Source of the DNA: Nitrospira sp.
GTDB taxonomy: Bacteria; Nitrospirota; Nitrospiria; Nitrospirales; Nitrospiraceae
NCBI GenBank assembly: GCA_024998685.1
Contig: JACOEH010000004.1
Coordinates: 62,001-126,000 of the forward strand
Direction: 5' to 3'
DNA: 64,000 bases
Of this stretch, positions 1-64,000 are shown in pieces. Positions within the stretch are counted from its first letter, which is position 1; every line of letters begins with the position of its first letter. A program made the position numbers and the translations under genes. Under the pieces are notes generated by a model, which did no database searches, was not told the DNA's origin, and was given only the letters and a program-made list of their open reading frames with translations.

Positions 1-171
1 CAAATACCACACCGGCTCCAGCCGGCCTTTGACGTGTTCGTCGAGCGCTTCCATTGCGAAGGATAAGCCGATGGCGAGCAACACCATGGCGGTCGGCACA
101 ATCCACTCGCGTGCCCGCAGGCGATCCATCATGCGGGCAAATCGTGCCGAACGGCGTTCGGAGTCGAACAT
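1..171 (-). CDS. N-terminal part of a membrane protein (DUF2254-like), cut by window edge
   Basis: Fifty-seven codons run in frame from an ATG at 171 to the left edge of the window, so only the N-terminus is present. The peptide has a basic stretch (RLRAREW) followed by a hydrophobic segment (IVPTAMVLLAIGLSFAM) and then LDEHVKGRLEP. This arrangement resembles the start of the DUF2254 family of predicted inner-membrane proteins, but the assignment rests on the first helix only. A purine-rich AAGAGAAGAAG directly precedes the ATG and an in-frame TTG lies 15 nt upstream as an alternative start. Confidence 0.5.
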   Translation of the reverse strand, partial: MFDSERRSARFARMMDRLRAREWIVPTAMVLLAIGLSFAMEALDEHVKGRLEPVWYL

Positions 172-506
172 CTTCTTCTCTTGCAATGCCGACACTCATA
201 TCTGATTACGAGCGCACGCGGGAAGTTCCTTCATGGGGCAGGGTGCATACCCTTATCAATGTCGGCATGGTGGTAGGCAATCGGCACCATTGCTTTGCCG
301 CTTACACTTACATCAGTCTGGTGTTCGAAGAGGCGGCCGGAAGAAACGGCCAAGATCGCAATCTGTTTGCTCTTAGCCGTCTCTCCGTGGCCATGGTTCT
401 CCGGCATCGATTGTTCCCTTGTCTGTTGTAACCGCTCACCAAAAAGAATCGAACCCCTTTCTTTGAAAGACAATCTGTCGGCGACACATCGCTTCCCGGC
501 TCGGTG

Positions 507-938
507 TCAGCGCATGTCTTTTAATGTTGTCGGCTCTTCTATTTCTTTTTTTACGTTCGGCGAACTCAACTCATCGGCCTTCGGCATTGCCTTCAACTTC
601 TTGATCGCATCCGCATCGCCGGCCGACGTCATTTGTGCCGCGATCGGATCGCCGACTTTGACACGAGAATCTATCTTCGTCTCGGGAGTGATGCGCATAT
701 GAGTTTCGTTCCCATTGGGCAATTTGACCCAATAGTTTTCTTCGATTCTCACGATCTCTCCGATCACGTCGCGGCATGGCGATGAAGTCGAACATTTATC
801 GGACTTTGGAAATTTAGGAGTCAACTGATGCGTCGTGGACGACGTAGAGTGCTCCTCCGCCGTTGACAGAGAGACACCCATACTACCGACAAGACCGACC
901 CCTGCAATAAGAATTGTCGTTCCGATAAGGATTTTCAT
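507..938 (-). CDS. small exported protein with one GxVxxV-type beta module
   Basis: The 143-residue product starts at 938 behind a strong AAAGGAGG ribosome site; the longer open frame upstream has no such site. Residues 1-27 (MKILIGTTILIAGVGLVGSMG...) form a signal peptide. The mature part carries DVIGEIVRIEENYWVKL, then MRITPETKID, then VKVGDPIAAQM, a pattern of short beta strands around a central Gly-Asp that recurs in the proteins at 33224-33631 and 37545-38408. The C-terminus is charged and rich in Lys/Glu/Asp. I do not recognise a named family; a small periplasmic OB- or SH3-like barrel is a guess from the strand pattern. Confidence 0.75.
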   Translation of the reverse strand: MKILIGTTILIAGVGLVGSMGVSLSTAEEHSTSSTTHQLTPKFPKSDKCSTSSPCRDVIGEIVRIEENYWVKLPNGNETHMRITPETKIDSRVKVGDPIAAQMTSAGDADAIKKLKAMPKADELSSPNVKKEIEEPTTLKDMR

Positions 939-1050
939 GCTGCCTCCTTTTGAAGAAAAAAATGGATATGGTGCCTTACCAAATGCAATCCATGTGCCCT
1001 TGGCCCGGACACCGGGTGCTTGCGACAAGCTGCAAAGCAGCAACTCACGT

Positions 1051-1062
1051 TCACTCGAGTGA
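1051..1062. promoter_or_regulatory. 12-bp perfect palindrome, possible operator
   Basis: TCACTCGAGTGA reads the same on both strands and lies in the divergent intergenic region between the genes at 938 and 1370. Its size fits a dimeric repressor site, but nothing else in the sequence identifies a protein. Confidence 0.3.
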
Positions 1063-1207
1063 CAGCCAGAATGTTTTCGTCGGCTCTGACGCAACCCACG
1101 GCCTCTATGGACATGTTCGTGGCGAGGAGATGCATGGAGTGTGAGAAACGTAGCCTTATATGCGCAAGGCCGATACCGGATTTCTCCTTTGGACGACTTC
1201 CTGTGGA

Positions 1208-1233
1208 CATCATGTCTGGACAGAGACATGATG
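1208..1233. promoter_or_regulatory. inverted repeat with perfect 10-bp arms
   Basis: CATCATGTCT (1208-1217) pairs with AGACATGATG (1224-1233) across a 6-nt loop. No T-run follows on either strand, so an intrinsic terminator is unlikely; an operator or a leader hairpin for the gene starting at 1370 fits better. Confidence 0.4.
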
Positions 1234-1369
1234 GGCGATGAATCGTTGAGCCTTGGCCCAAATCCATCGGCTTGGAAGGAGGACTCGAATGGTCTTTCAA
1301 TTGCATACATAATAATACTTCGGCCTTCTGCATACGGCAGTGAGGCAGATGTATTACCCGGAGGTATTC

Positions 1370-2326
1370 ATGGAAATGGCACGAACAATGGAGCAGTGGT
1401 CATTCGGAGGAGTTCGGGTGCGATGGGGTGCAGTCATAGCGGGATGGGCGGTCGGCCTCGCAACGCAATTGGTTCTGACGCTGCTGGGACTGGCAATCGG
1501 AGCCTGGTCGATCGACCTCCAAGAGGCCGAGCCGGCGAGCGGCGTCCCGATCGGGACGGGAATCTGGACCGGCATTTCCATGTTCATCTCGGCGTTTGTC
1601 GGCGGGTATATCACTGCGCGCATGTCCGGCAGCCCGCTACGAAGCGACGGTCTCTATCACGGCGTGATCGTCTGGGGCGTCAATTGGTTGGTCTTTGCTT
1701 GGTTGACCACGACTGCCATGGTCACCATGTTGGGCGGCGTCTTTTCCGCCTTCGGCGCGACGCTACAGAGTCTCGGACAAGGCGCCACGACAGTCGTGTC
1801 GGCAGCCGCTTCGCAACTGAGCGGCGGCAATTTCTCCATCTCCATGGATGATTTGCGTCGTCAGGTGGAATCGACTCTGGCTGCGACAGGAAAAAAAGAA
1901 CTCCAACCCGGTGAAATCCGAAAGGATGCGGAGCGCGTAGCACAGTCGTCGCAAGGCGGACAACCGCCGCAACAGACGGCAGAGTCGGCCCTTCAAGAAT
2001 TGCAGCAAAAGCTCATGGCATTGGACCGGGACGCAGCCGTCAACGTCATGACCACCAAGATGGGCATGACTGAACCACAAGCAAGGCAGTTGGTCCAATC
2101 GACCATCGGTTTCATCGAACCTCTCAAAGACACGGCTCAGCAAGTCAAACAACAATCTGTCGAAGCCGGCAATCGCGCATTGGATCGGATGGGAACCATT
2201 GCGATGTGGTTGGCGGCGCTGGGCATCGTCACGTTAGGTGTATCGATCGCCGGCGGCATGACCGGCACACCGGGGACCCCCAGCGTAGAAGTGCAGGCGG
2301 AGGAATATCGCGAGCGAGCGGCATAA
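1370..2326 (+). CDS. four-helix membrane protein, PhnA-like/YrzE-like, with long soluble middle domain
   Basis: The start at 1370 is chosen over upstream codons because GGAGGT lies 4 nt before this ATG. The 318-residue product has three hydrophobic segments in the first 130 residues (AVIAGWAVGLATQLVLTLLG, then a second around SMFISAFVGGYITA, and a third around GVIVWGVNWLVFAWL), a long polar region of about 150 residues with amphipathic helices (LQELQQKLMALDRDAAVNV and neighbours), and a last hydrophobic helix near the C-terminus (MWLAALGIVTLGVSIAGG). The glycine-rich first two helices resemble the TIGR04086/YrzE and PhnA-like membrane proteins; no enzymatic motif is visible. It is followed by the ytxH-type gene, suggesting a shared envelope-stress role (inference). 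Confidence 0.75.
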   Translation: MEMARTMEQWSFGGVRVRWGAVIAGWAVGLATQLVLTLLGLAIGAWSIDLQEAEPASGVPIGTGIWTGISMFISAFVGGYITARMSGSPLRSDGLYHGVIVWGVNWLVFAWLTTTAMVTMLGGVFSAFGATLQSLGQGATTVVSAAASQLSGGNFSISMDDLRRQVESTLAATGKKELQPGEIRKDAERVAQSSQGGQPPQQTAESALQELQQKLMALDRDAAVNVMTTKMGMTEPQARQLVQSTIGFIEPLKDTAQQVKQQSVEAGNRALDRMGTIAMWLAALGIVTLGVSIAGGMTGTPGTPSVEVQAEEYRERAA

Positions 2327-2453
2327 GACGACAGATAAGCTAACAGAAAGCTGTCTGAAATAGTCCGCCGATGGGAGGGACACGAACGCTCACTATCGGC
2401 ACTGACGGTGCACATATTCAATTTATTTTAAACGCCAAAAGGAGAACGATATT

Positions 2454-2846
2454 ATGGGCAACGGAAACTATTACGAGAGACAAACCGACACGACGGGATG
2501 GTCGACTTTTCTGGCCGGAGCCCTGATCGGGGCCGGCGTCGCGCTGCTGTTTGCTCCTCAGCGAGGATCGGAGCTGCGCGGTCTGTTGCAAAACTATGCC
2601 AATCGCGCGAAGGATGATCTGATGGATAAGGGACAAGAGGCATGGGATACCGCGGTGGAACGAGGCGAGGAATATTATAACAGGGGAGAAGAGGCGATCC
2701 GCGATGCGGGACGTTCGGCCAAGGAATTCGCCCGAGAGGGACAGGAGGCTATGAAGGATGCCGGACGGTCGGCTAAGGAATTCGCCAAACAGGGAAAGAA
2801 CGCGGTGGAAGAAGCGGCCAATGAGGCGACAGGCAGCCGTCGATAG
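2454..2846 (+). CDS. YtxH domain-containing protein
   Basis: The 130-residue product begins 8 nt after AAGGAGA. Residues 16-35 form one transmembrane helix (STFLAGALIGAGVALLFAPQ) ending in the APQRGSELR signature of YtxH proteins. The rest is a highly charged alpha-helical tail in which an 18-residue unit with the core DAGRSAKEFA is repeated twice (around residues 83-110). YtxH proteins are membrane-anchored helical proteins often induced by general stress; function is poorly defined. The neighbouring DUF883-like gene at 32378-32686 has the same design in reverse order. Confidence 0.85.
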   Translation: MGNGNYYERQTDTTGWSTFLAGALIGAGVALLFAPQRGSELRGLLQNYANRAKDDLMDKGQEAWDTAVERGEEYYNRGEEAIRDAGRSAKEFAREGQEAMKDAGRSAKEFAKQGKNAVEEAANEATGSRR

Positions 2847-2960
2847 CATACAACTGGCCTGTTGGGTGCGGGAGAAGATGAAAGGCGCGGTGCGCTGTTC
2901 ATGGGATCGAGCAAGGCAAAACTCTCAGCAAAAAGTCGCTTGATCTTTGAATCGTGAATC

Positions 2961-3641
2961 ATGGAACGTAGGTTCTCCCATCTGTCGGCGACCTCACGTC
3001 CCTGCTTTTACTTCATCGCGGCGTTACTAACGGTCGCGCTCGGCGGAGAGGCTTTCGCCTTTGAAGGCGAAAGCCCTCCGCATGAGCAGATGATATCGAT
3101 ATGGGGAGTGACAGTATCGAGCCACGGACCGATCGGAACGGTCACCAACATAGCGCTCACGTTTCAGGAACGAACCGATCAAACCGGCTTGATGATCGGC
3201 TTTACGAGGGGACCCGGAAGATTGTCGCGGATGGCTCAGACCTCCGTTCAGCAAGCCATCTATCGGGTCGCACATACGGCCACGCTATCCACTGATTCAT
3301 GGACTGTGACCATATCCGTTCCCAATCCCATCACTATCTATGGGGACAGCTTATCCGCCATGGTGGCGCTCACGGTGATCGCCCTCGCCAAGCAAGACTC
3401 TATCCTGGAGGATTGCATCGTCACGGGTGGGATTGCGCCGGACGGACACATCAGCAAAGCCGGCGGACTCTCGCTGAAGCTTGCGGCCGCCAGTAAGTCG
3501 CATATCCGTCGGGTGCTCGTGCCGGATGAATTTGATCCGTCTGAACCGGATTGGCAGACACCGTTTCTGATGCATGTGAGTCCCGTAGATTCCGTACAGC
3601 AGGCCTATCAAACGCTCACCGGAACCCAATTACTAAGATAA
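2961..3641 (+). CDS. secreted stand-alone Lon-type (S16) Ser-Lys protease domain protein
   Basis: The 226-residue protein has a signal peptide (hydrophobic core about residues 15-30, probable cleavage after AFA at 33) and then a single domain matching the proteolytic domain of Lon: GDSLSAMVALTVIALAK with the putative nucleophile Ser132, GGIAPDGHISKAGGL, and SLKLAAA with the putative general base Lys173. The Ser-Lys distance of 41 residues is close to the 43 of E. coli Lon (S679/K722). There is no AAA+ ATPase module and no LAN domain, so it cannot unfold substrates by ATP hydrolysis. Location is expected to be the periplasm or outside. It stands alone; the ribosome site at 2961 is weak. Confidence 0.8.
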   Translation: MERRFSHLSATSRPCFYFIAALLTVALGGEAFAFEGESPPHEQMISIWGVTVSSHGPIGTVTNIALTFQERTDQTGLMIGFTRGPGRLSRMAQTSVQQAIYRVAHTATLSTDSWTVTISVPNPITIYGDSLSAMVALTVIALAKQDSILEDCIVTGGIAPDGHISKAGGLSLKLAAASKSHIRRVLVPDEFDPSEPDWQTPFLMHVSPVDSVQQAYQTLTGTQLLR

Positions 3642-4048
3642 CCGGACCTCCTATGCCGGATAAAAGAGATCGGCCCCGTTAACTACCGGGCAGACCGCTT
3701 ACATCCTGGGTAGCATCTTTAGGTTGCGGCATCTCTCGGACCACTGAGTTGAAGTCACGACGGGTCCGCCGTATCAGCAATGGAAAGTCTCGGCAACCCT
3801 TTTGTACGACCGGTAAAGTTTTCGACGGCGGGCGATTCGGGGGGCGGGGGCACTGAAGTCTCGCGGCCGGCGATTCTTAGCGCTCTTTCTTTATGGACCT
3901 GTGCGCTTGGTCCATGAAAAGGCTCCGTCCTTTTTCAAGGACGGAGCCTTTGAACATGCAATTTTTACATTATGCTTGGATAATGTTTTCGCTACGCATG
4001 CGGATCAAAGCAATGTATAGAAACTCACGTCACCAGTCCGGCGATGGG
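3642..4048. other. 400-bp intergenic region with hairpin repeat element
   Basis: No gene is supported here. The right part holds the hairpin element described at 3917-3999, preceded by a small stem TGGACC/GGTCCA (3894-3899 with 3909-3914). The left part (about 3680-3880) has no feature I can name. Confidence 0.5.
3917..3999 (-). repeat. hairpin-bearing dispersed repeat, copy 1 (terminator for the crystallin-like gene)
   Basis: A 15-bp stem (3918-3932 with 3937-3951) closes a TTTC loop. Read on the minus strand the stem is followed by TTTTC, so it would terminate the gene at 4049-4432. The stem and about 45 bp to its right recur at 39671-39752 with about 86 % identity by eye (11 mismatches and one gap over 83 bp), far more than a terminator needs, so this is a dispersed repeat. 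Confidence 0.75.
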
Positions 4049-4432
4049 TCATCCACCGCAAGTGACCTTTAACGACTCGATTTCATCGCTCATGTTCAAT
4101 TTACTCAAGTCGTTGGCTCGTTTATTCGGTGTCAATTCCAGCTCGGTTCCTTTGAAATCTTTATCCGAATAGACCTTGATGTGCGCATTGGGACCGACGA
4201 CGATGCTTTCAATCTCGTTGTTCCAGTTTCGGCCGCTGTAATCTTTCAGCGTCGCTATCTGCGTAGGGCCCTGGATTTTGACATGCGGGTCATTGACATC
4301 AAAGTCGGTATCCTCATAGATCTCAGCCCAACAAGCCTTGTCCACCGTCTTCAACTCTACGTCTGGGGCGGCATAGGCAGACATGACGCCCACACCCATT
4401 AATCCACCTAAAATTAGCGCTAGTCTCATCAT
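4049..4432 (-). CDS. exported beta/gamma-crystallin-like protein
   Basis: The 127-residue protein starts at 4432; AGGAGGT lies 4 nt before the first of two adjacent ATG codons. Residues 1-22 are a signal peptide ending AYA-AP. The mature part contains a beta/gamma-crystallin-type Greek-key motif: IESIVVGPNAHIKVYSD, then DFKGTELELTPN, and NMSDEIESLKVTCGG. The aromatic strand (VKVYSDKDFKG) followed by an N-x-x-S-D/E-I-x-S corner is the pattern of calcium-binding microbial crystallins. Two cysteines (WAEI-flanking Cys and the C-terminal one) could form a disulfide. It is probably periplasmic or surface-exposed; role unknown. Confidence 0.75.
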   Translation of the reverse strand: MMRLALILGGLMGVGVMSAYAAPDVELKTVDKACWAEIYEDTDFDVNDPHVKIQGPTQIATLKDYSGRNWNNEIESIVVGPNAHIKVYSDKDFKGTELELTPNKRANDLSKLNMSDEIESLKVTCGG

Positions 4433-4867
4433 TGTGACCTCCTATCAAGTGTTGACGCGCGCCTATCGCACGCCTTGCCTGGATAAAACTGCAAAGGCTA
4501 TACCTTGGACCATTGAGCGGAAACAACGTCGCAACGCGAAGATAGAAGCGCTTTCAAGCGCTACTGCGGAATCACAGTTTTCAGAAATGCTTCATGTAAG
4601 GGCATAGTGTCTGCGCAACGGAAGAGATGTCCGTATTTTCACTCGGTGCACAGCGGGAAGTTGTGATGTGAAGAGCCGCGGGTACAGAAAGAACTCTGCC
4701 TTCACAAGGTCGCTTTATGGGGATCAGACTGGCCAGTTTGTTCTCACGGGACACTAACCGAGTTTTTCCGCAGTCTGCTAGGGAAATCGGCAGGTGCTAG
4801 GACGAATAGGCAATGCTACGGTCGTGGTAGTCGGGATGTCGCGGTAGTTGGGATTGGGAGGATCCTG
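4433..4867. other. 435-bp divergent intergenic region, no gene seen
   Basis: Lies between the minus-strand crystallin-like gene and the plus-strand oxidoreductase. Only open frames without ribosome sites or recognisable peptides occur; it presumably carries both promoters. Confidence 0.5.
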
Positions 4868-6025
4868 ATGGGCGGCACTGTCTCCACCAAAAAATCTATT
4901 GTGCCCCGTACCAAGTCTCGTCCACAGGTGACGCCGGTTCGTTATGCCGTGGTAGGGCTTGGTCACATTGCGCAGGTCGCGGTCATGCCGGCATTCGCCC
5001 ATGCAACACGAAATTCCAAATTGACGGCGCTGGTATCCGATGATCCCCAAAAACTGAAGCAGTTGTCCCGCCGGTATGAGGTGCCCTACTGCTATTCGTA
5101 TCGACAGTATGATCAATGCCTGCGTGAAGGCCATATCGACGCCGTGTATATCGCGTTGCCGAACAGCCTGCATTGCGACTATGCAGTCCGCGCGGCCGAT
5201 GCCGGCATCCATGTTCTGTGTGAAAAACCGATGGCGGTGACCGAGCAAGAATGCCGACGCATGATCCAAGCCGCCGACCGTGCCGATACCAAATTGATGG
5301 TCGCCTACCGTCTGCATTTCGAGGAAGCGAACATGGATACGGTCGAGCTGGCTCGCTCCGGCAAGCTCGGCCATCTCCGATTGTTCAATTCGGTCTTTAC
5401 GATGCAGGTGCGCGAAGGAAATATCCGGGTGGAGGCCGAATTAGGCGGCGGCTCGCTGTACGACATCGGCGTCTATTGCATTAATGCCGCCCGTTACGTC
5501 TTCCAAGCCAATCCGACGAAAGTCAGCGCTTGTACGGTCAGAGGGACCGACCGGCGTTTTCGAGAGGTCGATGAGATGGCGACGGCCTGGCTCGAATTCC
5601 CGGGTAACCGCCTCGCGACCTTCGTCTGTAGTTTTGGAGCAGCCGATGTCTCAGCTTACGAAGTGGTCGGCACCAAAGGGCATGTTCGGATGGACCCGGC
5701 TTATGAGTATGTCGGCGACCTCCGACAGAATAGGATGCTCAATGGGAAAAGCCGTTCTCACCGATACGAAGGGCGTGATCAGTTTGCGCCGGAGCTGCTG
5801 TATTTCTCGGATTGCGTGCTCAACGACCACGGTCCCGAACCGTCCGGGCTTGAAGGCCTCATCGATGTGACCATCATCGAAGCGCTGTATCGGTCGGCGA
5901 AAACCAGCCGGCCCGTTTCACTTTCACTTCCTGACAAGAAACAGTGGTCTTCACATGATCAAGTCATTAAACGGCCACCGGTTCAGAAGCCAACGCTCGT
6001 TCACGTGAAATCACCCTCACTATGA
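4868..6025 (+). CDS. Gfo/Idh/MocA family NAD(P)-dependent oxidoreductase
   Basis: The 385-residue protein has an N-terminal Rossmann fold with the dinucleotide motif VVGLGHIAQVAVMPAF (about residues 29-44), the family's HVLCEKPMAV motif with its conserved active-site Lys, and a C-terminal alpha/beta domain starting near GGGSLYDIGVYCINAARY, the typical substrate-domain signature. Such enzymes oxidise or reduce sugars and inositols with NAD(P). A GGGAGGAT box precedes the ATG by 3-9 nt. The last 40 residues are polar and go beyond the usual family length. No signal peptide is seen, so it should be cytoplasmic. Substrate cannot be told from sequence; the sugar-enzyme neighbourhood suggests a sugar. 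Confidence 0.85.
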   Translation: MGGTVSTKKSIVPRTKSRPQVTPVRYAVVGLGHIAQVAVMPAFAHATRNSKLTALVSDDPQKLKQLSRRYEVPYCYSYRQYDQCLREGHIDAVYIALPNSLHCDYAVRAADAGIHVLCEKPMAVTEQECRRMIQAADRADTKLMVAYRLHFEEANMDTVELARSGKLGHLRLFNSVFTMQVREGNIRVEAELGGGSLYDIGVYCINAARYVFQANPTKVSACTVRGTDRRFREVDEMATAWLEFPGNRLATFVCSFGAADVSAYEVVGTKGHVRMDPAYEYVGDLRQNRMLNGKSRSHRYEGRDQFAPELLYFSDCVLNDHGPEPSGLEGLIDVTIIEALYRSAKTSRPVSLSLPDKKQWSSHDQVIKRPPVQKPTLVHVKSPSL

Positions 6026-6035
6026 TGGAGCTGTG

Positions 6036-6428
6036 ATGAAACGGATAACATCATGTGTCCTCATTGTCGGATTGTCTGCGTTGTTGACGTCCTCGGATTG
6101 CGGGGCAGGACCGGCAGATTCTGAGGTCAATCAAACTGTTAAGCCGGACAGCATGCCCGAGACGATTCGTCCAGGAACGGCCGGTGAAGTATCAGGGCGC
6201 TTCGGGCTTGAAAATACGCCGGCTGGCGGCACGTTGCCGGGTGGGATGCTGCCGGGCGGCACGTTGCCGGGTGGAACTCTTCCGGGAGGGACAATTCCGG
6301 GCGGAACATTTCCCAATAAGACCTTACCAGGCGGAACGGTGCCTGGAGGCATGTTGCCGGGTGGGACCCTTCCGGGAGGCACCGTTCCAGGCGGCACAGT
6401 GGAGAGTAAAAAATTGCCCGGTGAATGA
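6036..6428 (+). CDS. secreted pentapeptide-repeat protein, (L/I/V)PGGT repeats
   Basis: The ATG at 6036 sits 5 nt after GGAG, 10 bp downstream of the oxidoreductase stop; an adjacent in-frame GTG at 6033 is possible. The 130-residue product has a signal peptide (residues 1-25) and, from about residue 64 to the end, roughly a dozen tandem copies of a five-residue unit, LPGGT with variants IPGGT, VPGGM and FPNKT. The DNA coding for the repeats is itself a 15-bp degenerate tandem array. I know of no function; a disordered or beta-spiral surface or periplasmic protein is likely. No sorting signal is visible. Confidence 0.7.
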   Translation: MKRITSCVLIVGLSALLTSSDCGAGPADSEVNQTVKPDSMPETIRPGTAGEVSGRFGLENTPAGGTLPGGMLPGGTLPGGTLPGGTIPGGTFPNKTLPGGTVPGGMLPGGTLPGGTVPGGTVESKKLPGE

Positions 6429-6538
6429 TCTATAAATGATCTATATCGGTACGTCTTTACGGGTTTGATGGCTGAATGGAACCGTAGGCAAGAGATGCAG
6501 GAGCGGCGGCAGACGCCGAGCCGGCTCCCCCAACCATA

Positions 6539-8398
6539 ATGCCTGAGGCCTCGCAAGAAAAACGACCGGAGTGCGGAGCGCTGTTTCAAGAGGACGGCCG
6601 CGTCCGATGGCGGGTATGGGCTCCGAAAGCGAAGCGCGTGGAATTGGTGTTGATTGAGGGTGAGAGCCGGGCCGTCCGCCCGATGGAACAGGAAGAGCAG
6701 GGCTACTTCAGCCTTACGAGCGATCGGGTTCTCACCGGGCAACGCTATGCCTATCGTTTAGATGGAGGCCCTGAGCGTCCGGATCCGGCATCGCGCTGGC
6801 AACCGGACGGCGTGAATCGACCTTCAGCAGTTCTGCGTTGGGATGAGATGTTCTGGTCGGATGCGGCTTGGAGCGGCATCCCGCGTGAAGATCTTGTCTT
6901 TTATGAGCTGCACGTCGGCACGTTTACGCCAGACGGCTCGTTCGATGCCGTCATTCCACGGCTGTCGGCGCTGCGCGAGCTGGGCGTGACGGCGATCGAA
7001 ATGATGCCGGTGGCCCAATTTTCCGGCACCCGCAACTGGGGATACGACGGCGTACATCCTTATGCGCCGCAACACAGTTACGGCGGGCCGCACGGCTTGC
7101 AGCGTTTGGTCAATGCCTGTCACCGCAACGGCCTCGCTGTCTTTCTCGACGTCGTCTACAATCATATCGGTCCGGAAGGCGCGTATCTCGCCGAATTCGG
7201 ACCTTACTTCACCGAGCGCTATCGGACACCCTGGGGAGCGGCGGTCAACTATGACGACGCCGGATCAGACCATGTGCGGCAGTTCGTATTGGACAATGTG
7301 CGCATGTGGATCCGCGACTACCATTTCGACGGGCTACGGTTGGATGCCATCCATGCGATCTATGATTTCGGGGCCCGCCATATTCTCCGCGATATCAAGG
7401 AGGCAGCGCGGGCCGCTTCGGAAGGACGGAACTATGGCGCGTACATCGTGGCGGAGAGCGATCTCAACGATGTGCGGGTCGTATTGCCCCCGGAACAAGG
7501 CGGCTACGGATTGGACGCGCAGTGGAGCGACGATTTTCATCACGCGGTGCATGCCTGCTTGACCGGTGAACGGCAAGGGTATTACATCGACTATGGGCAA
7601 CCTGAGCAACTCACCAAAGCGCTGACCGACACATTCGTGTTCGACGGCTGCTACAGCCGTTCGCGCGATCGACGCCATGGGAGTTCCGACGCAGGGCTTC
7701 CCGGAGATCGGTTCGTCATCTGCACCCAAAACCATGATCAGATCGGCAATCGCGCCGCGGGTGATCGACTGAGCACGATGCTTTCTCCACCGGCGCTGCG
7801 CCTGGCGGCGAGCCTCATGCTGCTCGCGCCGTATCTGCCGCTCTTGTTTATGGGGGAAGAATACGGCGAGCCGCACCCGTTCCAGTTTTTTTGTTCCTTC
7901 AGCGATCCGACCTTGATCGAAAACATCCGCGCCGGACGGCGACGGGAATTCGAAGCTTTCCACAAGGACGGCACGGAGGCGCCGGACCCCCAAGCCGAGT
8001 CGACGTTCGCTGCTTCCCGACTGAGCTGGTCCTGGGAAGCGGACCCACATCGCGCGGGACTGCGGCGGCTGTATCAAGATCTGCTGCGGGCGCGTCGCGA
8101 ATGGCCGGCCCTGCGTGATGCTATCAATCGTACCGCTCGCCTGCTACCGACCGCCGGTCCCGTGTTGGAGCTGATCCGCGGAAAGTCCGGGACCGATCCG
8201 CAAGACCGCATTCGTGCGCTCTTCAACTTGTCTGCGCAGGAGCAGCGGATGCCGGACGGGGACGCCGGCCGTTTTTATTGGAGCTCCGAGGCGGAACACT
8301 ATCACGGCGCGCGACGCGCGCATCACTCCGATCGCAAGCTGTTGCCGTATGAATGTCTGGTCTTTAGCGAGCGTGAAGCGCCCATCATTCGTCAATAG
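6539..8398 (+). CDS. treZ: malto-oligosyltrehalose trehalohydrolase
   Basis: TreZ (EC 3.2.1.141) releases trehalose from maltooligosyl-trehalose in the cytoplasm. The 619-residue protein has the N-terminal beta-sandwich (VRWRVWAPKAKRVELVL), the GH13 barrel with MMPVAQFSGTRNWGYDGV, DVVYNHIGPEG, GLRLDAIHAI with the nucleophile Asp269, YIVAESDLND with the acid/base Glu306, and QNHDQIGNRA with Asp400. The trehalohydrolase insertion GAAVNYDDAGSD is present, which separates it from glycogen branching enzyme. It runs into malQ 100 bp downstream. The partner TreY, which makes its substrate, is not in this window. The start codon has no strong ribosome site but fits the family's N-terminus. Confidence 0.93.
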   Translation: MPEASQEKRPECGALFQEDGRVRWRVWAPKAKRVELVLIEGESRAVRPMEQEEQGYFSLTSDRVLTGQRYAYRLDGGPERPDPASRWQPDGVNRPSAVLRWDEMFWSDAAWSGIPREDLVFYELHVGTFTPDGSFDAVIPRLSALRELGVTAIEMMPVAQFSGTRNWGYDGVHPYAPQHSYGGPHGLQRLVNACHRNGLAVFLDVVYNHIGPEGAYLAEFGPYFTERYRTPWGAAVNYDDAGSDHVRQFVLDNVRMWIRDYHFDGLRLDAIHAIYDFGARHILRDIKEAARAASEGRNYGAYIVAESDLNDVRVVLPPEQGGYGLDAQWSDDFHHAVHACLTGERQGYYIDYGQPEQLTKALTDTFVFDGCYSRSRDRRHGSSDAGLPGDRFVICTQNHDQIGNRAAGDRLSTMLSPPALRLAASLMLLAPYLPLLFMGEEYGEPHPFQFFCSFSDPTLIENIRAGRRREFEAFHKDGTEAPDPQAESTFAASRLSWSWEADPHRAGLRRLYQDLLRARREWPALRDAINRTARLLPTAGPVLELIRGKSGTDPQDRIRALFNLSAQEQRMPDGDAGRFYWSSEAEHYHGARRAHHSDRKLLPYECLVFSEREAPIIRQ

Positions 8399-8448
8399 TC
8401 ATTAGTCATTGGTGAGATTCTAATGACCAGTGACCAATGACCATTGAC
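8391..8448. repeat. imperfect 23-bp inverted repeat built of AGTCATT-like heptads
   Basis: The left arm (8391-8413) and right arm (8426-8448) are near-complementary across a 12-nt loop, with three mismatches. Each arm is itself composed of degenerate AGTCATT/TGACCAAT units. It overlaps the treZ stop codon (8396-8398) and precedes malQ. No T-run follows, so it is not a classic terminator; it may attenuate or stabilise the treZ-malQ message, or be a dispersed element. Confidence 0.6.
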
Positions 8449-8498
8449 GTGAACTTGCGAGATACGAACGACGTTTCACGAGATACGAGGACAGTCCG

Positions 8499-10355
8499 AT
8501 GAGTCGCGACGCCTGGGGCATCGATCCCGTATACCAAGACGCGATGGGAAAGGAGCAAACGGTATCCCGGGAATCTATCGAAGCAATCCGGTCGGCGATC
8601 GGACGTCCCCCGAAGGAACCAGAATCCCTATTCGATGAACCGGTCAAAGTAGTCCGTCGCGGAGAATCGTTCGCCGTTCCAGGCCCTGCCGAGCTGCGGC
8701 TGGAAGACGGCACCGCTATGGAGGTGGGTGATCGGCTACCGAATGACGTGCCCCTCGGCTATCACGAACTCGCGCCGAAGGGTGGGTCTCCGTCCATGAA
8801 GCTCATTGTTACGCCTGGATGCTGCCATCTTCCCTCGGGATTAAGAACCTGGGGATGGAGCGCGCAGGTCTATGCCGCGCGAAGCCGTTCAAGCTGGGGC
8901 CTCGGGGACTTAGCCGACCTTCGCCGCCTTGGGGAATGGGCCAAGTCCATTGGAGCGGGGATGGTGCTCATCAACCCTTTGAATGCGACTCTTCCGATTC
9001 TGCCTCAGGAAGCCAGTCCCTATTCGCCTTCCAGCCGCCGCTATCGGAATCCGCTCTATCTCCATATCGAAGATGTGCCGGGGTTCGAGCGAATCGAAGG
9101 CGATCTTCGGCAGCTCGCCGCGGACGCTCGTGCATTGAACGACGAACGGAAGATCGATCGCGATCGGGTGTTTCAACTGAAACTGAATGCCTTGGACAAA
9201 CTATGGGGCCTTTTCAGCGAAGACGCGGACTTCGATCGATTTCAGCGAGACCAAGGACCGTCGCTCGACCAATTCGCCGTCTTCAACGTGTTGGTGGAAG
9301 AGCATGGCGCCGACTGGCGGCGATGGCCGAGCGGATATCGGCGTCCCGACGCGGGCGACATGCAGCGGTTCACCCAAGAGCGCGCCGATCGCGTGCGCTT
9401 CCATAAATGGCTGCAGTGGCTGTTGGACCGCCAACTGGCGCGTGCGGCGGAACCGGCGGCATTGATGCAGGACTTGCCCGTGGGCTTTTCACCCAATGGA
9501 GCGGCCGCCTGGGCTTGGCAGGATCTCGTGGCACTCGATTGCTCGATCGGAGCTCCCCCCGACCTCTTCAACAAAGTGGGACAGAATTGGGGCTTGCCGC
9601 CGTTCATTCCACACAGACTACGGCAGGCGGCCTATGAACCGTTCATTCAGACGATCCGCGCCGCGATGCGCCATACCGGAGGGCTGCGTATCGACCATGT
9701 CATGGGCCTTTTTCGGCTGTGGTGGGTTCCTCATGGCTGCGCACCGAAGGATGGTGCTTATGTGCGGTATCGGGCTGATGACCTGCTGGGCATCATCGCG
9801 TTGGAAAGCCGGCGAGCCGGCGCGGTAGTGGTCGGTGAAGATCTCGGCACAGTCGAAGAGGGCGTTCGTGAGCAGATGGCGGCGTGCGATATGCTGTCTT
9901 ACCGGTTACTCTGGTTCGAGGATACCACGCCGTCGGACTATCCGGAGAAGGCCTTGGCCGCCGTGACCACACACGATCTCCCTACACTGGCCGGCATCTG
10001 GACCGGGGCGGATTTAGATCTTCAGCGCCGGAGCGGGTTGGATCCGGACAAGGCCGCGGCCGAAAAGTTGCGGCAGAAGATGGCGCAGATCAGCGGAATC
10101 GATCAGCGCACTGATTTGGAAACGGCGGCCGTCCGCACGTTCGAGCAATTGGCGGTCGCGCCCTCGGTTATCGTCATGGCCACGATGGAGGCGGCCTGCC
10201 TTGCCTCGGAGCGACCCAATATGCCGGGAGCGGAGGGCACATATCCCAACTGGTCCCTGGCATTGCCGCTCTCGCTTGAAGAAATCGAAACGGCTCAGTT
10301 TCCACACCGTCTAGGGAAAGTTTTGAGTCGCCGCAATCGCGCCCACGTGCGCTGA
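8499..10355 (+). CDS. malQ: 4-alpha-glucanotransferase (amylomaltase)
   Basis: MalQ (EC 2.4.1.25, GH77) transfers alpha-1,4-glucan segments between maltooligosaccharides in the cytoplasm. The 618-residue product shows the family hallmarks: INPLNATLPILPQEASPYSP near residues 155-175, NPLYLH, the nucleophile motif GGLRIDHVMGLFRLWWVP, the acid/base motif GAVVVGEDLGTVEEGVR, and the transition-state Asp motif TTHDLPTLAGIWTG. GAGGA lies 8 nt before the ATG. About 150 N-terminal residues form the extra domain seen in E. coli-type MalQ. It probably shares a transcript with treZ. Confidence 0.93.
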   Translation: MSRDAWGIDPVYQDAMGKEQTVSRESIEAIRSAIGRPPKEPESLFDEPVKVVRRGESFAVPGPAELRLEDGTAMEVGDRLPNDVPLGYHELAPKGGSPSMKLIVTPGCCHLPSGLRTWGWSAQVYAARSRSSWGLGDLADLRRLGEWAKSIGAGMVLINPLNATLPILPQEASPYSPSSRRYRNPLYLHIEDVPGFERIEGDLRQLAADARALNDERKIDRDRVFQLKLNALDKLWGLFSEDADFDRFQRDQGPSLDQFAVFNVLVEEHGADWRRWPSGYRRPDAGDMQRFTQERADRVRFHKWLQWLLDRQLARAAEPAALMQDLPVGFSPNGAAAWAWQDLVALDCSIGAPPDLFNKVGQNWGLPPFIPHRLRQAAYEPFIQTIRAAMRHTGGLRIDHVMGLFRLWWVPHGCAPKDGAYVRYRADDLLGIIALESRRAGAVVVGEDLGTVEEGVREQMAACDMLSYRLLWFEDTTPSDYPEKALAAVTTHDLPTLAGIWTGADLDLQRRSGLDPDKAAAEKLRQKMAQISGIDQRTDLETAAVRTFEQLAVAPSVIVMATMEAACLASERPNMPGAEGTYPNWSLALPLSLEEIETAQFPHRLGKVLSRRNRAHVR

Positions 10356-10519
10356 ATCGCCGCCTCCCCTGTGCAGATGTGCGCAGGCTTGACGTCCGAT
10401 GACGCGCCTCGGGGAGTGACTATGATGCCCGCGAAATCCAACTGGTCCGAATCTGTTTTATGTTCGGATGGTCAAAGGGTATCGACCGGAGGTGAGTGAA
10501 TATGTAGGGCCGCTTAGGA

Positions 10520-12655
10520 TCAGCGCGTCTTATGCAACCGCAGCACCGCGATTGAGCGGGCTTTCAGGTCAAACGTTTCTCCGCCGCGGAACTGTTTGTG
10601 ATCGTCCGGCTTCTCGGGATCGCTCGTATCGATCAGCATTTCCCATCGAACGCCCCGCTGATGCGCGGGCAGGATGAAGGGAAGCGGCTCATGATGGGCG
10701 TTAAACAGCAATAACAATGTGTCCCCACGGATGGTCCGTCCTTTGTAGTCCTTCTCTTCGATGGCGTCGCCGGCCAGCCGCACCCCCAGAGAGCGGGCAT
10801 GCTCGTTCTGCCAATCTTGATCGGTCATTTCATGGCCGTCGGGACGAAACCACGCGATATCCTTGATTTCGGACCCGCGAATGCGACGTCCCTGGAAGAA
10901 TTGACGCCTGCCCAGCACCGGCTGCTCACGCCGTAATTGAATGAGGCGCCGCACGAAAGCCAACAGTTGACGATCGCGGTCTTTCAAGTCCCAATTAAAC
11001 CAGCTGATTTCATTGTCCTGACAGTAGGCGTTATTGTTGCCTCCCTGGGTGCGGCCCAATTCATCGCCCCCGCACAGCATGGGGACTCCTTGGGAGAGAA
11101 GGAGGGTCGCAAGGAAATTACGTTTTTGTTGCTCTCGCAGGGCGACGATCGCCGGATCATTCGTCGGGCCTTCCACGCCGCAATTCCAGCTTTGGTTGTT
11201 GTCGTTGCCGTCCCGATTCTCTTCTCCGTTCGCTTCATTGTGTTTCTCGTTGTACGACACCAGGTCGTTGAGCGTGAAACCGTCATGGGCGGTGACGAAG
11301 TTGATGCTGGCGTACGGGCGTTTCCCGCTGCGTTCGTACAGATCGCTGCTGCCTGATAAGCGATAGCCGAACTCGGATACTTGCCCTCCGTCTCCCTTGA
11401 CATAGCGGCGGATGGTGTCGCGATACTTATCGTTCCATTCGGCCCAGCCTAAGGGAAAGTTTCCGACTTGGTAGCCTCCGGAAGCCAAGTCCCAGGGTTC
11501 GGCGATCAACTTGACTCGGGAGAGGATCGGGTCCTGGTAGATGATGTCGAAGAATGCGCCGAGGCGGTTCACGTCGTGCAGCTCCCGCGCCAGGGCGGAG
11601 GCGAGATCGAAACGGAACCCGTCGATGTGCATCTCTTCGACCCAATAGCGCAGGCTGTCCATGATGAGCTGCAACACGCGCGGATGGTTCATGTTCAGCG
11701 TATTGCCGCACCCCGTGTAATCCATGTAGTAGCGTTTGTTGTCGTCCACCAGGCGATAGTATGCGGCGTTATCGATGCCGCGGAAACAGAGAGTCGGTCC
11801 GAGTTGATTCCCTTCCGCCGTATGGTTGTAGACGACGTCGAGAATGACTTCGATGCCTTCGCTGTGCAACGTTTTCACCATCGCCTTGAACTCGCGCACC
11901 TGCTCACCGCGTTTCTGCGAATGGGCATACTGAATATCGGGGGCGAAAAAACCGATGGAATTATAGCCCCAATAGTTCGTGAGCCCGCGATCCTGAAGAT
12001 GTTTCTCGCGGACGAAATGATGGACGGGCAACAATTCGACGGCTGTGACGCCGAGGGTTTTCAGATGATCCAGAATAGCCGGCGAAGTCATCCCTAGGTA
12101 GGTCCCTCGCAAATCCTCCGGCACGTCAGGGTGGCGGGCCGTCAATCCTTTCACGTGCACTTCATAGATCACCGTCTCGTCCCAAGGAGTGCGGAGGAGT
12201 TTATCGGCGCCCCAGGTGAACGCGGAATCGACCACCACGCTTTTGGGAACGTAGGCGGCGTTATCCCGGTCGTCCATCGAGAGGTCGGCTTGTGGATCAC
12301 CGAGTCGATAGCCGAACATGAGCCCGTCGGACCACTGCACGTTGCCCGCCACCGCTTTCGCGTACGGGTCGATGAGAAGTTTGGCGGGATTGAATCGATG
12401 GCCCTGCGCCGGATCATAAGGGCCGTGGACGCGATACCCATAGTGCTGTCCGGGAAAGAGCTCCGGCAAGTACACATGCCAGACTTGATTGGTCCGTTCT
12501 TCGAGCGGAATGCAAACGGATGGGCGTGGATCGTCGGCACGATCGAACAGGCACAATTCCACTTTCGTCGCATTTTCCGAGAACAAGGCAAAGTTGACGC
12601 CCTGTCCGTCCCAATCGGCTCCCAGCGGGAATGGACTGCCTGACCACCTGCGCAT
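10520..12655 (-). CDS. glgX: glycogen debranching enzyme GlgX (isoamylase type)
   Basis: The 711-residue protein belongs to GH13 subfamily 11 and hydrolyses alpha-1,6 branches of glycogen or limit dextrins. It starts SGSPFPLGADWDGQGVNFA (CBM48 sandwich) and contains YEVHVKGLT, LDVVYNHTAEG, GFRFDLASALAR (nucleophile Asp), KLIAEPWDLASGGYQVG (acid/base Glu) and NFVTAHDGFTLNDLVSYN (third acid), plus RDGNDNNQSWNCG. The start at 12655 is chosen because AAAGGTG lies 6 nt upstream; the open frame extends further but without family similarity. It is convergent with malQ. Together with treZ and malQ it makes a glycogen-to-trehalose/maltodextrin set. Confidence 0.93.
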   Translation of the reverse strand: MRRWSGSPFPLGADWDGQGVNFALFSENATKVELCLFDRADDPRPSVCIPLEERTNQVWHVYLPELFPGQHYGYRVHGPYDPAQGHRFNPAKLLIDPYAKAVAGNVQWSDGLMFGYRLGDPQADLSMDDRDNAAYVPKSVVVDSAFTWGADKLLRTPWDETVIYEVHVKGLTARHPDVPEDLRGTYLGMTSPAILDHLKTLGVTAVELLPVHHFVREKHLQDRGLTNYWGYNSIGFFAPDIQYAHSQKRGEQVREFKAMVKTLHSEGIEVILDVVYNHTAEGNQLGPTLCFRGIDNAAYYRLVDDNKRYYMDYTGCGNTLNMNHPRVLQLIMDSLRYWVEEMHIDGFRFDLASALARELHDVNRLGAFFDIIYQDPILSRVKLIAEPWDLASGGYQVGNFPLGWAEWNDKYRDTIRRYVKGDGGQVSEFGYRLSGSSDLYERSGKRPYASINFVTAHDGFTLNDLVSYNEKHNEANGEENRDGNDNNQSWNCGVEGPTNDPAIVALREQQKRNFLATLLLSQGVPMLCGGDELGRTQGGNNNAYCQDNEISWFNWDLKDRDRQLLAFVRRLIQLRREQPVLGRRQFFQGRRIRGSEIKDIAWFRPDGHEMTDQDWQNEHARSLGVRLAGDAIEEKDYKGRTIRGDTLLLLFNAHHEPLPFILPAHQRGVRWEMLIDTSDPEKPDDHKQFRGGETFDLKARSIAVLRLHKTR

Positions 12656-13032
12656 GTTCACACCTTTCAACAAGATAAATGTTTGCCGGCACGTGATGAT
12701 ACCATACCGGAGTCTCAGTAAACATCCCGTTACGGAGGGCGTGGATGAAAGACAATTTGTCTCGTATGGGACACCTGTCTGAAAGGTCTGTGTGGTACCG
12801 CAGGCATATGGATGATGACGGAAGCGTCGCGCCGGGCGACGTATTGGCCGCTTGTTGCACAATGCCAGATAAACCTTGCCGTCACAGAACCGAGCCAGTG
12901 CTCGATCGGAGTATGCTCACGGAGACCGGGACATCTCCTAGTTCATATGGGTTCCTCCCTACTCTATGGTAGAGCCCTGCATTGATGGAGCCTTTACAAC
13001 AATGAGGAGGCGGAGGTGATCTGAGGTGATCT
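12656..13032. other. 377-bp intergenic region, no gene seen
   Basis: Divergent region between glgX and the small gene at 13033. It contains no recognisable gene, only short frames lacking ribosome sites. A tandem GAGGTGATCT occurs just before the next start (13014-13032). Confidence 0.5.
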
Positions 13033-13308
13033 ATGGTCATGACGATCCTGCGTGATCGAATCCAGACAGCACTGGAACAATTGGGTACAGAGTGCCCACT
13101 GGAAGAGGTCATGGACCTTTGTCCGGGCATCACGTGGAATCAGATATTCCTGGCCATTGATCACCTGAGCCGGACAGGGCACGTTCGTATACGGTTGGAT
13201 GCCGACAGGACGTACTGGGTTCAGTCCTATCACCATCGGGCGGTCAAATGCACACACGACTCGCCCGTTGACTCTCGAGCATTCGAGCACGAACTGAGCG
13301 TTTCCTAG
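13033..13308 (+). CDS. small protein with predicted winged-helix fold
   Basis: The 91-residue product starts behind GGAGGTGAT/GAGGTGAT repeats. Residues 1-65 (LRDRIQTALEQLGTECPLEEVMDLCPGITWNQ and IFLAIDHLSRTGHVRIRLD) have the helix-turn-helix-wing layout of small DNA-binding proteins: a recognition-like helix ITWNQIFLAIDHLSRTG and a beta wing VRIRLDADRTYWVQ. No ligand or metal domain follows. I do not recognise a named family. A small transcription regulator is the best guess. Confidence 0.65.
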   Translation: MVMTILRDRIQTALEQLGTECPLEEVMDLCPGITWNQIFLAIDHLSRTGHVRIRLDADRTYWVQSYHHRAVKCTHDSPVDSRAFEHELSVS

Positions 13309-13610
13309 GCCTGCCTTAGCGAACGCTGGGTGCGGCATTTTTTCGTCTTACAGCTCACCGATAACAGACCAGAGTCGATGGCCCGAGGCGCGGTCTTGGG
13401 CATTTCCTAGTGGTGCGCTTCCACACGCACGTAGTGAAATCAAATAAATCACGGACGCGAACCTATTCAGCAAAGGCAACACGCGAGCAAAATATGATCG
13501 ATGAGATCGGTCAAGCGATAGCAGATGAGGATACAGAGTTCGGCACCACAGCCAGGCAAAGCGTATGCCGTAGACCAAGTATTTATGAAATGTTGGTTCA
13601 AGGAGGGTTT
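13309..13610. other. 300-bp gap, no gene seen
   Basis: An open frame from 13410 reads into the SlyD-like gene, but it has no ribosome site and its peptide looks non-coding, so the gap is treated as leader DNA. Confidence 0.45.
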
Positions 13611-14309
13611 ATGCAAATTTTAAAATCTGCGATTCCATGCAGCCGATCGGCTGCATTGGCAAGCGCGACCATGATGACCCTTTTGATTCTTCCTCTGATA
13701 TTCGTCACTGAGCCATCATTGGGGCCGCAACTCCCATCCCTTCCTAAAATGGTTCCCACTCTGATGTCAGGCAGCTCCGCACAGGAGAATGCGGACAGAA
13801 ATCCTCCGGTTGAGGACGGAGCCATCGTGTTCTTGGAATATACGATTACGATTCCGGAATCTGATCTGAGTATTCCAAATAATCTCGGTCTCTTTGAACA
13901 AGGTCATCATGATTTGTTGCCCATCGTTGAACAAGCGCTCTCAGGCATGAAAAAAGGCGAAGACAAACGCATTGATCTCAGCTCGGAAGAGGCGTTTGGT
14001 CCTTATGATGAATCGAAAAGAGGGGAGATTAACAGGGATCGCTTGCCGGAAGACGTTCAACCGGGAATGATTTTCATGACGGATGAGGGCATTCCATTCG
14101 TCGTTGTCGATCTTGTGGGACCCACGGCCAAGATCGATTTTAATCATCCTTTGGCAGGAAGACATGTGGTGATCGATGTCAGGATTTTAAACGTCGAAAT
14201 TCCCTCGCATAATGATCAAAATCTTCAGCCTGACGACGGCGATGTCGCCGACGGGCCGAGGACGGACTTTGATTTCCTTTCCACGCAGAGGAGATCCCAA
14301 GACATCTGA
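13611..14309 (+). CDS. exported FKBP-type peptidyl-prolyl isomerase, SlyD-like
   Basis: The start at 13611 follows AAGGAGGG by 3 nt. Residues 1-40 form an unusually long signal sequence (CSRSAALASATMMTLLILPL). The mature part has GAIVFLEYTITIPESD, then ALSGMKKGEDKRIDLSSEEAFGPYD, then PGMIFMTDEG and PFVVVDLVGPTAKIDFNHPLAG: the split FKBP domain with an inserted IF chaperone domain, ending in the DFNHPLAGxxxxxDV signature of SlyD. Unlike cytoplasmic SlyD it lacks the His-rich nickel tail; the C-terminus is acidic. It would act as a folding catalyst in the periplasm. Confidence 0.85.
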   Translation: MQILKSAIPCSRSAALASATMMTLLILPLIFVTEPSLGPQLPSLPKMVPTLMSGSSAQENADRNPPVEDGAIVFLEYTITIPESDLSIPNNLGLFEQGHHDLLPIVEQALSGMKKGEDKRIDLSSEEAFGPYDESKRGEINRDRLPEDVQPGMIFMTDEGIPFVVVDLVGPTAKIDFNHPLAGRHVVIDVRILNVEIPSHNDQNLQPDDGDVADGPRTDFDFLSTQRRSQDI

Positions 14310-14543
14310 GGCTCTATAGCACCGCCGCCGAGTTGCGCGGACCCAGAGAACCGAAACGTAGTCGTGCAGTACGTCGAGGGTTCGAGGGGGGCGAGTCCGC
14401 CGGCTGAGGCTCGTCTGAACAGGCGGATCGGCGATTGCAGCAGAGGTGTTCATGAGTAAGGCGGGCTAGGGGATTTACTGGTGTTGAGGCTATAGGAATC
14501 AGGATACAACCTACGTCTCCCGAGAGAGGAGGTATTGTCCCTC

Positions 14544-14945
14544 ATGGAACATTACATTACGAATATCGAAGAATCGACTATCAAAAACGACATGTTTCGC
14601 AAGGTCTTGTTCACGGCAGAGCACAGCCAATTAGTCTTGATGAGCCTCAAGCCGGGAGAAGATATCGGGACAGAAACTCATCGGTTGGATCAATTCATCA
14701 GAGTGGAAGCAGGGCGCGGTACCGCATATCTGAACGGGGCGGAGTATCCGCTTGAAGACGGTACAGCGGTGGTCATACCGTCGGGAACCGAGCACAATAT
14801 CCTGAATTCAGGACAAGAGGCCTTGAAGCTCTACACGATCTATAGTCCACCGGAGCACAAAGACGGCATTGTGCATGTGACGAAACGGGATGCGCTCAAC
14901 GATCGAGAGGACCACTTCGACGGCAAGACCACCACCATGCTTTAG
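14544..14945 (+). CDS. cupin-domain protein
   Basis: The 133-residue protein is a single small beta barrel: motif 1 KPGEDIGTETHRLDQFIRVEAGRG and motif 2 PSGTEHNILNSG, each with the usual metal-binding His/Glu positions partly kept (ETH...Q...E, then H). GAGAGGAGG lies 11 nt before the chosen ATG; an in-frame TTG at 14535 is closer and cannot be excluded. The C-terminus SPPEHKDGIVHVTKRDA is typical of a widespread mannose-6-phosphate-isomerase-like cupin of unknown substrate. It lies upstream of pqqA in the same direction but 320 bp away. Confidence 0.85.
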   Translation: MEHYITNIEESTIKNDMFRKVLFTAEHSQLVLMSLKPGEDIGTETHRLDQFIRVEAGRGTAYLNGAEYPLEDGTAVVIPSGTEHNILNSGQEALKLYTIYSPPEHKDGIVHVTKRDALNDREDHFDGKTTTML

Positions 14946-15267
14946 AATTTGTCCGCGGCAGGTCTCGTTGCAACGGCGAAGGTCATATGAACATATGAAA
15001 TTGGGGGGCGGTATTGGGGAGCGACTTTGGGCCTCATCACGGCCGGTTCGACTATGCAGATGCAGGGTCTCAATAATGGGCAAGTGAAGGATCATGAAGC
15101 GTCCGACCTGAGTTCTCAGTGAGCGCCGGGACGATTCAATATCGGCCGAACATGAATCCTGATCTCTTCGTTCGGAGGATCACTGAACAGCGATGTTTTT
15201 TGTGCAATTCAAGCGACGATCGGCACATGACCTATCCATGACCCATCAATAGAAGGAGACCACTGCC

Positions 15268-15408
15268 ATGAATTGGGAAGGGCCTTCGTTTACGGAAGTA
15301 AAAATGGACTCTGAAATCAACTCGTATCAAGATGATTTTCGAGACGGCCCCGACGTGAACGAACCATCGAAGGCAACGCCCATCATCGCCACTCGTCAAG
15401 ACCAGTAA
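15268..15408 (+). CDS. pqqA: PQQ precursor peptide PqqA, with long C-terminal tail
   Basis: A 46-codon gene lies 12 bp before pqqB, with AAGGAG 6-11 nt before its ATG. PqqA is the ribosomal peptide whose Glu and Tyr side chains are joined by PqqE and cut out to give pyrroloquinoline quinone. The required Glu-x-x-x-Tyr is present as EINSY at Glu16 and Tyr20, exactly the spacing of known PqqA. Usual PqqA peptides are about 22-30 residues; this one carries 26 residues after Tyr20 (QDDFRDGPDVNEPS and so on), an acidic follower. Identity is strong because of position at the head of pqqBCDE and the crosslink motif. Confidence 0.88.
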   Translation: MNWEGPSFTEVKMDSEINSYQDDFRDGPDVNEPSKATPIIATRQDQ

Positions 15409-15420
15409 TGGGCGGATGTG

Positions 15421-16344
15421 ATGCTTCTTCGGGTTCTAGGGTCGGCTGCCGGAGGTGGATTCCCACAGTGGAACTGCGCCTGTGTGAATTGCGGAGGCAT
15501 GCGGAAAGGGCTGATCGCCGCGAGCCCTCGGACAGAGGAGTCCATCGGACTCAGCGCGGGCGATGGTAACTGGTTTCTCATCAACGCCTCTCCGGACATT
15601 CGCGCTCAGATCGAAAGCTTCGGCGCCCTCCATCCTTCTCAATCACGTTCTACGCCGATCCAAGCCATCTTTTTGACCAATGGAGATCTGGACCACTGTT
15701 TGGGACTTCTCTCGCTCAGGGAAAATCACCGGCTCGTCCTGTATGCGACCGATTCCGTGCATCGCGGATTCACCGAAGGGAATGTCTTGTATCGGACGCT
15801 CCAGCGTTTCGACGAACAGGTCACATGGCGGACGTTGAAACTCGATGTTGAAGAACCGGTGTTGCACGCGGACGGAAGACCGTCGGGGCTGACGGTGACA
15901 GCCGTGGCCGTTCCGGGCAAGCCTCCGATCCATTTGGAAGGACTCGTTTCAGCCGGTCAGGCGGACCTGAATGTCGGACTTCGGTTTCGCCACTCGACCA
16001 ACGGGGGAGTGCTGGCCTATTTTCCTGCTGTCGGCCGGATCACGCCCTCGGTTCTCAATGCGCTCGAAGGAGCCGATTGCGTCATGTTCGACGGGACGTT
16101 TTGGTCGAGCGATGAACTGTCCGCGCCGGGCTTCCTTGAGAAATCGGCGGAAGATCTCGCACATTGCCCTGTCGGTGGACCGAGGGGAAGCCTTTCGATG
16201 CTTGCCAAGATTGCCGCTCCTCATCGGGTGTTCATCCACATCAACAACACCAATCCGATGTTACGAGAGGATTCTCACGAGCGACAAGTCGTTGAGACGG
16301 CAGGATGGGAGGTCGCATGGGACGGAATGGAGATCCGATTGTGA
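15421..16344 (+). CDS. pqqB: PQQ biosynthesis protein PqqB
   Basis: PqqB is a metallo-beta-lactamase-fold hydroxylase that acts on the crosslinked Glu-Tyr intermediate. The 307-residue product begins LRVLGSAAGGGFPQWNCAC, the family's signature start with Cys pairs (CACVNC), and has LTNGDLDHCLGLLSLRE (the degenerate metal motif of PqqB) and HINNTNPML near the C-terminus. The ATG at 15421 is used; an adjacent GTG at 15418 is in frame. It starts 12 bp after pqqA and overlaps pqqC by 1 nt (ATGA), implying translational coupling. Confidence 0.95.
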   Translation: MLLRVLGSAAGGGFPQWNCACVNCGGMRKGLIAASPRTEESIGLSAGDGNWFLINASPDIRAQIESFGALHPSQSRSTPIQAIFLTNGDLDHCLGLLSLRENHRLVLYATDSVHRGFTEGNVLYRTLQRFDEQVTWRTLKLDVEEPVLHADGRPSGLTVTAVAVPGKPPIHLEGLVSAGQADLNVGLRFRHSTNGGVLAYFPAVGRITPSVLNALEGADCVMFDGTFWSSDELSAPGFLEKSAEDLAHCPVGGPRGSLSMLAKIAAPHRVFIHINNTNPMLREDSHERQVVETAGWEVAWDGMEIRL

Positions 16345-17114
16345 TGATGAAGGAGGAGGATCCCTATCGTGATCGGCTCTCAAAGGATGCCTTTCTTGAA
16401 TGGCTCAAGCGGGAAGGTTCTCGTCGCTACCATGACCGGCACCCGTTCCATGAGCTGATGCACAATGGCAAATTGACGAAGACTCAGCTCCGACAGTGGG
16501 TACTGAACCGCTATTACTATCAAACGCGCATTCCCATCAAGGATGCCTTCATTGTTGCGAAATCCGAGGACCCGACTTTTCGGCGGATGTGGCTCCGTCG
16601 CATCCGGGACCATGACGGCGAACAGGAAGGAGAAGGGGGACTCGCACTATGGGTGGAGTTGGCACGAGGCGTAGGTCTCGACGCCGACGAAGTGAGGAGT
16701 TTCCGATCCGTACTTCCGGGAGTCAGACTCGCGTGCGATGAATATGTCCGGTTCGTTCGGAAGGCCCCGCTTCTCGAGGCCGTAGCCTCCTCGCTTACAG
16801 AATTGTTTGCGCCTTCCCTCATGGCACGGCGCCTCGACGCGTGGAAACGACATTATCCCTGGGTACGTCCGGAGTCCCTGGAGTATTTTCAGCTGCGTAT
16901 CTCTCGCGCAACGCTCGATTCGAACCAGGCCGTCGAATTCGTGGTTCAGCAGGCGGCCACCTATGCTCTTCAAGAAAGCTGTGTGAGGGCTTTGGTCAAG
17001 AAGGCCGATATTTTATGGGCCATGCTCGATCACCTCTCTTTGGCATATGTCCAAACGGGAACAGAACACAAGCGAACAACCCATGGCTCTCACCACAGTC
17101 AGGCCTCGGCTTAG
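16344..17114 (+). CDS. pqqC: pyrroloquinoline-quinone synthase PqqC
   Basis: PqqC (EC 1.3.3.11) is the cofactor-free oxidase for the last step of PQQ synthesis. The 256-residue protein is the all-helical TENA-like fold: HPFHELMHNGKLTKTQLRQW, NRYYYQTRIPIKDAFIVAKS, RRIRDHDGEQEGEGGLALW with the active-site His/Glu/Arg residues, and RISRATLDSNQAVEFV. Length matches the family. The first ATG overlaps the pqqB stop (ATGA); a second ATG follows directly. Its end overlaps the pqqD frame by up to 68 bp. Confidence 0.95.
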   Translation: MMKEEDPYRDRLSKDAFLEWLKREGSRRYHDRHPFHELMHNGKLTKTQLRQWVLNRYYYQTRIPIKDAFIVAKSEDPTFRRMWLRRIRDHDGEQEGEGGLALWVELARGVGLDADEVRSFRSVLPGVRLACDEYVRFVRKAPLLEAVASSLTELFAPSLMARRLDAWKRHYPWVRPESLEYFQLRISRATLDSNQAVEFVVQQAATYALQESCVRALVKKADILWAMLDHLSLAYVQTGTEHKRTTHGSHHSQASA

Positions 17115-17364
17115 TCCGAAAGCTCGTCTTCGGTTCGATCGGCGTACCGGCCGCCACTTGCTCTTGTACCCCGAAACAGGACTCGAGCTGAATCATACCG
17201 CTACGGCTATTGCGCGTCTTTGCACGGGTGAATGGACGGTCGATGACATGGTGGAACAACTGGCCCAAGCCTATGATGACGTGTCGCCTGACGAGGTCAG
17301 GCGGGAGGTGTGCGGATTTCTGGATGTCCTTTCCGACCGCGGTCTGCTTCAAGGTATGGCATGA
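17047..17364 (+). CDS. pqqD: PqqD peptide chaperone
   Basis: PqqD binds PqqA and presents it to the radical SAM enzyme PqqE. The 105-residue product contains RPRLSPKARLRFDRRTGRH, LLYPETGLELNHTATAIARL, CTGEWTVDDMVEQLAQAY and EVRREVCGFLDVLSDRGLL, the compact winged-helix RRE domain. It overlaps pqqC by 68 bp from the first ATG; an internal ATG at 17083 would cut the overlap to 32 bp and gives a more typical N-terminus. Neither has a clear ribosome site, so coupling to pqqC translation is likely. Confidence 0.93.
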   Translation: MSKREQNTSEQPMALTTVRPRLSPKARLRFDRRTGRHLLLYPETGLELNHTATAIARLCTGEWTVDDMVEQLAQAYDDVSPDEVRREVCGFLDVLSDRGLLQGMA

Positions 17365-18464
17365 ACAATGAGTTTCGCCCTTATACATTGATCGCCGAAC
17401 TCACCTATCGGTGCCCGCTTCGCTGTCCTTACTGTTCGAATCCGTTGGATTTTGCAGAACATGGGAATGAGATCGACACCGACACATGGCTTCGGGTCTT
17501 TCATGAAGCCGAAGAACTCGGCGTGGTTCAGCTCAACCTCACAGGAGGTGAGCCGTTGTTGAGAAATGATCTGGAACTGCTTGTCGAAGAGGCCCGTAAG
17601 CTCGACCTGTATACGAACCTCATCACGAGCGGAATCACTCTCACGTTCGATCGGCTCTCCCGACTTCGCGCGGTGGGACTGGATAGTGTCCAAATATCCA
17701 TTCAAAGCACGAGACCGTCCGTATCGAACCGAATCGCCGGAGCGCCGTCGTTCCACCGCAAGCTCGACGCCATGCGCTGGATCACATCACTCGACCTTGC
17801 ATTGACCATGAACGTCGTGCTTCATCGGGAGAATATCTCTGAAATCAACGAATTCATCGCCCTGGCTGAACGCATGTCCGCCGATCGGCTCGAGTTGGCG
17901 AATGCGCAGTATCTTGGATGGGCATTGCAGAATCGCGCCGCGCTTCTACCCACTCGGGAGCAAATCGAGCGGGCGCGAACCGTTGCGGCTGAGGCCAAAG
18001 CACGCCTTCGTGGAAGCATGGAGGTGCTCTTTGTCACGCCCGACTATTACACCGAATACCCCAAATCCTGTATGGAGGGATGGGGGCGCCGGTTCATCGT
18101 GGTCAATCCGGAAGGGCTCGCGTTGCCCTGCCATCTGGCGCATACGATCCCAGGATTGCGTTTCGAGCATGTCACGCAGCGCCGGCTCGGGGACATCTGG
18201 CATCATTCAGCGGGATTCAACCGATTCCGCGGCGAGGATTGGCTGCCCGATCCTTGCAGGACCTGTGAGCGCCGCGCCGGAGACTTCGGAGGCTGTCGCT
18301 GCCAAGCGTTTCATGTCATCGGAGATGCCGGCATGACCGACCCCGCCTGTTCTCTCGCTCCCGGTCATGACTTCATTGAGTCGGCAAGAGCTCACGCCGA
18401 TCGCACGACCGGCTTCCCTGTCCTGTTCGAGTATCGGACCGGCCGAGGGCGTTCTGCACGATGA
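17361..18464 (+). CDS. pqqE: PqqA peptide cyclase PqqE (radical SAM/SPASM)
   Basis: PqqE makes the Glu-Tyr carbon-carbon bond in PqqA. The 367-residue product has the radical SAM motif CPLRCPYCSN near residues 19-28, LNLTGGEPLLRNDLELL, and a C-terminal SPASM domain with Cys in KSCMEGWG, LPCHLAH, CRTCERRAGDFGGCRCQAF and DPACSLAPGH for auxiliary iron-sulfur clusters. Start chosen at the ATGA overlap with pqqD; the longer frame upstream is inside pqqD. It overlaps the following permease gene by 4 nt in the same way. Confidence 0.95.
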   Translation: MNNEFRPYTLIAELTYRCPLRCPYCSNPLDFAEHGNEIDTDTWLRVFHEAEELGVVQLNLTGGEPLLRNDLELLVEEARKLDLYTNLITSGITLTFDRLSRLRAVGLDSVQISIQSTRPSVSNRIAGAPSFHRKLDAMRWITSLDLALTMNVVLHRENISEINEFIALAERMSADRLELANAQYLGWALQNRAALLPTREQIERARTVAAEAKARLRGSMEVLFVTPDYYTEYPKSCMEGWGRRFIVVNPEGLALPCHLAHTIPGLRFEHVTQRRLGDIWHHSAGFNRFRGEDWLPDPCRTCERRAGDFGGCRCQAFHVIGDAGMTDPACSLAPGHDFIESARAHADRTTGFPVLFEYRTGRGRSAR

Positions 18465-18982
18465 CCCGACGTATGAACGGCAGTCTGATCATGTTGCTTG
18501 TGCTGTTCGTGTCTATCGGTGTGTTCGCGTTTGCAAGAGATCGCTCGTTGCCGCTGCAGGGACTGTATGCGAGCGGCCGGCTATTCGAGAGCGTCTGGGT
18601 CGAATTGCTGTTGGGCTTCCTTATTGCCGGGTTTGTCGATGTGCTGATCTCTCCGGCTCAGATCACCGCGTGGCTGGGAACCGAGACCTCGACACGTGGG
18701 ATTTTTGTGGGATGGATGGCCGGCTTAGTGATTCCCGGAGGGCCCTATCTCTTGTTTCCCCTGGCAGCGAGTCTCTGGAAAACCGGAGTGTCTCCCGGCG
18801 CGTTGATCGCTCTGATTACCGCCAAAACCTTGGTCAGCCCCATCAGAATCCTGACCTATGAAGCCCCGCTGTTGGGATGGCATTTGACCATTGCTCGCTG
18901 TGTGCCTGCTCTCTTGGTTCCGCCGATTATGGGGCTACTGGGACAGTGGATCTTTAACCTATTCATGAGGAAGTCATCATGA
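18461..18982 (+). CDS. small membrane permease, DUF318/ArsP-like half, in pqq operon
   Basis: The 173-residue hydrophobic protein has about five transmembrane segments and the sequence WVELLLGFLIAGFVDVLISP, ITAWLGTETSTRGIFVG and GLVIPGGPYLLFPLAASL, resembling one half of the COG0701 (DUF318) permease family, whose members include arsenical and unknown exporters. The proline-glycine loop IPGGPY is the family's conserved core. It starts at an ATGA overlap with pqqE and ends at an ATGA overlap with the dehydrogenase gene, so it is produced together with both. Movement of PQQ or of an enzyme product across the inner membrane is a reasonable inference, not shown. Confidence 0.75.
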   Translation: MTRRMNGSLIMLLVLFVSIGVFAFARDRSLPLQGLYASGRLFESVWVELLLGFLIAGFVDVLISPAQITAWLGTETSTRGIFVGWMAGLVIPGGPYLLFPLAASLWKTGVSPGALIALITAKTLVSPIRILTYEAPLLGWHLTIARCVPALLVPPIMGLLGQWIFNLFMRKSS

Positions 18983-20112
18983 GCGCCGACCATGTCGTGA
19001 TGAGTCGTGTTGTCGGAATGATCTGTGTTTCGCTGATGCTGTTTCACGTTGGGAACCGAATCGAAGCCGGCGCTCTGCCTCTTGAAACGATCAAACTTCC
19101 TCCTGGTTTTACCATCGCCGTTTATGCGGACAATGTTCCGAATGCGAGGGGTATGGCGCTCGGGCAAGACGGCACCCTCTTTGTCGGTACAAGGGATAAA
19201 GGCGAGGTCTATGCCGTGCTGGACAAGAACGGCGATCAGCGCGCCGACGAAGTGCTGACGATCGCTCGTGGATTGCATATGCCGGCAGGCGTGGCCTATC
19301 GAAAGGGCTCGCTGTACGTGTCCGCCGTCGATCGACTCTTGCGGTTCGACGATATCGACACACAATTGAAACATGTGCCGCCGCCGACGGTCATCGCGGA
19401 CCACTTCCCCAAAGAGACCAGTCACGGGTGGAAGTTTATCGCCTTCGGTCCAGATGAAAAACTCTATGTGCCGGTGGGAGCGCCCTGCAATATCTGCGAA
19501 CCGGATCCCGATCGCTATGCTCTTATCGGCAGGCTGAATCCGGATGGGAGCGGATACGAGATCGTCGCGCGCGGGGTCAGGAACTCAGTCGGCTTCGATT
19601 GGGACCCGACCACTCACGACTTATGGTTCACCGAAAATGGCCGGGATCATCTCGGCGACACTCAACCGCCCGACGAACTCAACCATGCGACGAAGGCCGG
19701 GCTGCACTTCGGCTATCCCTATTGTCATGGGAAAGCGATCACGGATCCTCAGTACGGACGCAAACAGGCGTGCCGAGAATTCACGGAGCCCGCCGCCGAA
19801 CTGGGTCCGCACGTCGCCGCCCTGGGCATGCGCTTTTACACCGGTACCATGTTCCCGAAGGAATACCGGAATCAGATTTTTATCGCCGAACATGGGTCTT
19901 GGAATCGGAGCGAGAAAATCGGCTATCGGATCACGCTTGTGTCACGAGATGAGCAAGGGCGAACGCGATACTCGGTTTTTGCGGAGGGGTGGATTCAAGG
20001 CCAACGGGCATGGGGGCGTCCGGCCGATGTCCTCGTCATGCCCGATGGTGCCCTGCTGGTCTCAGACGATTCGGCCGGTATGATCTATCGTATTACCTAT
20101 AGTGAACCCTAA
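18979..20112 (+). CDS. exported PQQ-dependent sugar dehydrogenase (sorbosone dehydrogenase type)
   Basis: The 377-residue protein has an N-terminal signal peptide (about residues 9-30) and a six-bladed beta-propeller of the soluble glucose/aldose or sorbosone dehydrogenase family: LPPGFTIAVYADNVPNARGMAL, GWKFIAFGPDEKLYVPVG, GRLNPDGSGYEIVARGVRN, FTENGRDHLGDTQPPDELN, FGYPYCHGK, FIAEHGSWNRSEKIGYR and WGRPADVLVMPDGALLVSDD. Cys in APCNICEP and CHGK...QACRE are conserved in this subgroup. PQQ binds such propellers with calcium in the periplasm. It is the last gene of the coupled pqq run, so cofactor and enzyme are co-expressed. The substrate is unknown. Confidence 0.9.
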   Translation: MSADHVVMSRVVGMICVSLMLFHVGNRIEAGALPLETIKLPPGFTIAVYADNVPNARGMALGQDGTLFVGTRDKGEVYAVLDKNGDQRADEVLTIARGLHMPAGVAYRKGSLYVSAVDRLLRFDDIDTQLKHVPPPTVIADHFPKETSHGWKFIAFGPDEKLYVPVGAPCNICEPDPDRYALIGRLNPDGSGYEIVARGVRNSVGFDWDPTTHDLWFTENGRDHLGDTQPPDELNHATKAGLHFGYPYCHGKAITDPQYGRKQACREFTEPAAELGPHVAALGMRFYTGTMFPKEYRNQIFIAEHGSWNRSEKIGYRITLVSRDEQGRTRYSVFAEGWIQGQRAWGRPADVLVMPDGALLVSDDSAGMIYRITYSEP

Positions 20113-20126
20113 TCGACGATCGCATT

Positions 20127-21056
20127 ATGCTCGAAACCAAAACGGCGGTGCTGGCGGCTATTGCCGGAAATCTCAGTATCGCGGCGATCAAATTCCTTGT
20201 CGGTGCCATGACGGGAAGTTCCGCGATGCTGGCGGAGGGAATCCATTCGCTTGTCGATACCGGCAACGGCGCTCTCCTCTTGCTCGGTCTACGAATGAGC
20301 AGGAAGCCGGCAGACGAAGAACATCCCTTCGGGCATGGAAAGGAGTTGTACTTCTGGACCTTGATCGTCGCCATTTTGATTTTTGCCGTCGGGGGCGGGA
20401 TGTCTTTCTACGAGGGTATTCTTCATGTCCTCCATCCGAGCCCGATTCAGAACGAAGCATGGAACTACGCGGTCTTGGCCATCGCGTTTATCTTTGAAGC
20501 CGTTTCGTGGTCGGTCGCATGGAAGGTATTCCGGAGTCAGCGAAACGGGCAGGGACTGTTCCATGCGATCGGGTCCAGTAAGGATCCGACGACGTATACC
20601 GTCCTGTTGGAAGATTCTGTCGCTCTCCTCGGCATCGTGATCGCCTTTCTAGGAATTGGGCTCGCAAGCCGGTTACAAAATCCCTACTTCGACGGAGGCG
20701 CCTCAATGGCCATCGGAGTATTGTTGGCTTGTGTGGCGGTGTTTCTGGCGTCGCAAAGTAAAGGACTCTTGATCGGTGAGGGAGTGGACCGAAAGATACT
20801 CGATGGAATTCAGGTGATTGCGAAAGCCGATCCGGCGGTAGAGCTGACGAAGCCTCCTTTGACGATGTACTTCGGCCCCCACGAAATCCTCCTGGCTCTA
20901 GACGTACAGTTTCATGCAGGTCTTTCGGCCGCAGAGGTCACCGAGGCGGTTGATCGGATTGAAAAACAGATCAGGCGACAATATCCGGACATTACACAGA
21001 TTTATATTGAAGCGGAGTCTTTAACGACACGATATTTGAAGTCGAAAGTCGCGTGA
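20127..21056 (+). CDS. cation diffusion facilitator (CDF) metal transporter
   Basis: The 309-residue protein starts 14 bp after the dehydrogenase stop. It has six predicted helices and a cytoplasmic C-terminal ferredoxin-like domain. Helix II carries AEGIHSLVDTGN and helix V carries TVLLEDSVALLG, the positions that bind zinc or similar ions in the YiiP type; HPFGHGKELYFW is the family signature after helix II. The variant E-D in helix V, in place of H-D, marks the subgroup often annotated as a general cation transporter. It exports Zn/Fe/Mn/Co against protons. A relic of a second copy lies at 39844-40180. Confidence 0.9.
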   Translation: MLETKTAVLAAIAGNLSIAAIKFLVGAMTGSSAMLAEGIHSLVDTGNGALLLLGLRMSRKPADEEHPFGHGKELYFWTLIVAILIFAVGGGMSFYEGILHVLHPSPIQNEAWNYAVLAIAFIFEAVSWSVAWKVFRSQRNGQGLFHAIGSSKDPTTYTVLLEDSVALLGIVIAFLGIGLASRLQNPYFDGGASMAIGVLLACVAVFLASQSKGLLIGEGVDRKILDGIQVIAKADPAVELTKPPLTMYFGPHEILLALDVQFHAGLSAAEVTEAVDRIEKQIRRQYPDITQIYIEAESLTTRYLKSKVA

Positions 21057-21123
21057 GGTGTGCCCGAGTCGGCGAACGGCCGCGCTCGGTCGGCAACGTC
21101 AGATTGCTGTCGGGAGCAGTAAC

Positions 21124-21178
21124 AAAATAATCGTGTCGGTATCGAGTAGGAATATCAGAAAACCGATCGGTCGGGTCG
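21124..21178 (-). pseudogene. relic of a vapB-vapC junction
   Basis: These 55 bp match 25880-25934, the junction where the vapB-type gene ends and vapC begins, at 47 of 55 positions. On the minus strand the relic reads IFLLDTDTII in frame, equal to the VapC start MFLLDTDTII with its ATG turned into ATT. The rest of both genes is absent. This shows that a second vapBC copy once stood next to the CDF gene. Confidence 0.75.
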
Positions 21179-21276
21179 CAGTTCTGTGACGTGGCGCGGA
21201 TCGGCTTTAATCGGCGTTTTTCTGCCCTTGACAATGCAAGCTATTCCGCGCAAGAGTACGTACGGTGAGGATATAA

Positions 21277-21339
<63 letters not shown>

Positions 21340-21351
21340 TTTTTGGCTGCC

Positions 21352-21768
21352 ATGACGCACTCGCCCCAATCAATCGAGATAAGACGATTGCTGGAGCAAA
21401 CCGCGGTCATTCAGAGCGCCTGCGATCTGGATCTGTTGGTCTTTCTGCGCCGCCATCCGCGCACCTTGTTGACCAGCGAACAACTGGCCGGATTCGTGGG
21501 TTATCCTTTGAAAAATATTGCCCAAGCGCTCGATACGTTTATCGAAGCCGGGCTTCTTGGGCGAACGGCTCAGCAGTCAGCGCATGCCGCACGCATGTTT
21601 CTGCTCCTGCTCGATGGTCCGCAAGGGGGAGGAGTGGAAGCGCTCCTGGAATTGGCATCCACGCGCCAGGGACGGCGAGCCATCTTAGAGGCGCTGAACG
21701 GGAGCGACTCAGGCCCCAAGCAGCAACTTGGCACGCCTCCTGCTCTGAAGCTAGTCAAATGTGGGTAA
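21352..21768 (+). CDS. winged-helix protein upstream of KaiC-like ATPase
   Basis: The 138-residue protein has an N-terminal winged-helix domain: CDLDLLVFLRRHPRTLLTSEQ, LAGFVGYPLKNIAQALDTFIEAGLLG (recognition helix and following helix) and then ARMFLLLLDGPQGGGVEALLELAST. ATG at 21352 is used; a TTG at 21343 is in frame. No clear ribosome site is seen, and the leader is the CCGATCT repeat array. It lies 15 bp before the KaiC-like gene, so it probably regulates or partners the downstream signalling proteins. Confidence 0.7.
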   Translation: MTHSPQSIEIRRLLEQTAVIQSACDLDLLVFLRRHPRTLLTSEQLAGFVGYPLKNIAQALDTFIEAGLLGRTAQQSAHAARMFLLLLDGPQGGGVEALLELASTRQGRRAILEALNGSDSGPKQQLGTPPALKLVKCG

Positions 21769-21783
21769 CAACTGTGAGGACAT

Positions 21784-23334
21784 ATGTCCGAATCTGATCT
21801 CGTGCAAACCGGCATTGCGGGGTTCGATGACATACTATCCGGCGGCATTCCGCGAGGAAATGTGATCCTCGTGGAAGGGGCGATCGGTTGCGGCAAGACG
21901 ACGATGGGCGTGGAGTTCATCTACCGTGGAGCCAAGCAGTTCGATGAACCTGGCATCATCGTCTTGTTCGAGGTGTCACCGGACAAGATCGTTCGGGATG
22001 CGCGGCGGTTCGGTTGGAACCTGCGCGAACTGGAACAAGCGGGGCGGCTGAGAATCGTGTTCACGACTCGCGAGGTGTTGCGGCAAGAACTGCAACAAGC
22101 GGACAGTGTCCTGCTCGAAGAAGCGGCCAAGATCGGCGCGCGGCGCATTTTCATCGACGGCATTGCCAGACTGATCGGCAGCAACGGCACGCCCGAGACA
22201 CGCTCGGGATTTCATGTGTTCACCGAAGGGTTGCAGCGCGAGAATCTTACCGCCATGCTGGCGATTGAAGCGTCCGCTTACTCGGCGGGCCAGAATGGGT
22301 CCTTGCCGGAGGAGTCGATTGCCGATACGGTCATCCGGCTCAGGATGGAGGAAAACCAGCGCGCGATCAGCCGGTCGCTGGAAGTCGTGAAATCACGCGG
22401 CCAGTACTACCAGTTGGGACGCCACACGTTTCGGATCATCGACGGACGGGGAATACAAGTCTACCGCCGCGTCCAGGCGCCACGGGGAGGGGGACGAGAC
22501 CGCGCCGCGGCCTACGACCCGAACACGCGCATTTCTACGGGAATCCCCGGCCTCGACGCGCTCACCAACGGGGGATACTTCGTGGGCAGCACGACCGTGG
22601 TGGCTGGCATTTCCGGCGTCGGCAAGAGCGTGATGGGGCTTCAGTATATCGCGGAAGGCGCGCGGCGCGGCGAACGCAGCCTGATGCTCAGCTTGGATGA
22701 GCAGGTGGAACAAATCCTCCGTAACGCCACCAGTATCGGCATCGATATGCGCTCGGAGATGAACCGTGACCTCATTCGGATCGAGTACGAGCCGCCGCAA
22801 GAAATTGAAGTCGATGTGCATTTCCATCACATCGAACAATTGGTGCAGGAGTTCAAGCCCAAGCGGGTAGTGATCGACAGTCTGTCGACCTATGGATCGA
22901 CGCTCGGCACCGGTGGAAGAATCTTTCGGGATTTTTTTCACGCTCTGGTGGCTCTCATGAAGGAGCATCAGATTGCGGCGGTCTACAACCACGAAAACCC
23001 GGAAATGCTGGGGATGGCGTCGATGATGGGCAACTTTGCCATGAGTTCCTTGGTGGACAACATCATCCTCCTGAACTGGGCCGAGCTGGGCGACACGTTT
23101 CGCCTGGGCCTGACGATCGCCAAAATGCGGGCCAATCGAGTCAACCGGACGACGCACGAAGTGGCAATTCTCAGCGACCAGGGCATGACCGTGCTGGAGC
23201 GCGAGCTGCGCGTGCCGCCGGAGCGGCATCCATTTTCCTCTTACGCCGGGCTCGTGTCGCGAGCGCCCGAGCGTCGCCACATTCAACGGCAGACCGAAAA
23301 CGAGGACTCTGCTCGTGATCAGTCCCGCCCATGA
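21784..23334 (+). CDS. KaiC-like double RecA-domain ATPase
   Basis: The 516-residue protein has two KaiC domains. Domain 1 (about 1-240) starts TGIAGFDDILSGGIPRGN and has Walker A GAIGCGKT and Walker B-like RRIFIDGI; domain 2 (about 245-490) starts TGIPGLDALTNGGYFVGS with GISGVGKS and KRVVIDSL. The twin catalytic glutamates of cyanobacterial KaiC are not both kept: domain 1 has FEVSPDK and domain 2 SLDEQVEQ. Without KaiA/KaiB nearby this is a signalling ATPase of the KaiC-like type rather than a clock. It overlaps the next sensor kinase gene by 20 bp, implying a joint pathway. Confidence 0.9.
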   Translation: MSESDLVQTGIAGFDDILSGGIPRGNVILVEGAIGCGKTTMGVEFIYRGAKQFDEPGIIVLFEVSPDKIVRDARRFGWNLRELEQAGRLRIVFTTREVLRQELQQADSVLLEEAAKIGARRIFIDGIARLIGSNGTPETRSGFHVFTEGLQRENLTAMLAIEASAYSAGQNGSLPEESIADTVIRLRMEENQRAISRSLEVVKSRGQYYQLGRHTFRIIDGRGIQVYRRVQAPRGGGRDRAAAYDPNTRISTGIPGLDALTNGGYFVGSTTVVAGISGVGKSVMGLQYIAEGARRGERSLMLSLDEQVEQILRNATSIGIDMRSEMNRDLIRIEYEPPQEIEVDVHFHHIEQLVQEFKPKRVVIDSLSTYGSTLGTGGRIFRDFFHALVALMKEHQIAAVYNHENPEMLGMASMMGNFAMSSLVDNIILLNWAELGDTFRLGLTIAKMRANRVNRTTHEVAILSDQGMTVLERELRVPPERHPFSSYAGLVSRAPERRHIQRQTENEDSARDQSRP

Positions 23335-25389
23335 CCTGCTATTTACGCCTACGCTGTGGGATGCCGCGCTGGAGAAGTATGCCTCCGTCACCCAGTTGAC
23401 TATTCACTTGTTCGACGTTGAGGCCCGCCTGGTCCTTGGCCCCATCCACCCGACGCCCTTATTCCAACTATTCGAGGAGAGAAAATACGACCCAGGCATT
23501 TTTGCGCAATGCGCTCGCCGCTGCCTCGAGCAGACCGATACCAGGTCTACTGTGATTGTGTCTCAGGTTTACGGGTTGACCACAGTGGGCACATCGTTGA
23601 TGCTCGACGGCAAGATCGTCGGGGCGGCGGTGAGCGGTTATGTCTTCACGGATTTCGCTCAGGCATCGGATGTTCAGAGCGTAGCGCGTCAAGCAGGCAT
23701 TGCCTTTGCCAAGCTTTGGAAAGTCGTTCGCCAACAGTCGCCGGTCCCCCACCGGCGGTTACTGATGTATGGCGAGCTGCTGCAAGTCCTCGGCGACGCT
23801 CTGCTCCGGGAACATCACCGAGCGCGTCAGTACGAGCAGGCTGCGGCCATCATCAACAGCTCCGACGACGCCATCTTCAGCAAAAACCTCGACGGCATCA
23901 TCACCAGTTGGAATCACGGCGCGGAGCGATTGTTCGGCTACAGCGCCGGAGAAATGGTCGGCCGACCGGTCACGATGTTCATGCCTCCAGAGCGGGTGAA
24001 TGAAGAGCCGGATATTCTGTCGCGCGTTCAACTGGGAGAGTCGATAGACCATTATGAAACCGTCCGCTGCCGGAAAGACGGGACTTTGCTGGACATCTCG
24101 CTCAGCGTGTCTCCTCTTCCCGATGCGCGGGGTCGGATTGTGGGTACGTCTCAAGTCGCGCGCGACATCACGGACCGCGTGCGGACGGAAGAGGCCATGC
24201 GCCGTTGGAACGAGGAGTTGGAAGCGCGTGTCGGCGAACGAACGGCGGAATTGGTCGCGTCACAAGATCGCTTGCGGGATTTGGCGACTGACCTGAATCT
24301 GGCCGAACAACATGAACGTAAACGTCTGGCTGTGGAGCTGCACGATCATCTTCAACAAATTCTGGTGCTGGCAGGCTGAAACTCGGGATGGGGAAGCGGG
24401 CGAAATCTCTTTCGGTCTGTGCCGAGGTCATCAAGGAAACCGATGAAGTATTGTCGGATGCGTTGAAGTACACGCGTACGTTAGTAGCGGAATTGAGTCC
24501 GTCGGTCTTGCGCGATCACGGCTTGGCGGCGGGACTGAAATGGGTCGGCGAGTATATGAAAAGGTACAATCTCACCGTAACGGTTACGGTGCCGGAGGAA
24601 GAGCCGAAGCTGCCGGAGGATCTGACGGTCCTGTTGTTTCAGTCGGTTCGAGAGTTGTTGATCAACTCGTCGAAGTATGCCGGTACCGGACAGGCGGCAG
24701 TCACACTGGAGCAGCGAGATGATCAGGTGCTCATCGAAGTGAGCGATCAAGGCGTAGGCTTTGATCTTGCTGCTGTCGAGGGGGCGTCTCGTGAATCGTC
24801 TTCCAAGTTCGGGTTATTCAGCATCCGGGAACGCATGAAATCGTTGGGTGGATCGTTTGATTTTGAATCGGCTCAGGGGCAGGGGACCAAGGCAATCCTG
24901 TCGGTGCCGCTGGTCGATCACGGCATAGGCCGAGCGCGCGATGAAGCTTCTCTCCCGTCTTGGCTTGAAAAAAGGCGAAGTTCGGAAGTGACAACCGGAA
25001 GGGACATGCCGAAGCCCGATGTGGTGCAGGTGCTTCTGGTGGATGATCATACGATGCTCGAGAGGTATGAGGATGTTGAAATCGTCGGCGAGGCTGGGGA
25101 TGGCCAAGAAGCGGTGCAGGCCGTCGATCAGCTCCGGCCCCGCGTCGTCGTGATGGACATCAACATGCCGACGATGAACGGCACCGAGGCCACGGCGCAG
25201 ATCAAGGCCCGTCATCCTGAGACCATCGTCATCGGTCTGTCCGTGAACGCCGACGGCAAAAATCAGGAAGCGATGATGAAGGTCGGCGCTAACTTAGTAC
25301 TGTCCAAAGAAGCGGCCATCGATCAACTGCATGAGACGATCCGAGCCGCTGCCCGCGATTACTCCCCCTCCATACCGCGTTCTGCTTGA
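23315..25389 (+). pseudogene. PocR-PAS-HisKA_3 hybrid histidine kinase, frameshifted
   Basis: Two open frames (23315-24379 and 24388-25389) are one broken gene. The first, from a GTG overlapping the KaiC-like gene, has a PocR-like sensory domain (about residues 1-165), a PAS domain (AAAIINSSDDAIFSKN onwards) and the HisKA_3 box ERKRLAVELHDHLQQ. It ends in a TGA at 24377-24379, nine codons past the box. Restoring one base near 24371 rejoins it with the second frame, which carries the rest of HisKA_3, an N box SVRELLINSSKYAG, a G box VSDQGVGFD and a receiver domain. Intact paralogs (for example at 61880) read straight through this point. The receiver also lacks about eight residues of helix 1: LVDDHTM is followed by LERYED instead of a full helix. 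Confidence 0.85.
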
Positions 25390-25417
25390 TCAGATTCGAT
25401 AGCGCAGGAAGAGATGC
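25371..25417. repeat. direct repeat left of vapBC, copy 1
   Basis: About 47 bp here match 26311-26362: CATACCGCGTTCTGCTTG against CATACGGCGTTCTGCCTG, then a short gap, then CGATAGCGCAGGAAGAGATG in both. The right copy is the 3' end of the RibD-type gene; the left copy covers the end of the receiver frame and repeats the LFLRYR coding sequence out of context. The toxin-antitoxin pair lies between. Confidence 0.7.
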
Positions 25418-25512
25418 CGAGCACAGTGCGATTCCTCGTCTGTTTGTCTTCGATAAATCTTACGTCGGCGTTATCTCAGCGATACAGATCGCCGGGCGGT
25501 TGAGCTTCAATC

Positions 25513-25911
25513 TTAGTCTTTAGTCCAATTTTCCAGGGGGAGGCCCGGTATTCTTCGAAAATGACGGGTATTGTTGGTTACAAGGATGGAGCCGGTCGCA
25601 ATCGCGATAGAAGCAATGAAAAGATCGGAATCATTGATCATGTTCCGGTCTCGTTTTAAGTCCGCTTTCAGTTTTCCGAAGAAAATGGCCCCTTTCCTAT
25701 CGAGGGTAAAGATCTGAGCCATTTTGCTGAATTGGTCGACGACTCGAAGATTCTCCTCGACCCTGGCGGAATAGAAGGCTCCAAAGTAGAGTTCGGCCAA
25801 ACTGATCATCGTTGTCGCGATCTGACTAGGATCTACCGCTGCGATCCTTTCCGCGACGGCGCGATTTCCCCTCAACAGGAAAATGATCGTGTCGGTATCG
25901 AGAAGGAACAT
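25513..25911 (-). CDS. vapC: VapC-type PIN-domain toxin
   Basis: The 132-residue protein is a PIN ribonuclease. The acidic cluster for Mg is present: Asp5 (MFLLDTDT), Glu40 (SLAELYFG), and Asp94/Asp96 (INDSDLFIA), with the usual VTNNTRHF near the end. VapC toxins cut tRNA or rRNA and are neutralised by the partner encoded upstream. Start at 25911 overlaps the antitoxin stop as ATGA, the usual order of antitoxin first. A relic of the same gene lies at 21124-21178. Confidence 0.9.
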   Translation of the reverse strand: MFLLDTDTIIFLLRGNRAVAERIAAVDPSQIATTMISLAELYFGAFYSARVEENLRVVDQFSKMAQIFTLDRKGAIFFGKLKADLKRDRNMINDSDLFIASIAIATGSILVTNNTRHFRRIPGLPLENWTKD

Positions 25912-26162
25912 CAGAAAAGCGACCGATCAGATCGACGATTCCGTTTGCGGCTCTTATAGATTTCGGCGACAAGGTCCTTGGCTGGACGGTCATCTTTCCA
26001 TGCCCCTATAAGAGCTCCCCATCCGTCCTGTTCAAGAGATGGTGTTTCCAGTGATGACTTCAGAAGGCTTCCAATGACTCGTGATCGACTTCGGCCCGTG
26101 CGCTTTGCCACGCGATCCAGCTTTCTGACGATTGTGTTGTTGAGATAAATCGATACTTGCAT
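25911..26162 (-). CDS. ribbon-helix-helix antitoxin of the VapBC pair
   Basis: The 83-residue protein begins QVSIYLNNTIVRKLDRVAKR and continues GRSRSRVIGSLLKSSLE, the beta strand followed by two helices of a CopG/RHH DNA-binding domain. Its C-terminal half (DDRPAKDLVAEIYKSRKRN) would wrap the toxin. Such antitoxins repress their own promoter as dimers. AGGAGG lies 6 nt before the start. Confidence 0.85.
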   Translation of the reverse strand: MQVSIYLNNTIVRKLDRVAKRTGRSRSRVIGSLLKSSLETPSLEQDGWGALIGAWKDDRPAKDLVAEIYKSRKRNRRSDRSLF

Positions 26163-26310
26163 GCGCAGCCTCCTTGCCTCCCATTATCATTATGATGCTG
26201 ACGCGTCTATTCAAACATAATATGTTTGCCTTCGCAACCGATGACTGCGATGCGACTGGATGGGGTCGCCGGAAAGGAGGATCAGCAGTCCTTCGGCGGA
26301 GGCCAACCCT

Positions 26311-26362
26311 CATACGGCGTTCTGCCTGCGATTAGAGCCGATAGCGCAGGAAGAGATGGCCG
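26311..26362. repeat. direct repeat right of vapBC, copy 2
   Basis: Partner of 25371-25417. It overlaps the last codons and stop of the RibD-type gene (26332-26334 on the minus strand), so the native copy is this one and the left copy is the duplicate. Confidence 0.7.
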
Positions 26363-27192
26363 CTCTTGGCGGCCCGTTTCACGGACAGCAATGTGCTCCA
26401 CATTGCCTGCTCAGGGGCCAACCCGAGCGGACCGGAAAAGGCCGGTCGCTCTTCCGTCCCGCCCCGTCCGACGATTTGAGGAGCCACGGTGAGAAATAAT
26501 TCGTCAAGCAGTGATTGTTTTAGGAAAGACGAAAACAACGTCGGTCCTCCTTCATGAAGGAGGATCTTCACTCCATAGTCGGCATGAAGCAATGCAGCCA
26601 TATCGGATGGATTGAGTACTGTGTCGCCGGGAAGTACGTGAACAGTGGCCGGTAAGGAGGTCCCGTATCGTTCATGCAGACGTGCGGCGCCTTGTTCGGT
26701 CGTCAGCACAGGACTGCGGATCTCTTCGCGCTTAAACAATGGCTGATCGAGGTCGGCATGACCCCTGCCGCTGACCACGACGTTGACAGGGTAGAGAGAC
26801 CCCTTACCGATATGCTTCCGAAATGCCTGAAACTCCTGGTCGAATGCCGGACACACGAAGTCGGCGGTCCAGGCATGCCCGGGCGCGTTCCGAAAGGTGT
26901 CTTCTCCGAACATGACCGCGTCGGCATAGGCGCGCAACAGCCCCATGATAAACGCATCCTCTTCATTTCTCCCGCTGATCTCCGCGCCTCCCGATTTGCC
27001 GGGAATCCTCAGTGAGACAATGCCGTCCAATGTCTGAACAAAATTGCCGACGATCAGCGGCCTATTCGATGCATCGCTGAAGCACAATTCGCCGTCATAC
27101 GCTTCGTGCAGGACCTTCGTCAGACACGGAGAGGGTGGAGCTCCGGTTCCATCGTATATCGTTCTATCGTATATGGTTCTGATATCCAACAT
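26332..27192 (-). CDS. RibD C-terminal/dihydrofolate-reductase-like reductase
   Basis: The product from 27192 is 286 residues with the RibD-C fold: IVGNFVQTLDGIVSLRIPG, EEDAFIMGLLRAYADAVMFGEDTFR, PVNVVVSGRG, ILLHEGGPTLFSSFLKQSLLDELFLTVAPQIVG. The motif LHEGGPTL is the NADPH-binding glycine turn and LDELFLTVAP the conserved dimer helix. Family members reduce 5-amino-6-ribosylamino-uracil phosphate or unknown pyrimidines/pterins. No deaminase domain is present. The start codon is uncertain: an upstream ATG extends the frame 46 residues, with no better ribosome site. Confidence 0.8.
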   Translation of the reverse strand: MLDIRTIYDRTIYDGTGAPPSPCLTKVLHEAYDGELCFSDASNRPLIVGNFVQTLDGIVSLRIPGKSGGAEISGRNEEDAFIMGLLRAYADAVMFGEDTFRNAPGHAWTADFVCPAFDQEFQAFRKHIGKGSLYPVNVVVSGRGHADLDQPLFKREEIRSPVLTTEQGAARLHERYGTSLPATVHVLPGDTVLNPSDMAALLHADYGVKILLHEGGPTLFSSFLKQSLLDELFLTVAPQIVGRGGTEERPAFSGPLGLAPEQAMWSTLLSVKRAAKSGHLFLRYRL

Positions 27193-27351
27193 CTCTTTGG
27201 ATGAGATCAGGCACTCTTCACCCGAGTCCCAGAAAGACCGTGGCAAGCACCTCGCCTGTTGAGTCTTTACTGTATGGCTTGAAGCGATAAAGAAGTTCGC
27301 CAGGCCGAGACCCCAGGCTTTCGGTTCCACCGGAAGCCTGGGGTGGGTCTG

Positions 27352-27627
27352 TTACGGTTCCGTCTTCTTGATGAGTCTGCCGCTATAGGCGTCGATCCAG
27401 ACCGTTCGGCTGTTGTTCTGATTGTCGGCCAATTGCACTTCGTACACGGTCCGATCGCCTTCTTTTTCCACATGACTTTCCTTCGCCCGTGATCCGGGAA
27501 TAGATGCTTCGGCCGTGCGAACGGCATCCGACATGGAAATATTGGCGGATCGCGCCATTTTATCCTGACTGCTACAGGCGCCCAAGGCGCAAAACACCAA
27601 TGCGAACGGCAAGACAAGGTAACGCAT
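27352..27627 (-). CDS. PepSY-domain lipoprotein
   Basis: The 91-residue product has a lipoprotein signal (LVFCALGACSS, lipid-bearing Cys at about residue 18) and one PepSY domain: ISMSDAVRTAEASIPGSRAKE, YEVQLADNQ, and WIDAYSGRLIKKTEP, matching the VxVDAxTGxV ending. PepSY domains are small inhibitors or binding modules in the envelope. GGAGG lies 8 nt before the ATG. It is convergent with nothing and lies 160 bp from the RibD-type gene in the same direction. Confidence 0.85.
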   Translation of the reverse strand: MRYLVLPFALVFCALGACSSQDKMARSANISMSDAVRTAEASIPGSRAKESHVEKEGDRTVYEVQLADNQNNSRTVWIDAYSGRLIKKTEP

Positions 27628-28302
27628 AATGATCCCTCCGGCTTGAAGTAACGGATAATGTTTATCAATGGTATAGCCTACGACGCAAACTTCAGACCAG
27701 TGCTACACAGTCGGCGTGCGGTGGAGTTAATGGCGAAAGCTTTGAGACAACAATAAGATGGCCTTGCCCATGATCCAGAATCGGAACAAGTCCGTAACGA
27801 AGGGGGTCTTCCAATCTGTCCACCCCAAAGACATTTCGTCCCAATGAGTCTCCGTGCGTCTGTTGCTCGGAAAATCACTAGTGGTGATCCGCACGGCAAT
27901 ATGAAACGTTTGGAGCAATGAATACGAGTAACGAGTTACTAGGTGTCCGGACCGGCAAACCTGAATCTATGAAGTCCCGCCCGGTTAAAAAGATCGTCTC
28001 TTAGGCGCCCGTCGATTCAGCATAGCGGGCGTATACTATGTCGATGTCCAGCATCCGGACATCTCTCGACGGTGGCCGAGAAACGGTTTGCGTACTACCA
28101 TCCGGACGGCAGGGCTGTGCGGGAGAGGGACAAATGGTGTCACCGAAGAACACTAGGGGTTACACACCCCATATCTACATGAATTATCCAGATAATACTC
28201 GGGGATGTCCCAGTATCATCGTTATTCGGTTTGCGATATAACACAGCTTAAATTAAGTGGTTTCTGTTTCTATTGTTAATCGAGTATCCGCTTTGGTTCA
28301 GC
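27628..28302. other. 650-bp sparse region
   Basis: Little coding is visible apart from the short frame at 27727-27834. A small stem (GGCGCCCG with CGGGCG) occurs around 28000-28030, and a palindromic-looking ACTAGGGGTT occurs at about 28151. No RNA gene is recognised. Confidence 0.4.
27727..27834 (-). CDS. possible 35-residue membrane peptide
   Basis: The frame from an ATG at 27834 reads MSLGWTDWKTPFVTDLFRFW followed by IMGKAILLLSQSFRH. It has a protein-like aromatic composition and one hydrophobic stretch, but only a weak ribosome site (GGGACGAA). It may be the C-terminal part of a lost gene instead. Low confidence. Confidence 0.25.
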   Translation of the reverse strand: MSLGWTDWKTPFVTDLFRFWIMGKAILLLSQSFRH

Positions 28303-29370
28303 ATGGCAGACGCACCGACAATCGTTCGGCGGTGGATACCTTCATTCTTCTTCATAGTCCTGGGTACCGGGTTGAACTGGTGTTTGACGTCCTCAATGTC
28401 GTTCGCTGGTGTGCCCCTTCAAGAAAGCTATCCGGCGGTTTCTCCTCCAGCCATCGATAGTGTGTGGGCAGCCGAGACGAAGAGCGATAAGCGCATTGCA
28501 TACAATTCGATGTCTGTCGGAGGAAGGGATGCCTGTTTTCCCATTGAGGGTGATTCAATAGAGGACCGATTGGGTCGACGGCCATTCTCCGGCAAACGCG
28601 CCTTGCTCTTGCCGTTGACGACGATGTGCGTCGGTTTATTCCCCGCCGCCGATGAAATCGGCTGGGCGGGGTATGAAGCACAAGGAGACCATGCGAGATC
28701 AGTGGGGAACTGGTCGGAGGCTGAACAAGCATACGCGATGGCTGTCGGGTTGCTGGATCGAACCGTCGACAAGGACGTCAATCTCGATCTGGCGGCTCTC
28801 CTCAATAAGTTGGGCGCCACTCGGTTCAAGCAAAACGACTTCGCCGGGGCGGAAACGGTTTTTCGCCGGGCACTGACCATCTACACGTCGGCTAAGGGCG
28901 CCGAGGATCTTCATGTCGCCGATACCTTGGATCTGGTCGCGAGCGCATTATTCGAACAACAGCAAGGCCGAGCCTTAGCCGGTCCATTGTTCTTTCGCGC
29001 ATGGGTCATTCGCGATGGGATGTTGAGGCCGGACCATCCTGCCATTGCGGATAGTCTTCATCACTTGGCCATGAGTTTATACTCCGACAACTTGTCGATG
29101 GCGATCCCTTTGTTTCTCCGTTCGAGGGACATCAGAGAAAAGGTCTTTGGTCACGACCATCCGTTGGTTGTGAACTCGCTCAACGCGATGGCGCAGCTCT
29201 ATGAGAAGCATAACCGCCCGGATCTTGCCATCCCGCTCTATCAAGCTGCGTTGACCATACAGGAAAAGGTATTCGGACCAAACGCCTCCGAGACGCAGCA
29301 GATCCGTTCCAGTTTGAATACGGCTCACGGATGGAAGGACCATCCGCAGGAAGGTCCGAACGGCCGGTAA
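28303..29370 (+). CDS. TPR-repeat protein, kinesin-light-chain type, membrane-anchored
   Basis: The protein (355 residues from the ATG at 28303; an in-frame TTG at 28273 is possible) has a hydrophobic N-terminal segment (IPSFFFIVLGTGLNWCL), a linker with a second hydrophobic patch (RALLLPLTTMCVGLF), then about five tetratricopeptide repeats from residue 125 on, of the 42-residue kinesin-light-chain kind: DLAALLNKLGATRFKQNDF, AETVFRRALTIYTSAKG, MAIPLFLRSRDIREKVFG, DLAIPLYQAALTIQEKVFG. These bind partner proteins. No enzymatic domain. The ribosome site is weak. Confidence 0.75.
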   Translation: MADAPTIVRRWIPSFFFIVLGTGLNWCLTSSMSFAGVPLQESYPAVSPPAIDSVWAAETKSDKRIAYNSMSVGGRDACFPIEGDSIEDRLGRRPFSGKRALLLPLTTMCVGLFPAADEIGWAGYEAQGDHARSVGNWSEAEQAYAMAVGLLDRTVDKDVNLDLAALLNKLGATRFKQNDFAGAETVFRRALTIYTSAKGAEDLHVADTLDLVASALFEQQQGRALAGPLFFRAWVIRDGMLRPDHPAIADSLHHLAMSLYSDNLSMAIPLFLRSRDIREKVFGHDHPLVVNSLNAMAQLYEKHNRPDLAIPLYQAALTIQEKVFGPNASETQQIRSSLNTAHGWKDHPQEGPNGR

Positions 29371-29475
29371 ACCTTTCTTACATTGCCGCTGCCATAGCGA
29401 CATCAGACTTCAACTCCACCTTGATCCATCCCGGTCGGCGGCCGTCACATGTTCGATGGGCATCCATGGCCGCAC

Positions 29476-29604
29476 TCAACGTTCCACTTGCGTCAAGACT
29501 TTGGACGTGACGCGCACAATCGAGTCGGTCGGTGCTTGAAGTTGAGGCTCCGGCACATCATCGACCCGAATATCACCGACACCGTGAAAGCCGACAGCTT
29601 TCAT
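29476..29604 (-). pseudogene. 5' fragment of a zinc-dependent alcohol dehydrogenase gene
   Basis: AGGAGGG lies 5 nt before an ATG at 29604. The frame starts KAVGFHGVGDIRVDDVPEPQ and continues LQAPTDSIVRVTS, the well-known N-terminus of MDR alcohol dehydrogenases, then leaves the family after residue 34 (KVLTQVER) and stops. The catalytic Cys/His zinc ligands that should follow are missing. Promoter and ribosome site therefore survive on a decapitated gene. Confidence 0.75.
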
Positions 29605-29844
29605 ACTTGCCCTCCTCTCTATCCGATTCCACAGCAGATATTGGAATGTTCTTCGACTGAGGAATTGCAGCAGAATATGTGCCATTAGCAGGGAGCATTC
29701 TCTACTATATTAAGGGAGGCCAAACGCTCATGACAAGACTAGGGAACCAATCGTCTCTGGAGGGACAGATGGTCCTCATGTTCTCTCATCGGAACAGGGG
29801 TTTTCCCAGGATGGGCGGAACACTCTGGGCGACTAGAGTTATGC

Positions 29845-30828
29845 ATGATGCGAATATGTTGGCTATTGCTCGTGGTGGTTCATTTGTCCGCGAACGGCTG
29901 CACCTCCACGCTGCCACCGCCCAAATCCACGTACACTTTCGATCGAGGGTGTACTCCACAGGAGGCCACCTTCAAGAATATGCCGTTCTCAGATGCTGAA
30001 ACAGCCCCTTCCTCTTCCGAGGCCACCAAAGACGGCGAAGCCAAAAAGTACTACAGCCCCATCGCAATACATATCGCCGATGTCATGCAGGTGCTTCCAT
30101 TACTCAATCGACTGGCGCGTCTCGAACGTGCTCACGAGGACGCCGATGAAGTGGAGCGTGTCAGACAGAAGCTGCTCAACATGGTCCAGCTTGCGACGCT
30201 CGAGGTGTCGAGCCTCGTCGCCGAATTGGAGTGTGAGGTCCATCGCGCCGATGAAGTGCAAGATCGGCTCAAAGACATTCAATTCACTCGTAGTATGTCC
30301 CAAACCCTCTTGGCGATCGTGATCGGCGGCTTTATTGACGCCGTTACAGGGGGATTCAACATCGCGACAGGCGCCATCAATGTCATTTCCGTCACGGGAG
30401 GAACGTTGGAGGTCCTATTTGGAGCATCAGCGAACTTTACAAAGGTGAGGCAAGAATTCAGGCACCCGCACAACCATCTTGAACGAATATGGATCGGTGA
30501 TGTGAGCCGAGAATACTATCCTCCTCGGGTCTGGCGGTTCTTGACATGGCCGAATAGCCGCGATCAAGAGGGGCGAAGTTTACGCGATGTGCTGATCGCG
30601 ACTTGGCAAGAAGAAGGCCGCCTTGGTGAACCCGGCTCGCGACGCGAGCAAGAACGGAAATCGCTCTTGTTCGGCTCGGGCGGGATCTATGATGCGGACG
30701 ATCTTCATATTCGAGAAGCCATGTTGCAGCAATTGGAGTCAATCATTCAATTGATGCATCAGGATCTGGAGACGTTGGTGCGTGAATTGTTGATTCATCA
30801 AGCGATGGAAGAAGGCGACGGAACGTAG
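29845..30828 (+). CDS. lipoprotein with hydrophobic middle segment (paralog of the pseudogene at 30998)
   Basis: The 327-residue protein begins with a lipoprotein signal (LLLVVVHLSANGC). A helical region follows (LLNRLARLERAHEDADEVERV), then a glycine-rich hydrophobic segment (LLAIVIGGFIDAVTGGFNIA) that could insert in or bind membrane, then a C-terminal module VWRFLTWPNSRDQEG, LIATWQEEGRLGEPGS, LLFGSGGIYDADDLHIREAML and LIQLMHQDLETLVRELLI. The same module is found in the gene downstream. I do not recognise the family. The outer membrane is the probable site. Confidence 0.75.
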   Translation: MMRICWLLLVVVHLSANGCTSTLPPPKSTYTFDRGCTPQEATFKNMPFSDAETAPSSSEATKDGEAKKYYSPIAIHIADVMQVLPLLNRLARLERAHEDADEVERVRQKLLNMVQLATLEVSSLVAELECEVHRADEVQDRLKDIQFTRSMSQTLLAIVIGGFIDAVTGGFNIATGAINVISVTGGTLEVLFGASANFTKVRQEFRHPHNHLERIWIGDVSREYYPPRVWRFLTWPNSRDQEGRSLRDVLIATWQEEGRLGEPGSRREQERKSLLFGSGGIYDADDLHIREAMLQQLESIIQLMHQDLETLVRELLIHQAMEEGDGT

Positions 30829-30997
30829 CGCTCTCTCACTTCCTTATCGGACTGGGGCCTCATTGCCGAAGGAGGCGTGAGGAGACGGGGCAGCGACGGA
30901 ATTACAAGTGATGTGCCTAGTACGAATACCATAGGTAATAGCTATAGGTAAGCGGTTCAGTGATTGAGGGAAAAGAGCGACGCATGGGGAGCAAAGG

Positions 30998-31512
30998 GTG
31001 AAGAAATACGCTGCTACTACCCGCTCACCACTTTCCACTGTCCTCCGCAAGACCTGGCCTCTGCTCCATTTCGCCGTTATCTTGACCTTGCTGCTCTCGG
31101 GATGTAGCCGATTGCTTCCGCCGACTGATCATGAAAAGACTGTCAGTTTTGAATCCCGCTGTAAGCCGCCGTCCATTTATCGAGGCGTGTCCGTAACCAT
31201 GTTGGACGGCCCCATAGGGGAGAGTGTGTGGAGATATCTCACGCGCCAGGGTAGGGGCAAGCTGAACGGACATACGTACCGAACCGAATTAATTAAGAGT
31301 TGGCAACAGGAAGGACGACTAGGCGAGTCGGGCTCGGACATTGAACACAAAGGGTCGCGCTGCTTTTCAGCGACGGAGGGGTCTATGAACTGCAAGATCT
31401 CCGAGCCAGGGCCGAGATGCTGAAGCTGCTCGCCGGCCTGGTCAAACTCATGCATCAAGATTTGGAAATGCTGGTTCGGCAGGTGCTGATTCAAGAGGTC
31501 TTGGCGAGATAG
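30998..31512 (+). pseudogene. shorter paralog of the preceding lipoprotein, frameshifted
   Basis: The frame starts KKYAATTRSPLSTVLRK with a lipobox LLLSGC, lacks the central domain, and enters the shared module VWRYLTRQGRGKL and SWQQEGRLGESGSDIEHK. At 31351-31352 one base is missing; the intended frame then continues LLFSDGGVYELQDLRARAEM and LMHQDLEMLVRQVLIQEVLAR to a stop at 31510-31512, aligning residue for residue with the upstream paralog (GSDIEHKRVALLFSDGG against GSRREQERKSLLFGSGG). The unrepaired frame ends at 31423. The deletion could also be a sequencing error. Confidence 0.75.
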
Positions 31513-31791
31513 ACGGTAAGGCGCGTCTGGCGGACTGCGTTGACCCACAATAATTGATTCCGGGCGTCGCCGGTACCATTCCACTTGAACGTTTTATCGG
31601 GGAATGGGATGGCCCACGGAGTGCCGAGTTCGTTTTTAGACGAGATACTTCGGGAACGAGGTCCCCAGAGACTGTGGCCGTTGCGATAACTGCCGTACCG
31701 GTGCGACGCACCGGATAATCGATGTGCGGCGACACCGAAATTAGACACGAGTACCTACCGAAGAAACATCGTCGGCCCCTCTGTGGCGCGA

Positions 31792-32319
31792 TCACTCGCC
31801 CTGGATGGATTGCGCAGAATCCAAATGGCTGTACAACTCCGGCCTCGCCTCGCGCAGATGCTTCTTGAGGCTGAAGTTGTCGACCTCGTCGGCCGCATTT
31901 TTTACCAGGTCGACCGCCTGTTCGTGCATCTTGACCTGATACTCAATGTACGCCTTATCGAAGTCCGAGCCTGATTTGTCTCGGAGTTCCTCCATCATGC
32001 CCTGGTGAGTGTCGTTCAACGTAAAGGCCAACGCCGGCTTTTGCGGCTGTACATCCATGCGTTGGACCAACTCGTTCATGTCCTCCATCATCCGCTGATG
32101 TTCACTGACCATGCGAGAGGCAAATAAGCGAACCTCCGGGGCAGTGGTCTTCTCCCTCGCAAGGTTACCGGCATCGATCTCGCTGTGATTAATGGTATCG
32201 AGCACGCCAAAAATTTCGGAATTCGACATGGTGCCGGGCATCATTTTCTGGGTTAACACGCAGCCTGACAGCACGATCCCGGCGGTGAATGTCAAACCGA
32301 TAGTCAATGCTGATTTCAT
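31792..32319 (-). CDS. DUF4142 lipoprotein
   Basis: The 175-residue product from the ATG at 32319 has AGGAGGAG 6 nt upstream and a lipobox (GIVLSGC). The mature part is a four-helix ferritin-like bundle of the DUF4142 type: SNSEIFGVLDTINHSEIDAGN, APEVRLFASRMVSEHQRMME, DFDKAYIEYQVKMHEQAVDL. The His/Glu positions of this family (HxE, MHEQ) are present, so metal binding is possible. Function unknown; often stress-related periplasmic proteins. Confidence 0.88.
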   Translation of the reverse strand: MKSALTIGLTFTAGIVLSGCVLTQKMMPGTMSNSEIFGVLDTINHSEIDAGNLAREKTTAPEVRLFASRMVSEHQRMMEDMNELVQRMDVQPQKPALAFTLNDTHQGMMEELRDKSGSDFDKAYIEYQVKMHEQAVDLVKNAADEVDNFSLKKHLREARPELYSHLDSAQSIQGE

Positions 32320-32377
32320 CGAAATCTCCTCCTGGGTCATTGGTGTCCTCAATTTGGACGAACTGTCTGCTGCCGGC

Positions 32378-32686
32378 TCAAGGCTGAAAGTTCCGTTTCC
32401 CGGTAAGCAAGTACCCTAACATCAACAGGCCTCCCAGCATGATCCAAGGATGGGATGCAATGTACTGTTCGAATTGCGGCCGCCGTTGATCCAAGGAGTC
32501 CTTCACACGGCCGATTGTGCGGTCTACTGTTTGATTGACGGCTTCCACTGCCTCGCTTCGCAGCTCATGGACGGCATCTTTTGTGCTGTCTATGGCGGTA
32601 TTCATCGCAGTCTCGACCGTATTGAGGCTCTCATCAGCCACTGTTTGAGCCGCTCCTGCGAACTTGTTTGAGGTTCTGTTGTCCAT
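32378..32686 (-). CDS. DUF883/ElaB-YqjD-like membrane-anchored protein
   Basis: The 102-residue protein has a long amphipathic helix rich in Glu, Val and Ala (LNTVETAMNTAIDSTKDAVH, ELRSEAVEAVNQTVDRTIG) and a C-terminal transmembrane anchor HPWIMLGGLLMLGYLLTGKR after the motif RPQFEQYIASHPW. This is the layout of ElaB/YqjD proteins, which bind ribosomes at the inner membrane in stationary phase. CGGAGG lies 6 nt before the start. It is the next gene upstream of the DUF4142 gene on the same strand. Confidence 0.82.
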   Translation of the reverse strand: MDNRTSNKFAGAAQTVADESLNTVETAMNTAIDSTKDAVHELRSEAVEAVNQTVDRTIGRVKDSLDQRRPQFEQYIASHPWIMLGGLLMLGYLLTGKRNFQP

Positions 32687-33223
32687 CTTCGCCTCCGTAT
32701 GTCTGAAAGGTTATCATGTCCTATCTCAAAAAGTTCGCAAGAGACGTGCCGTATATTTTGATGAATCGGACCTGGTGAGATTTGGTGGCGTGGTCAAAGA
32801 AGAATCTCTGCAATATCTCGCACCGGACCGGTTCAGGCCTCAAATGGAACGGATGCAACCCGACCTCGGCACGGTTGAAATGAGGTCAATGTGTTGTGCG
32901 GCTTATCGAAAAAGAATATGGATGGTTCCTTGCGGCGGCGCAGCGTACCTCGCCTGCCGGACACTCCTCGACGAAGGATGGGAATGCTTACTGAATACGA
33001 GGGAAATCACCAGTAGGTTTGCGACAGACTTGAGGAGACAATCAACATAGCGGTGAGAGCCCGTTCGTGGGAGTGACTGCGGTGTGGAAGGAAAACCCGC
33101 TCCGCATGAGACATCAAGTCGGAGTTTAATGAGCCGATGATTTACCAGGAAGATCTTGAAGGATGTTCAAATAAAGTCACTCAGGGAGCACCGAAGAGGC
33201 ATCGTTATCAACCGGGAGGTATT
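32687..33223. other. 540-bp intergenic region, no supported gene
   Basis: A 128-codon open frame covers 32664-33050 but begins inside the divergent gene, has no ribosome site and shows no family similarity that I recognise. I treat the region as non-coding control DNA. Confidence 0.4.
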
Positions 33224-33631
33224 ATGATGACTTCAAAAGTAATGCGAGTATTAGCAGGCGGAATTCTATTGTTTCTGTTCAGTATGCCACAGGGCGGCGA
33301 TGTCGCGTCCGCAGCAGACCAGCTAAAGGAAACCCCATGTGAAGTCGCAGAGGGAACAAATGCTATGCAGGCCGAACAAGCTGCGTCGAAGGGAAGCCAT
33401 ATGGTTTCCGGTGAAGTCATACGCGTAGACGGCACGACGTACGTTGTAAAGGATAAGAGCGGCAAAGAAGTGAGTTTGCAGATCGACGAGAAGACAGAGA
33501 AAGCTTCGATCAGTAAAGGAGATCACATTTCGGCGAATGTAGATAAGCAAAATCGAGCCCTGTGGATTCGATCCAACGAAAATACTGATCGCCGAAGTGA
33601 TCACGTCTCGGCGGACTGCAATCCGAAGTAA
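33224..33631 (+). CDS. small exported protein with one GxVxxV-type beta module
   Basis: GGGAGGT lies 3 nt before the first of two adjacent ATG codons. Residues 1-32 form a signal peptide. The mature part has SGEVIRVDGTTYVVKDKSGK, EVSLQIDEKTEKASISKGD and ISANVDKQNRALWIRS: the same beta module as at 507-938, with the central K-GD turn. Length 135 residues. No family name is recognised. Confidence 0.75.
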   Translation: MMTSKVMRVLAGGILLFLFSMPQGGDVASAADQLKETPCEVAEGTNAMQAEQAASKGSHMVSGEVIRVDGTTYVVKDKSGKEVSLQIDEKTEKASISKGDHISANVDKQNRALWIRSNENTDRRSDHVSADCNPK

Positions 33632-33845
33632 AGCTGAAGGGAAGACTTTCGCCTCAGTATCGAAAATTGGTGTGAGAAAAACTCTGCTGCGCAAAGGTCG
33701 GGATGCGGCAGCATAGCCGATTGATGTTGCACGACCATGGGAAACTCTCTGTGCGACCGCCAAGCACGCGATCAGCATGGAGTTCTTCAAAAATGGATTT
33801 ATCCCAACCATACCTGAGAAAACAAGACCACGGAAGTGAGCGCGC

Positions 33846-34778
33846 ATGAATCGAACTTCGGCCGAGTCATCGCTCACCAGCCAATCGCCCGCGTACAATC
33901 CCTGGAAGCTCGGAGGACTCTCCTTCTATCAACTGGGGCGGCGGCTGTGGCATGAGAGCTTGCAGGACGAAGTCCTGGGACGTGCCGCGCAGCTGTCGTA
34001 CTACATCCTGCTCGCGCTGTTTCCAATGTTATTGGTCCTTACGGCGCTTATGGGTGTCTTCTCAGTGGAAAATTACATGCCCGAACTGATGGGCTACTTG
34101 CGCCAGGTCTTGCCGAACGACGCCCTTTCCATGGTCGAGCGGTTCTTGACGCAAGTGGCCGAGGGCAGCGGCGCCAATATACTGTCGCTCGGTGGGTTGG
34201 GCGCCCTCTGGGCTTCGTCGAGCGGCATGACGGCGATCATGGACGCGTTGAATGTGGTGTATGGAGTCAAGACGGATAGCCGCCCGTTTTGGCGGGTGCG
34301 CCTCACCGCGATCGTGCTCACTATCGGATTAGCGGGGTTCGTCATTCTGTCCTTGACCCTGGTGCTGTACGGACCCAGCCTCGGCGCGTGGATCGCCGAT
34401 TTCGTCGGGTTGGGACGGGCGTTCATTGTGGCGTGGAATCTTCTGCAATGGCCGGTCGTCGTCGGCATCATGCTGCTGGTCGTCGGCGTGATTTATTACG
34501 TGTGCCCGGACATCCACCAAGATTGGCGGTGGGTGTCGCCTGGATCGGCCTTTGCTGTGGCGATGTGGATCGTTGTTTCTCTCGGGTTCAAACTGTATGT
34601 CGATAATTACGGCGATTACAACAAGGTCTATGGTTCCATCGCCGGCGTCATCGTCCTGATGCTGTGGCTCTATTGGAGCGGGATGGTGCTTCTGGTCGGC
34701 GGTGAGGTCAACGCGGAGATCGAGAAAGCAGCCACGGCACGAGCTCACCAGGATCGTGAGCATGAGGAAGCCGCCTGA
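33846..34778 (+). CDS. YihY/BrkB-family inner-membrane protein
   Basis: The 310-residue protein has about six transmembrane helices and the family's landmarks: GRAAQLSYYILLALFPMLLV near the N-terminus, LGALWASSSGMTAIMDALNVVYG, YYVCPDIHQDWRWVSPGSAFA and the C-terminal YGSIAGVIVLMLWLYWSG with LLVGGEVNAEIE. YihY proteins (formerly called ribonuclease BN by mistake) are of unsettled function, perhaps transport. The start codon lacks a good ribosome site but length matches the family. Confidence 0.93.
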   Translation: MNRTSAESSLTSQSPAYNPWKLGGLSFYQLGRRLWHESLQDEVLGRAAQLSYYILLALFPMLLVLTALMGVFSVENYMPELMGYLRQVLPNDALSMVERFLTQVAEGSGANILSLGGLGALWASSSGMTAIMDALNVVYGVKTDSRPFWRVRLTAIVLTIGLAGFVILSLTLVLYGPSLGAWIADFVGLGRAFIVAWNLLQWPVVVGIMLLVVGVIYYVCPDIHQDWRWVSPGSAFAVAMWIVVSLGFKLYVDNYGDYNKVYGSIAGVIVLMLWLYWSGMVLLVGGEVNAEIEKAATARAHQDREHEEAA

Positions 34779-34930
34779 TGAGGTGTAGGCATACGAAAAC
34801 ATCGTTCATACGAAGTTCATATCTGAGGGAAGGCGGTCGGGAAACGGCCTGGCATCTCCTCCCGCCATCCCGCTCGTATGTTTCACATGCCGAATCAAAC
34901 CGTAAGGCCATCATGTGCCCATATGCCGAG

Positions 34931-35149
34931 TCAATATCGCTCCGGCGCAGGATCATGCCGATCGACCTGTTTATGGGGAATTATTCCCCCTCCAGAATCT
35001 GTGCCTGCCGGCCTGGGGGTTAGGTCCGTCCCCTTGGAGGTCTCCGGTATCGAGGGATGACCGGGAGCCCAAGCTGAGCATCCGTGAATGCAAAGCGAAA
35101 GGATCAGACTCGCGAACATAATGCCGTACTCGGTTCGTAACGAGATCAT
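34931..35149 (-). CDS. small lipoprotein
   Basis: The 72-residue product starts 4 nt after GGAGGAA and has a clear lipoprotein signal (MFASLILSLCIHGCSA). The mature part of about 48 residues is rich in Pro, Gly and Thr (PSIPETSKGTDLTPRPAG) and looks disordered. No family is recognised. Confidence 0.6.
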   Translation of the reverse strand: MISLRTEYGIMFASLILSLCIHGCSAWAPGHPSIPETSKGTDLTPRPAGTDSGGGIIPHKQVDRHDPAPERY

Positions 35150-35280
35150 AATTCCTCCATGGATGAAACGGAATTACACGAAAGCGCGTGATTGTTGCCG
35201 GCTACCGCGCTCATCAACGTTGAATCCTCTAGCGCCATCTTCAGACCCAGGGCGTCGATGGCCCTTATCTCATTGCCGGT

Positions 35281-36420
35281 TCACGGCTCAGTTCCTGGAC
35301 GAGCGGATCGCCATGCGTGCTCAGAACTCCTCCATAATATTGAGAGTACGTCTTTTATCATGGCTCTATTAAATTCTTCAGGCTGTTCGAACGGAGGGTG
35401 GTGGGCGGAGCGTTCGAACCAGATCAATCGCTTATACGGAGCTTCGATGGTATGGAAGTAGGAAGCGGCAAGTATCGCGGGCACTTGCCAATCGTAACGC
35501 CCGATCAAGAAAAATATGGGCATTGCGAATGTTGTGTACGCCGTCAGATCCAATTGTGAGAACTCCGGCCAGAGGTGCTCCAGTGAGAAGCGATTACCTC
35601 GTCCGAACAGAATCAGATCGATGAGATTCGCTTCGTCGGTGTTCAGTGCCGCCCAAATCAGTTTGCCGGTCGAAAGATCCGCATGAAAGGAACCGCCGAA
35701 CCGCTCCACCCAGCGGCGTGAGATCAACATTTCATCGACTGTGTGCGGAGGAGGTCCGACGGCATTCAGTTCCTTGGCCGCTTTCTCATTGTTTGCCGCC
35801 GTCGCCTGTCTCAGCGCGTAGTCGTACGAGAGTCGCTCACCTTGCGGCATGTCGGCCACTTGTCCGATTCCGACATAGGCCGCAACTTTTTCCGGATATT
35901 GAAAGGAGTAAATCGTGCCGAGGGCGGTCCCCCAGGATTCACCGAGCAGGACGACATTGTTTTTATGGAATCGTTTCCGGAGCAATTCGACGACTTCATC
36001 CAGGTCCAGGAGAAACTGTGCGATCGTCATGGATCCCGAAGGAATATCGTCATGAAAGGATCGTCCCGTGCCGCGTTGCTCCCAATTCACCACCAAGAAG
36101 TGCTGCTCCAGTTCTGAATTGAAATGACGATAGAGGGCCGCTTCACTGGCCCCCGGGCCCCCGTGCAAGATCAGTAAGGTAGGATTGTGTGTATCGATGC
36201 CTCGAAACCAAAGATGTTGTGGGATCCCGCCGATGGAAATGGTCTCCATGACCGCGATACTCCCAGGGACGACCCGTCCTTGGCTATCCCGAAAGGGAGC
36301 GGTGTGGGTACAACCATGCAGATAAAGCAAGAGAACAACCATCAGTGAAAAGAGTACGCACGCCGGCATTGAATCAAGTCGGTTCACGGTGTTCCTCGCC
36401 GAAGAGTGCCTATCGTCCAT
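35281..36420 (-). CDS. lipoprotein alpha/beta hydrolase, proline-iminopeptidase-like
   Basis: The 379-residue protein has an N-terminal hydrophobic segment ending in a lipobox (LLLYLHGC), so it is probably anchored in the envelope. The hydrolase fold shows the oxyanion motif LILHGGPGASE, the nucleophile elbow LLGESWGTALG, the acid IGRYDWQVPA and the His in FERSAHHPPFEQPEEF, in the correct order. HGGPG and GxSxG with W are typical of proline iminopeptidases and related amino-acyl hydrolases (S33). Substrate unknown. It lies 70 bp from the VOC gene on the same strand. Confidence 0.88.
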   Translation of the reverse strand: MDDRHSSARNTVNRLDSMPACVLFSLMVVLLLYLHGCTHTAPFRDSQGRVVPGSIAVMETISIGGIPQHLWFRGIDTHNPTLLILHGGPGASEAALYRHFNSELEQHFLVVNWEQRGTGRSFHDDIPSGSMTIAQFLLDLDEVVELLRKRFHKNNVVLLGESWGTALGTIYSFQYPEKVAAYVGIGQVADMPQGERLSYDYALRQATAANNEKAAKELNAVGPPPHTVDEMLISRRWVERFGGSFHADLSTGKLIWAALNTDEANLIDLILFGRGNRFSLEHLWPEFSQLDLTAYTTFAMPIFFLIGRYDWQVPAILAASYFHTIEAPYKRLIWFERSAHHPPFEQPEEFNRAMIKDVLSILWRSSEHAWRSARPGTEP

Positions 36421-36490
36421 GTTTGAGCGTTCAAGTCAACGATTCGCTGCACCTTCATTTTTCGGCGGGCATCGCCGGCCTCTCTACGGC

Positions 36491-36856
36491 TTATGGCCTG
36501 GTGAGTAATTCAAGCAGATGGCCGCTCGGGTCGCGGAAGTAAATACCTCGGCCACCGTTCCAATCATTCAGCTTCCGGTTTTCCGCATCCCACGGATGGC
36601 TGCCGTAGGCCAATCCGGCCGTCTGCACTCTCTTAAAAATGGCTTCGAATTCGTCATCACTCACATGAAAGGCATAGTGATGCGGGGCGAACGAATCATC
36701 CTGGTCGAAATCGAGCGTGAGTCTGTCATTCACCCTTACCGGAGCAAAATGTCCGGACGAACCTTCATACTGAAGCCCGAAGATGTCGGCAAAAAAGCGC
36801 GCCGACTTTTCCTTGTCGTTCGCGGGCACAATCGTATGGTTGAGTTCGATGGTCAT
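36491..36856 (-). CDS. VOC (glyoxalase-fold) family protein
   Basis: The 121-residue protein is one VOC module pair: ELNHTIVPANDKEKSARFFAD, then LDFDQDDSFAPHHYAFHVSD and GGRGIYFRDPSGHLLELLTRP. The metal-site positions H (in LNHTIV), H (in HHYAFH) and E (in LLELLT) are kept, so it could be a dioxygenase, isomerase or resistance protein. The start overlaps the stop of the upstream gene by a few bases, so the two are translated together. A truncated relic of a similar gene is at 47016-47054. Confidence 0.88.
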   Translation of the reverse strand: MTIELNHTIVPANDKEKSARFFADIFGLQYEGSSGHFAPVRVNDRLTLDFDQDDSFAPHHYAFHVSDDEFEAIFKRVQTAGLAYGSHPWDAENRKLNDWNGGRGIYFRDPSGHLLELLTRP

Positions 36857-37074
36857 GAATGGTCCCCATGTGTATCCAAGGTTCCATGTTCTATGAACGT
36901 CGCCAATTGCCGCATACTCTGCTCAAAGCGTGGTCTCCAATCTGCCTGTGATGCAAAATGTGCGGGATTCACCACGGACTGCCGATAAAGTTGGAGCGTC
37001 GATTGCGCCCATTCATTGGCGGCATCCGCGCCGTCTCGGGCGCAAAGCGTTGTCAACCGCGTCCATTCGCTCAT
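36853..37074 (-). CDS. small protein coupled to VOC gene
   Basis: The frame from the ATG at 37074 gives 73 residues; an earlier ATG at 37101 gives 82. The peptide (MSEWTRLTTLCARDGADAAN, then EWAQSTLQLYRQSVV, RPRFEQSMRQLATFIE) is predicted to be all helical with no signal peptide. Its stop overlaps the VOC start. I do not recognise it. Confidence 0.65.
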   Translation of the reverse strand: MSEWTRLTTLCARDGADAANEWAQSTLQLYRQSVVNPAHFASQADWRPRFEQSMRQLATFIEHGTLDTHGDHS

Positions 37075-37101
37075 GTTGCCGCCGTAGCAATCTTGTAACA
37101 T

Positions 37102-37544
37102 TCCAGATCTACCGGAGATGCCAACTAGGTGTATCCCTCAGAAGGCTCGTAGTTCGGCGACGGATGGCTGGCTCGTTCGATTCATTCGGACCAGTGATTT
37201 TCCGGGACGGCCCTATGCTCAGAGAAATGAACCATAAATGGCCGGATGCCTTGTCCCCTTCCAGACAATTTGTCCTCATAGTTTCCCTGTTTCCCTCTCA
37301 ATACGGCAAATCTGGACATGCTACACGAGAGACGCCGTTTCTCTGTCCCTGGCCTTTCATGCAGCATCAGGCGTCGGTCCACTTGCACCACGCACTTAGG
37401 TCTATATCTTGCGTGATTAGCTCGTTCAGTTTGGGATGCGCTCCATGCGAAATCGAGCCGGTCGGCCGACCGTGTGCCTGTCCTCATTGAAGAGGATAAA
37501 CCACGCGTAGGCTGCACAATTCAAATTTCAGCAAAGGAGAGACC
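37102..37544. other. 440-bp intergenic region, no gene seen
   Basis: Divergent spacer. On the minus strand the stretch near 37380-37440 can be read as HGAHPKLNELITQDIDL, which looks protein-like and may be a scrap of a lost gene, but no start or family supports it. Confidence 0.35.
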
Positions 37545-38408
37545 ATGCATCAGATGAGACTCACATCAACCGTCGCCGTCATCCTATCCACGGCGCTGCT
37601 TGGCAGCGCCTGTGCGCAGAATAGGAATCCGACCGATCGGCGGGTTACCAAAGCATCTGCGCCTCACAATCAGCAGCACCAGGCGCAGGCAACGAAAGTA
37701 GCCCAGAAGGATGACCAACAACTCTTGCAGGGGAACCAAACGGTATTCGGCAGGGTCGAAGCGGTCACGTCGGATCAGATTAAGGTCAACATCGGCGAAG
37801 TGCAGCCGCGATTTCTTCCATTGAAACCGGCTCAGGAAAAGAATTTCCCCGAGATCAAGCCGGGTGATGACTTGGTCATCACCGTCAACGAGCAGAATCT
37901 GATCGTCGATTATCATCCGGTGGGGTATACGTCCACCGACCACAAGATCGTCCAGGGCGCCATTGCAGACACGATGCCGGTAGGCCACGAGCGGGTCGTC
38001 ATCAGGAGCAAAGACGGAAAGGAACAAGCGTTTGAGGTGCGGTCTCAGGTGCGAAGCAAACTGGGCTCCATCCCGGTTGGGACACCGATGCTCTTCCTGA
38101 TCGATGAAACGAACAAAATAACCGACACGACGTTTGCCGGCCTCGATGCGGCGAAAGACGCGCAGAAGCGTCCGGAAGACAGGTCGTCGATCAAGGGAGC
38201 CAACCGGCAAGTTGACGGGACGGTCATCGAGCCGTTGAATGGTGATCGTATCACCATTAAGACCGGCGATGGAGAACGGCCGTTCGAAGTTCGTGAAATC
38301 ATGCAGGAGCGGCTCTCTAGTCTCCGCAAGGGAGAATCAGTCATTCTTCTCGTGGACAATGAGAACAAGGTGGTGGACATTGCCGTCCCACCGGCATCAG
38401 CACGGTAA
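37545..38408 (+). CDS. exported protein with three GxVxxV-type beta modules
   Basis: AAAGGAGAG lies 4 nt before the ATG. A lipoprotein-like signal (LLGSACAQ) is followed by three copies of a 60-70-residue module: VFGRVEAVTSDQIKVNIG ... IKPGDDLVITVNEQNLIVDY; VQGAIADTMPVGHERVVIRS ... IPVGTPMLFLIDETNKITD; VDGTVIEPLNGDRITIKTG ... LRKGESVILLVDNENKVVD. Each has a G-x-V/I strand, two further strands, a Lys/Pro-Gly-Asp/Glu turn and a final hydrophobic pair. The single-module relatives are at 507-938 and 33224-33631. Function unknown; probably periplasmic or outer-membrane anchored. Confidence 0.78.
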   Translation: MHQMRLTSTVAVILSTALLGSACAQNRNPTDRRVTKASAPHNQQHQAQATKVAQKDDQQLLQGNQTVFGRVEAVTSDQIKVNIGEVQPRFLPLKPAQEKNFPEIKPGDDLVITVNEQNLIVDYHPVGYTSTDHKIVQGAIADTMPVGHERVVIRSKDGKEQAFEVRSQVRSKLGSIPVGTPMLFLIDETNKITDTTFAGLDAAKDAQKRPEDRSSIKGANRQVDGTVIEPLNGDRITIKTGDGERPFEVREIMQERLSSLRKGESVILLVDNENKVVDIAVPPASAR

Positions 38409-38541
38409 ATGGATGGAGGCCGGCGGCTTCTCCGTATGCGAGGCCGAAACAGCGCTTCGCTGAGAATAGCTTTATTGGAAACACTCCGTCAAAGACCGGG
38501 CTTTCAGCCGACACTGCTATCGTTTTGGACTCTACCCGGAA

Positions 38542-38703
38542 CTCGCGCGCGACATCATCTTCGGACGTCAGATCGACCGGTACAAAATGCACGTTTGGAT
38601 GGGCCTCCGACGGCGGTGTCCGGTCGAATCCGACGACGTTATAAGAATCGGCAAGACATGCGACCACCGCGGCGCCTATGAGTCCACTGCTTCCGGTCCT
38701 TAT
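38542..38703 (-). pseudogene. relic of an NAD(P)-dependent epimerase/dehydratase gene
   Basis: Without a start codon the frame reads IRTGSSGLIGAAVVACLADS, YNVVGFDRTPPSEAHP and NVHFVPVDLTSEDDVARE: the TGSSGLIG nucleotide-binding turn, the acidic end of strand 2 and the VDLTSxxDV strand of extended SDR enzymes. Coding similarity fades on both sides, so only the first 55 residues of the Rossmann fold remain. Confidence 0.7.
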
Positions 38704-38851
38704 CCCGGTCTGGTTTGCCGTTGCGGAGGACGCTAGATTTGACTCAGGAATGTTTCCTTGCCCTTATCTCTTCTCTCCTTCACTGTTGCCACCGCGGGAA
38801 TATCTTCCCCTTGGCGGCGGTGTTCATCAATACCTACATACCTATTCGGTT

Positions 38852-39304
38852 CTACCGACCGGGCATGCCGCTGCTTCCCGGACTCTCCGTACGACCGGCG
38901 CCGGGTTGGGATGGGCTGACAGATTCCGTTCCAGCGCTGGGCATGCCGGTGCTCCCCGGGCTTTCCGTACGACCGGGGCCGCGTGAGGATGGGCTGATCG
39001 ATTCCTCCCTAGGGCTGGGAATGCCGGTGTTCCCCGGACTTTCCGTGCGACCGGGGCCGGGTCTGGATGGGCTGATCGTATCCCTTCTGCCGCCGCCGAG
39101 GCTTCCCGAACCACCGGGACTTCCCGGTGAACCCATACCGGAACCGCTCGCTTGTGCAACCAGGGAATTCGGCATCGTTTGAGGAAACTGATCGCGGACG
39201 ATGGCGGATCCACGCCAATCGAACCCTTCAGCTGATCGTGCATTGTCATTCGATCCTCTGTCCGCGTCTGATAGTAGGGATGCGATCATCATTAATTCCA
39301 ACAT
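38852..39304 (-). CDS. Gly/Ser/Pro-rich protein with three 26-30-residue repeats
   Basis: GGAGGATAACC precedes the ATG at 39304 (SD spacing 6). The 150-residue product has a short hydrophobic start, then from about residue 52 a low-complexity region with repeats of the type GPGRTESPGNTGIPSPREES, each starting G(P/A)GRTESPG and followed by ISPS or VSPS. The opposite strand is also open for 155 codons, a by-product of the repeats. No family is recognised; a disordered secreted or surface protein is possible. Confidence 0.55.
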   Translation of the reverse strand: MLELMMIASLLSDADRGSNDNARSAEGFDWRGSAIVRDQFPQTMPNSLVAQASGSGMGSPGSPGGSGSLGGGRRDTISPSRPGPGRTESPGNTGIPSPREESISPSSRGPGRTESPGSTGMPSAGTESVSPSQPGAGRTESPGSSGMPGR

Positions 39305-39594
39305 GGTTATCCTCCGTTCAATACAGACGATTTAATAGTTTAGTAATTTAGCTCTCGGGCAAAACATGGGCCGGTGACGTGAACGAGTGAAGGCACTCCT
39401 GAGCTGCTGTCGGCTTATATTTTATTTCAGGAATTCGTTCAGTCACTACCACTCGCCCAACAGTGATTTCATCGCATCCTCCTCTTTTGATGAACGTGTA
39501 ACGAATGGATCAGATGTCCCATCATACTCGGATCGAACGATATTACGGCACTGGGACGGTCCTGAGTCTCTCTTTACACGCGCATAGTTGGTCT

Positions 39595-39610
39595 CTAGGG
39601 TGAACCCTAG
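39595..39610. promoter_or_regulatory. 16-bp palindrome CTAGGGT-GA-ACCCTAG
   Basis: The arms CTAGGGT and ACCCTAG are perfectly complementary over 7 bp with a 2-bp spacer. Close variants stand upstream of the hybrid kinases at 51255-51270 and 54369-54383, so this may be the binding site of a shared regulator. Confidence 0.5.
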
Positions 39611-39670
39611 TTTTTAGCCAACCGGTCAGGAGCATGCTATGGACTGATTGTTTCACGTTGATCACCATAA

Positions 39671-39752
39671 AAAAGCTCCGTCCTTTTTCAAGGGCGGAGC
39701 TTCCGAAGAGGCAACTTTTACATTATGCTCGGATAACGTTTCCGCTATGCAT
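39671..39752 (-). repeat. hairpin-bearing dispersed repeat, copy 2
   Basis: Second copy of the 3917-3999 element. The 13-bp stem (39673-39685 with 39690-39702, one G-U pair) has a TTTC loop and is followed on the minus strand by TTTTTT, a proper intrinsic terminator, downstream of the CDF relic. The base change in the stem is compatible with pairing. Confidence 0.75.
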
Positions 39753-39843
39753 TCACAATGTTTCCATTGCCTGCTCTGATCGTACTGTATCGCGTTCAGA
39801 TGTCGTCCGGTACTAGGACAGGTCCTAAGATGCGCGCAGCAGG

Positions 39844-40180
39844 TCAATCCGCATCGACTCTCCGTTGCTTTTGACTGAGCGCCTTCCGTTCACCGGCGTG
39901 TACAACACCGGCTTCGATATAGATATGCTTGTGGGTCAGCGCTCTCGCCAATCAGTAATCCGTTGCTCTCATATACCAGCAATACCGCGACTGTCGTCAG
40001 AATGACGCCGATCATAATCGACGCGGCGCCGTCCAAATAGGGATTGTTGAAATAATGCGCCAGGAAAATTCCCACAAAGGTGACGATCAAGCCAAGCAAC
40101 GCAGCGGCATCTTCGAACGGCACGGTAAAGATTGGGGGGCCTTTGCTGGTCTTCACCGATCGCGGCATAAATGGCCGCTC
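39844..40180 (-). pseudogene. relic of a second CDF cation transporter gene
   Basis: One frame reads PFEDAAALLGLIVTFVGIFL, AHYFNNPYLDGAASIMIGV and VLLVYESNGLLIGESADP, matching residues about 170-235 of the intact CDF at 20127-21056 (LLEDSVALLG, QNPYFDGGASMAIGV, SKGLLIGEGVD). In another frame the C-terminal end survives (THKHIYIEAG to a stop at 39844, against ITQIYIEAES). Helices I-IV and most of the cytoplasmic domain are gone. Confidence 0.8.
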
Positions 40181-40366
40181 TTGACCCTGATGCCATAGGA
40201 ATTCATCTGAGAGATGACGCTATACTCCGATGGTCAACGCTGTGCGCGATGAAAGCGGCTAAGCACACCAGAACACCTGACATGGTCATCCCCTCTGCCC
40301 CCGTGATGAAGCAGCGGGTCAAAAACGATTTGGATGAAATCCTGTAGGACTACCGACGAGTTCCTC

Positions 40367-40420
40367 TTACGCAGCTTGTCCAACGTATTGCTCAGGATTG
40401 GCATCGAAAGTCGTGGGCTG
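40367..40420 (-). pseudogene. possible C-terminal scrap of a YHS-domain gene
   Basis: The minus-strand frame ends FDANPEQYVGQAA followed by a stop, the usual tail of YHS proteins (compare FDIHPSQYAGQAT in the intact gene at 47248-47406). The Cys pairs that should come before are scrambled (CGHSVRDKCPAC). Weak. Confidence 0.35.
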
Positions 40421-40560
40421 TGTTTCCAAGAAACAAGCGGGACATTTGTCGCGGACAGAATGGCCGCACAAGAACGTGGCGGACATCATGGATGTCTGTT
40501 CGCCGGACAAGACCGTGCAAGTCGACAGCGAAGGCCCGCCATCTTGACTTTGCCGGTTTA

Positions 40561-42969
40561 TCAAGCCGTTCCTTGGTTCGTTTCCGTGCGATCCGAGGAC
40601 CTCCCATTCGGTCGTACAACGGACGGAGCAGCGGGCGAGAGCCGAATCTCTTGATCTTCATGATTCAACGCCAGCCCGCTGCCGGCTCTCAACGTATAGC
40701 GAGTGACATCTTGGCGGACATCGATCTCGAGACTCTGTCCTTGAAATGCAAGCTTGAATCGGAGACAGTCCAACTGTTCCGGCAAGGCCGGCCGGAAGCT
40801 CAATCTACCGCTGTAGCCGCGCAGTCCAGCAAACCCATAAACGAACACCATCCACACTCCCCCCATGGCGGCAATATGGCAGCCGTCTTTGACATTGCCC
40901 GCGACATCGCCCAAATCCATCAGCGTCGCCACTCTCGCGTACGCCAGGGCCTTCGCCATGTCGCCGACCTCGGCGGCCATGATGCTTTGGATGCAGGGTG
41001 AGAGTGACGAGTCTCCGGTCGTGATGGGATCATAAAATTCGAAGTTTCGTCGCTTCAGCTCCGGAGAGAATTCATGGCCGAGCAGCAGCATGGCCAGCAC
41101 GAGATCGGCCTGTTTGATGATCTGATATCGATAGATGGTGAGCGGATGATAGTAGAGCAGCAGCGGATACTTCTCCGACGGCACGTGTTTGAAGTCCCAT
41201 GGTTCTTCTTCCAAAAACTCATCGTCTTGCGGAGTGATCTTCAGACTTTTATCGTAAGGCACATACATGAGGTCGGCGGCCCGCTTCCAATCCTCCACCT
41301 CGGAGGCCTCCAGCCGGGTCTTGTGCTCCAGCGCGGTGAATAAATCCGGCCGTCGTTCTCGCACCTTTTCGACCGTCTCGGCGGCGTATCGGAGATTCTC
41401 GCGGGCCATCAGATTGGTATAGACATTGTTATTGACCATCGTACTGTATTCATCGGGGCCGGTCACACAATGAATGCAGAATTTACCTTCTTGGCGCAGC
41501 GAATAGAAACCGAGCGACAGCCATAACCTGGCGGTTTCGACCAACATCTCCACCCCTTCATCGAAAAGAAACTCCTCATCGCCGGTCGCCTGCACGTATT
41601 TTTTCAGCGCATACATAATGTCGGCATTGATGTGATACTGGGCGGTCCCTGCGGCATAATATGCCGACGCCTCCTCTCCGTTGATCGTCCTCCACGGATA
41701 CATGGCCCCTCGTTGATTCAACTGCCGCGCCCGCTCGCGTGCCTTGTCCAACATGCCGTGACGGAACCGCAGCAGATTTTTGGCGATCCGCGGCGCGGTA
41801 TAGATCAAAAACGGCAATACATAGATTTCGCCGTCCCAGAAGTAGTGCCCTTCATAGGCGGTCCCCGTCAGCCCTTTCGCCGGCACCCCCATGTTCCCTA
41901 CGCGCGCGGACGCTTGCAGGACATGGAACAGATTGAATCGGATGGCCTGTTGGACGGAAGTCGTGGAGGCATTGGCTCGCGCCGGATTCGTTGTGACGGT
42001 GACGTCGCTTCGTTGCCAGAAATCTTCCATGTACCGCTCTTGGCCGACAAGCAGAGCAGGAAACCCGTCGGCGACCGCCCGGTCCAATGTACGTTCCACA
42101 CGCGCGCACATCTCCTCCGGAGGCGCCGTGTGGCTCGTATGATAAGCCATGTACTTCACCAGGGTGATCGGCTGGCCGGGCTTTGCATCGATGGTCGCGA
42201 CTACCTGACCTGCATCTTCCGTGTAATGAGTCGTCCACGTCGTCTGGCAGGAAGTATCTATGACATGATCGATCGCGCAGGAAAGTATCATTCCGCTCTT
42301 GTTCGTGGCGTGACAGAGGACGATCCGCCGGTCTTTCGCATAGCTGATCCGGTGATGCAGGACTTTCCCGACAAACACCTTCGATTGTCGAGGGTCATGG
42401 CTGTTTCGTCTCGGCGCGGGCTCGTTCGCGATCATTTCGGCGGAGAGTACGATCGGAGCGGCCGCGTCCAACATCGTCACCTGATAGAAAATGGCCGCCA
42501 GATGGCGGTGCTCGAAGGACACCAGCCGGCGCGATGTGATCGAGACGCGCTTTCCCGCCGGCGTTTCCCAAAGAATGTCGCGGTCCAGTGTCCCGGACTG
42601 CATATTCAATCGTCGATTGAAACTCCTGACATTGGCATGAGGAAGCCAAAACGGTTCATCGTCCACATACAGCTTGATGATCTTGGTGTCGGTCGCATTG
42701 ACGATCGTTTGCCCGGCCGTCGCCAGGCCATAGGCCCCTTCGGGATATACGATGGGCCAGCTCTCGTAAAAACCGTTGATAAAGGTACCGTTCTGACCGA
42801 TCGGTCCTCCTTCCTCGAAGCAGCCTCGCATCCCGAGATAGCCGTTTCCAAGCGCAAACATGGTCTCGCCTTGCTCGAGTAAGTCGGGCATGAACCGTTT
42901 CTCGATGAGACTCCACTCATCCGGAGGATAGATATGAGGCGGCGGGCGGAATTGAGGTCGATGGAGCAT
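40561..42969 (-). CDS. GH65 disaccharide phosphorylase (trehalose/maltose/kojibiose type)
   Basis: The 802-residue enzyme has the N-terminal super-sandwich domain (LIEKRFMPDLLEQGETMFAL, GNGYLGMRGCFEEG) and the (alpha/alpha)6 barrel with GLTGTAYEGHYFWDGEIY, YPWRTINGEEAS, and HCVTGPDEYSTMVNNNVYTN, where the Glu in GPDEY is the general acid of GH65. GH65 phosphorylases split a glucose disaccharide with phosphate, giving beta-glucose 1-phosphate. The gene directly upstream, 4 bp away, encodes beta-phosphoglucomutase, which converts exactly this product; the pair is the classical inverting-phosphorylase pathway. Trehalose is the likely substrate because treZ is nearby in the window (inference). 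Cytoplasmic. Confidence 0.9.
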   Translation of the reverse strand: MLHRPQFRPPPHIYPPDEWSLIEKRFMPDLLEQGETMFALGNGYLGMRGCFEEGGPIGQNGTFINGFYESWPIVYPEGAYGLATAGQTIVNATDTKIIKLYVDDEPFWLPHANVRSFNRRLNMQSGTLDRDILWETPAGKRVSITSRRLVSFEHRHLAAIFYQVTMLDAAAPIVLSAEMIANEPAPRRNSHDPRQSKVFVGKVLHHRISYAKDRRIVLCHATNKSGMILSCAIDHVIDTSCQTTWTTHYTEDAGQVVATIDAKPGQPITLVKYMAYHTSHTAPPEEMCARVERTLDRAVADGFPALLVGQERYMEDFWQRSDVTVTTNPARANASTTSVQQAIRFNLFHVLQASARVGNMGVPAKGLTGTAYEGHYFWDGEIYVLPFLIYTAPRIAKNLLRFRHGMLDKARERARQLNQRGAMYPWRTINGEEASAYYAAGTAQYHINADIMYALKKYVQATGDEEFLFDEGVEMLVETARLWLSLGFYSLRQEGKFCIHCVTGPDEYSTMVNNNVYTNLMARENLRYAAETVEKVRERRPDLFTALEHKTRLEASEVEDWKRAADLMYVPYDKSLKITPQDDEFLEEEPWDFKHVPSEKYPLLLYYHPLTIYRYQIIKQADLVLAMLLLGHEFSPELKRRNFEFYDPITTGDSSLSPCIQSIMAAEVGDMAKALAYARVATLMDLGDVAGNVKDGCHIAAMGGVWMVFVYGFAGLRGYSGRLSFRPALPEQLDCLRFKLAFQGQSLEIDVRQDVTRYTLRAGSGLALNHEDQEIRLSPAAPSVVRPNGRSSDRTETNQGTA

Positions 42970-42973
42970 AGGG

Positions 42974-43783
42974 TTATCGGGAGCGCCGTTCAGTTCTTTG
43001 CCGCGGCGCGGGAAAGGGTTCGGTTTCCGATTCGGACGGCAGCATCTCGGCCAAATCGGCCACGACGATATCCGCCCCCTGTTGCCGCAATGCGTCGGCC
43101 TGATTCTGCCGATTCACGCCGATCACAAGACCGAACCCACCGGCCCGTCCGGCCAGGACACCCGCCAGGGCATCTTCGATCACGATCGCCTTTGCCGGCA
43201 AAACACCCAAACGCCTGGCCGCTTCGAGAAACATATCCGGAGCCGGTTTTCCGTGAAGATGAAGACGATCGATCTCGTGTCCGTCGATGCGTGTTTCAAA
43301 CAGCGGCGCCAAGCCGGCACTCTGGATGATTTCACGGCAATGATGGCTGGACGACACCACGGCTGTTTTCAAACCCGCGGCCCTTGCCGCGTGAAGATAC
43401 CGCACTGTGCCGGGGTACACGACCACACCGGTCTCGCGAAAGCACCGGTCAAAGTATTCATCTTTCTTGTTTCCCAACCCATAGATCGTTTCCCGATCAG
43501 GACCATCGTCCGGCGAGCCGGGTGGAAGGGTTAAGCTGCGCGACTTCAGAAAGTCCTTTACTCCGTCGTATCGCGATTTGCCGTCTACATACACTCGATA
43601 GTCTCTTGCGAGATCGAACGGCTCATACCCGGATTGTGTGCGCGCGGCGAGTGTTTTCAAATACTCATCAAACAATCGCTTCCATGCGGCGGCGTGCAAG
43701 GCGGCCGTCTCAGTGATGACGCCGTCCATGTCGAACAAGACGGCATCGAAATTCGTCAATCTGTGCCGGTCAATCTGATTCAT
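42974..43783 (-). CDS. beta-phosphoglucomutase family HAD enzyme
   Basis: The 269-residue protein has the HAD nucleophile motif VLFDMDGVITETAALHAAAW (DxD), a helical cap with DYRVYVDGKSRYDGVKDFL, motif 2 AVVSSSHHCREI, and motif 3/4 HGKPAPDMFLEAARRLG and AIVIEDALAGVLAG. The cap sequence with YVDGKxRxxG is the substrate loop of beta-PGM. It isomerises beta-glucose 1-phosphate to glucose 6-phosphate. It is 40-50 residues longer than the usual enzyme, with an insertion in the cap as in the actinobacterial/Nitrospira type. An in-frame TTG 9 nt upstream is possible. GH65 follows in the same operon. Confidence 0.9.
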   Translation of the reverse strand: MNQIDRHRLTNFDAVLFDMDGVITETAALHAAAWKRLFDEYLKTLAARTQSGYEPFDLARDYRVYVDGKSRYDGVKDFLKSRSLTLPPGSPDDGPDRETIYGLGNKKDEYFDRCFRETGVVVYPGTVRYLHAARAAGLKTAVVSSSHHCREIIQSAGLAPLFETRIDGHEIDRLHLHGKPAPDMFLEAARRLGVLPAKAIVIEDALAGVLAGRAGGFGLVIGVNRQNQADALRQQGADIVVADLAEMLPSESETEPFPAPRQRTERRSR

Positions 43784-44240
43784 GGGATGCAAGGAGATAG
43801 TCTCGTATAAGGCGGATGACGTTCGAGAGGCGCGACACAGGGCTTCTGCAACGCTATGGGGTCATAGTCATTCTTCCTGCCACGCTTCGACAGTTTGTTT
43901 GATGTCTATAACCAAGGTATTGATCGCGGCAACCGCCAGCAACTCCAGTTTTTTTACCACAACAGATCGCTCCTGTTCCATAGACTAGGTAATTCTCCAG
44001 CAGGCTGTGGAAACATCCTCCATTCATTCTTCAAGAACTCCTCAGGACCAACGGAGCGGTCTTTCCACGTCGACTTGAGTCCGATTTCCAGGGATAGCAC
44101 CAGTTACGTCATCATGACGGCGATGGCTAGGATGGAAGACGTCGCCACGAGACCGAGACTTTTTGGCGCGCGACAACGATGGAAGCGTGGGGGTGGGGTA
44201 TGGTAAGAGACGAAGCGGTATGAGGCAATGCTGACTCATC
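43784..44240. other. 450-bp intergenic region, no gene seen
   Basis: Divergent spacer between the beta-PGM operon and the universal stress gene. Open frames here have no ribosome sites and no recognisable peptide. A CTAGG occurs at about 43985. Confidence 0.45.
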
Positions 44241-44726
44241 ATGCGCATGCTGCTCGCCATCGACGAATCTGAAAATGCTCAGCGGGCAGCCCGATATGTC
44301 GGGTCGCTTCTTCGAGAGAGTCGAGATGTTGTGGTCACGCTCTTTCATGTACTCAAGCCGATGCCTCGTGCGCTGTTGGAGCATGGAGGATCGGAAAATC
44401 CGGATACCGAAGCGCAACTCAGCATGCAGTTGCACGAGGAGCAAGAAACATGGCTGAAGCAAGAACGAGAGGCGGAGTGTCCGGTCTTGAAGCAAGCGTG
44501 TGAGGCGCTTGCGCGATCGGGCTTCGATGTGAGCCGCGTGAACATGAAATTCGGGCATGAGGATGATGTGGCGGGGACTATTTTGGAAGAAGCTCGGCTG
44601 GGACAACATGACACCATCGTCGTCGGACGCAGCGGAACCTCTCGGATGAGGCGCCTATTCGGTGGCGGTGTAACGGACCACCTCTTACATGATGCAAAGG
44701 GTCTGGCAATCTGGATCATTGAATAA
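44241..44726 (+). CDS. universal stress protein (UspA family)
   Basis: The 161-residue single-domain protein starts RMLLAIDESENAQRAARYVG, the first strand and helix of the Usp fold, and ends DTIVVGRSGTSRMRRLFGGG followed by VTDHLLHDAKGLAIWIIE, the ATP-binding glycine motif (G-x2-G-x9-G-x-S/T), here with GRSG and GGGVT. Members are induced by starvation and stress and bind ATP or signal molecules. A middle insertion QLHEEQETWLKQERE lengthens it slightly. Confidence 0.9.
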   Translation: MRMLLAIDESENAQRAARYVGSLLRESRDVVVTLFHVLKPMPRALLEHGGSENPDTEAQLSMQLHEEQETWLKQEREAECPVLKQACEALARSGFDVSRVNMKFGHEDDVAGTILEEARLGQHDTIVVGRSGTSRMRRLFGGGVTDHLLHDAKGLAIWIIE

Positions 44727-44921
44727 TGCCGAAGCATCTCTATTCTCGACCCTCTCTGAAGCCGTGGAGGCATTGCGACGGCCTGTCTTTGACGTGATGG
44801 AATGTAAAGAACGCTTCGGCTTCGAAACGGCCATTGCAAATGTGCGGCCCAGGCCCAGTGGAACTACTCAGGATCGTCGCTATGCGGTGTATTGACGAGA
44901 AAGGCCCGAAGGCGTTTCGTC

Positions 44922-46640
44922 TCAATGCTCGCCTTCCGCCCGGCTCTGTTGGAAGTACATTTGCGCCGCCTGAATCTCGGCCAGCTGTGGATCGGCGTGC
45001 TGCCATTGGTCGATGAACTTCGAATACAGTGTAAGCGCCTGGCGGGAGTCTCCGTTCTGCGTTGCCGCAGCCGCCGCTCCCAGCAAAGAACGAGCTCGAT
45101 TAGGGTAACGACCAAGCGCCTGGTCAAAGTGCTTCACAGCGGCGTCGGGCCGGCCGGCCCGCAACAAAATTTCACCGAATAATTCGTGGACCGGCTTGAT
45201 CAACGGCGGCGGCCCTGACGGCGGCGGCGCCGCATCGATGATCGCCGTCGCCTGTTCCATCTTTCTGATCGCGGCATCGTGCTTCCCTTGCGCAGTGTCG
45301 AGCGTGGCGGCGATTTTTATGGCCTGAAGTTCAGCGGAACGACGCAGTTCGTTCATGAACGGCATGGAAGCTGGACTGCGCTCTCTGCTGATCGCCCGCA
45401 ACGCCGTGATGCTTTCTTGAGCTTGTAGCGCCGACTTGTCCATCGCCGCGGCAAGCCCGCGGGCAAATATGATAGGGGTCTGAGCGAGAGTCGTAAACGC
45501 GTCGGAAGACTTGTCGGCTTCCGGCGATTCGCCGGTGCTCTGCGGAAGCGCCGGGCCGAGGATTGTTTCAGCCTTGTCCCACTGTTGCGTTTCGACCAGA
45601 TAGGATGCCGCCATCCTGGCCAAGATGTAGCCGCCATCGAACAGACTGCGCGGCTGGTCCTTCGGGAATTCAGCCCAATTCTTTCTCATGGTGTCCAATA
45701 GGCTCGCGGCTTTTTCGTATCGACCCAATTGCAGGTAGGCGTACTGCAGCCACTGCAGGCTGTGGTAATCCCGTTTGCTCGGGGAGTGCCCGTTCTGCGT
45801 GACCCATGCGTCCGACGCTTCCCAAGCCGCCGCGTTCGACGCGACTGCTTCCGGCCACATGCCCAGTTGGACAAAGATATGGGCGGGCATATGCAGCGCA
45901 TGCGGCGCGGCGGGGGCGATGTCGGCGTAGAGGAGTGCGGCGTCGAGGGCGCGATGAGCATCCTTGGGATTGTCATACGCGTGAATGACATAGTGAGCCG
46001 CGCCGGGATGATGAGGTTTCTGCCCGAACACGGTCGACGCAATCATGCCGGCGAGCAGGCGTTTCTGCATTCCCTGCAGCCCGTCTCCGGCGTTTCCCAG
46101 GAGGGCCAGAGCGTAGAACAATGCGGCTTCGATATCGTCGGGATAGTCGCGATACACCTTCTGCATTGCCCTGGCATAGGCCTGATCGCGAGAAGATTTG
46201 CTCCCTTCACCATAGAGAACGGTGACTGCTTCGATGTACGCCCGTTCACGGGAGGTGAGTTCCGGTGTCATGGTGATCCGTGCAAGAGCCCGGCGCGCCG
46301 CTTCGGTCTCCTGTGGGTCTCCCCAAAGCGGATGATTATGGGCCATCGCCTCCCCCCAGTAGCCCATGGCAAAGTCGGGATCGATCTTGGTGGCCGCATT
46401 AAATTCCTCAAGCGCGACCGGATACCAGAATGAATGCAATGCGGCGACACCGCGTAGGAAATGTGCTTGGGCTTCCCTCGATCGAGTGGAGGTCGGGAAA
46501 TCAACTGTTCCTAAGTCGCCCTGTTTGGCCGGGTCGGATGGGGACAGGGCGGGCTGGTGAGCGGTGGTGGGGGCCACCGGCATCGTGATCAGACATGCGA
46601 CCAGCAAAATGTATAGATGAAGAGGGCCTGGTAATGTCAT
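44922..46640 (-). CDS. exported TPR protein with conserved His motifs
   Basis: The 572-residue protein has a signal peptide (LYILLVACLITMPVAPTTA) and tetratricopeptide-like repeats: QAHFLRGVAALHSFWYPVALEEFNAA, YHSLQWLQYAYLQLGRYEKA, DAAVKHFDQALGRYPNRARS. Between residues about 195 and 270 it carries the family-specific motifs KPHHPGAAHYVIHAYDNP and APHALHMPAHIFVQLG. The clustered His residues (HHPG, HYVIH, HMPAH) look like a metal site, and the peptide is similar to a widespread family of periplasmic TPR proteins of unknown function. The preceding genes are unrelated. Confidence 0.82.
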   Translation of the reverse strand: MTLPGPLHLYILLVACLITMPVAPTTAHQPALSPSDPAKQGDLGTVDFPTSTRSREAQAHFLRGVAALHSFWYPVALEEFNAATKIDPDFAMGYWGEAMAHNHPLWGDPQETEAARRALARITMTPELTSRERAYIEAVTVLYGEGSKSSRDQAYARAMQKVYRDYPDDIEAALFYALALLGNAGDGLQGMQKRLLAGMIASTVFGQKPHHPGAAHYVIHAYDNPKDAHRALDAALLYADIAPAAPHALHMPAHIFVQLGMWPEAVASNAAAWEASDAWVTQNGHSPSKRDYHSLQWLQYAYLQLGRYEKAASLLDTMRKNWAEFPKDQPRSLFDGGYILARMAASYLVETQQWDKAETILGPALPQSTGESPEADKSSDAFTTLAQTPIIFARGLAAAMDKSALQAQESITALRAISRERSPASMPFMNELRRSAELQAIKIAATLDTAQGKHDAAIRKMEQATAIIDAAPPPSGPPPLIKPVHELFGEILLRAGRPDAAVKHFDQALGRYPNRARSLLGAAAAATQNGDSRQALTLYSKFIDQWQHADPQLAEIQAAQMYFQQSRAEGEH

Positions 46641-46695
46641 GTCTTAGCTCGTTTCCTGGGACGCGTTTTGTCGGATTTCGGCGCTCGCATGGCAA

Positions 46696-46830
46696 TCATC
46701 CCATTTGCGCGGCTTCAATCGCGGCGATGTCGATCTTTGTCATCTTCATCATCGCATCGAACGCGCACTTGGCATTGTACCAGAGACAAACCCTGTTCTT
46801 CGCTGGTCGTTTCGTCATGTCGTTCTCCAT
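46696..46830 (-). pseudogene. internally deleted PhnB/3-demethylubiquinone-methyltransferase-like gene
   Basis: The 44-codon frame starts TKRPAKNRVCLWYN, the N-terminus of the PhnB-type VOC proteins (KNxxCLWYDG), and then jumps directly to AFDAMMKMTKIDIAAIEAA, the C-terminal helix of the same family. The roughly 110 residues in between are missing, with the frame retained. Confidence 0.7.
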
Positions 46831-47247
46831 CGTGATCGGCGATTAAGGCGGGTGATCAGGGGTCTTTCATCGCGACGCGAGTCAGTGCAAGAGGGAGGAT
46901 TCACGGAGAAAGCCGTCAGGTCCTTTCGTCAAACAAACAAACAAACTATCCCTAGCGATGTAACTAGGAGATTCTCTAGCGGCTTGGCGCACTGAAATAA
47001 AAATGTTCCTGACCCTTATGATCCGCCGATCGTATGGTTCAGGCTGACGGCCATAGTCTTGCTCCTTTCTATTGGAGGTCGGATATGACCTTGTCCCTCT
47101 GTCGGTCTCGACCATGCGTGTGCATCGGCGGCGGCTCATGCGGCCTTTTCGCCACATTGATCGTGGAGTTGCCGCTTCTGAAAGCGATCAGCTCGTCAAC
47201 TTCACGGCTGGACATTGACCCGTTCGACTCTCGATCTCCGGTCCCGT
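46831..47247. other. 400-bp gene graveyard spacer
   Basis: Apart from the small VOC relic at 47016-47054, nothing coding is supported. A short run of CAAA repeats (AAACAAACAAACAAAC) lies at about 46929-46945 and a cluster of CTAG tetramers at about 46955-46980. Confidence 0.5.
47016..47054 (-). pseudogene. 12-codon 5' remnant of a VOC gene with intact ribosome site
   Basis: AAAGGAG followed by an ATG at 47054 opens a frame MAVSLNHTIGGS that stops at once. SLNHTI is the start of VOC proteins (ELNHTIVPANDK at 36856). Only the ribosome site and first nine residues remain. Confidence 0.6.
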
Positions 47248-47406
47248 TTACGTGGCTTGTCCGGCATACTGGCTAGGGTGTATGTCGAACTTCTGTTTGC
47301 AGCTTTGCGAACAGAAGTAATAGGTTGTTCTTTTGTATTCGGATGTTCCGGCGGAGTTCTCTTGGTCCACCTGCATTCCGCAGACCGGATCGGTTTGTGT
47401 CTCCAT
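47248..47406 (-). CDS. small YHS-domain metal-binding protein
   Basis: The 52-residue product starts 8 nt after GGAG. It consists of one YHS domain: TDPVCGMQVDQENSAGTSEY, RTTYYFCSQSCKQKF, DIHPSQYAGQAT, with the three Cys (DPVCGM, YFCSQSC) expected to bind a metal such as copper or zinc. Such free-standing YHS proteins accompany heavy-metal transporters; none is adjacent here. The gene sits among truncated genes but itself looks complete. Confidence 0.85.
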   Translation of the reverse strand: METQTDPVCGMQVDQENSAGTSEYKRTTYYFCSQSCKQKFDIHPSQYAGQAT

Positions 47407-47429
47407 ATTATTCACTCCTTTTCATCCGC

Positions 47430-47549
47430 TCAATTCGGCTTTAGTGCCAGCTTGCCCAAGTCATGCTCATTAAGCGCCCGGTGCGCATCGGCCGCCTGGT
47501 CAAGGGAAAATGTGCGGGTCCCTGAGCCGTCTTCGGATCCAAAACTCAT
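47430..47549 (-). pseudogene. 3' fragment of an MDR quinone oxidoreductase/alcohol dehydrogenase gene
   Basis: The frame ends TRTFSLDQAADAHRALNEHD followed by LGKLALKPN and a stop, the C-terminal helix and strand of zinc-type quinone oxidoreductases (FPLxxAAxAHxxLxxGxxxGKxVL). Nothing of the preceding nucleotide-binding domain is seen upstream. An ATG at 47549 is probably accidental. It stands 23 bp upstream of the YHS start. Confidence 0.7.
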
Positions 47550-47767
47550 GCAGTACCGTGGCGGTCAGATCTGTGACGACGAATCGGAAGGAATAGCCGT
47601 CGGTTTCATGGAGTGCTCGGGACAAACCTCTGCTGCGGACAGCTTGTCCAAGGCGCGGACAGCTTGTCTTCTCCTAAATAGCCCGGGCAGCCACGTGTCG
47701 GATCGATTCTCCAATGACGTAGGAGCCGTGATTGTGAAAAGCCGGAATGCGTGCGATAGACCGTGAG
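47550..47767. other. 220-bp spacer with short direct repeat
   Basis: The 14-mer GCGGACAGCTTGTC occurs twice, about 19 bp apart (near 47636 and 47655). No gene is recognised. Confidence 0.4.
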
Positions 47768-47947
47768 TTAAGAAAACACGTTGCGACCTACGATGATGCC
47801 CGCGATCAACAACACAATAAAAATCCCAAGAAACAAGTAGAACAAGATCTTTGCAATGCTCGCCGCCCCGGCGGCGATACCGGTAAAGCCGAACGCGGCG
47901 GCAACCAATGCAACGACAAAAAAGATGAAGGCCCATTTCAACAACAT
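47768..47947 (-). CDS. DUF1328 small membrane protein
   Basis: GGGAGGAC lies 3 nt before the ATG at 47947, making this the start rather than the longer frame. The 59-residue protein has two hydrophobic helices ([20 protein letters not shown], and [20 protein letters not shown]) separated by [11 protein letters not shown], the exact pattern of the DUF1328/YtjA family (W-A-x-x-F ... A-x-x-G-F). Function unknown; often with stress genes. Confidence 0.92.
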
Positions 47948-48168
47948 AATGTCCTCCCTCTTCCAGTATCCCTGGCGCAATATCGATGCCTGTCTCGTCT
48001 CGCATGCGCAGTGTCGAAACAGTCGATATTCTGAACGTTCCCAGCCCGCAAGTGTGAGAGTCTTGTTGCGTGAACGTGAACAATGGGGGAGCTCACCATA
48101 TCCCTTCACGCTACAGCATGATGAAGAGGTCTGTTCCTTGCATTTTTGTGGTGCGGGAAACGGCTACC

Positions 48169-50457
48169 ATGAAGATCAATCGGCGCTCGCTGCTTCGTCT
48201 CTCCCTCGTCTGGCCGACGACCGTACCACTCTGGTCCGGCACGTTGTTGCAGGCGGCAGAAACCAAGGATGATCGACGAAAAGAGACGCTCACGAAGACA
48301 CGCCCGACTACGGTGGACAGCCTCGCCGATGCGATCGTCGTCAAGAATGAGAATGTCTTTTTCGTGGCGCGGCCGGACGGAAACGTGCCCCTGAGCGGCT
48401 CTCACGGCATGGGCCTCTACTATCACGACTGTCGCTATGTGAACGGCTATGAAATCGAGCTGGCGGGAAAGAAGCCGGCTCATCTGTCCGCTTCGTCGGT
48501 CCAGGGATCGATCGGCGTTTTTACGTTGACGAACCCCAGAATCGAGTTGGCGGGCGGCGCTGTTCTCAATGAGGAGAAACTCGGCATGACGTGGCGTCGG
48601 CTGATCGACGACGAAGCCCCCGCGCTGCGCGAGCGGCTGCACATCCGGAATTTCACGCTTCAGACGCTCGAGTTCCCCCTCACGCTGACGATTCAATCGG
48701 CCTTCGAGGATGTGTTTGCCGTTCGGGGGCTGCTGCCGAAGCAGTTCGGTACGCTTCACCGGCCGACCTGGGAAGCCGGCACGTTGCGGTGGACCTACGA
48801 CGGCAAAGACGGTCTCGTCCGCACCTTGACGGTCCTCTTCGATCCGCCGCCCGACAAGCGCCATGGCACCACGGCGGAGTTCGCCGTGCGCATAAGCCCA
48901 CGTGGTCGATACCGAATCGATGTGGCGCTCCTGATCGGCGAATCCAAGGACCGGACGGCCGCTCGCCCTGTGACTCCCCAGCCGGAGGACTTCAGCCGAT
49001 TGGATAGTGAGCTCGAACGAGAAACACAGACCTGGATGGGGTATGTGACCAAGGTCGTGACCAACGGCTCAGCTCTCGACCAGCTCATGGAGCGCTCTTT
49101 CCGCGGACTCCGTGTCTTGCGCACACACTTTGGGAATGAAACGTTTTTTGCGGCCGGCGTGCCGTGGTTCGTCGCGTTGTTCGGTCGCGACAGTCTGATC
49201 ACCGCCTGGCAAATGTTGGCCTACCATCCGCGGATCGCCGAACAAACCTTGCGCCTATTGGCAAAATATCAAGGCACGAAAGAGGACCGGTGGCGGGACG
49301 AACAGCCGGGCAAAATTCTCCATGAGCTACGGGTCGGCGAAATGGCCAACCTGGACGCCGTTCCCCATACTCCGTTCTATGGAACGATCGATGCGACTCC
49401 GTTGTTCTTGATGCTGGTCGCGGAGCATGCGGCGTGGACCGGTTCTCTGAACCTCTTCAATGAATTGCGGACCTCCATCGAACGGGCGCTGTCCTGGATG
49501 GATACCTACGGCGACCGGAATGGAGAAGGCTATCTCACCTATACCAGCCGGCCGAAGGACAAGCTGATCAATCAGGGGTGGAAAGATTCGGGAGACGCCA
49601 TTGTCACCGCAGAGGGCGAGGTCGCTGTGCCGCCGCTCGCGATGGTTGAAGTACAGGGCTACGGGTATGCCGCCAAACTCGGGATCGCGGAATTGTTCAA
49701 GCGGGCCGGCGATCGAGACCGCGCGGATCGTTTGATTCGCGAGGCCACGCTGCTGCGCGAGCGGTTCAACCGGGATTTTTGGATGGAACATGAAGGCTGT
49801 TACGCGCTCGCTCTGCAAGAAGACGGGCGGCAGGCCGCCGTCGTTTCCTCGAATCCGGGCCAGGCGCTGTGGACCGGCATTGCAGACCAGGACAAAGCCC
49901 AGCGAACGATCAAGCGGCTCATGGCTGACGATATGTTCAGCGGATGGGGTGTTCGCACCCTATCGTCCAGGGAACGCGCCTATAATCCCATCGGCTATCA
50001 CCTCGGCACGGTTTGGCCGCACGACAATTCGATCATCGCCGCGGGGTTCCGGCGCTATGGACGAGATCGGGAGACGCTGCGGATCTTCCATGGGCTGGTC
50101 GATGCCGCCTACCATTTCCATGCGCATCAGCTTCCGGAACTCTTTTGCGGCTTCGATCGGGAGGCGTATGAAGTCCCGATCAACTATCCTGTCGCCTGCC
50201 ATCCGCAGGCCTGGGCTTCCGGTTCGCTGCCGTTTCTCTTGACGACCTTGCTCGGCTTGCTTCCGGAGGCGTTCGAGAAGCGGCTCCGTATCAGGCGGCC
50301 GCTGTTGCCCGATTTTCTCGACCGATTGGAACTGCGCAGGTTGCACGTGGGGGGAGCCTTGGTCGATCTTGCTTTTCAACGCGGGACGCAGGGTGTCCAC
50401 GTCGAGGTGGTGAAGCAGGAGGGCGACTTGGACGTCCAGGTGGATGAGGGAAGCTAA
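48169..50457 (+). CDS. amylo-alpha-1,6-glucosidase-type glycogen debranching enzyme, probably Tat-exported
   Basis: The product from 48169 is 762 residues. The N-terminus KINRRSLLRLSLVW followed by a hydrophobic stretch and LQAAE looks like a twin-arginine signal. Then comes a GDE_N_bis domain (DAIVVKNENVFFVARPDGNV, MGLYYHDCRYVNGYEIEL) and a GDE_C (alpha/alpha)6 barrel (ERSFRGLRVLRTHFGNETFF, AGVPWFVALFGRDSLITAWQ, GWKDSGDAIV, YNPIGYHLGTVWPHDNSII), where the Asp in FGRDS and the Glu/Asp in WKDSGD and WPHDN are typical active-site residues. It should hydrolyse alpha-1,6-glucosidic bonds. It is a different family from glgX at 10520. If the signal works, the enzyme acts outside the cytoplasm. Confidence 0.85.
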   Translation: MKINRRSLLRLSLVWPTTVPLWSGTLLQAAETKDDRRKETLTKTRPTTVDSLADAIVVKNENVFFVARPDGNVPLSGSHGMGLYYHDCRYVNGYEIELAGKKPAHLSASSVQGSIGVFTLTNPRIELAGGAVLNEEKLGMTWRRLIDDEAPALRERLHIRNFTLQTLEFPLTLTIQSAFEDVFAVRGLLPKQFGTLHRPTWEAGTLRWTYDGKDGLVRTLTVLFDPPPDKRHGTTAEFAVRISPRGRYRIDVALLIGESKDRTAARPVTPQPEDFSRLDSELERETQTWMGYVTKVVTNGSALDQLMERSFRGLRVLRTHFGNETFFAAGVPWFVALFGRDSLITAWQMLAYHPRIAEQTLRLLAKYQGTKEDRWRDEQPGKILHELRVGEMANLDAVPHTPFYGTIDATPLFLMLVAEHAAWTGSLNLFNELRTSIERALSWMDTYGDRNGEGYLTYTSRPKDKLINQGWKDSGDAIVTAEGEVAVPPLAMVEVQGYGYAAKLGIAELFKRAGDRDRADRLIREATLLRERFNRDFWMEHEGCYALALQEDGRQAAVVSSNPGQALWTGIADQDKAQRTIKRLMADDMFSGWGVRTLSSRERAYNPIGYHLGTVWPHDNSIIAAGFRRYGRDRETLRIFHGLVDAAYHFHAHQLPELFCGFDREAYEVPINYPVACHPQAWASGSLPFLLTTLLGLLPEAFEKRLRIRRPLLPDFLDRLELRRLHVGGALVDLAFQRGTQGVHVEVVKQEGDLDVQVDEGS

Positions 50458-50464
50458 CGGCGGT

Positions 50465-50560
50465 CCGTTGGTTTGTTTGGTTGATGTGGTTTATTTTGTT
50501 GAGTGCTTTGTTGAGAGCAAACAACCAGACCAACCAAATAATCGAAACAAACCAGAGAGA
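50465..50560. repeat. nested inverted repeat of T-rich and A-rich arms
   Basis: GGTTTGTTT (50470-50478) pairs with AAACAAACC (50545-50553), and TTGGTTG (50477-50483) with CAACCAA (50531-50537). The left side is almost free of A/C and the right almost free of T/G. It fills the gap between the debranching enzyme and the SemiSWEET gene and could act as a weak terminator or processing site. Confidence 0.5.
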
Positions 50561-50568
50561 CGGGGCTC

Positions 50569-50823
50569 ATGGATTTTACCACCGCATTGGGACTGCTGGC
50601 GGGAACACTGACGACGATCGCCTTCTTGCCGCAAGTGATCCGCACCTGGAAGAGCAAATCGACCAAGGACCTGTCGTTGGCCATGTTGGGCACGTTTACG
50701 ACCGGGGTCTTCTGCTGGCTGATCTATGGCCTGATGATCGACTCGCTCCCCATTATCCTGGCCAACGCTGTCACATTCCTGCTCGCCGGCGCGAATGTGG
50801 CGCTCAAATTGCGTTATGGATAG
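50569..50823 (+). CDS. SemiSWEET sugar transporter
   Basis: The 84-residue protein has three transmembrane helices with the SemiSWEET/PQ-loop motif: LGLLAGTLTTIAFLPQVIRTWKS with the hinge Pro-Gln, SLAMLGTFTTGVFCWLIYGL and LPIILANAVTFLLAGANVAL with the conserved Asn. SemiSWEETs dimerise to carry glucose or sucrose down a gradient through the inner membrane. Its position after an exported debranching enzyme suggests it takes up or releases the sugar formed (inference). Confidence 0.93.
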   Translation: MDFTTALGLLAGTLTTIAFLPQVIRTWKSKSTKDLSLAMLGTFTTGVFCWLIYGLMIDSLPIILANAVTFLLAGANVALKLRYG

Positions 50824-50886
50824 TATGAGTGGCCACGAACCATGCTTCTCCCACCGGCGGCATGACCCTCTCCTGGTCAGGTCGAT

Positions 50887-51159
50887 CTAATCTTTCATTT
50901 TCTCCTTCAGCGCCTTTACTTCTCCTTTCCCCTTCTCGACGGCACCTTTGATATTGCCCTTCGCCCGTTCTCCCGTCGCCTTCATATCATTACCCTTCGC
51001 TTCTTCCTTCAAGGCTTTGATCTCGCCCTTGGCTTCTTCCATCTCGCCTTTCATTTGTCCTTTCGTCTTTTCCATCTCGGCTTTCATATCACCGGCATTG
51101 CCGTTGCCGACAAAGCTCAAGAAAGAAACCAGCGCAATTGTCAATCCCAGCAGTTTCAT
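50887..51159 (-). CDS. exported Lys/Glu-rich helical protein
   Basis: AGGAGG lies 6 nt before the start. A signal peptide (LLGLTIALVSFLSFVGNGNA) is followed by about 65 residues of a highly charged helix in roughly 11-residue steps: KAEMEKTKGQMKGEMEEAKG, EIKALKEEAKGND, RAKGNIKGAVEKGKGEVKAL. The pattern (K/E with G at fixed spacing) resembles LEA-like or apolipoprotein-like amphipathic repeats. Role unknown. Confidence 0.75.
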   Translation of the reverse strand: MKLLGLTIALVSFLSFVGNGNAGDMKAEMEKTKGQMKGEMEEAKGEIKALKEEAKGNDMKATGERAKGNIKGAVEKGKGEVKALKEKMKD

Positions 51160-51408
51160 CGAAGCCTCCTATCATTTGTCATATATGCCTGTTATGACTC
51201 TGCACCATATCCGGAATACACCACACACTAGGATTATCCGAAGGCGGCCGCCATCTAGGAAGAACCCTAGTTATAGGTAGGAGGTTGTACCGTGCCGGGG
51301 CGACAGCGTAAAATATCCTCACTCTCGTACACTTGAACTACCTCGGATCTGTTTGCCGGCTCCAAAGCGGAACGGCCCGCAAGGGTCGCACTCAACAGGA
51401 GCCTGTTT
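51160..51408. other. kinase promoter region
   Basis: This 250-bp region holds the element at 51255-51270 and a stretch that resembles 54369-54460 (shared CTAGGAAGAACCC, TTGTA, GCGA-A-CGTAAAAT), and GGATCTGTTTGCCGG at 51345 that recurs at 59348. No gene is seen. Confidence 0.5.
51255..51270. promoter_or_regulatory. CTAGGAAGAACCCTAG element upstream of kinase
   Basis: Variant of the 39595-39610 palindrome with two changes in the left arm. It stands 150 bp before the kinase start and at the same place as the 54369 copy relative to the next kinase. Confidence 0.5.
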
Positions 51409-54196
51409 ATGGACAACCTTCCCGCACGCGGGTCGAATACGTCTTCAATCAAACATTCGAGCAAGCCCACGAGCCGTCTATTGGACATCCTCACCGGTTG
51501 CGGCGCGTGGGAATGGGATGGGAATGGGACATCGTCAGTGGGGCGGTCCAATGGTTCGGCATGCATGAGCGGTCGGCCGGCTCATGGCATGGGCGGAACC
51601 ACGACCACATCCGACCCTTGACGGACATGCTGCATCCGGATGACCGCGCGCGGGTATGGCAGAAGCTGAACCGTAGTATGGCACGGTGCGACATACCCTA
51701 TGCCGATGAATATCGAGTCATGCATCCCGACGGCAGCGTGCGATGGATCAGCGGCACAGGGCGGTTCTACTATGATGACGCCGGACAACCCGTCCGTATG
51801 ACCGGCGTCGTGCAAGACATTACCGAGCGCAAGCAGACACAGGAGGCGCTGCGAGTCAGTGAGGAACGGTTCGCGAAAGCCTTTCGCACGAGCCCTCATC
51901 CGATCGGCATCACGGAAGCGGCGACGGGCCGTTGTCTGGAAGTGAACGACGTCTGCTTGCAACTCTTCGGTTTTCGACGAGAGGAAGTGATTGGAAACAC
52001 CACGTTGATGCTGGGTATCTGGCCGAATGAAGAGGATCGGGCACGGCTCGTCGAACAGTTGCAAGCCGGTCGGCCGGTTCACAATCTTGAATTGAGCTTC
52101 AAGACCAAGATGGGCGACGTCCGCCATATTCTCGTGTCTTCCGATGTGGCGGAGCTCAACGGAACGCTCTGCCTGGTCACTGTCGGCAACGACATCACGG
52201 AACGCAAGGTGGCTGAAGAAAAACTGCATGAGAGCGAAGAACGGCTGCGGTTGGCGCAATCCGCCGCGAACATCGGGACATTTGATTGGGACATTGCGGC
52301 TCACACCGTCGTGTGGTCGCCGGAGACCGAACGAATCTGGGGTCTTTCCGTCGGACAGTTCGGAGGAACCTACGAACATTGGCGGCGGCAGGTTCATCCC
52401 GATGATGCGGCTGAGGTGGAGCGAATCGTTCGTCTTTCGTTGGAGAATCCGGACATTCCCTACGCGTACGAGCACCGCATCATTCGACCCGACGGAACCG
52501 TTCGCTGGATTCATGCGAATACGACGACGCGACGCGACACAGCCGGTCGGCCGATCCGCATGGTCGGCGTGAATTTCGACATCACCGCACGTAAGCAGGC
52601 GGAAGCGAAGCTACGCGACAGCGAGGCCAGGTTCCGCAATGTGTTCGAGCATGCGGGGATCGGAATCGCCATCGCCAACCTTTACGGCGGCTCTGTACAG
52701 TGTAATCCGGCCTACTGCGCGATGCTGGGTTATTCGGAAGACGAGCTTCGAAATCTCGATTTCTCCCAGGTGGTGCATCCTGAGGATCGTGACGTCAATC
52801 AAACGGAGATCAAACGGCTTCTGACCGAGGAACTGCCGTATTTCGAAATCGAGAACCGGTATGTGCATAAGAATGGGGAGCCGGTCTGGGTCCATAAGTT
52901 TGTTTCGCTTCTCAGAGACCATGAGAGGCACCCGAAATGTTTGGTCGCCTTGGTCACGGACATCACCGAACGGCGCAAAGCCGAGGAAGCGTTGCATCAG
53001 GCAAAGGAGCATCTGCAGCGTTGGACCACGGAATTGGAAGAAGCCGTAAACGAGAAGACTGCGGAACTCGTGCAATCGCAGGAACGCCTGCGGGCGCTCG
53101 CCAGCGAGTTGAGCCTGGCCGAGCAGCGCGAGCGCAAACGTCTCGCGACCGCACTGCACGACCATCTGCAACAAATGCTCGTATGCGGCAAGATGGCGAT
53201 CGGAGAGGTACAGCGAGTCGCCGCAGGCGATCCTGCTTGTGGACCTCTGCTGGAACGTGTGGACGACATGTTGTCCGACGCGTTGACCTATAGCCGCACC
53301 CTCGTGGCAGAACTCAGTCCTCCCGTGTTGCAAGACCATGGGTTGGGCGCCGGCCTGATATGGCTCGGCGAGTATATTATGAGGAGACATGGCCAGACCG
53401 TGACCGTTCTTGTCCCTGAAAACCATGAACTCAAACTACCGGAAGCACACCGCGTCTTGCTCTTTCAATCCGTCCGGGAACTTCTCATCAATGCCTCCAA
53501 GCATGCCGGGACTGGAAAGGCCGCCGTCCGACTGGAAAGGCGCGATGGGAATCTGTACGTGACGGTGAGTGATGAAGGCAAAGGATTCGATCTGACTGCC
53601 GGTAGGCTTGCGACTGCGGGAATTCCTAGTGGCGGGATTCCTCGAAATTTGAATTATATAGCATACATGAGCGAATGCGGGCATTGGGTGGATCATTTGT
53701 CATCCAATCAGCCCCGGGCCGTGGAACCACTGCCACGTTGATCTTGCCCGTAGCAAGCCATATCGTCGAGGAGCAGCGCGATGCTCAACAAAAAGGACGG
53801 TCCATGGTGCAAGTGTTGCTGGTAGATGATCACGCAATGGTTCGACAGGGACTTCGTTCCGTGTTGGATGCCTACGACGATCTCCATGTCGTCGCCGAAG
53901 CTCGGGATGGCGCGGAGGCGGTACAGCTGGTCGGGCAGTACCATCCGCGCGTGGTGGTGATGGACATCAATATGCCGAGAATGAACGGGATCGATGCCAC
54001 GACACACATCAAGCATCGATGGCCGGAGACGACCGTCATCGGGATCTCGGTCAATGCCGGTGACGATAACAGCGATGCGATGAAGCGGGCCGGTGCCGCC
54101 ACGGTCCTTCCTAAAGATACGGCGGTCGATCAGCTGCATGATGCGATCGTCCAGGAGGTCGGCCTATCCGACGACGAATTCGCCCCGCCCCACTAA
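51409..54196 (+). pseudogene. PAS/HisKA_3 hybrid kinase with fused receiver, disrupted by two frameshifts
   Basis: The native start (51409, AGGAG 7 nt upstream, peptide DNLPARGSNTSSIKH) leads into the wrong frame at 51509-51530, where GGGAATGGGAT is duplicated in tandem (11 bp) relative to the intact paralog at 59402. The main frame (to 53741) holds three to four PAS domains, the HisKA_3 box ERKRLATALHDHLQQ and the N box SVRELLINASKHAG. At 53639/53640 one base is missing (ATTTCC in paralogs, ATTCC here), so the G2 box is lost; in the repaired frame SSKFELYSIHERMRALGG continues to a receiver (VQVLLVDDHAMVRQGLR, VVVMDINMPRMNG) ending at 54196. The receiver could be made alone from an ATG at 53804. 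Confidence 0.85.
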
Positions 54197-54220
54197 CGGC
54201 CCCATCGATGTGTGCGCTTG

Positions 54221-54296
54221 CCGTATGTTGACCCTCGGATCCTGTCCTCCATAGAGATGTTCCTTCCCGCTATACCAAAACGTCAGCAGCACGCAT
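54221..54296 (-). pseudogene. 3' relic of a small membrane-protein gene (paralog of 58746-58976)
   Basis: On the minus strand the sequence reads VLLTFWYSGKEHLYGGQDPR, against LMLTFWYGGRERPYEGQDPT at the end of the intact gene at 58746. It lies in the same place, convergent just after a kinase gene. The N-terminal half is missing. Confidence 0.7.
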
Positions 54297-54368
54297 AGGC
54301 AAGCCTTGTCCTGCCTGTACATTTGCCTGGCCCGGCCCTATTCCGGTGTCTCCTACATCAGCTATCAC

Positions 54369-54383
54369 CTAGGAAGAACCCAG
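54369..54383. promoter_or_regulatory. CTAGGAAGAACCCAG element upstream of kinase
   Basis: Third copy of the element, lacking one T in the right arm, about 140 bp before the start of the next kinase gene. Confidence 0.45.
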
Positions 54384-54523
54384 TTCTTTAGCGGACGATT
54401 GTATTGCCCGGTGGCGAAACCGTAAAATGCCCTTCTTTATATTTCGTACACCGAAGTATGATCCATCGCCGGCGATCCGATAGAAGAAACACACCCCATT
54501 CAAATCGCATACAGGATCCGGCC

Positions 54524-57500
54524 ATGGAAGACTTTCCTCGCAACACCACCGATGACGCTTCGGCCCAGCCGCCGTTCACGGACTTCGGTGCATGGGATTG
54601 GGACATCATCAGTGGAGATGTGCAGTGGTTCGGCGCCCATGAGCGGTTGATCGGCATGCGGACGAAAAGCCTCAGCGGCAAAGTCGAAGCGTTTTCCCAT
54701 GTACTCCATCCGGATGACCGAGCGCGTGTCTGGAAAAAAGTGCTCGGCGCGATGGCTCGGCGGGAGACGCAGTATTCAGACCAATTTAGGTTTCTGTACT
54801 CGAACGGCACGGTGCGATGGGTGAGCGGCACCGGGCGGTTCTACTATGACGACGGCGGCCGACCGGTGCGCATGGCCGGCGTCGTGCAGGACGTCACCGT
54901 CGTCAAGCGCCGGGAGCAAGCCTTGCGCGACAGCGAAGAACGTTTCGCCAGCGCATTCCGCTCAAGCCCTCATCCGATCGGTATCACGGAGGCGGCGACG
55001 GGTCGTTGTCTAGAAGTGAACGATGCCTGTCTGCAGTTGTTCGGGTTTGATCGCGAAGAAGTGATCGGAAACACCACCTTGATGCTGGGCATCTGGCCGA
55101 AACAGGAGGATCGATCACGGCTCGTTGAACGGTTGAAAGCCGGTGAGCCGGTCCGCAATCTTGAATTAAGCTTCAGGACCAAGTCGGGCGACGTCCGCCA
55201 TATTCTTGTGTCTTCCGATTTGGTCGAGCTCAATGGCACGCTGTGTCTGATCACGGTCGGCAACGACATCACTGAACGCAAGCATGCGGAGCAAGCGTTG
55301 CGCGAGAACGAGGCTTGGCAGAGCGGCCAGAAGGAAGCGTTCCAAGCCGTCATGAACGGCGCATCACTGGAAGACTCGCTCCGCCCTCTGGTCCGCACTG
55401 CCGTCCGGTATTTCGGGGGGGACGCACGGGCGGCCTTTTACCGTGTCCGTGATGACGGCGTGACACTCGGCCATGTCGTCGGCATGTCCGAGGCCTATGC
55501 GCGAAGCGTGGAGGGTTTCAAGATCGGGAAGGACTCATTGTCCTGTGGGTTAGCGATGTACCAGGTCGCGGCAGTCATCACGCCGGACGTTACACAGGAT
55601 CCGCGATGGCGGCCCTGGTTGTGGCTGGCGCAGGAGCATCGGTTCCGAGCCAGTTGGTCATTCCCCGTGCGCGCCACCGATGGGCCGGCTCTGGGCACCT
55701 TGGCGTTGTATTTCAATGAGCCTCGTCAGCCGACAGTGCGCGATCTCGAACTGGTTGATGTGCTCACCCACGCCGCCACGATCATTATCTCCCGTCATCA
55801 GGAGTCCTCCGAGCGGGCTCGAGTAGAGCACATCTTACGCGAAAGTGAAGCACGGTTCCGCACGATGGCGGAGGCGGTGCCGAGTTTCCTCTTTGAAACC
55901 GACGCGGCCGGCTGGACCACCTGGACCAGCCAGGATTGGTGCCGGTTTACCGGACAGACACCGGAGCAAGTGGCGGGGCACGGCTGGGCCGAGGCATTAC
56001 ATCCTGAAGACCGGGCGCCCAATCTCGACCGGTGGCTCCATTGTGTGGAGAAGGGCATGCCTTTCGAGTCTCAGCAACGGGTGCGCCGAACGGACGGCAC
56101 CTATGCTTGGGTCATCGCGAAGGCCCTGCCCGTGCGCGACGATCCAGGTACGATTCGCCGCTGGGTCGGATCGGTGACGGATGTGGATGCTTTTGTGCGG
56201 GCCGAGGAGCAATTGCGGGAAAACCATCGGTTCATCAGCGAAATGGCGTCCGTGCTTCCCGGTGTGCTGTACATCTTCGATCTCCAAGAACAGCGGAATG
56301 TCTACGTGAATCGACACGCCGGGGTCGTATTGGGCTACAGCCCGGAGGAAGTCCATGCCTTGGGGGCGGACTTCATTCCGACCGTCGTACATCCCGACGA
56401 CGCCATACGATTGCTCCGGCATTTCGAAGGCTTTCAGGAATTGGAGGAGGGGGTCTCCGCTCAGGTGGAGTATCGCTTCCGACATCGCGACGGATCGTAT
56501 CGATGGTTTCTCAGTCGGGATATCGTGTGGCAACGGAACGCCGAAGGGCAGGTGCGGCAAATACTGGGGATCGCGACGGATATCACCGAGCGGAAGCAGG
56601 TGGAAAATCAGCTCCGCGAGAGTGAAGAGCGACTGCGATTGGCCTTGGACGGTGCGGACCTCGGCTCTTGGGACGTCGATTGGCTCACGGGGACGACGGT
56701 GTGGGACCGGCGACATGCCGCCATGCAGGGCTACAAGCCGCAAACCGGACCGGTGTCGCTGGAGCGTTGGCGCGAGCGGATGCATCCGGATGATCGCGGC
56801 CGTCACACGGCCGCGATCGAATGGGCGAAGCGCGAGCGGGGGTTATTTGCGCAAGAACATCGCATCTGCCGAGCCGATACCGGTGAATTGCGATGGCTCT
56901 CGCTCCACGGACGGTTCTCGTATAACGATGCCGGAGAGCCTGTTCGGTTCAGCGGCGTGTCGCTCGATGTCACCGAGCGCAAACTGCACGAGCAGCGACA
57001 GGAATTTATCTTGAAATTGGGGGATGCCTTGCGCCCGCTGTCCGATCCATTGGAGATTCAACGGGCGGCGATGCGCATCGTCGGCGAGACGTTGCAAGCC
57101 GACCGCGTGTTGTATGCCGATATGACGCCGGACGGCGAAACGTGGATTGTACGGGATAATTACACGAGCGGACGGGTGCCGAAACTCGTCGGCAGTTTTC
57201 CCACCGCGAATTTCGACGCGATGGTCGAAACATTAAAGCGCGGAGAAGTGGTCGTCATCCCCGATGTGAATGCGGCCACGGAGTTACGAGAAGCGGATAA
57301 ACGGGGGTTCGCCGGCCTACATGCCCGGTCCGCCATCGTCATTCCCCTCGTCAAAGGCGGCCGCTGGCTATCCAATCTCGGCGTTCACCACGCCGAACCA
57401 CGTCAGTGGAACATGGAAGAAATCACGCTCTTACAGGAAACGGCGGAAAGAACCTGGGCGGCGGTCGAACGCACCCGCGCCGAGGAAGCGTTGCGCGAAG

Positions 57501-58720
57501 CCCATCAGCGCCTTCAGCGTTGGAACGTCGAGCTGGAACAGACAGTCAACATGAAAACCGCCGAGTTGATGCAATCACAAACGCGCTTGCGGGCACTCGC
57601 CGGCGAGTTGAGTCTGGCCGAGCAACGTGAACGCAAACGTCTCGCCACCGAACTGCACGATCACCTGCAGCAGATGCTGGTCTATGGGAAGATGACGATC
57701 GGGCAGGGGAAACGCCGGATTGCCGACGTGCCGGCTGCGGCGGAGATGATGACGAAGGTGGATGAGGTCCTCTCGGAGGCGTTGACCTATAGCCGTACGC
57801 TCGTCGCGGAACTCAGTCCACCCGTATTGCATGATTACGGGTTGGCCGCCGGCTTCAAATGGTTGGGAGAGCATCTCAGGAAATACAATCTGACCGTCAC
57901 GGTTCTTGTCCCCGAACATTGCGAACCTGACTTACCGGAGGCTCACCGCGTCTTGCTCTTTCAATCCGTCCGCGAACTCCTTATCAATGCCTCCAAACAT
58001 GCCGGGACGGACAAGGCCACCGTCCTCATGCAACAGCGCGATGACAGTCTGCGCGTGACAGTGAGTGATGAAGGCAAAGGCTTCGATCTTGCTGCTGCTG
58101 AAGGAACTCCTGGCGGCGAGATCTCTTCGAAGTTCGGACTGTTCAGCATTCGGGAGCGCATGCGGGCATTGGGCGGTTCTTTCGACATCCAGTCGGCGCC
58201 CGGACGGGGAACGACAGCGATGCTTGTCTTGCCCTTGGCAAGGAGCGCTGAGCCGAAGGTGGTGAGCCCTGCGTTAGGCGGAACGGAGCAGTCTATTCAC
58301 CCGGCATCCGGCCCCCCACAATCGGCGCCTCCGAAGAACGCCGTGACTCGCGTTCTGCTCGTCGATGACCATACCATGGTACGGCAAGGCCTCCGTTCCG
58401 TATTGGATGCCTATGATGATATTCAGGTGGTCGGAGAGGCCCGGGATGGGGAGGAAGCCGTGCAACTGGTGAAGGAACTCCGACCGCGCGTGGTGGTGAT
58501 GGACATCAATATGCCGAGAATGAACGGAGTTGAGGCTACGAGGCACATCAAGTCTCATTGGCCCGAGACCCTCGTGATTGGAATTTCAGTCAATGCGGGA
58601 GATGACAATGGCATCGCGATGAAGCGAGTCGGCGCGGCGGTGTTGCTGACCAAGGAGGCCGCCGTCGATGACCTGTACCGGACAATTCAAGACACGCTGA
58701 ATGCGGAAGCAAACGTGTGA
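54524..58720 (+). CDS. large PAS/GAF hybrid histidine kinase with C-terminal receiver
   Basis: From the ATG at 54524 (AGGA 7 nt upstream; aligned with the starts of the paralogs) the protein has 1398 residues and no transmembrane segment, so it is a cytoplasmic sensor. Order: PAS (FGAWDWDIISGDVQWFG), PAS (RSSPHPIGITEAATGRCLEV), GAF (NGASLEDSLRPLVRTAVRYF), PAS (SFLFETDAAGWTTWTSQDW), PAS (GVLYIFDLQEQRNVYVNRH), PAS (GADLGSWDVDWLTGTTVWD), GAF (LSDPLEIQRAAMRIVGE), coiled coil, HisKA_3 (RKRLATELHDHLQQML), HATPase (RELLINASKHAG; SDEGKGFDLAA; FGLFSIRERMRALGG) and a receiver (VLLVDDHTMVRQGLRSVLD; VMDINMPRMNG, phospho-acceptor Asp). The receiver is of the NarL type but no DNA-binding domain follows. 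It is the intact member of the disrupted tandem family. Confidence 0.92.
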   Translation: MEDFPRNTTDDASAQPPFTDFGAWDWDIISGDVQWFGAHERLIGMRTKSLSGKVEAFSHVLHPDDRARVWKKVLGAMARRETQYSDQFRFLYSNGTVRWVSGTGRFYYDDGGRPVRMAGVVQDVTVVKRREQALRDSEERFASAFRSSPHPIGITEAATGRCLEVNDACLQLFGFDREEVIGNTTLMLGIWPKQEDRSRLVERLKAGEPVRNLELSFRTKSGDVRHILVSSDLVELNGTLCLITVGNDITERKHAEQALRENEAWQSGQKEAFQAVMNGASLEDSLRPLVRTAVRYFGGDARAAFYRVRDDGVTLGHVVGMSEAYARSVEGFKIGKDSLSCGLAMYQVAAVITPDVTQDPRWRPWLWLAQEHRFRASWSFPVRATDGPALGTLALYFNEPRQPTVRDLELVDVLTHAATIIISRHQESSERARVEHILRESEARFRTMAEAVPSFLFETDAAGWTTWTSQDWCRFTGQTPEQVAGHGWAEALHPEDRAPNLDRWLHCVEKGMPFESQQRVRRTDGTYAWVIAKALPVRDDPGTIRRWVGSVTDVDAFVRAEEQLRENHRFISEMASVLPGVLYIFDLQEQRNVYVNRHAGVVLGYSPEEVHALGADFIPTVVHPDDAIRLLRHFEGFQELEEGVSAQVEYRFRHRDGSYRWFLSRDIVWQRNAEGQVRQILGIATDITERKQVENQLRESEERLRLALDGADLGSWDVDWLTGTTVWDRRHAAMQGYKPQTGPVSLERWRERMHPDDRGRHTAAIEWAKRERGLFAQEHRICRADTGELRWLSLHGRFSYNDAGEPVRFSGVSLDVTERKLHEQRQEFILKLGDALRPLSDPLEIQRAAMRIVGETLQADRVLYADMTPDGETWIVRDNYTSGRVPKLVGSFPTANFDAMVETLKRGEVVVIPDVNAATELREADKRGFAGLHARSAIVIPLVKGGRWLSNLGVHHAEPRQWNMEEITLLQETAERTWAAVERTRAEEALREAHQRLQRWNVELEQTVNMKTAELMQSQTRLRALAGELSLAEQRERKRLATELHDHLQQMLVYGKMTIGQGKRRIADVPAAAEMMTKVDEVLSEALTYSRTLVAELSPPVLHDYGLAAGFKWLGEHLRKYNLTVTVLVPEHCEPDLPEAHRVLLFQSVRELLINASKHAGTDKATVLMQQRDDSLRVTVSDEGKGFDLAAAEGTPGGEISSKFGLFSIRERMRALGGSFDIQSAPGRGTTAMLVLPLARSAEPKVVSPALGGTEQSIHPASGPPQSAPPKNAVTRVLLVDDHTMVRQGLRSVLDAYDDIQVVGEARDGEEAVQLVKELRPRVVVMDINMPRMNGVEATRHIKSHWPETLVIGISVNAGDDNGIAMKRVGAAVLLTKEAAVDDLYRTIQDTLNAEANV

Positions 58721-58745
58721 GGAGAGGGACAACGGTTGCGGTGCA

Positions 58746-58976
58746 TTACCGTGTGTTGATCGTCGGATCCTGTCCTTCATAGGGACGTTCCCTCCCCCCA
58801 TACCAGAACGTCAGCATCAGCAGCATCAATAAGAGCAACAAGGCAAAGCGAAACAGCCAGAAGTACGGGAGGCCGATGTACGGGGATTTGAAAGCCCCGA
58901 AGAAGTACAGTGCCACGATGATGATCCCAGCAACAAGCCGCCGGCGATCAGTGTCACCATAACGTCCTGAAGTCAT
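58746..58976 (-). CDS. small two-helix membrane protein
   Basis: The frame from the ATG at 58976 gives 76 residues: two hydrophobic helices (LVAGIIIVALYFFGAF and YFWLFRFALLLLLMLLMLTF) joined by KSPYIGLP, then a polar tail GGRERPYEGQDPTINTR. It is convergent with the large kinase. The protein at 63560-63790 has the same overall design. A relic of a second copy is at 54221-54296. An ATG at 59009 would add 11 residues. Confidence 0.65.
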   Translation of the reverse strand: MTSGRYGDTDRRRLVAGIIIVALYFFGAFKSPYIGLPYFWLFRFALLLLLMLLMLTFWYGGRERPYEGQDPTINTR

Positions 58977-59010
58977 CGTTTCAATGTAGGGGTCTCGATG
59001 GTCAATCAAT

Positions 59011-59079
59011 TGAAACGTGACACTTGAAACGTGACACTATCCATAGTCTTTTGCCATAGTCTTTTGCCATAGTCTTTCG
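59011..59079 (+). repeat. two short tandem repeats: 14-mer x2 and 13-mer x3
   Basis: TGAAACGTGACACT occurs twice in succession (59011-59024, 59025-59038), followed by CCATAGTCTTTTG repeated at 59041, 59054 and, with a change, 59067. They sit between a small membrane gene and the promoter region of the next kinase. Confidence 0.85.
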
Positions 59080-59401
59080 ACTATACTTCAAATAGAACCA
59101 TATTACGCACTGGGACTACTCCGAGTACATAATGCTGCGCAACGTCTCCTTTCATCCGGCATGCGTCCCTTCACGCGAGATTTTGAATGATCTCACGTCA
59201 TTCGAGTGAAGAGATCTTCATCGAGGGTTCACCTTCGCTTCACACGCATTCATTATGATGCTCCTGGTGCGACCCCACGTTCTAGAGTTGTACCGCACGA
59301 AGCAAAAGTAGAAGATTCCAACGTTTCTGCATACGAAACAGCCCCCTGATCTGTTTGCCGGTCCATAGCGGCATCGGGGCAAAGAGCCTCTGGAGCCTGT
59401 T
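59080..59401. other. 320-bp kinase leader
   Basis: No gene. It contains ATATTACGCACTGGGAC at about 59100 (near-copy of 39539), GTTGTACCG at about 59286 shared with the 51285 region, and GATCTGTTTGCCGG at 59348 shared with 51345. Confidence 0.5.
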
Positions 59402-62400
59402 ATGGATCATGTCCTCGCACGCGGGTCGAATCCATCTTCAATCAAACACACGAGCCGTCTATTAGAAATCCTCACCGGTTACGGTGCATGGGAATGGGAC
59501 ATCGTCAGTGGGGAGGTCCAATGGTTCGGCATGCATGAGCGGTCGGCCGGCTCAGGGGATGGGCGGGACAACGACCACATCCAATCCTTCACGGACATGC
59601 TGCATCCGGATGACCGCGTGCGCGTGTGGCAGAAGTTGAACCGTAGTATGGCACGGCGCGACATACCCTATGTCGATGAATATCGAGTCATGCATCCCGA
59701 CGGCAGCGTGCGATGGATCAGCGGGACAGGGCGGTTCTACTATGATGACACCGGACAACCCGTCCGTATGACCGGCGTCGTGCAAGACATTACCGAGCGC
59801 AAGCAGGCCGAAGCAAAACTGCAGGAGGATGAGGAGCGGTTGAGTCTGGCATTGTCTGCTGCGAATATCGGGTCCTTCGATTGGGACATTCCGGCCCAAG
59901 TAATGGTTTGGTCGCCGGAGACGAAACGAATCTGGGGTCTTTCGGCCGGTGGTTTCGGTGGAACCTATGAGCACTGGCGGCGACAGATTCATCCGGACGA
60001 TGTAGCTGAGGTCGACCGAATCGTTCGCTTTTCGTTGGAGAATCGCGACATTGCCTGCAAGTACGAGCACCGCATTATTCGACCCGATGGAATGGTTCGC
60101 TGGATTCATGTGAATGCGACGATGCAGCGCGACACAGCGGGCCGATCGATTCGCATGGTCGGAGTGAATTTCGACATCACCGCCCGTAAGCAGGCGGAAG
60201 CGAAGCTGCGCGAAAGCGAAGCCAGGTTTCGTAATGTGTTCGAGTATGCAGGAACGGGGATCGCCATCGGGAACCTCGATGGAAACATCGTGCAATGCAA
60301 TCCGGCTTTTTGCGGGATGTTGGGCTATACCGAAGACGAACTCCGGCATGTTCACTTTTCGGAGTTGGTCCATGTGGAGAATCGCGACGCCGATCTCGCG
60401 GAGATCGAACGGCTCCGCACGGAGGAACTGCCCTATTTCGAAATCGAGAACCGCTACATGCACAAGAACGGCGAGCCGGTCTGGGTCCGCAAGTTTGTCT
60501 CGCTCCTGCGCGATGATGAAGGGCGACCGAAGTTCTTTGTCGCCTTGGTCACGGACATCACCGAACGTAAAAAGGCGGACAGAGCCCTGCGTGAGAGTGA
60601 ACTGAGATTTCGAACGATGGCGGAGACCGTGCCGAGTATGTTGTTTGAAACCGACGCGGCCGGCTTGAATACCTGGACGAGCGAAGACTGGTGCCGGTTC
60701 ACCGGCCAGACGCCGGAACAGGTGGCCGGGCATGGTTGGGCCGAAGCCCTGCATCCCGACGACCGGGAGGTCAATCTCAGTCAATGGCGCTGCTGCCTGG
60801 AGACCGGCCGGACCTTCGAGTCGAAGCAGCGTCTGCGCCGTACCGACGGAAGTTACACCTGGGTCATTGCGCAGGCGCTGCCTGTGCGGGACGAGGAAGG
60901 GACTGTCCGCCGTTGGGTCGGGTCGGTGACGAACATTGATGCCATCATGCGGGCGGAGGAAGAACAGGCCAGACTCGCGGCGATTGTCGAAAATACCAGC
61001 GACGCCATTATCGGCAAAGATTTGCACGGCACCATCACGAGTTGGAACAGAGCCGCAGAAACTCTGCTCGGCTACAGAGCAGCCGAAGTCATCGGTCGAC
61101 CGGTGACCCTGTTCTTTCCGCCCGATCGGTTGGAGGAAGAGTCCGCGATCCTCGACCGCCTACGGAAGTGTGAGTCGATTCGGCAATATGAGACCGTGCG
61201 GCGTTGCAAGGACGGCCGTGATATTTCGGTGTCGTTGACCATCTCGCTGGTCCGAGATAAGCAGGGCCGTATCATAGGCGCGTCCAAAATCATGCGCGAT
61301 ATCACCGAGAGCAAACAGGCGGAAGCGAAGCTGCGTGAGAGCGAGGCGCGGTTCCGGAATGTGTTTGAGCATGCGGGGACGGGGATCGTCATCGTCGATC
61401 TCGCTGGAAACTTCGTGCAATGCAATCCGGCCTACTGCGCCATGTTGGGCTATATCGAAGACGAACTCTTGCAGGTTCACTTTTCGGCATTGGTCCACGT
61501 GGAGGATCGCGACGCCAATCTTGAGGAGACCAAGCGGCTCCTCACGGGGGAATTACCCTATTTCGAAATTGAAAATCGGTACGTGCATAAGAACGGCGAG
61601 CCGGTTTGGGTCCGCAAGTTTATCTCGCTCCTGTGCGATGATGAGGGGAGACCGATGTATGGGCTTGCCCTGGTCACGGACATTACCGAACGGCGTAAGG
61701 CCGAGCAAGCGTTGCTTCAGGCTAAAGAGCATCTGCAACGCTGGGCCGTGGAACTGGAAAAGGCGGTGAATGAGAAGACGTCCGAATTGGTCCAATCGCA
61801 AACGCGCCTGCGATCTCTCGCCGGCGAGTTGAGTCTGGCCGAGCAGCGCGAGCGCAAACGTCTCGCCGGCGAACTGCACGATCATCTGCAACAACTGCTG
61901 GTGCTCGGCAAGCTGACTGTCGGGCAAGGCAAGCGGTCCTCCGGGGGGGCCGGATGTGAAATCGCGCTCAACCGGGTGGATGACATCTTATCGGAAGCGT
62001 TGACCTATAGCCGTACACTCGTCACTGAACTCAGCCCGCCGGTGTTGCGCGACCATGGCCTTGCCGCCGGGCTCACATGGCTCGGGGCGTACATGAAGAA
62101 GCATGAACAAACCGTGACGGTGAAGGTCCCGGAAGGGAAGGAAGTGCAATTGACGGAGGACCAAGTCATCTTGCTGTTTCAATCCGTGCGCGAGCTCTTG
62201 ATCAACTCCTCGAAATATGCAGGCACCGGCCATGCGACGGTCACCATGGAGCTGGTTGATGGGGATCTGCGCATCATTGTGAGTGATGACGGGGCAGGAT
62301 TCGATCGTGCCTCTCTTGCATCTGTGGCTGCCGGACCTCACTCTAGCGGCGGCATTTCCTCGAAGTTCGGACTGTTCAGCATCGAGGAACGCATGCTGTC

Positions 62401-62485
62401 GCTGGGAGGAAGGTTCGATCTCTATTCCACCCCAGGGCATGGGACGACGGCCACGCTCATACTACCGCTGAATAGTCAGTTATAA
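59402..62485 (+). CDS. multi-PAS histidine kinase (HisKA_3/HATPase), no receiver
   Basis: The 1027-residue protein starts 7 nt after GGAG. Six PAS domains: YGAWEWDIVSGEVQWFG (about 25), SAANIGSFDWDIPAQVMVW (about 145), FRNVFEYAGTGIAIGNLDG (about 275), SMLFETDAAGLNTWTSEDW, IVENTSDAIIGKDLHGTITS, and FRNVFEHAGTGIVIVDLAG. Then a coiled coil (LQRWAVELEKAVNEKTSELV), HisKA_3 (RKRLAGELHDHLQQLL), and HATPase with N box VRELLINSSKYAG, G1 VSDDGAGFD and G2 KFGLFSIEERMLSLGG. It ends without a receiver, unlike its neighbours. PAS 3 and PAS 6 are near-identical, an internal duplication. No membrane segment; soluble sensor. Confidence 0.93.
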   Translation: MDHVLARGSNPSSIKHTSRLLEILTGYGAWEWDIVSGEVQWFGMHERSAGSGDGRDNDHIQSFTDMLHPDDRVRVWQKLNRSMARRDIPYVDEYRVMHPDGSVRWISGTGRFYYDDTGQPVRMTGVVQDITERKQAEAKLQEDEERLSLALSAANIGSFDWDIPAQVMVWSPETKRIWGLSAGGFGGTYEHWRRQIHPDDVAEVDRIVRFSLENRDIACKYEHRIIRPDGMVRWIHVNATMQRDTAGRSIRMVGVNFDITARKQAEAKLRESEARFRNVFEYAGTGIAIGNLDGNIVQCNPAFCGMLGYTEDELRHVHFSELVHVENRDADLAEIERLRTEELPYFEIENRYMHKNGEPVWVRKFVSLLRDDEGRPKFFVALVTDITERKKADRALRESELRFRTMAETVPSMLFETDAAGLNTWTSEDWCRFTGQTPEQVAGHGWAEALHPDDREVNLSQWRCCLETGRTFESKQRLRRTDGSYTWVIAQALPVRDEEGTVRRWVGSVTNIDAIMRAEEEQARLAAIVENTSDAIIGKDLHGTITSWNRAAETLLGYRAAEVIGRPVTLFFPPDRLEEESAILDRLRKCESIRQYETVRRCKDGRDISVSLTISLVRDKQGRIIGASKIMRDITESKQAEAKLRESEARFRNVFEHAGTGIVIVDLAGNFVQCNPAYCAMLGYIEDELLQVHFSALVHVEDRDANLEETKRLLTGELPYFEIENRYVHKNGEPVWVRKFISLLCDDEGRPMYGLALVTDITERRKAEQALLQAKEHLQRWAVELEKAVNEKTSELVQSQTRLRSLAGELSLAEQRERKRLAGELHDHLQQLLVLGKLTVGQGKRSSGGAGCEIALNRVDDILSEALTYSRTLVTELSPPVLRDHGLAAGLTWLGAYMKKHEQTVTVKVPEGKEVQLTEDQVILLFQSVRELLINSSKYAGTGHATVTMELVDGDLRIIVSDDGAGFDRASLASVAAGPHSSGGISSKFGLFSIEERMLSLGGRFDLYSTPGHGTTATLILPLNSQL

Positions 62486-62497
62486 GTGGTGAGTATT

Positions 62498-63526
62498 TCA
62501 TACCGACTTTCTGGCCGCACAATAAAGAGAAGATAACGCTCCTACAGTCAGTCCTAGCGCCAACCAACCGCGGTGGCGATTGACCCAGGCTTGGACACTG
62601 TAATCGGTGGAACGGCCGTCGAACTTTCCTCTTGCGCCATAGTCACCGGGCAAGGGATCGTAGAGATTGTTCGGACGATTAGGCTCCACCGACTCCTGTG
62701 TTTGTTGAGCGCCGTATCCCATGTACGCTAAATAGTGATCCAAAATCCCGGGAATGAATTTATCGCCGATAATCGCCTGCACGGCGGACATGCCTATCGT
62801 GAACTCGCGTCGTGGATGATGGGCGACCCAGTACACGGACCTGGCAATGACTTCCGGTTGAAAGATCGGCGGCACCGGCTGGGGGTGATTCGGCATCCGG
62901 GTCTTGATCCAGGAAAATTGCGGCGTATTGACCGCCGGCAATTGGACGATCGACAGATGGACTCGACTATTGTCATGAATGAGCTCGGAACGAAGCGATT
63001 CCGTGAACCCCTGAATCGCGTGTTTGGCGCCGCAATAGGCGGATTGTAGGGGAATGGCTCGGTAGGCCAGGGCGGACCCGATTTGCACGACGATGCCGCG
63101 ATCTCGCGGGACCATGCGGCGCAAAGCCGCCAAGGTCCCGTAGACATATCCGAGATATGTGACCTCCGTCACTCGGCGGTAGTCTGCCGCCGTCATCCGG
63201 AGCGCCGGCGATAACACTGAAACCATGGCATTGTTGATCCAGATATCGATCGGGCCGAACTCTCGTTCTGCTCGATCCGCCGCCGCTTCAACCTGCATGT
63301 CGTCGGAGACATCCGTCAGGATCGGCAAGGCCCGACCTCCCAGGCGTTCGACATCCTGCCCGGCTCCTTCCAGGCCGTCTCGGCTGCGGGCCAACAGGAC
63401 GACGCAAGCGCCGTGCGCGGCAAACTCTCTGGCGATCGCTCTGCCGACCCCGGCTGAGGCGCCGGTCACGACAACGACTTCGCGTTTTCCTTTTCCATTG
63501 TGACTCGGGTTCATCTGGTCATCCAT
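62498..63526 (-). CDS. SDR-family oxidoreductase with C-terminal extension
   Basis: The 342-residue protein shows the classical SDR order: cofactor motif VVVTGASAGVGRAIAREFAA, DVSDD, the NNA motif as WINNAMVSV, catalytic Ser in VQIGSALAYRAIP, YCGAKHAIQ with Tyr-x-x-x-Lys, and the PAVNTPQ loop. Residues beyond 250 extend the usual 250-residue enzyme: a linker, then a short hydrophobic segment near the C-terminus (GWLALGLTVGALSSLY) that may anchor it to the membrane. GGAG precedes the start. Substrate unknown. The related MDR/SDR relics elsewhere in the window are unlinked. Confidence 0.9.
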   Translation of the reverse strand: MDDQMNPSHNGKGKREVVVVTGASAGVGRAIAREFAAHGACVVLLARSRDGLEGAGQDVERLGGRALPILTDVSDDMQVEAAADRAEREFGPIDIWINNAMVSVLSPALRMTAADYRRVTEVTYLGYVYGTLAALRRMVPRDRGIVVQIGSALAYRAIPLQSAYCGAKHAIQGFTESLRSELIHDNSRVHLSIVQLPAVNTPQFSWIKTRMPNHPQPVPPIFQPEVIARSVYWVAHHPRREFTIGMSAVQAIIGDKFIPGILDHYLAYMGYGAQQTQESVEPNRPNNLYDPLPGDYGARGKFDGRSTDYSVQAWVNRHRGWLALGLTVGALSSLYCAARKSV

Positions 63527-63559
63527 AATTTATCTCCAGGTTCTTTCTATACTCGACAC

Positions 63560-63790
63560 TCACGGTACCCGTACAGTCAGATCATATCCCTCATACTGAT
63601 GGCCTAAGACGACGAATCCCACCGTGAGAATGAGTAGGATCAAGACGAGATAAAAGGCAAACCGAAAAGCATCCAAATAGGGCGTGCAGAACCAGCCGGC
63701 GACAAACGGGACCACGACGCTCAGTGCGACCAACAGAATACCGGCAAGGAGCATGTTCATGGCCCAGTCACCTATCCGGCCTTCTCCCAT
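63560..63790 (-). CDS. small two-helix membrane protein
   Basis: The product from 63790 (AGGAA 6 nt upstream; an ATG at 63760 is the alternative) is 76 residues with helices LLAGILLVALSVVVPFVAGW and DAFRFAFYLVLILLILTVGF joined by FCTPYL, then a short tail HQYEGYDLTVRVP. It resembles the 58746-58976 protein in layout. It ends 33 bp before the SDR gene starts, on the same strand upstream of it. Confidence 0.7.
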   Translation of the reverse strand: MGEGRIGDWAMNMLLAGILLVALSVVVPFVAGWFCTPYLDAFRFAFYLVLILLILTVGFVVLGHQYEGYDLTVRVP

Positions 63791-63803
63791 TGTTGTTCCT
63801 GTT

Positions 63804-64000
63804 TCAGAGATCGGATGTATGCAACGGAGTCTTCCATACGCGCCGCCAGCCGCCTCCCGTTTGCTCTTGTCCCGTTCTCTTGGCGAGGAGAGACAACAAG
63901 AGAATCGCACCGCCGATCAGAGCGCTGCGTGCGCCGATGTGTAGAGGCTCGTACCCCATCAGCACCGGAGCCAGCATCAGCCAAAGGCCGAGAGCGACGT
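63804..64000 (-). CDS. C-terminal part of a membrane protein (SPW-repeat-like), cut by window edge
   Basis: A frame entering from the right edge reads VALGLWLMLAPVLMGYEPLH, then IGARSALIGGAILLLSLLAKR and a polar tail, stopping at 63804. Two hydrophobic helices with the pattern GLWLxLAPxxxG are typical of SPW-repeat membrane proteins. The first half of the gene is outside the window. It ends 13 bp before the next start, so the two are in one operon. Confidence 0.6.
   Translation of the reverse strand, partial: VALGLWLMLAPVLMGYEPLHIGARSALIGGAILLLSLLAKRTGQEQTGGGWRRVWKTPLHTSDL

Follow-up and report, generated by a model that had tools for sequence, protein, structure and literature searches.

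The window, the whole 64,000-nt stretch analysed here, comes from the forward strand of contig JACOEH010000004.1 (positions 62,001 to 126,000) of Nitrospira sp. assembly GCA_024998685.1. The source genome is a draft of 105 contigs and 4.83 Mb, in which the window lies on contig C6. By sequence, its closest relatives are Nitrospira metagenome-assembled genomes. The gene at 51409-54196 displays a PAS-HisKA_3-HATPase_c-receiver architecture and is the first of three adjacent paralogous sensor kinases on the plus strand, which begin at 51409, 54524, and 59402 and are mutually 72-88% alike. The features of this array are collected in Table 1. The sequence CTAGGAAGAACCC occurs exactly twice in the genome, at 51255-51267 and 54369-54381. 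Both copies lie about 150 bp 5' of a kinase start, that of the first and that of the second paralogue, and more similar sequence then follows. This duplicated upstream region may contain a shared control site.

Table 1. Features of the sensor-kinase array and of its disrupted first gene (window coordinates)
Feature	Coordinates	Strand	Basis
Native start with a 70-codon N-terminal fragment that ends at TGA 51619	51409..51621	+	AGGAG precedes ATG (anti-SD duplex, -6.6 kcal/mol)
Exact 11-bp tandem, TGGGAATGGGA x2, +11 shift	51508..51529	+	Tandem Repeats Finder; one copy in homologues
Middle frame, open, with PAS repeats, HisKA_3, and a truncated HATPase_c; ATG 51513 as possible restart	51513..53741	+	ORF, Pfam
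Alanine codon in the H-box, two positions 5' of the phospho-acceptor histidine	53151..53153	+	E in 28/29 distinct H-boxes
1-bp deletion, ATTCC for ATTTCC, just 5' of the G2 box	53636..53641	+	Alignment with G023 and L037
GAA (E) in place of the G2-box glycine codon, read in the relatives' frame	53651..53653	+	G in 30/32 tallied
Downstream frame: end of ATPase domain and complete receiver	53675..54196	+	ORF list; Pfam match to Response_reg (92 bits) over profile positions 1-110 of 111
Receiver frame with its own start, 130 aa	53804..54196	+	AAGGA 6 nt before ATG; anti-SD duplex -8.7 kcal/mol
Neighbouring hybrid kinase paralogue, intact (PAS/GAF-HisKA_3-HATPase_c-receiver)	54524..58720	+	ORF list, Pfam
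Neighbouring kinase paralogue, intact, without receiver	59402..62485	+	ORF list, Pfam

Two close relatives carry an orthologue of the first gene. In G023, a genome assembled as a single 4.69 Mb contig, the orthologue lies at C1:487566-490052, with about 91-92% DNA identity and a frame of 828 codons. In Nitrospira sp. GZL_ISSM_2_bin.53 (L037, JAICUC010000021.1), DNA identity is about 90% and the frame spans 977 codons. G023 lacks one PAS domain that is common to the window gene and GZL_ISSM_2_bin.53. Both orthologues resemble the window gene in their position within the array, in their domain types, and in overall DNA identity (approximately 90-92%). Unlike it, they retain an ELHD H-box, the G2 glycine, and an uninterrupted reading frame that stays open across both lesion sites described below.

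The arrays of these relatives display further peculiarities. In G023, the first and second paralogues have nearly identical receivers (L030 7719 and 11947), while the second-paralogue receiver of the window is far more distant. This pattern is suggestive of gene conversion or an exchange of domains among neighbouring paralogues in G023. In GZL_ISSM_2_bin.53 (L037 3789-6749), the second and third kinases are apparently fused into a 986-codon frame with parts of both, likely a recombination product of the paralogues.

At the 5' end of the window gene, Tandem Repeats Finder reports a repeat at 51508-51529 with a period of 11, 2.0 copies, and 100% matches. The original prediction had placed this tandem at 51509-51530. 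The duplication is real, although that register lies one base off and leaves one mismatch between the copies (GGGAATGGGAT/GGGAATGGGAC). A single copy of the 11-mer is found in all seven aligned homologues (G023, L037, G001, G010, G030, G017, and paralogue 59402), including the paralogue for which it had been claimed, where it sits at 59490. All further loci compared lack the tandem. The native start is indeed thrown out of frame, and reading from ATG 51409 ends at the TGA at 51619. The duplication also contains ATG 51513, from which reading proceeds in the open frame of the gene's middle part. This codon has a weak ribosome-binding site (-3.3 versus -6.6 kcal/mol at the native start), and initiation there retains the first PAS domain almost entire (M-G-W-E-W-D-I-V). 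An N-terminally shortened protein could thus be translated from this codon as far as the deletion. Since it creates an in-frame ATG, the duplication alone need not be fatal. Reversible phase variation through the tandem, possible in principle for this first lesion, was considered and rejected: there are only two copies, copy number varies in no relative, and the deletion would persist anyway. Other length differences of the window copy keep the frame (+12 bp near 51465 and +3 bp near 53378), and a 9-bp stretch near 53603 is present in the window and L037 and missing from G023.

The second lesion is the loss of one T from a T3 run near 53638, where the window reads GGGATTCC and both close relatives read ATTTCC. 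In wider context, the window has GGGATTCCTCG versus GGAATTTCCTCG in L037 and G023. Comparison with these two relatives confirms the change from ATTTCC to ATTCC at 53639/53640, as originally described. Upstream of it, the middle of the gene is free of stops, also as described, with a frame open from 51312 to 53741. Within this frame, HisKA_3 (Pfam PF07730) is complete (33.3 bits, 68 of 68 positions) and keeps the phospho-acceptor histidine. The HATPase_c match covers profile positions 4-50 of 111 only, compared with 4-110 in a relative. The frame is lost before the G2 box, and no single protein unites the N, G1, and G2 boxes in one complete HATPase_c domain. Translation stops at 53739-53741 with the receiver in another frame, which bears out the claim that the ATP-binding domain has been split from the receiver.

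A histidine kinase that lacks its G2 box is not expected to bind ATP or to autophosphorylate. Because no complete ATP-binding domain is left, the kinase is most likely dead. The deletion, and not the duplication, is the disabling lesion. The view that both lesions killed the gene holds for the deletion; given ATG 51513, the duplication alone need not have done so. The window copy carries two additional changes that are independent of the indels: ELHD has become ALHD in the H-box, and the G2-box glycine has been replaced. Both affect near-invariant kinase positions and occur in the window copy only.

As expected of a pseudogene, the frame-breaking lesions have no counterpart in the orthologues. 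They are private to the window genome, and the hybrid gene is intact in its close relatives. A three-way comparison assigned to the window branch 33 codon changes that alter the amino acid and 32 that are silent, against 62 and 94, respectively, on the two other branches together. The window branch is thus not significantly enriched in amino-acid changes (Fisher p = 0.14), and substitution rates do not demonstrate a loss of constraint. With a neutral ratio of 2.68, the unconstrained share of the window branch is estimated at 0.18 (bootstrap -0.06 to 0.52). At that share, fewer than one new stop is expected, and the open middle frame is therefore what a recent loss predicts. Private lesions, a low unconstrained share, and an open middle frame agree with the earlier view that the damage is recent. 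The loss of the kinase is very probably real, recent, and an instance of ordinary decay within an expanded family.

The receiver itself appears undamaged. Its phosphorylation-site residues are complete and comprise DD, VVMD, GIS, and LPKD (acidic pocket, phospho-Asp, Ser/Thr, and Lys), such that a complete receiver domain with its phosphorylation site is encoded. Directly 5' of ATG 53804 lies AAAAAGGACGGTCC, whose anti-SD duplex (-8.7 kcal/mol) ranks among the strongest ~5% of window ATGs. The same ribosome-binding site is present in the fused genes of G023 and GZL_ISSM_2_bin.53. It also occurs in G010, G030, G017, and WA-bin32, which share with the window the kinase and receiver subfamily and the receiver ATG, whereas their receiver is a separate gene and their kinase has a complete ATP-binding domain followed by its own stop. 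Among more distant fused paralogues, some have an AAAGG-ATG site (for example, G027:C99 and G010:C12) and others do not (for example, paralogue 54524).

G027 harbors an orphan receiver (C106, L073) that resembles the window receiver (85% protein identity) and is convergent with an SDR gene that also flanks the window array. Unlike the window receiver, it is a stand-alone gene of 130 aa, and 4.5 kb of sequence there hold no remnant of a kinase. At this locus (L073 525-1436 and 1944-2336), the kinase array is missing and the receiver alone is left. The neighbouring SDR reading frame continues into sequence that is unrelated, a sign of rearrangement at this place.

A tree of the receivers nests the fused group (window, G023, and GZL_ISSM_2_bin.53; support 98/96) among separate receivers, although several forks are weak. 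Because of this nesting, the fusion of receiver and kinase looks secondary here. A transcript start near 53780 had been proposed to feed the receiver; a search of the plus strand found no sigma-70-type promoter there, and Nitrospira promoters need not match the sigma-70 consensus. With no promoter-like site at that position, the receiver would have to be translated from the transcript of the gene itself, and the long untranslated mRNA 5' of the receiver could lower its expression. A free receiver made from ATG 53804 without a new promoter is nonetheless plausible, since the strong SD-ATG is conserved, the receiver is separate or alone in relatives, and the fusion is apparently secondary. The earlier suggestion that the receiver may still be made alone is strengthened by the conserved ribosome-binding site and by the relatives with a separate receiver.

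Taken together, this is very probably a PAS-HisKA_3 hybrid kinase gene that has recently lost its kinase function and from which a free receiver can probably still be made at ATG 53804. The 11-bp tandem duplication puts the native start out of frame, and the deletion in the T3 run truncates the ATP-binding domain 5' of the G2 box and detaches the receiver. Ribosomes would still initiate at ATG 53804 and yield a free receiver. If phosphorylated at all, this receiver would presumably obtain its phosphate from one of the intact paralogues, for example the kinase at 59402, which has no receiver of its own.

Whether the organism's gene is in fact intact, and the lesions are errors of sequencing or assembly, deserves consideration, since the genome is a draft in 105 contigs. 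One lesion lies in a short homopolymer (T3) and the other in a short repeat, and an array of paralogues 72-88% alike eases misassembly. However, the 22-bp tandem is short enough to be spanned by any read, and the lesions are accompanied by two motif-breaking substitutions. A survey of the same contig against G023, which covered this one contig with about 9,000 aligned residues in 22 to 26 genes, found this to be the only long gene that is internally frame-broken. Two other multi-frame flags in the survey proved to be the 5' extension of an ORF and an ORF that covers sequence with no evident coding role. Because no other compared long gene of the contig is broken internally, a generally poor assembly is unlikely and was rejected, and an artefact at this gene is quite unlikely.

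An alternative in which the lesions are real is that the deletion restores a two-gene layout in which the PAS-HisKA_3 protein, now shortened, and the free receiver are both in use, comparable to the case of Yersinia pestis rcsD described below. The conserved receiver start and the separate receivers of relatives fit such a functional split, as do the long open middle frame, the new ATG 51513, and a ratio of amino-acid-changing to silent changes that is not significantly raised. Yet the kinases of relatives with separate genes keep their entire ATP-binding domain, whereas the window gene has lost its G2 box and shows changes at both the G2 glycine and the H-box glutamate, which makes this an unlikely reading. 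The hybrid protein might also be rebuilt by programmed -1 frameshifting at A-AAT-TTG (53645-53651). Just after the deletion, this heptamer fits the X-XXY-YYZ form when read in the zero frame that the middle ORF uses, and a -1 slip on it leads into the receiver frame. It nevertheless corresponds to the relatives' Lys-Phe codons (AAA TTT G) in shifted phase. The predicted fold of the next 80 nt does not surpass that of shuffled sequences (z = -1.0), the main stem starts more than 20 nt downstream, and neither the upstream duplication nor the glycine-to-glutamate change would be undone. With no 3' structure beyond chance and ancestral codons that explain the heptamer, this candidate was rejected as extremely improbable.

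Recent loss of the kinase with a receiver that can still be made thus remains the preferred reading. Literature searches returned nothing relevant on a Nitrospira case or on internal starts in hybrid kinases. A parallel is rcsD of Yersinia pestis, a frameshifted phosphorelay gene from which a functional HPt fragment is still made at an internal start (PMC10191623). Both cases combine a frameshifted phosphorelay gene with a C-terminal domain from an internal start. They differ in that the Yersinia domain is an HPt and not a receiver, and in that its production is known there by experiment and is inferred here.

By itself, this gene break alters no general view. A broader and rather doubtful proposal is that it marks a recent change in which a self-contained hybrid kinase gave way to a free receiver driven by neighbouring paralogous kinases, a step that would be completed in G027; the array would then show hybrid kinases repeatedly assembled and dismantled around a receiver with its own start. 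The locus provides a clean example of recent decay in the expanded Nitrospira sensor-kinase family. Together with relatives in which the receiver is fused, separate, or alone, it forms a small natural series on how hybrid kinases form and break.
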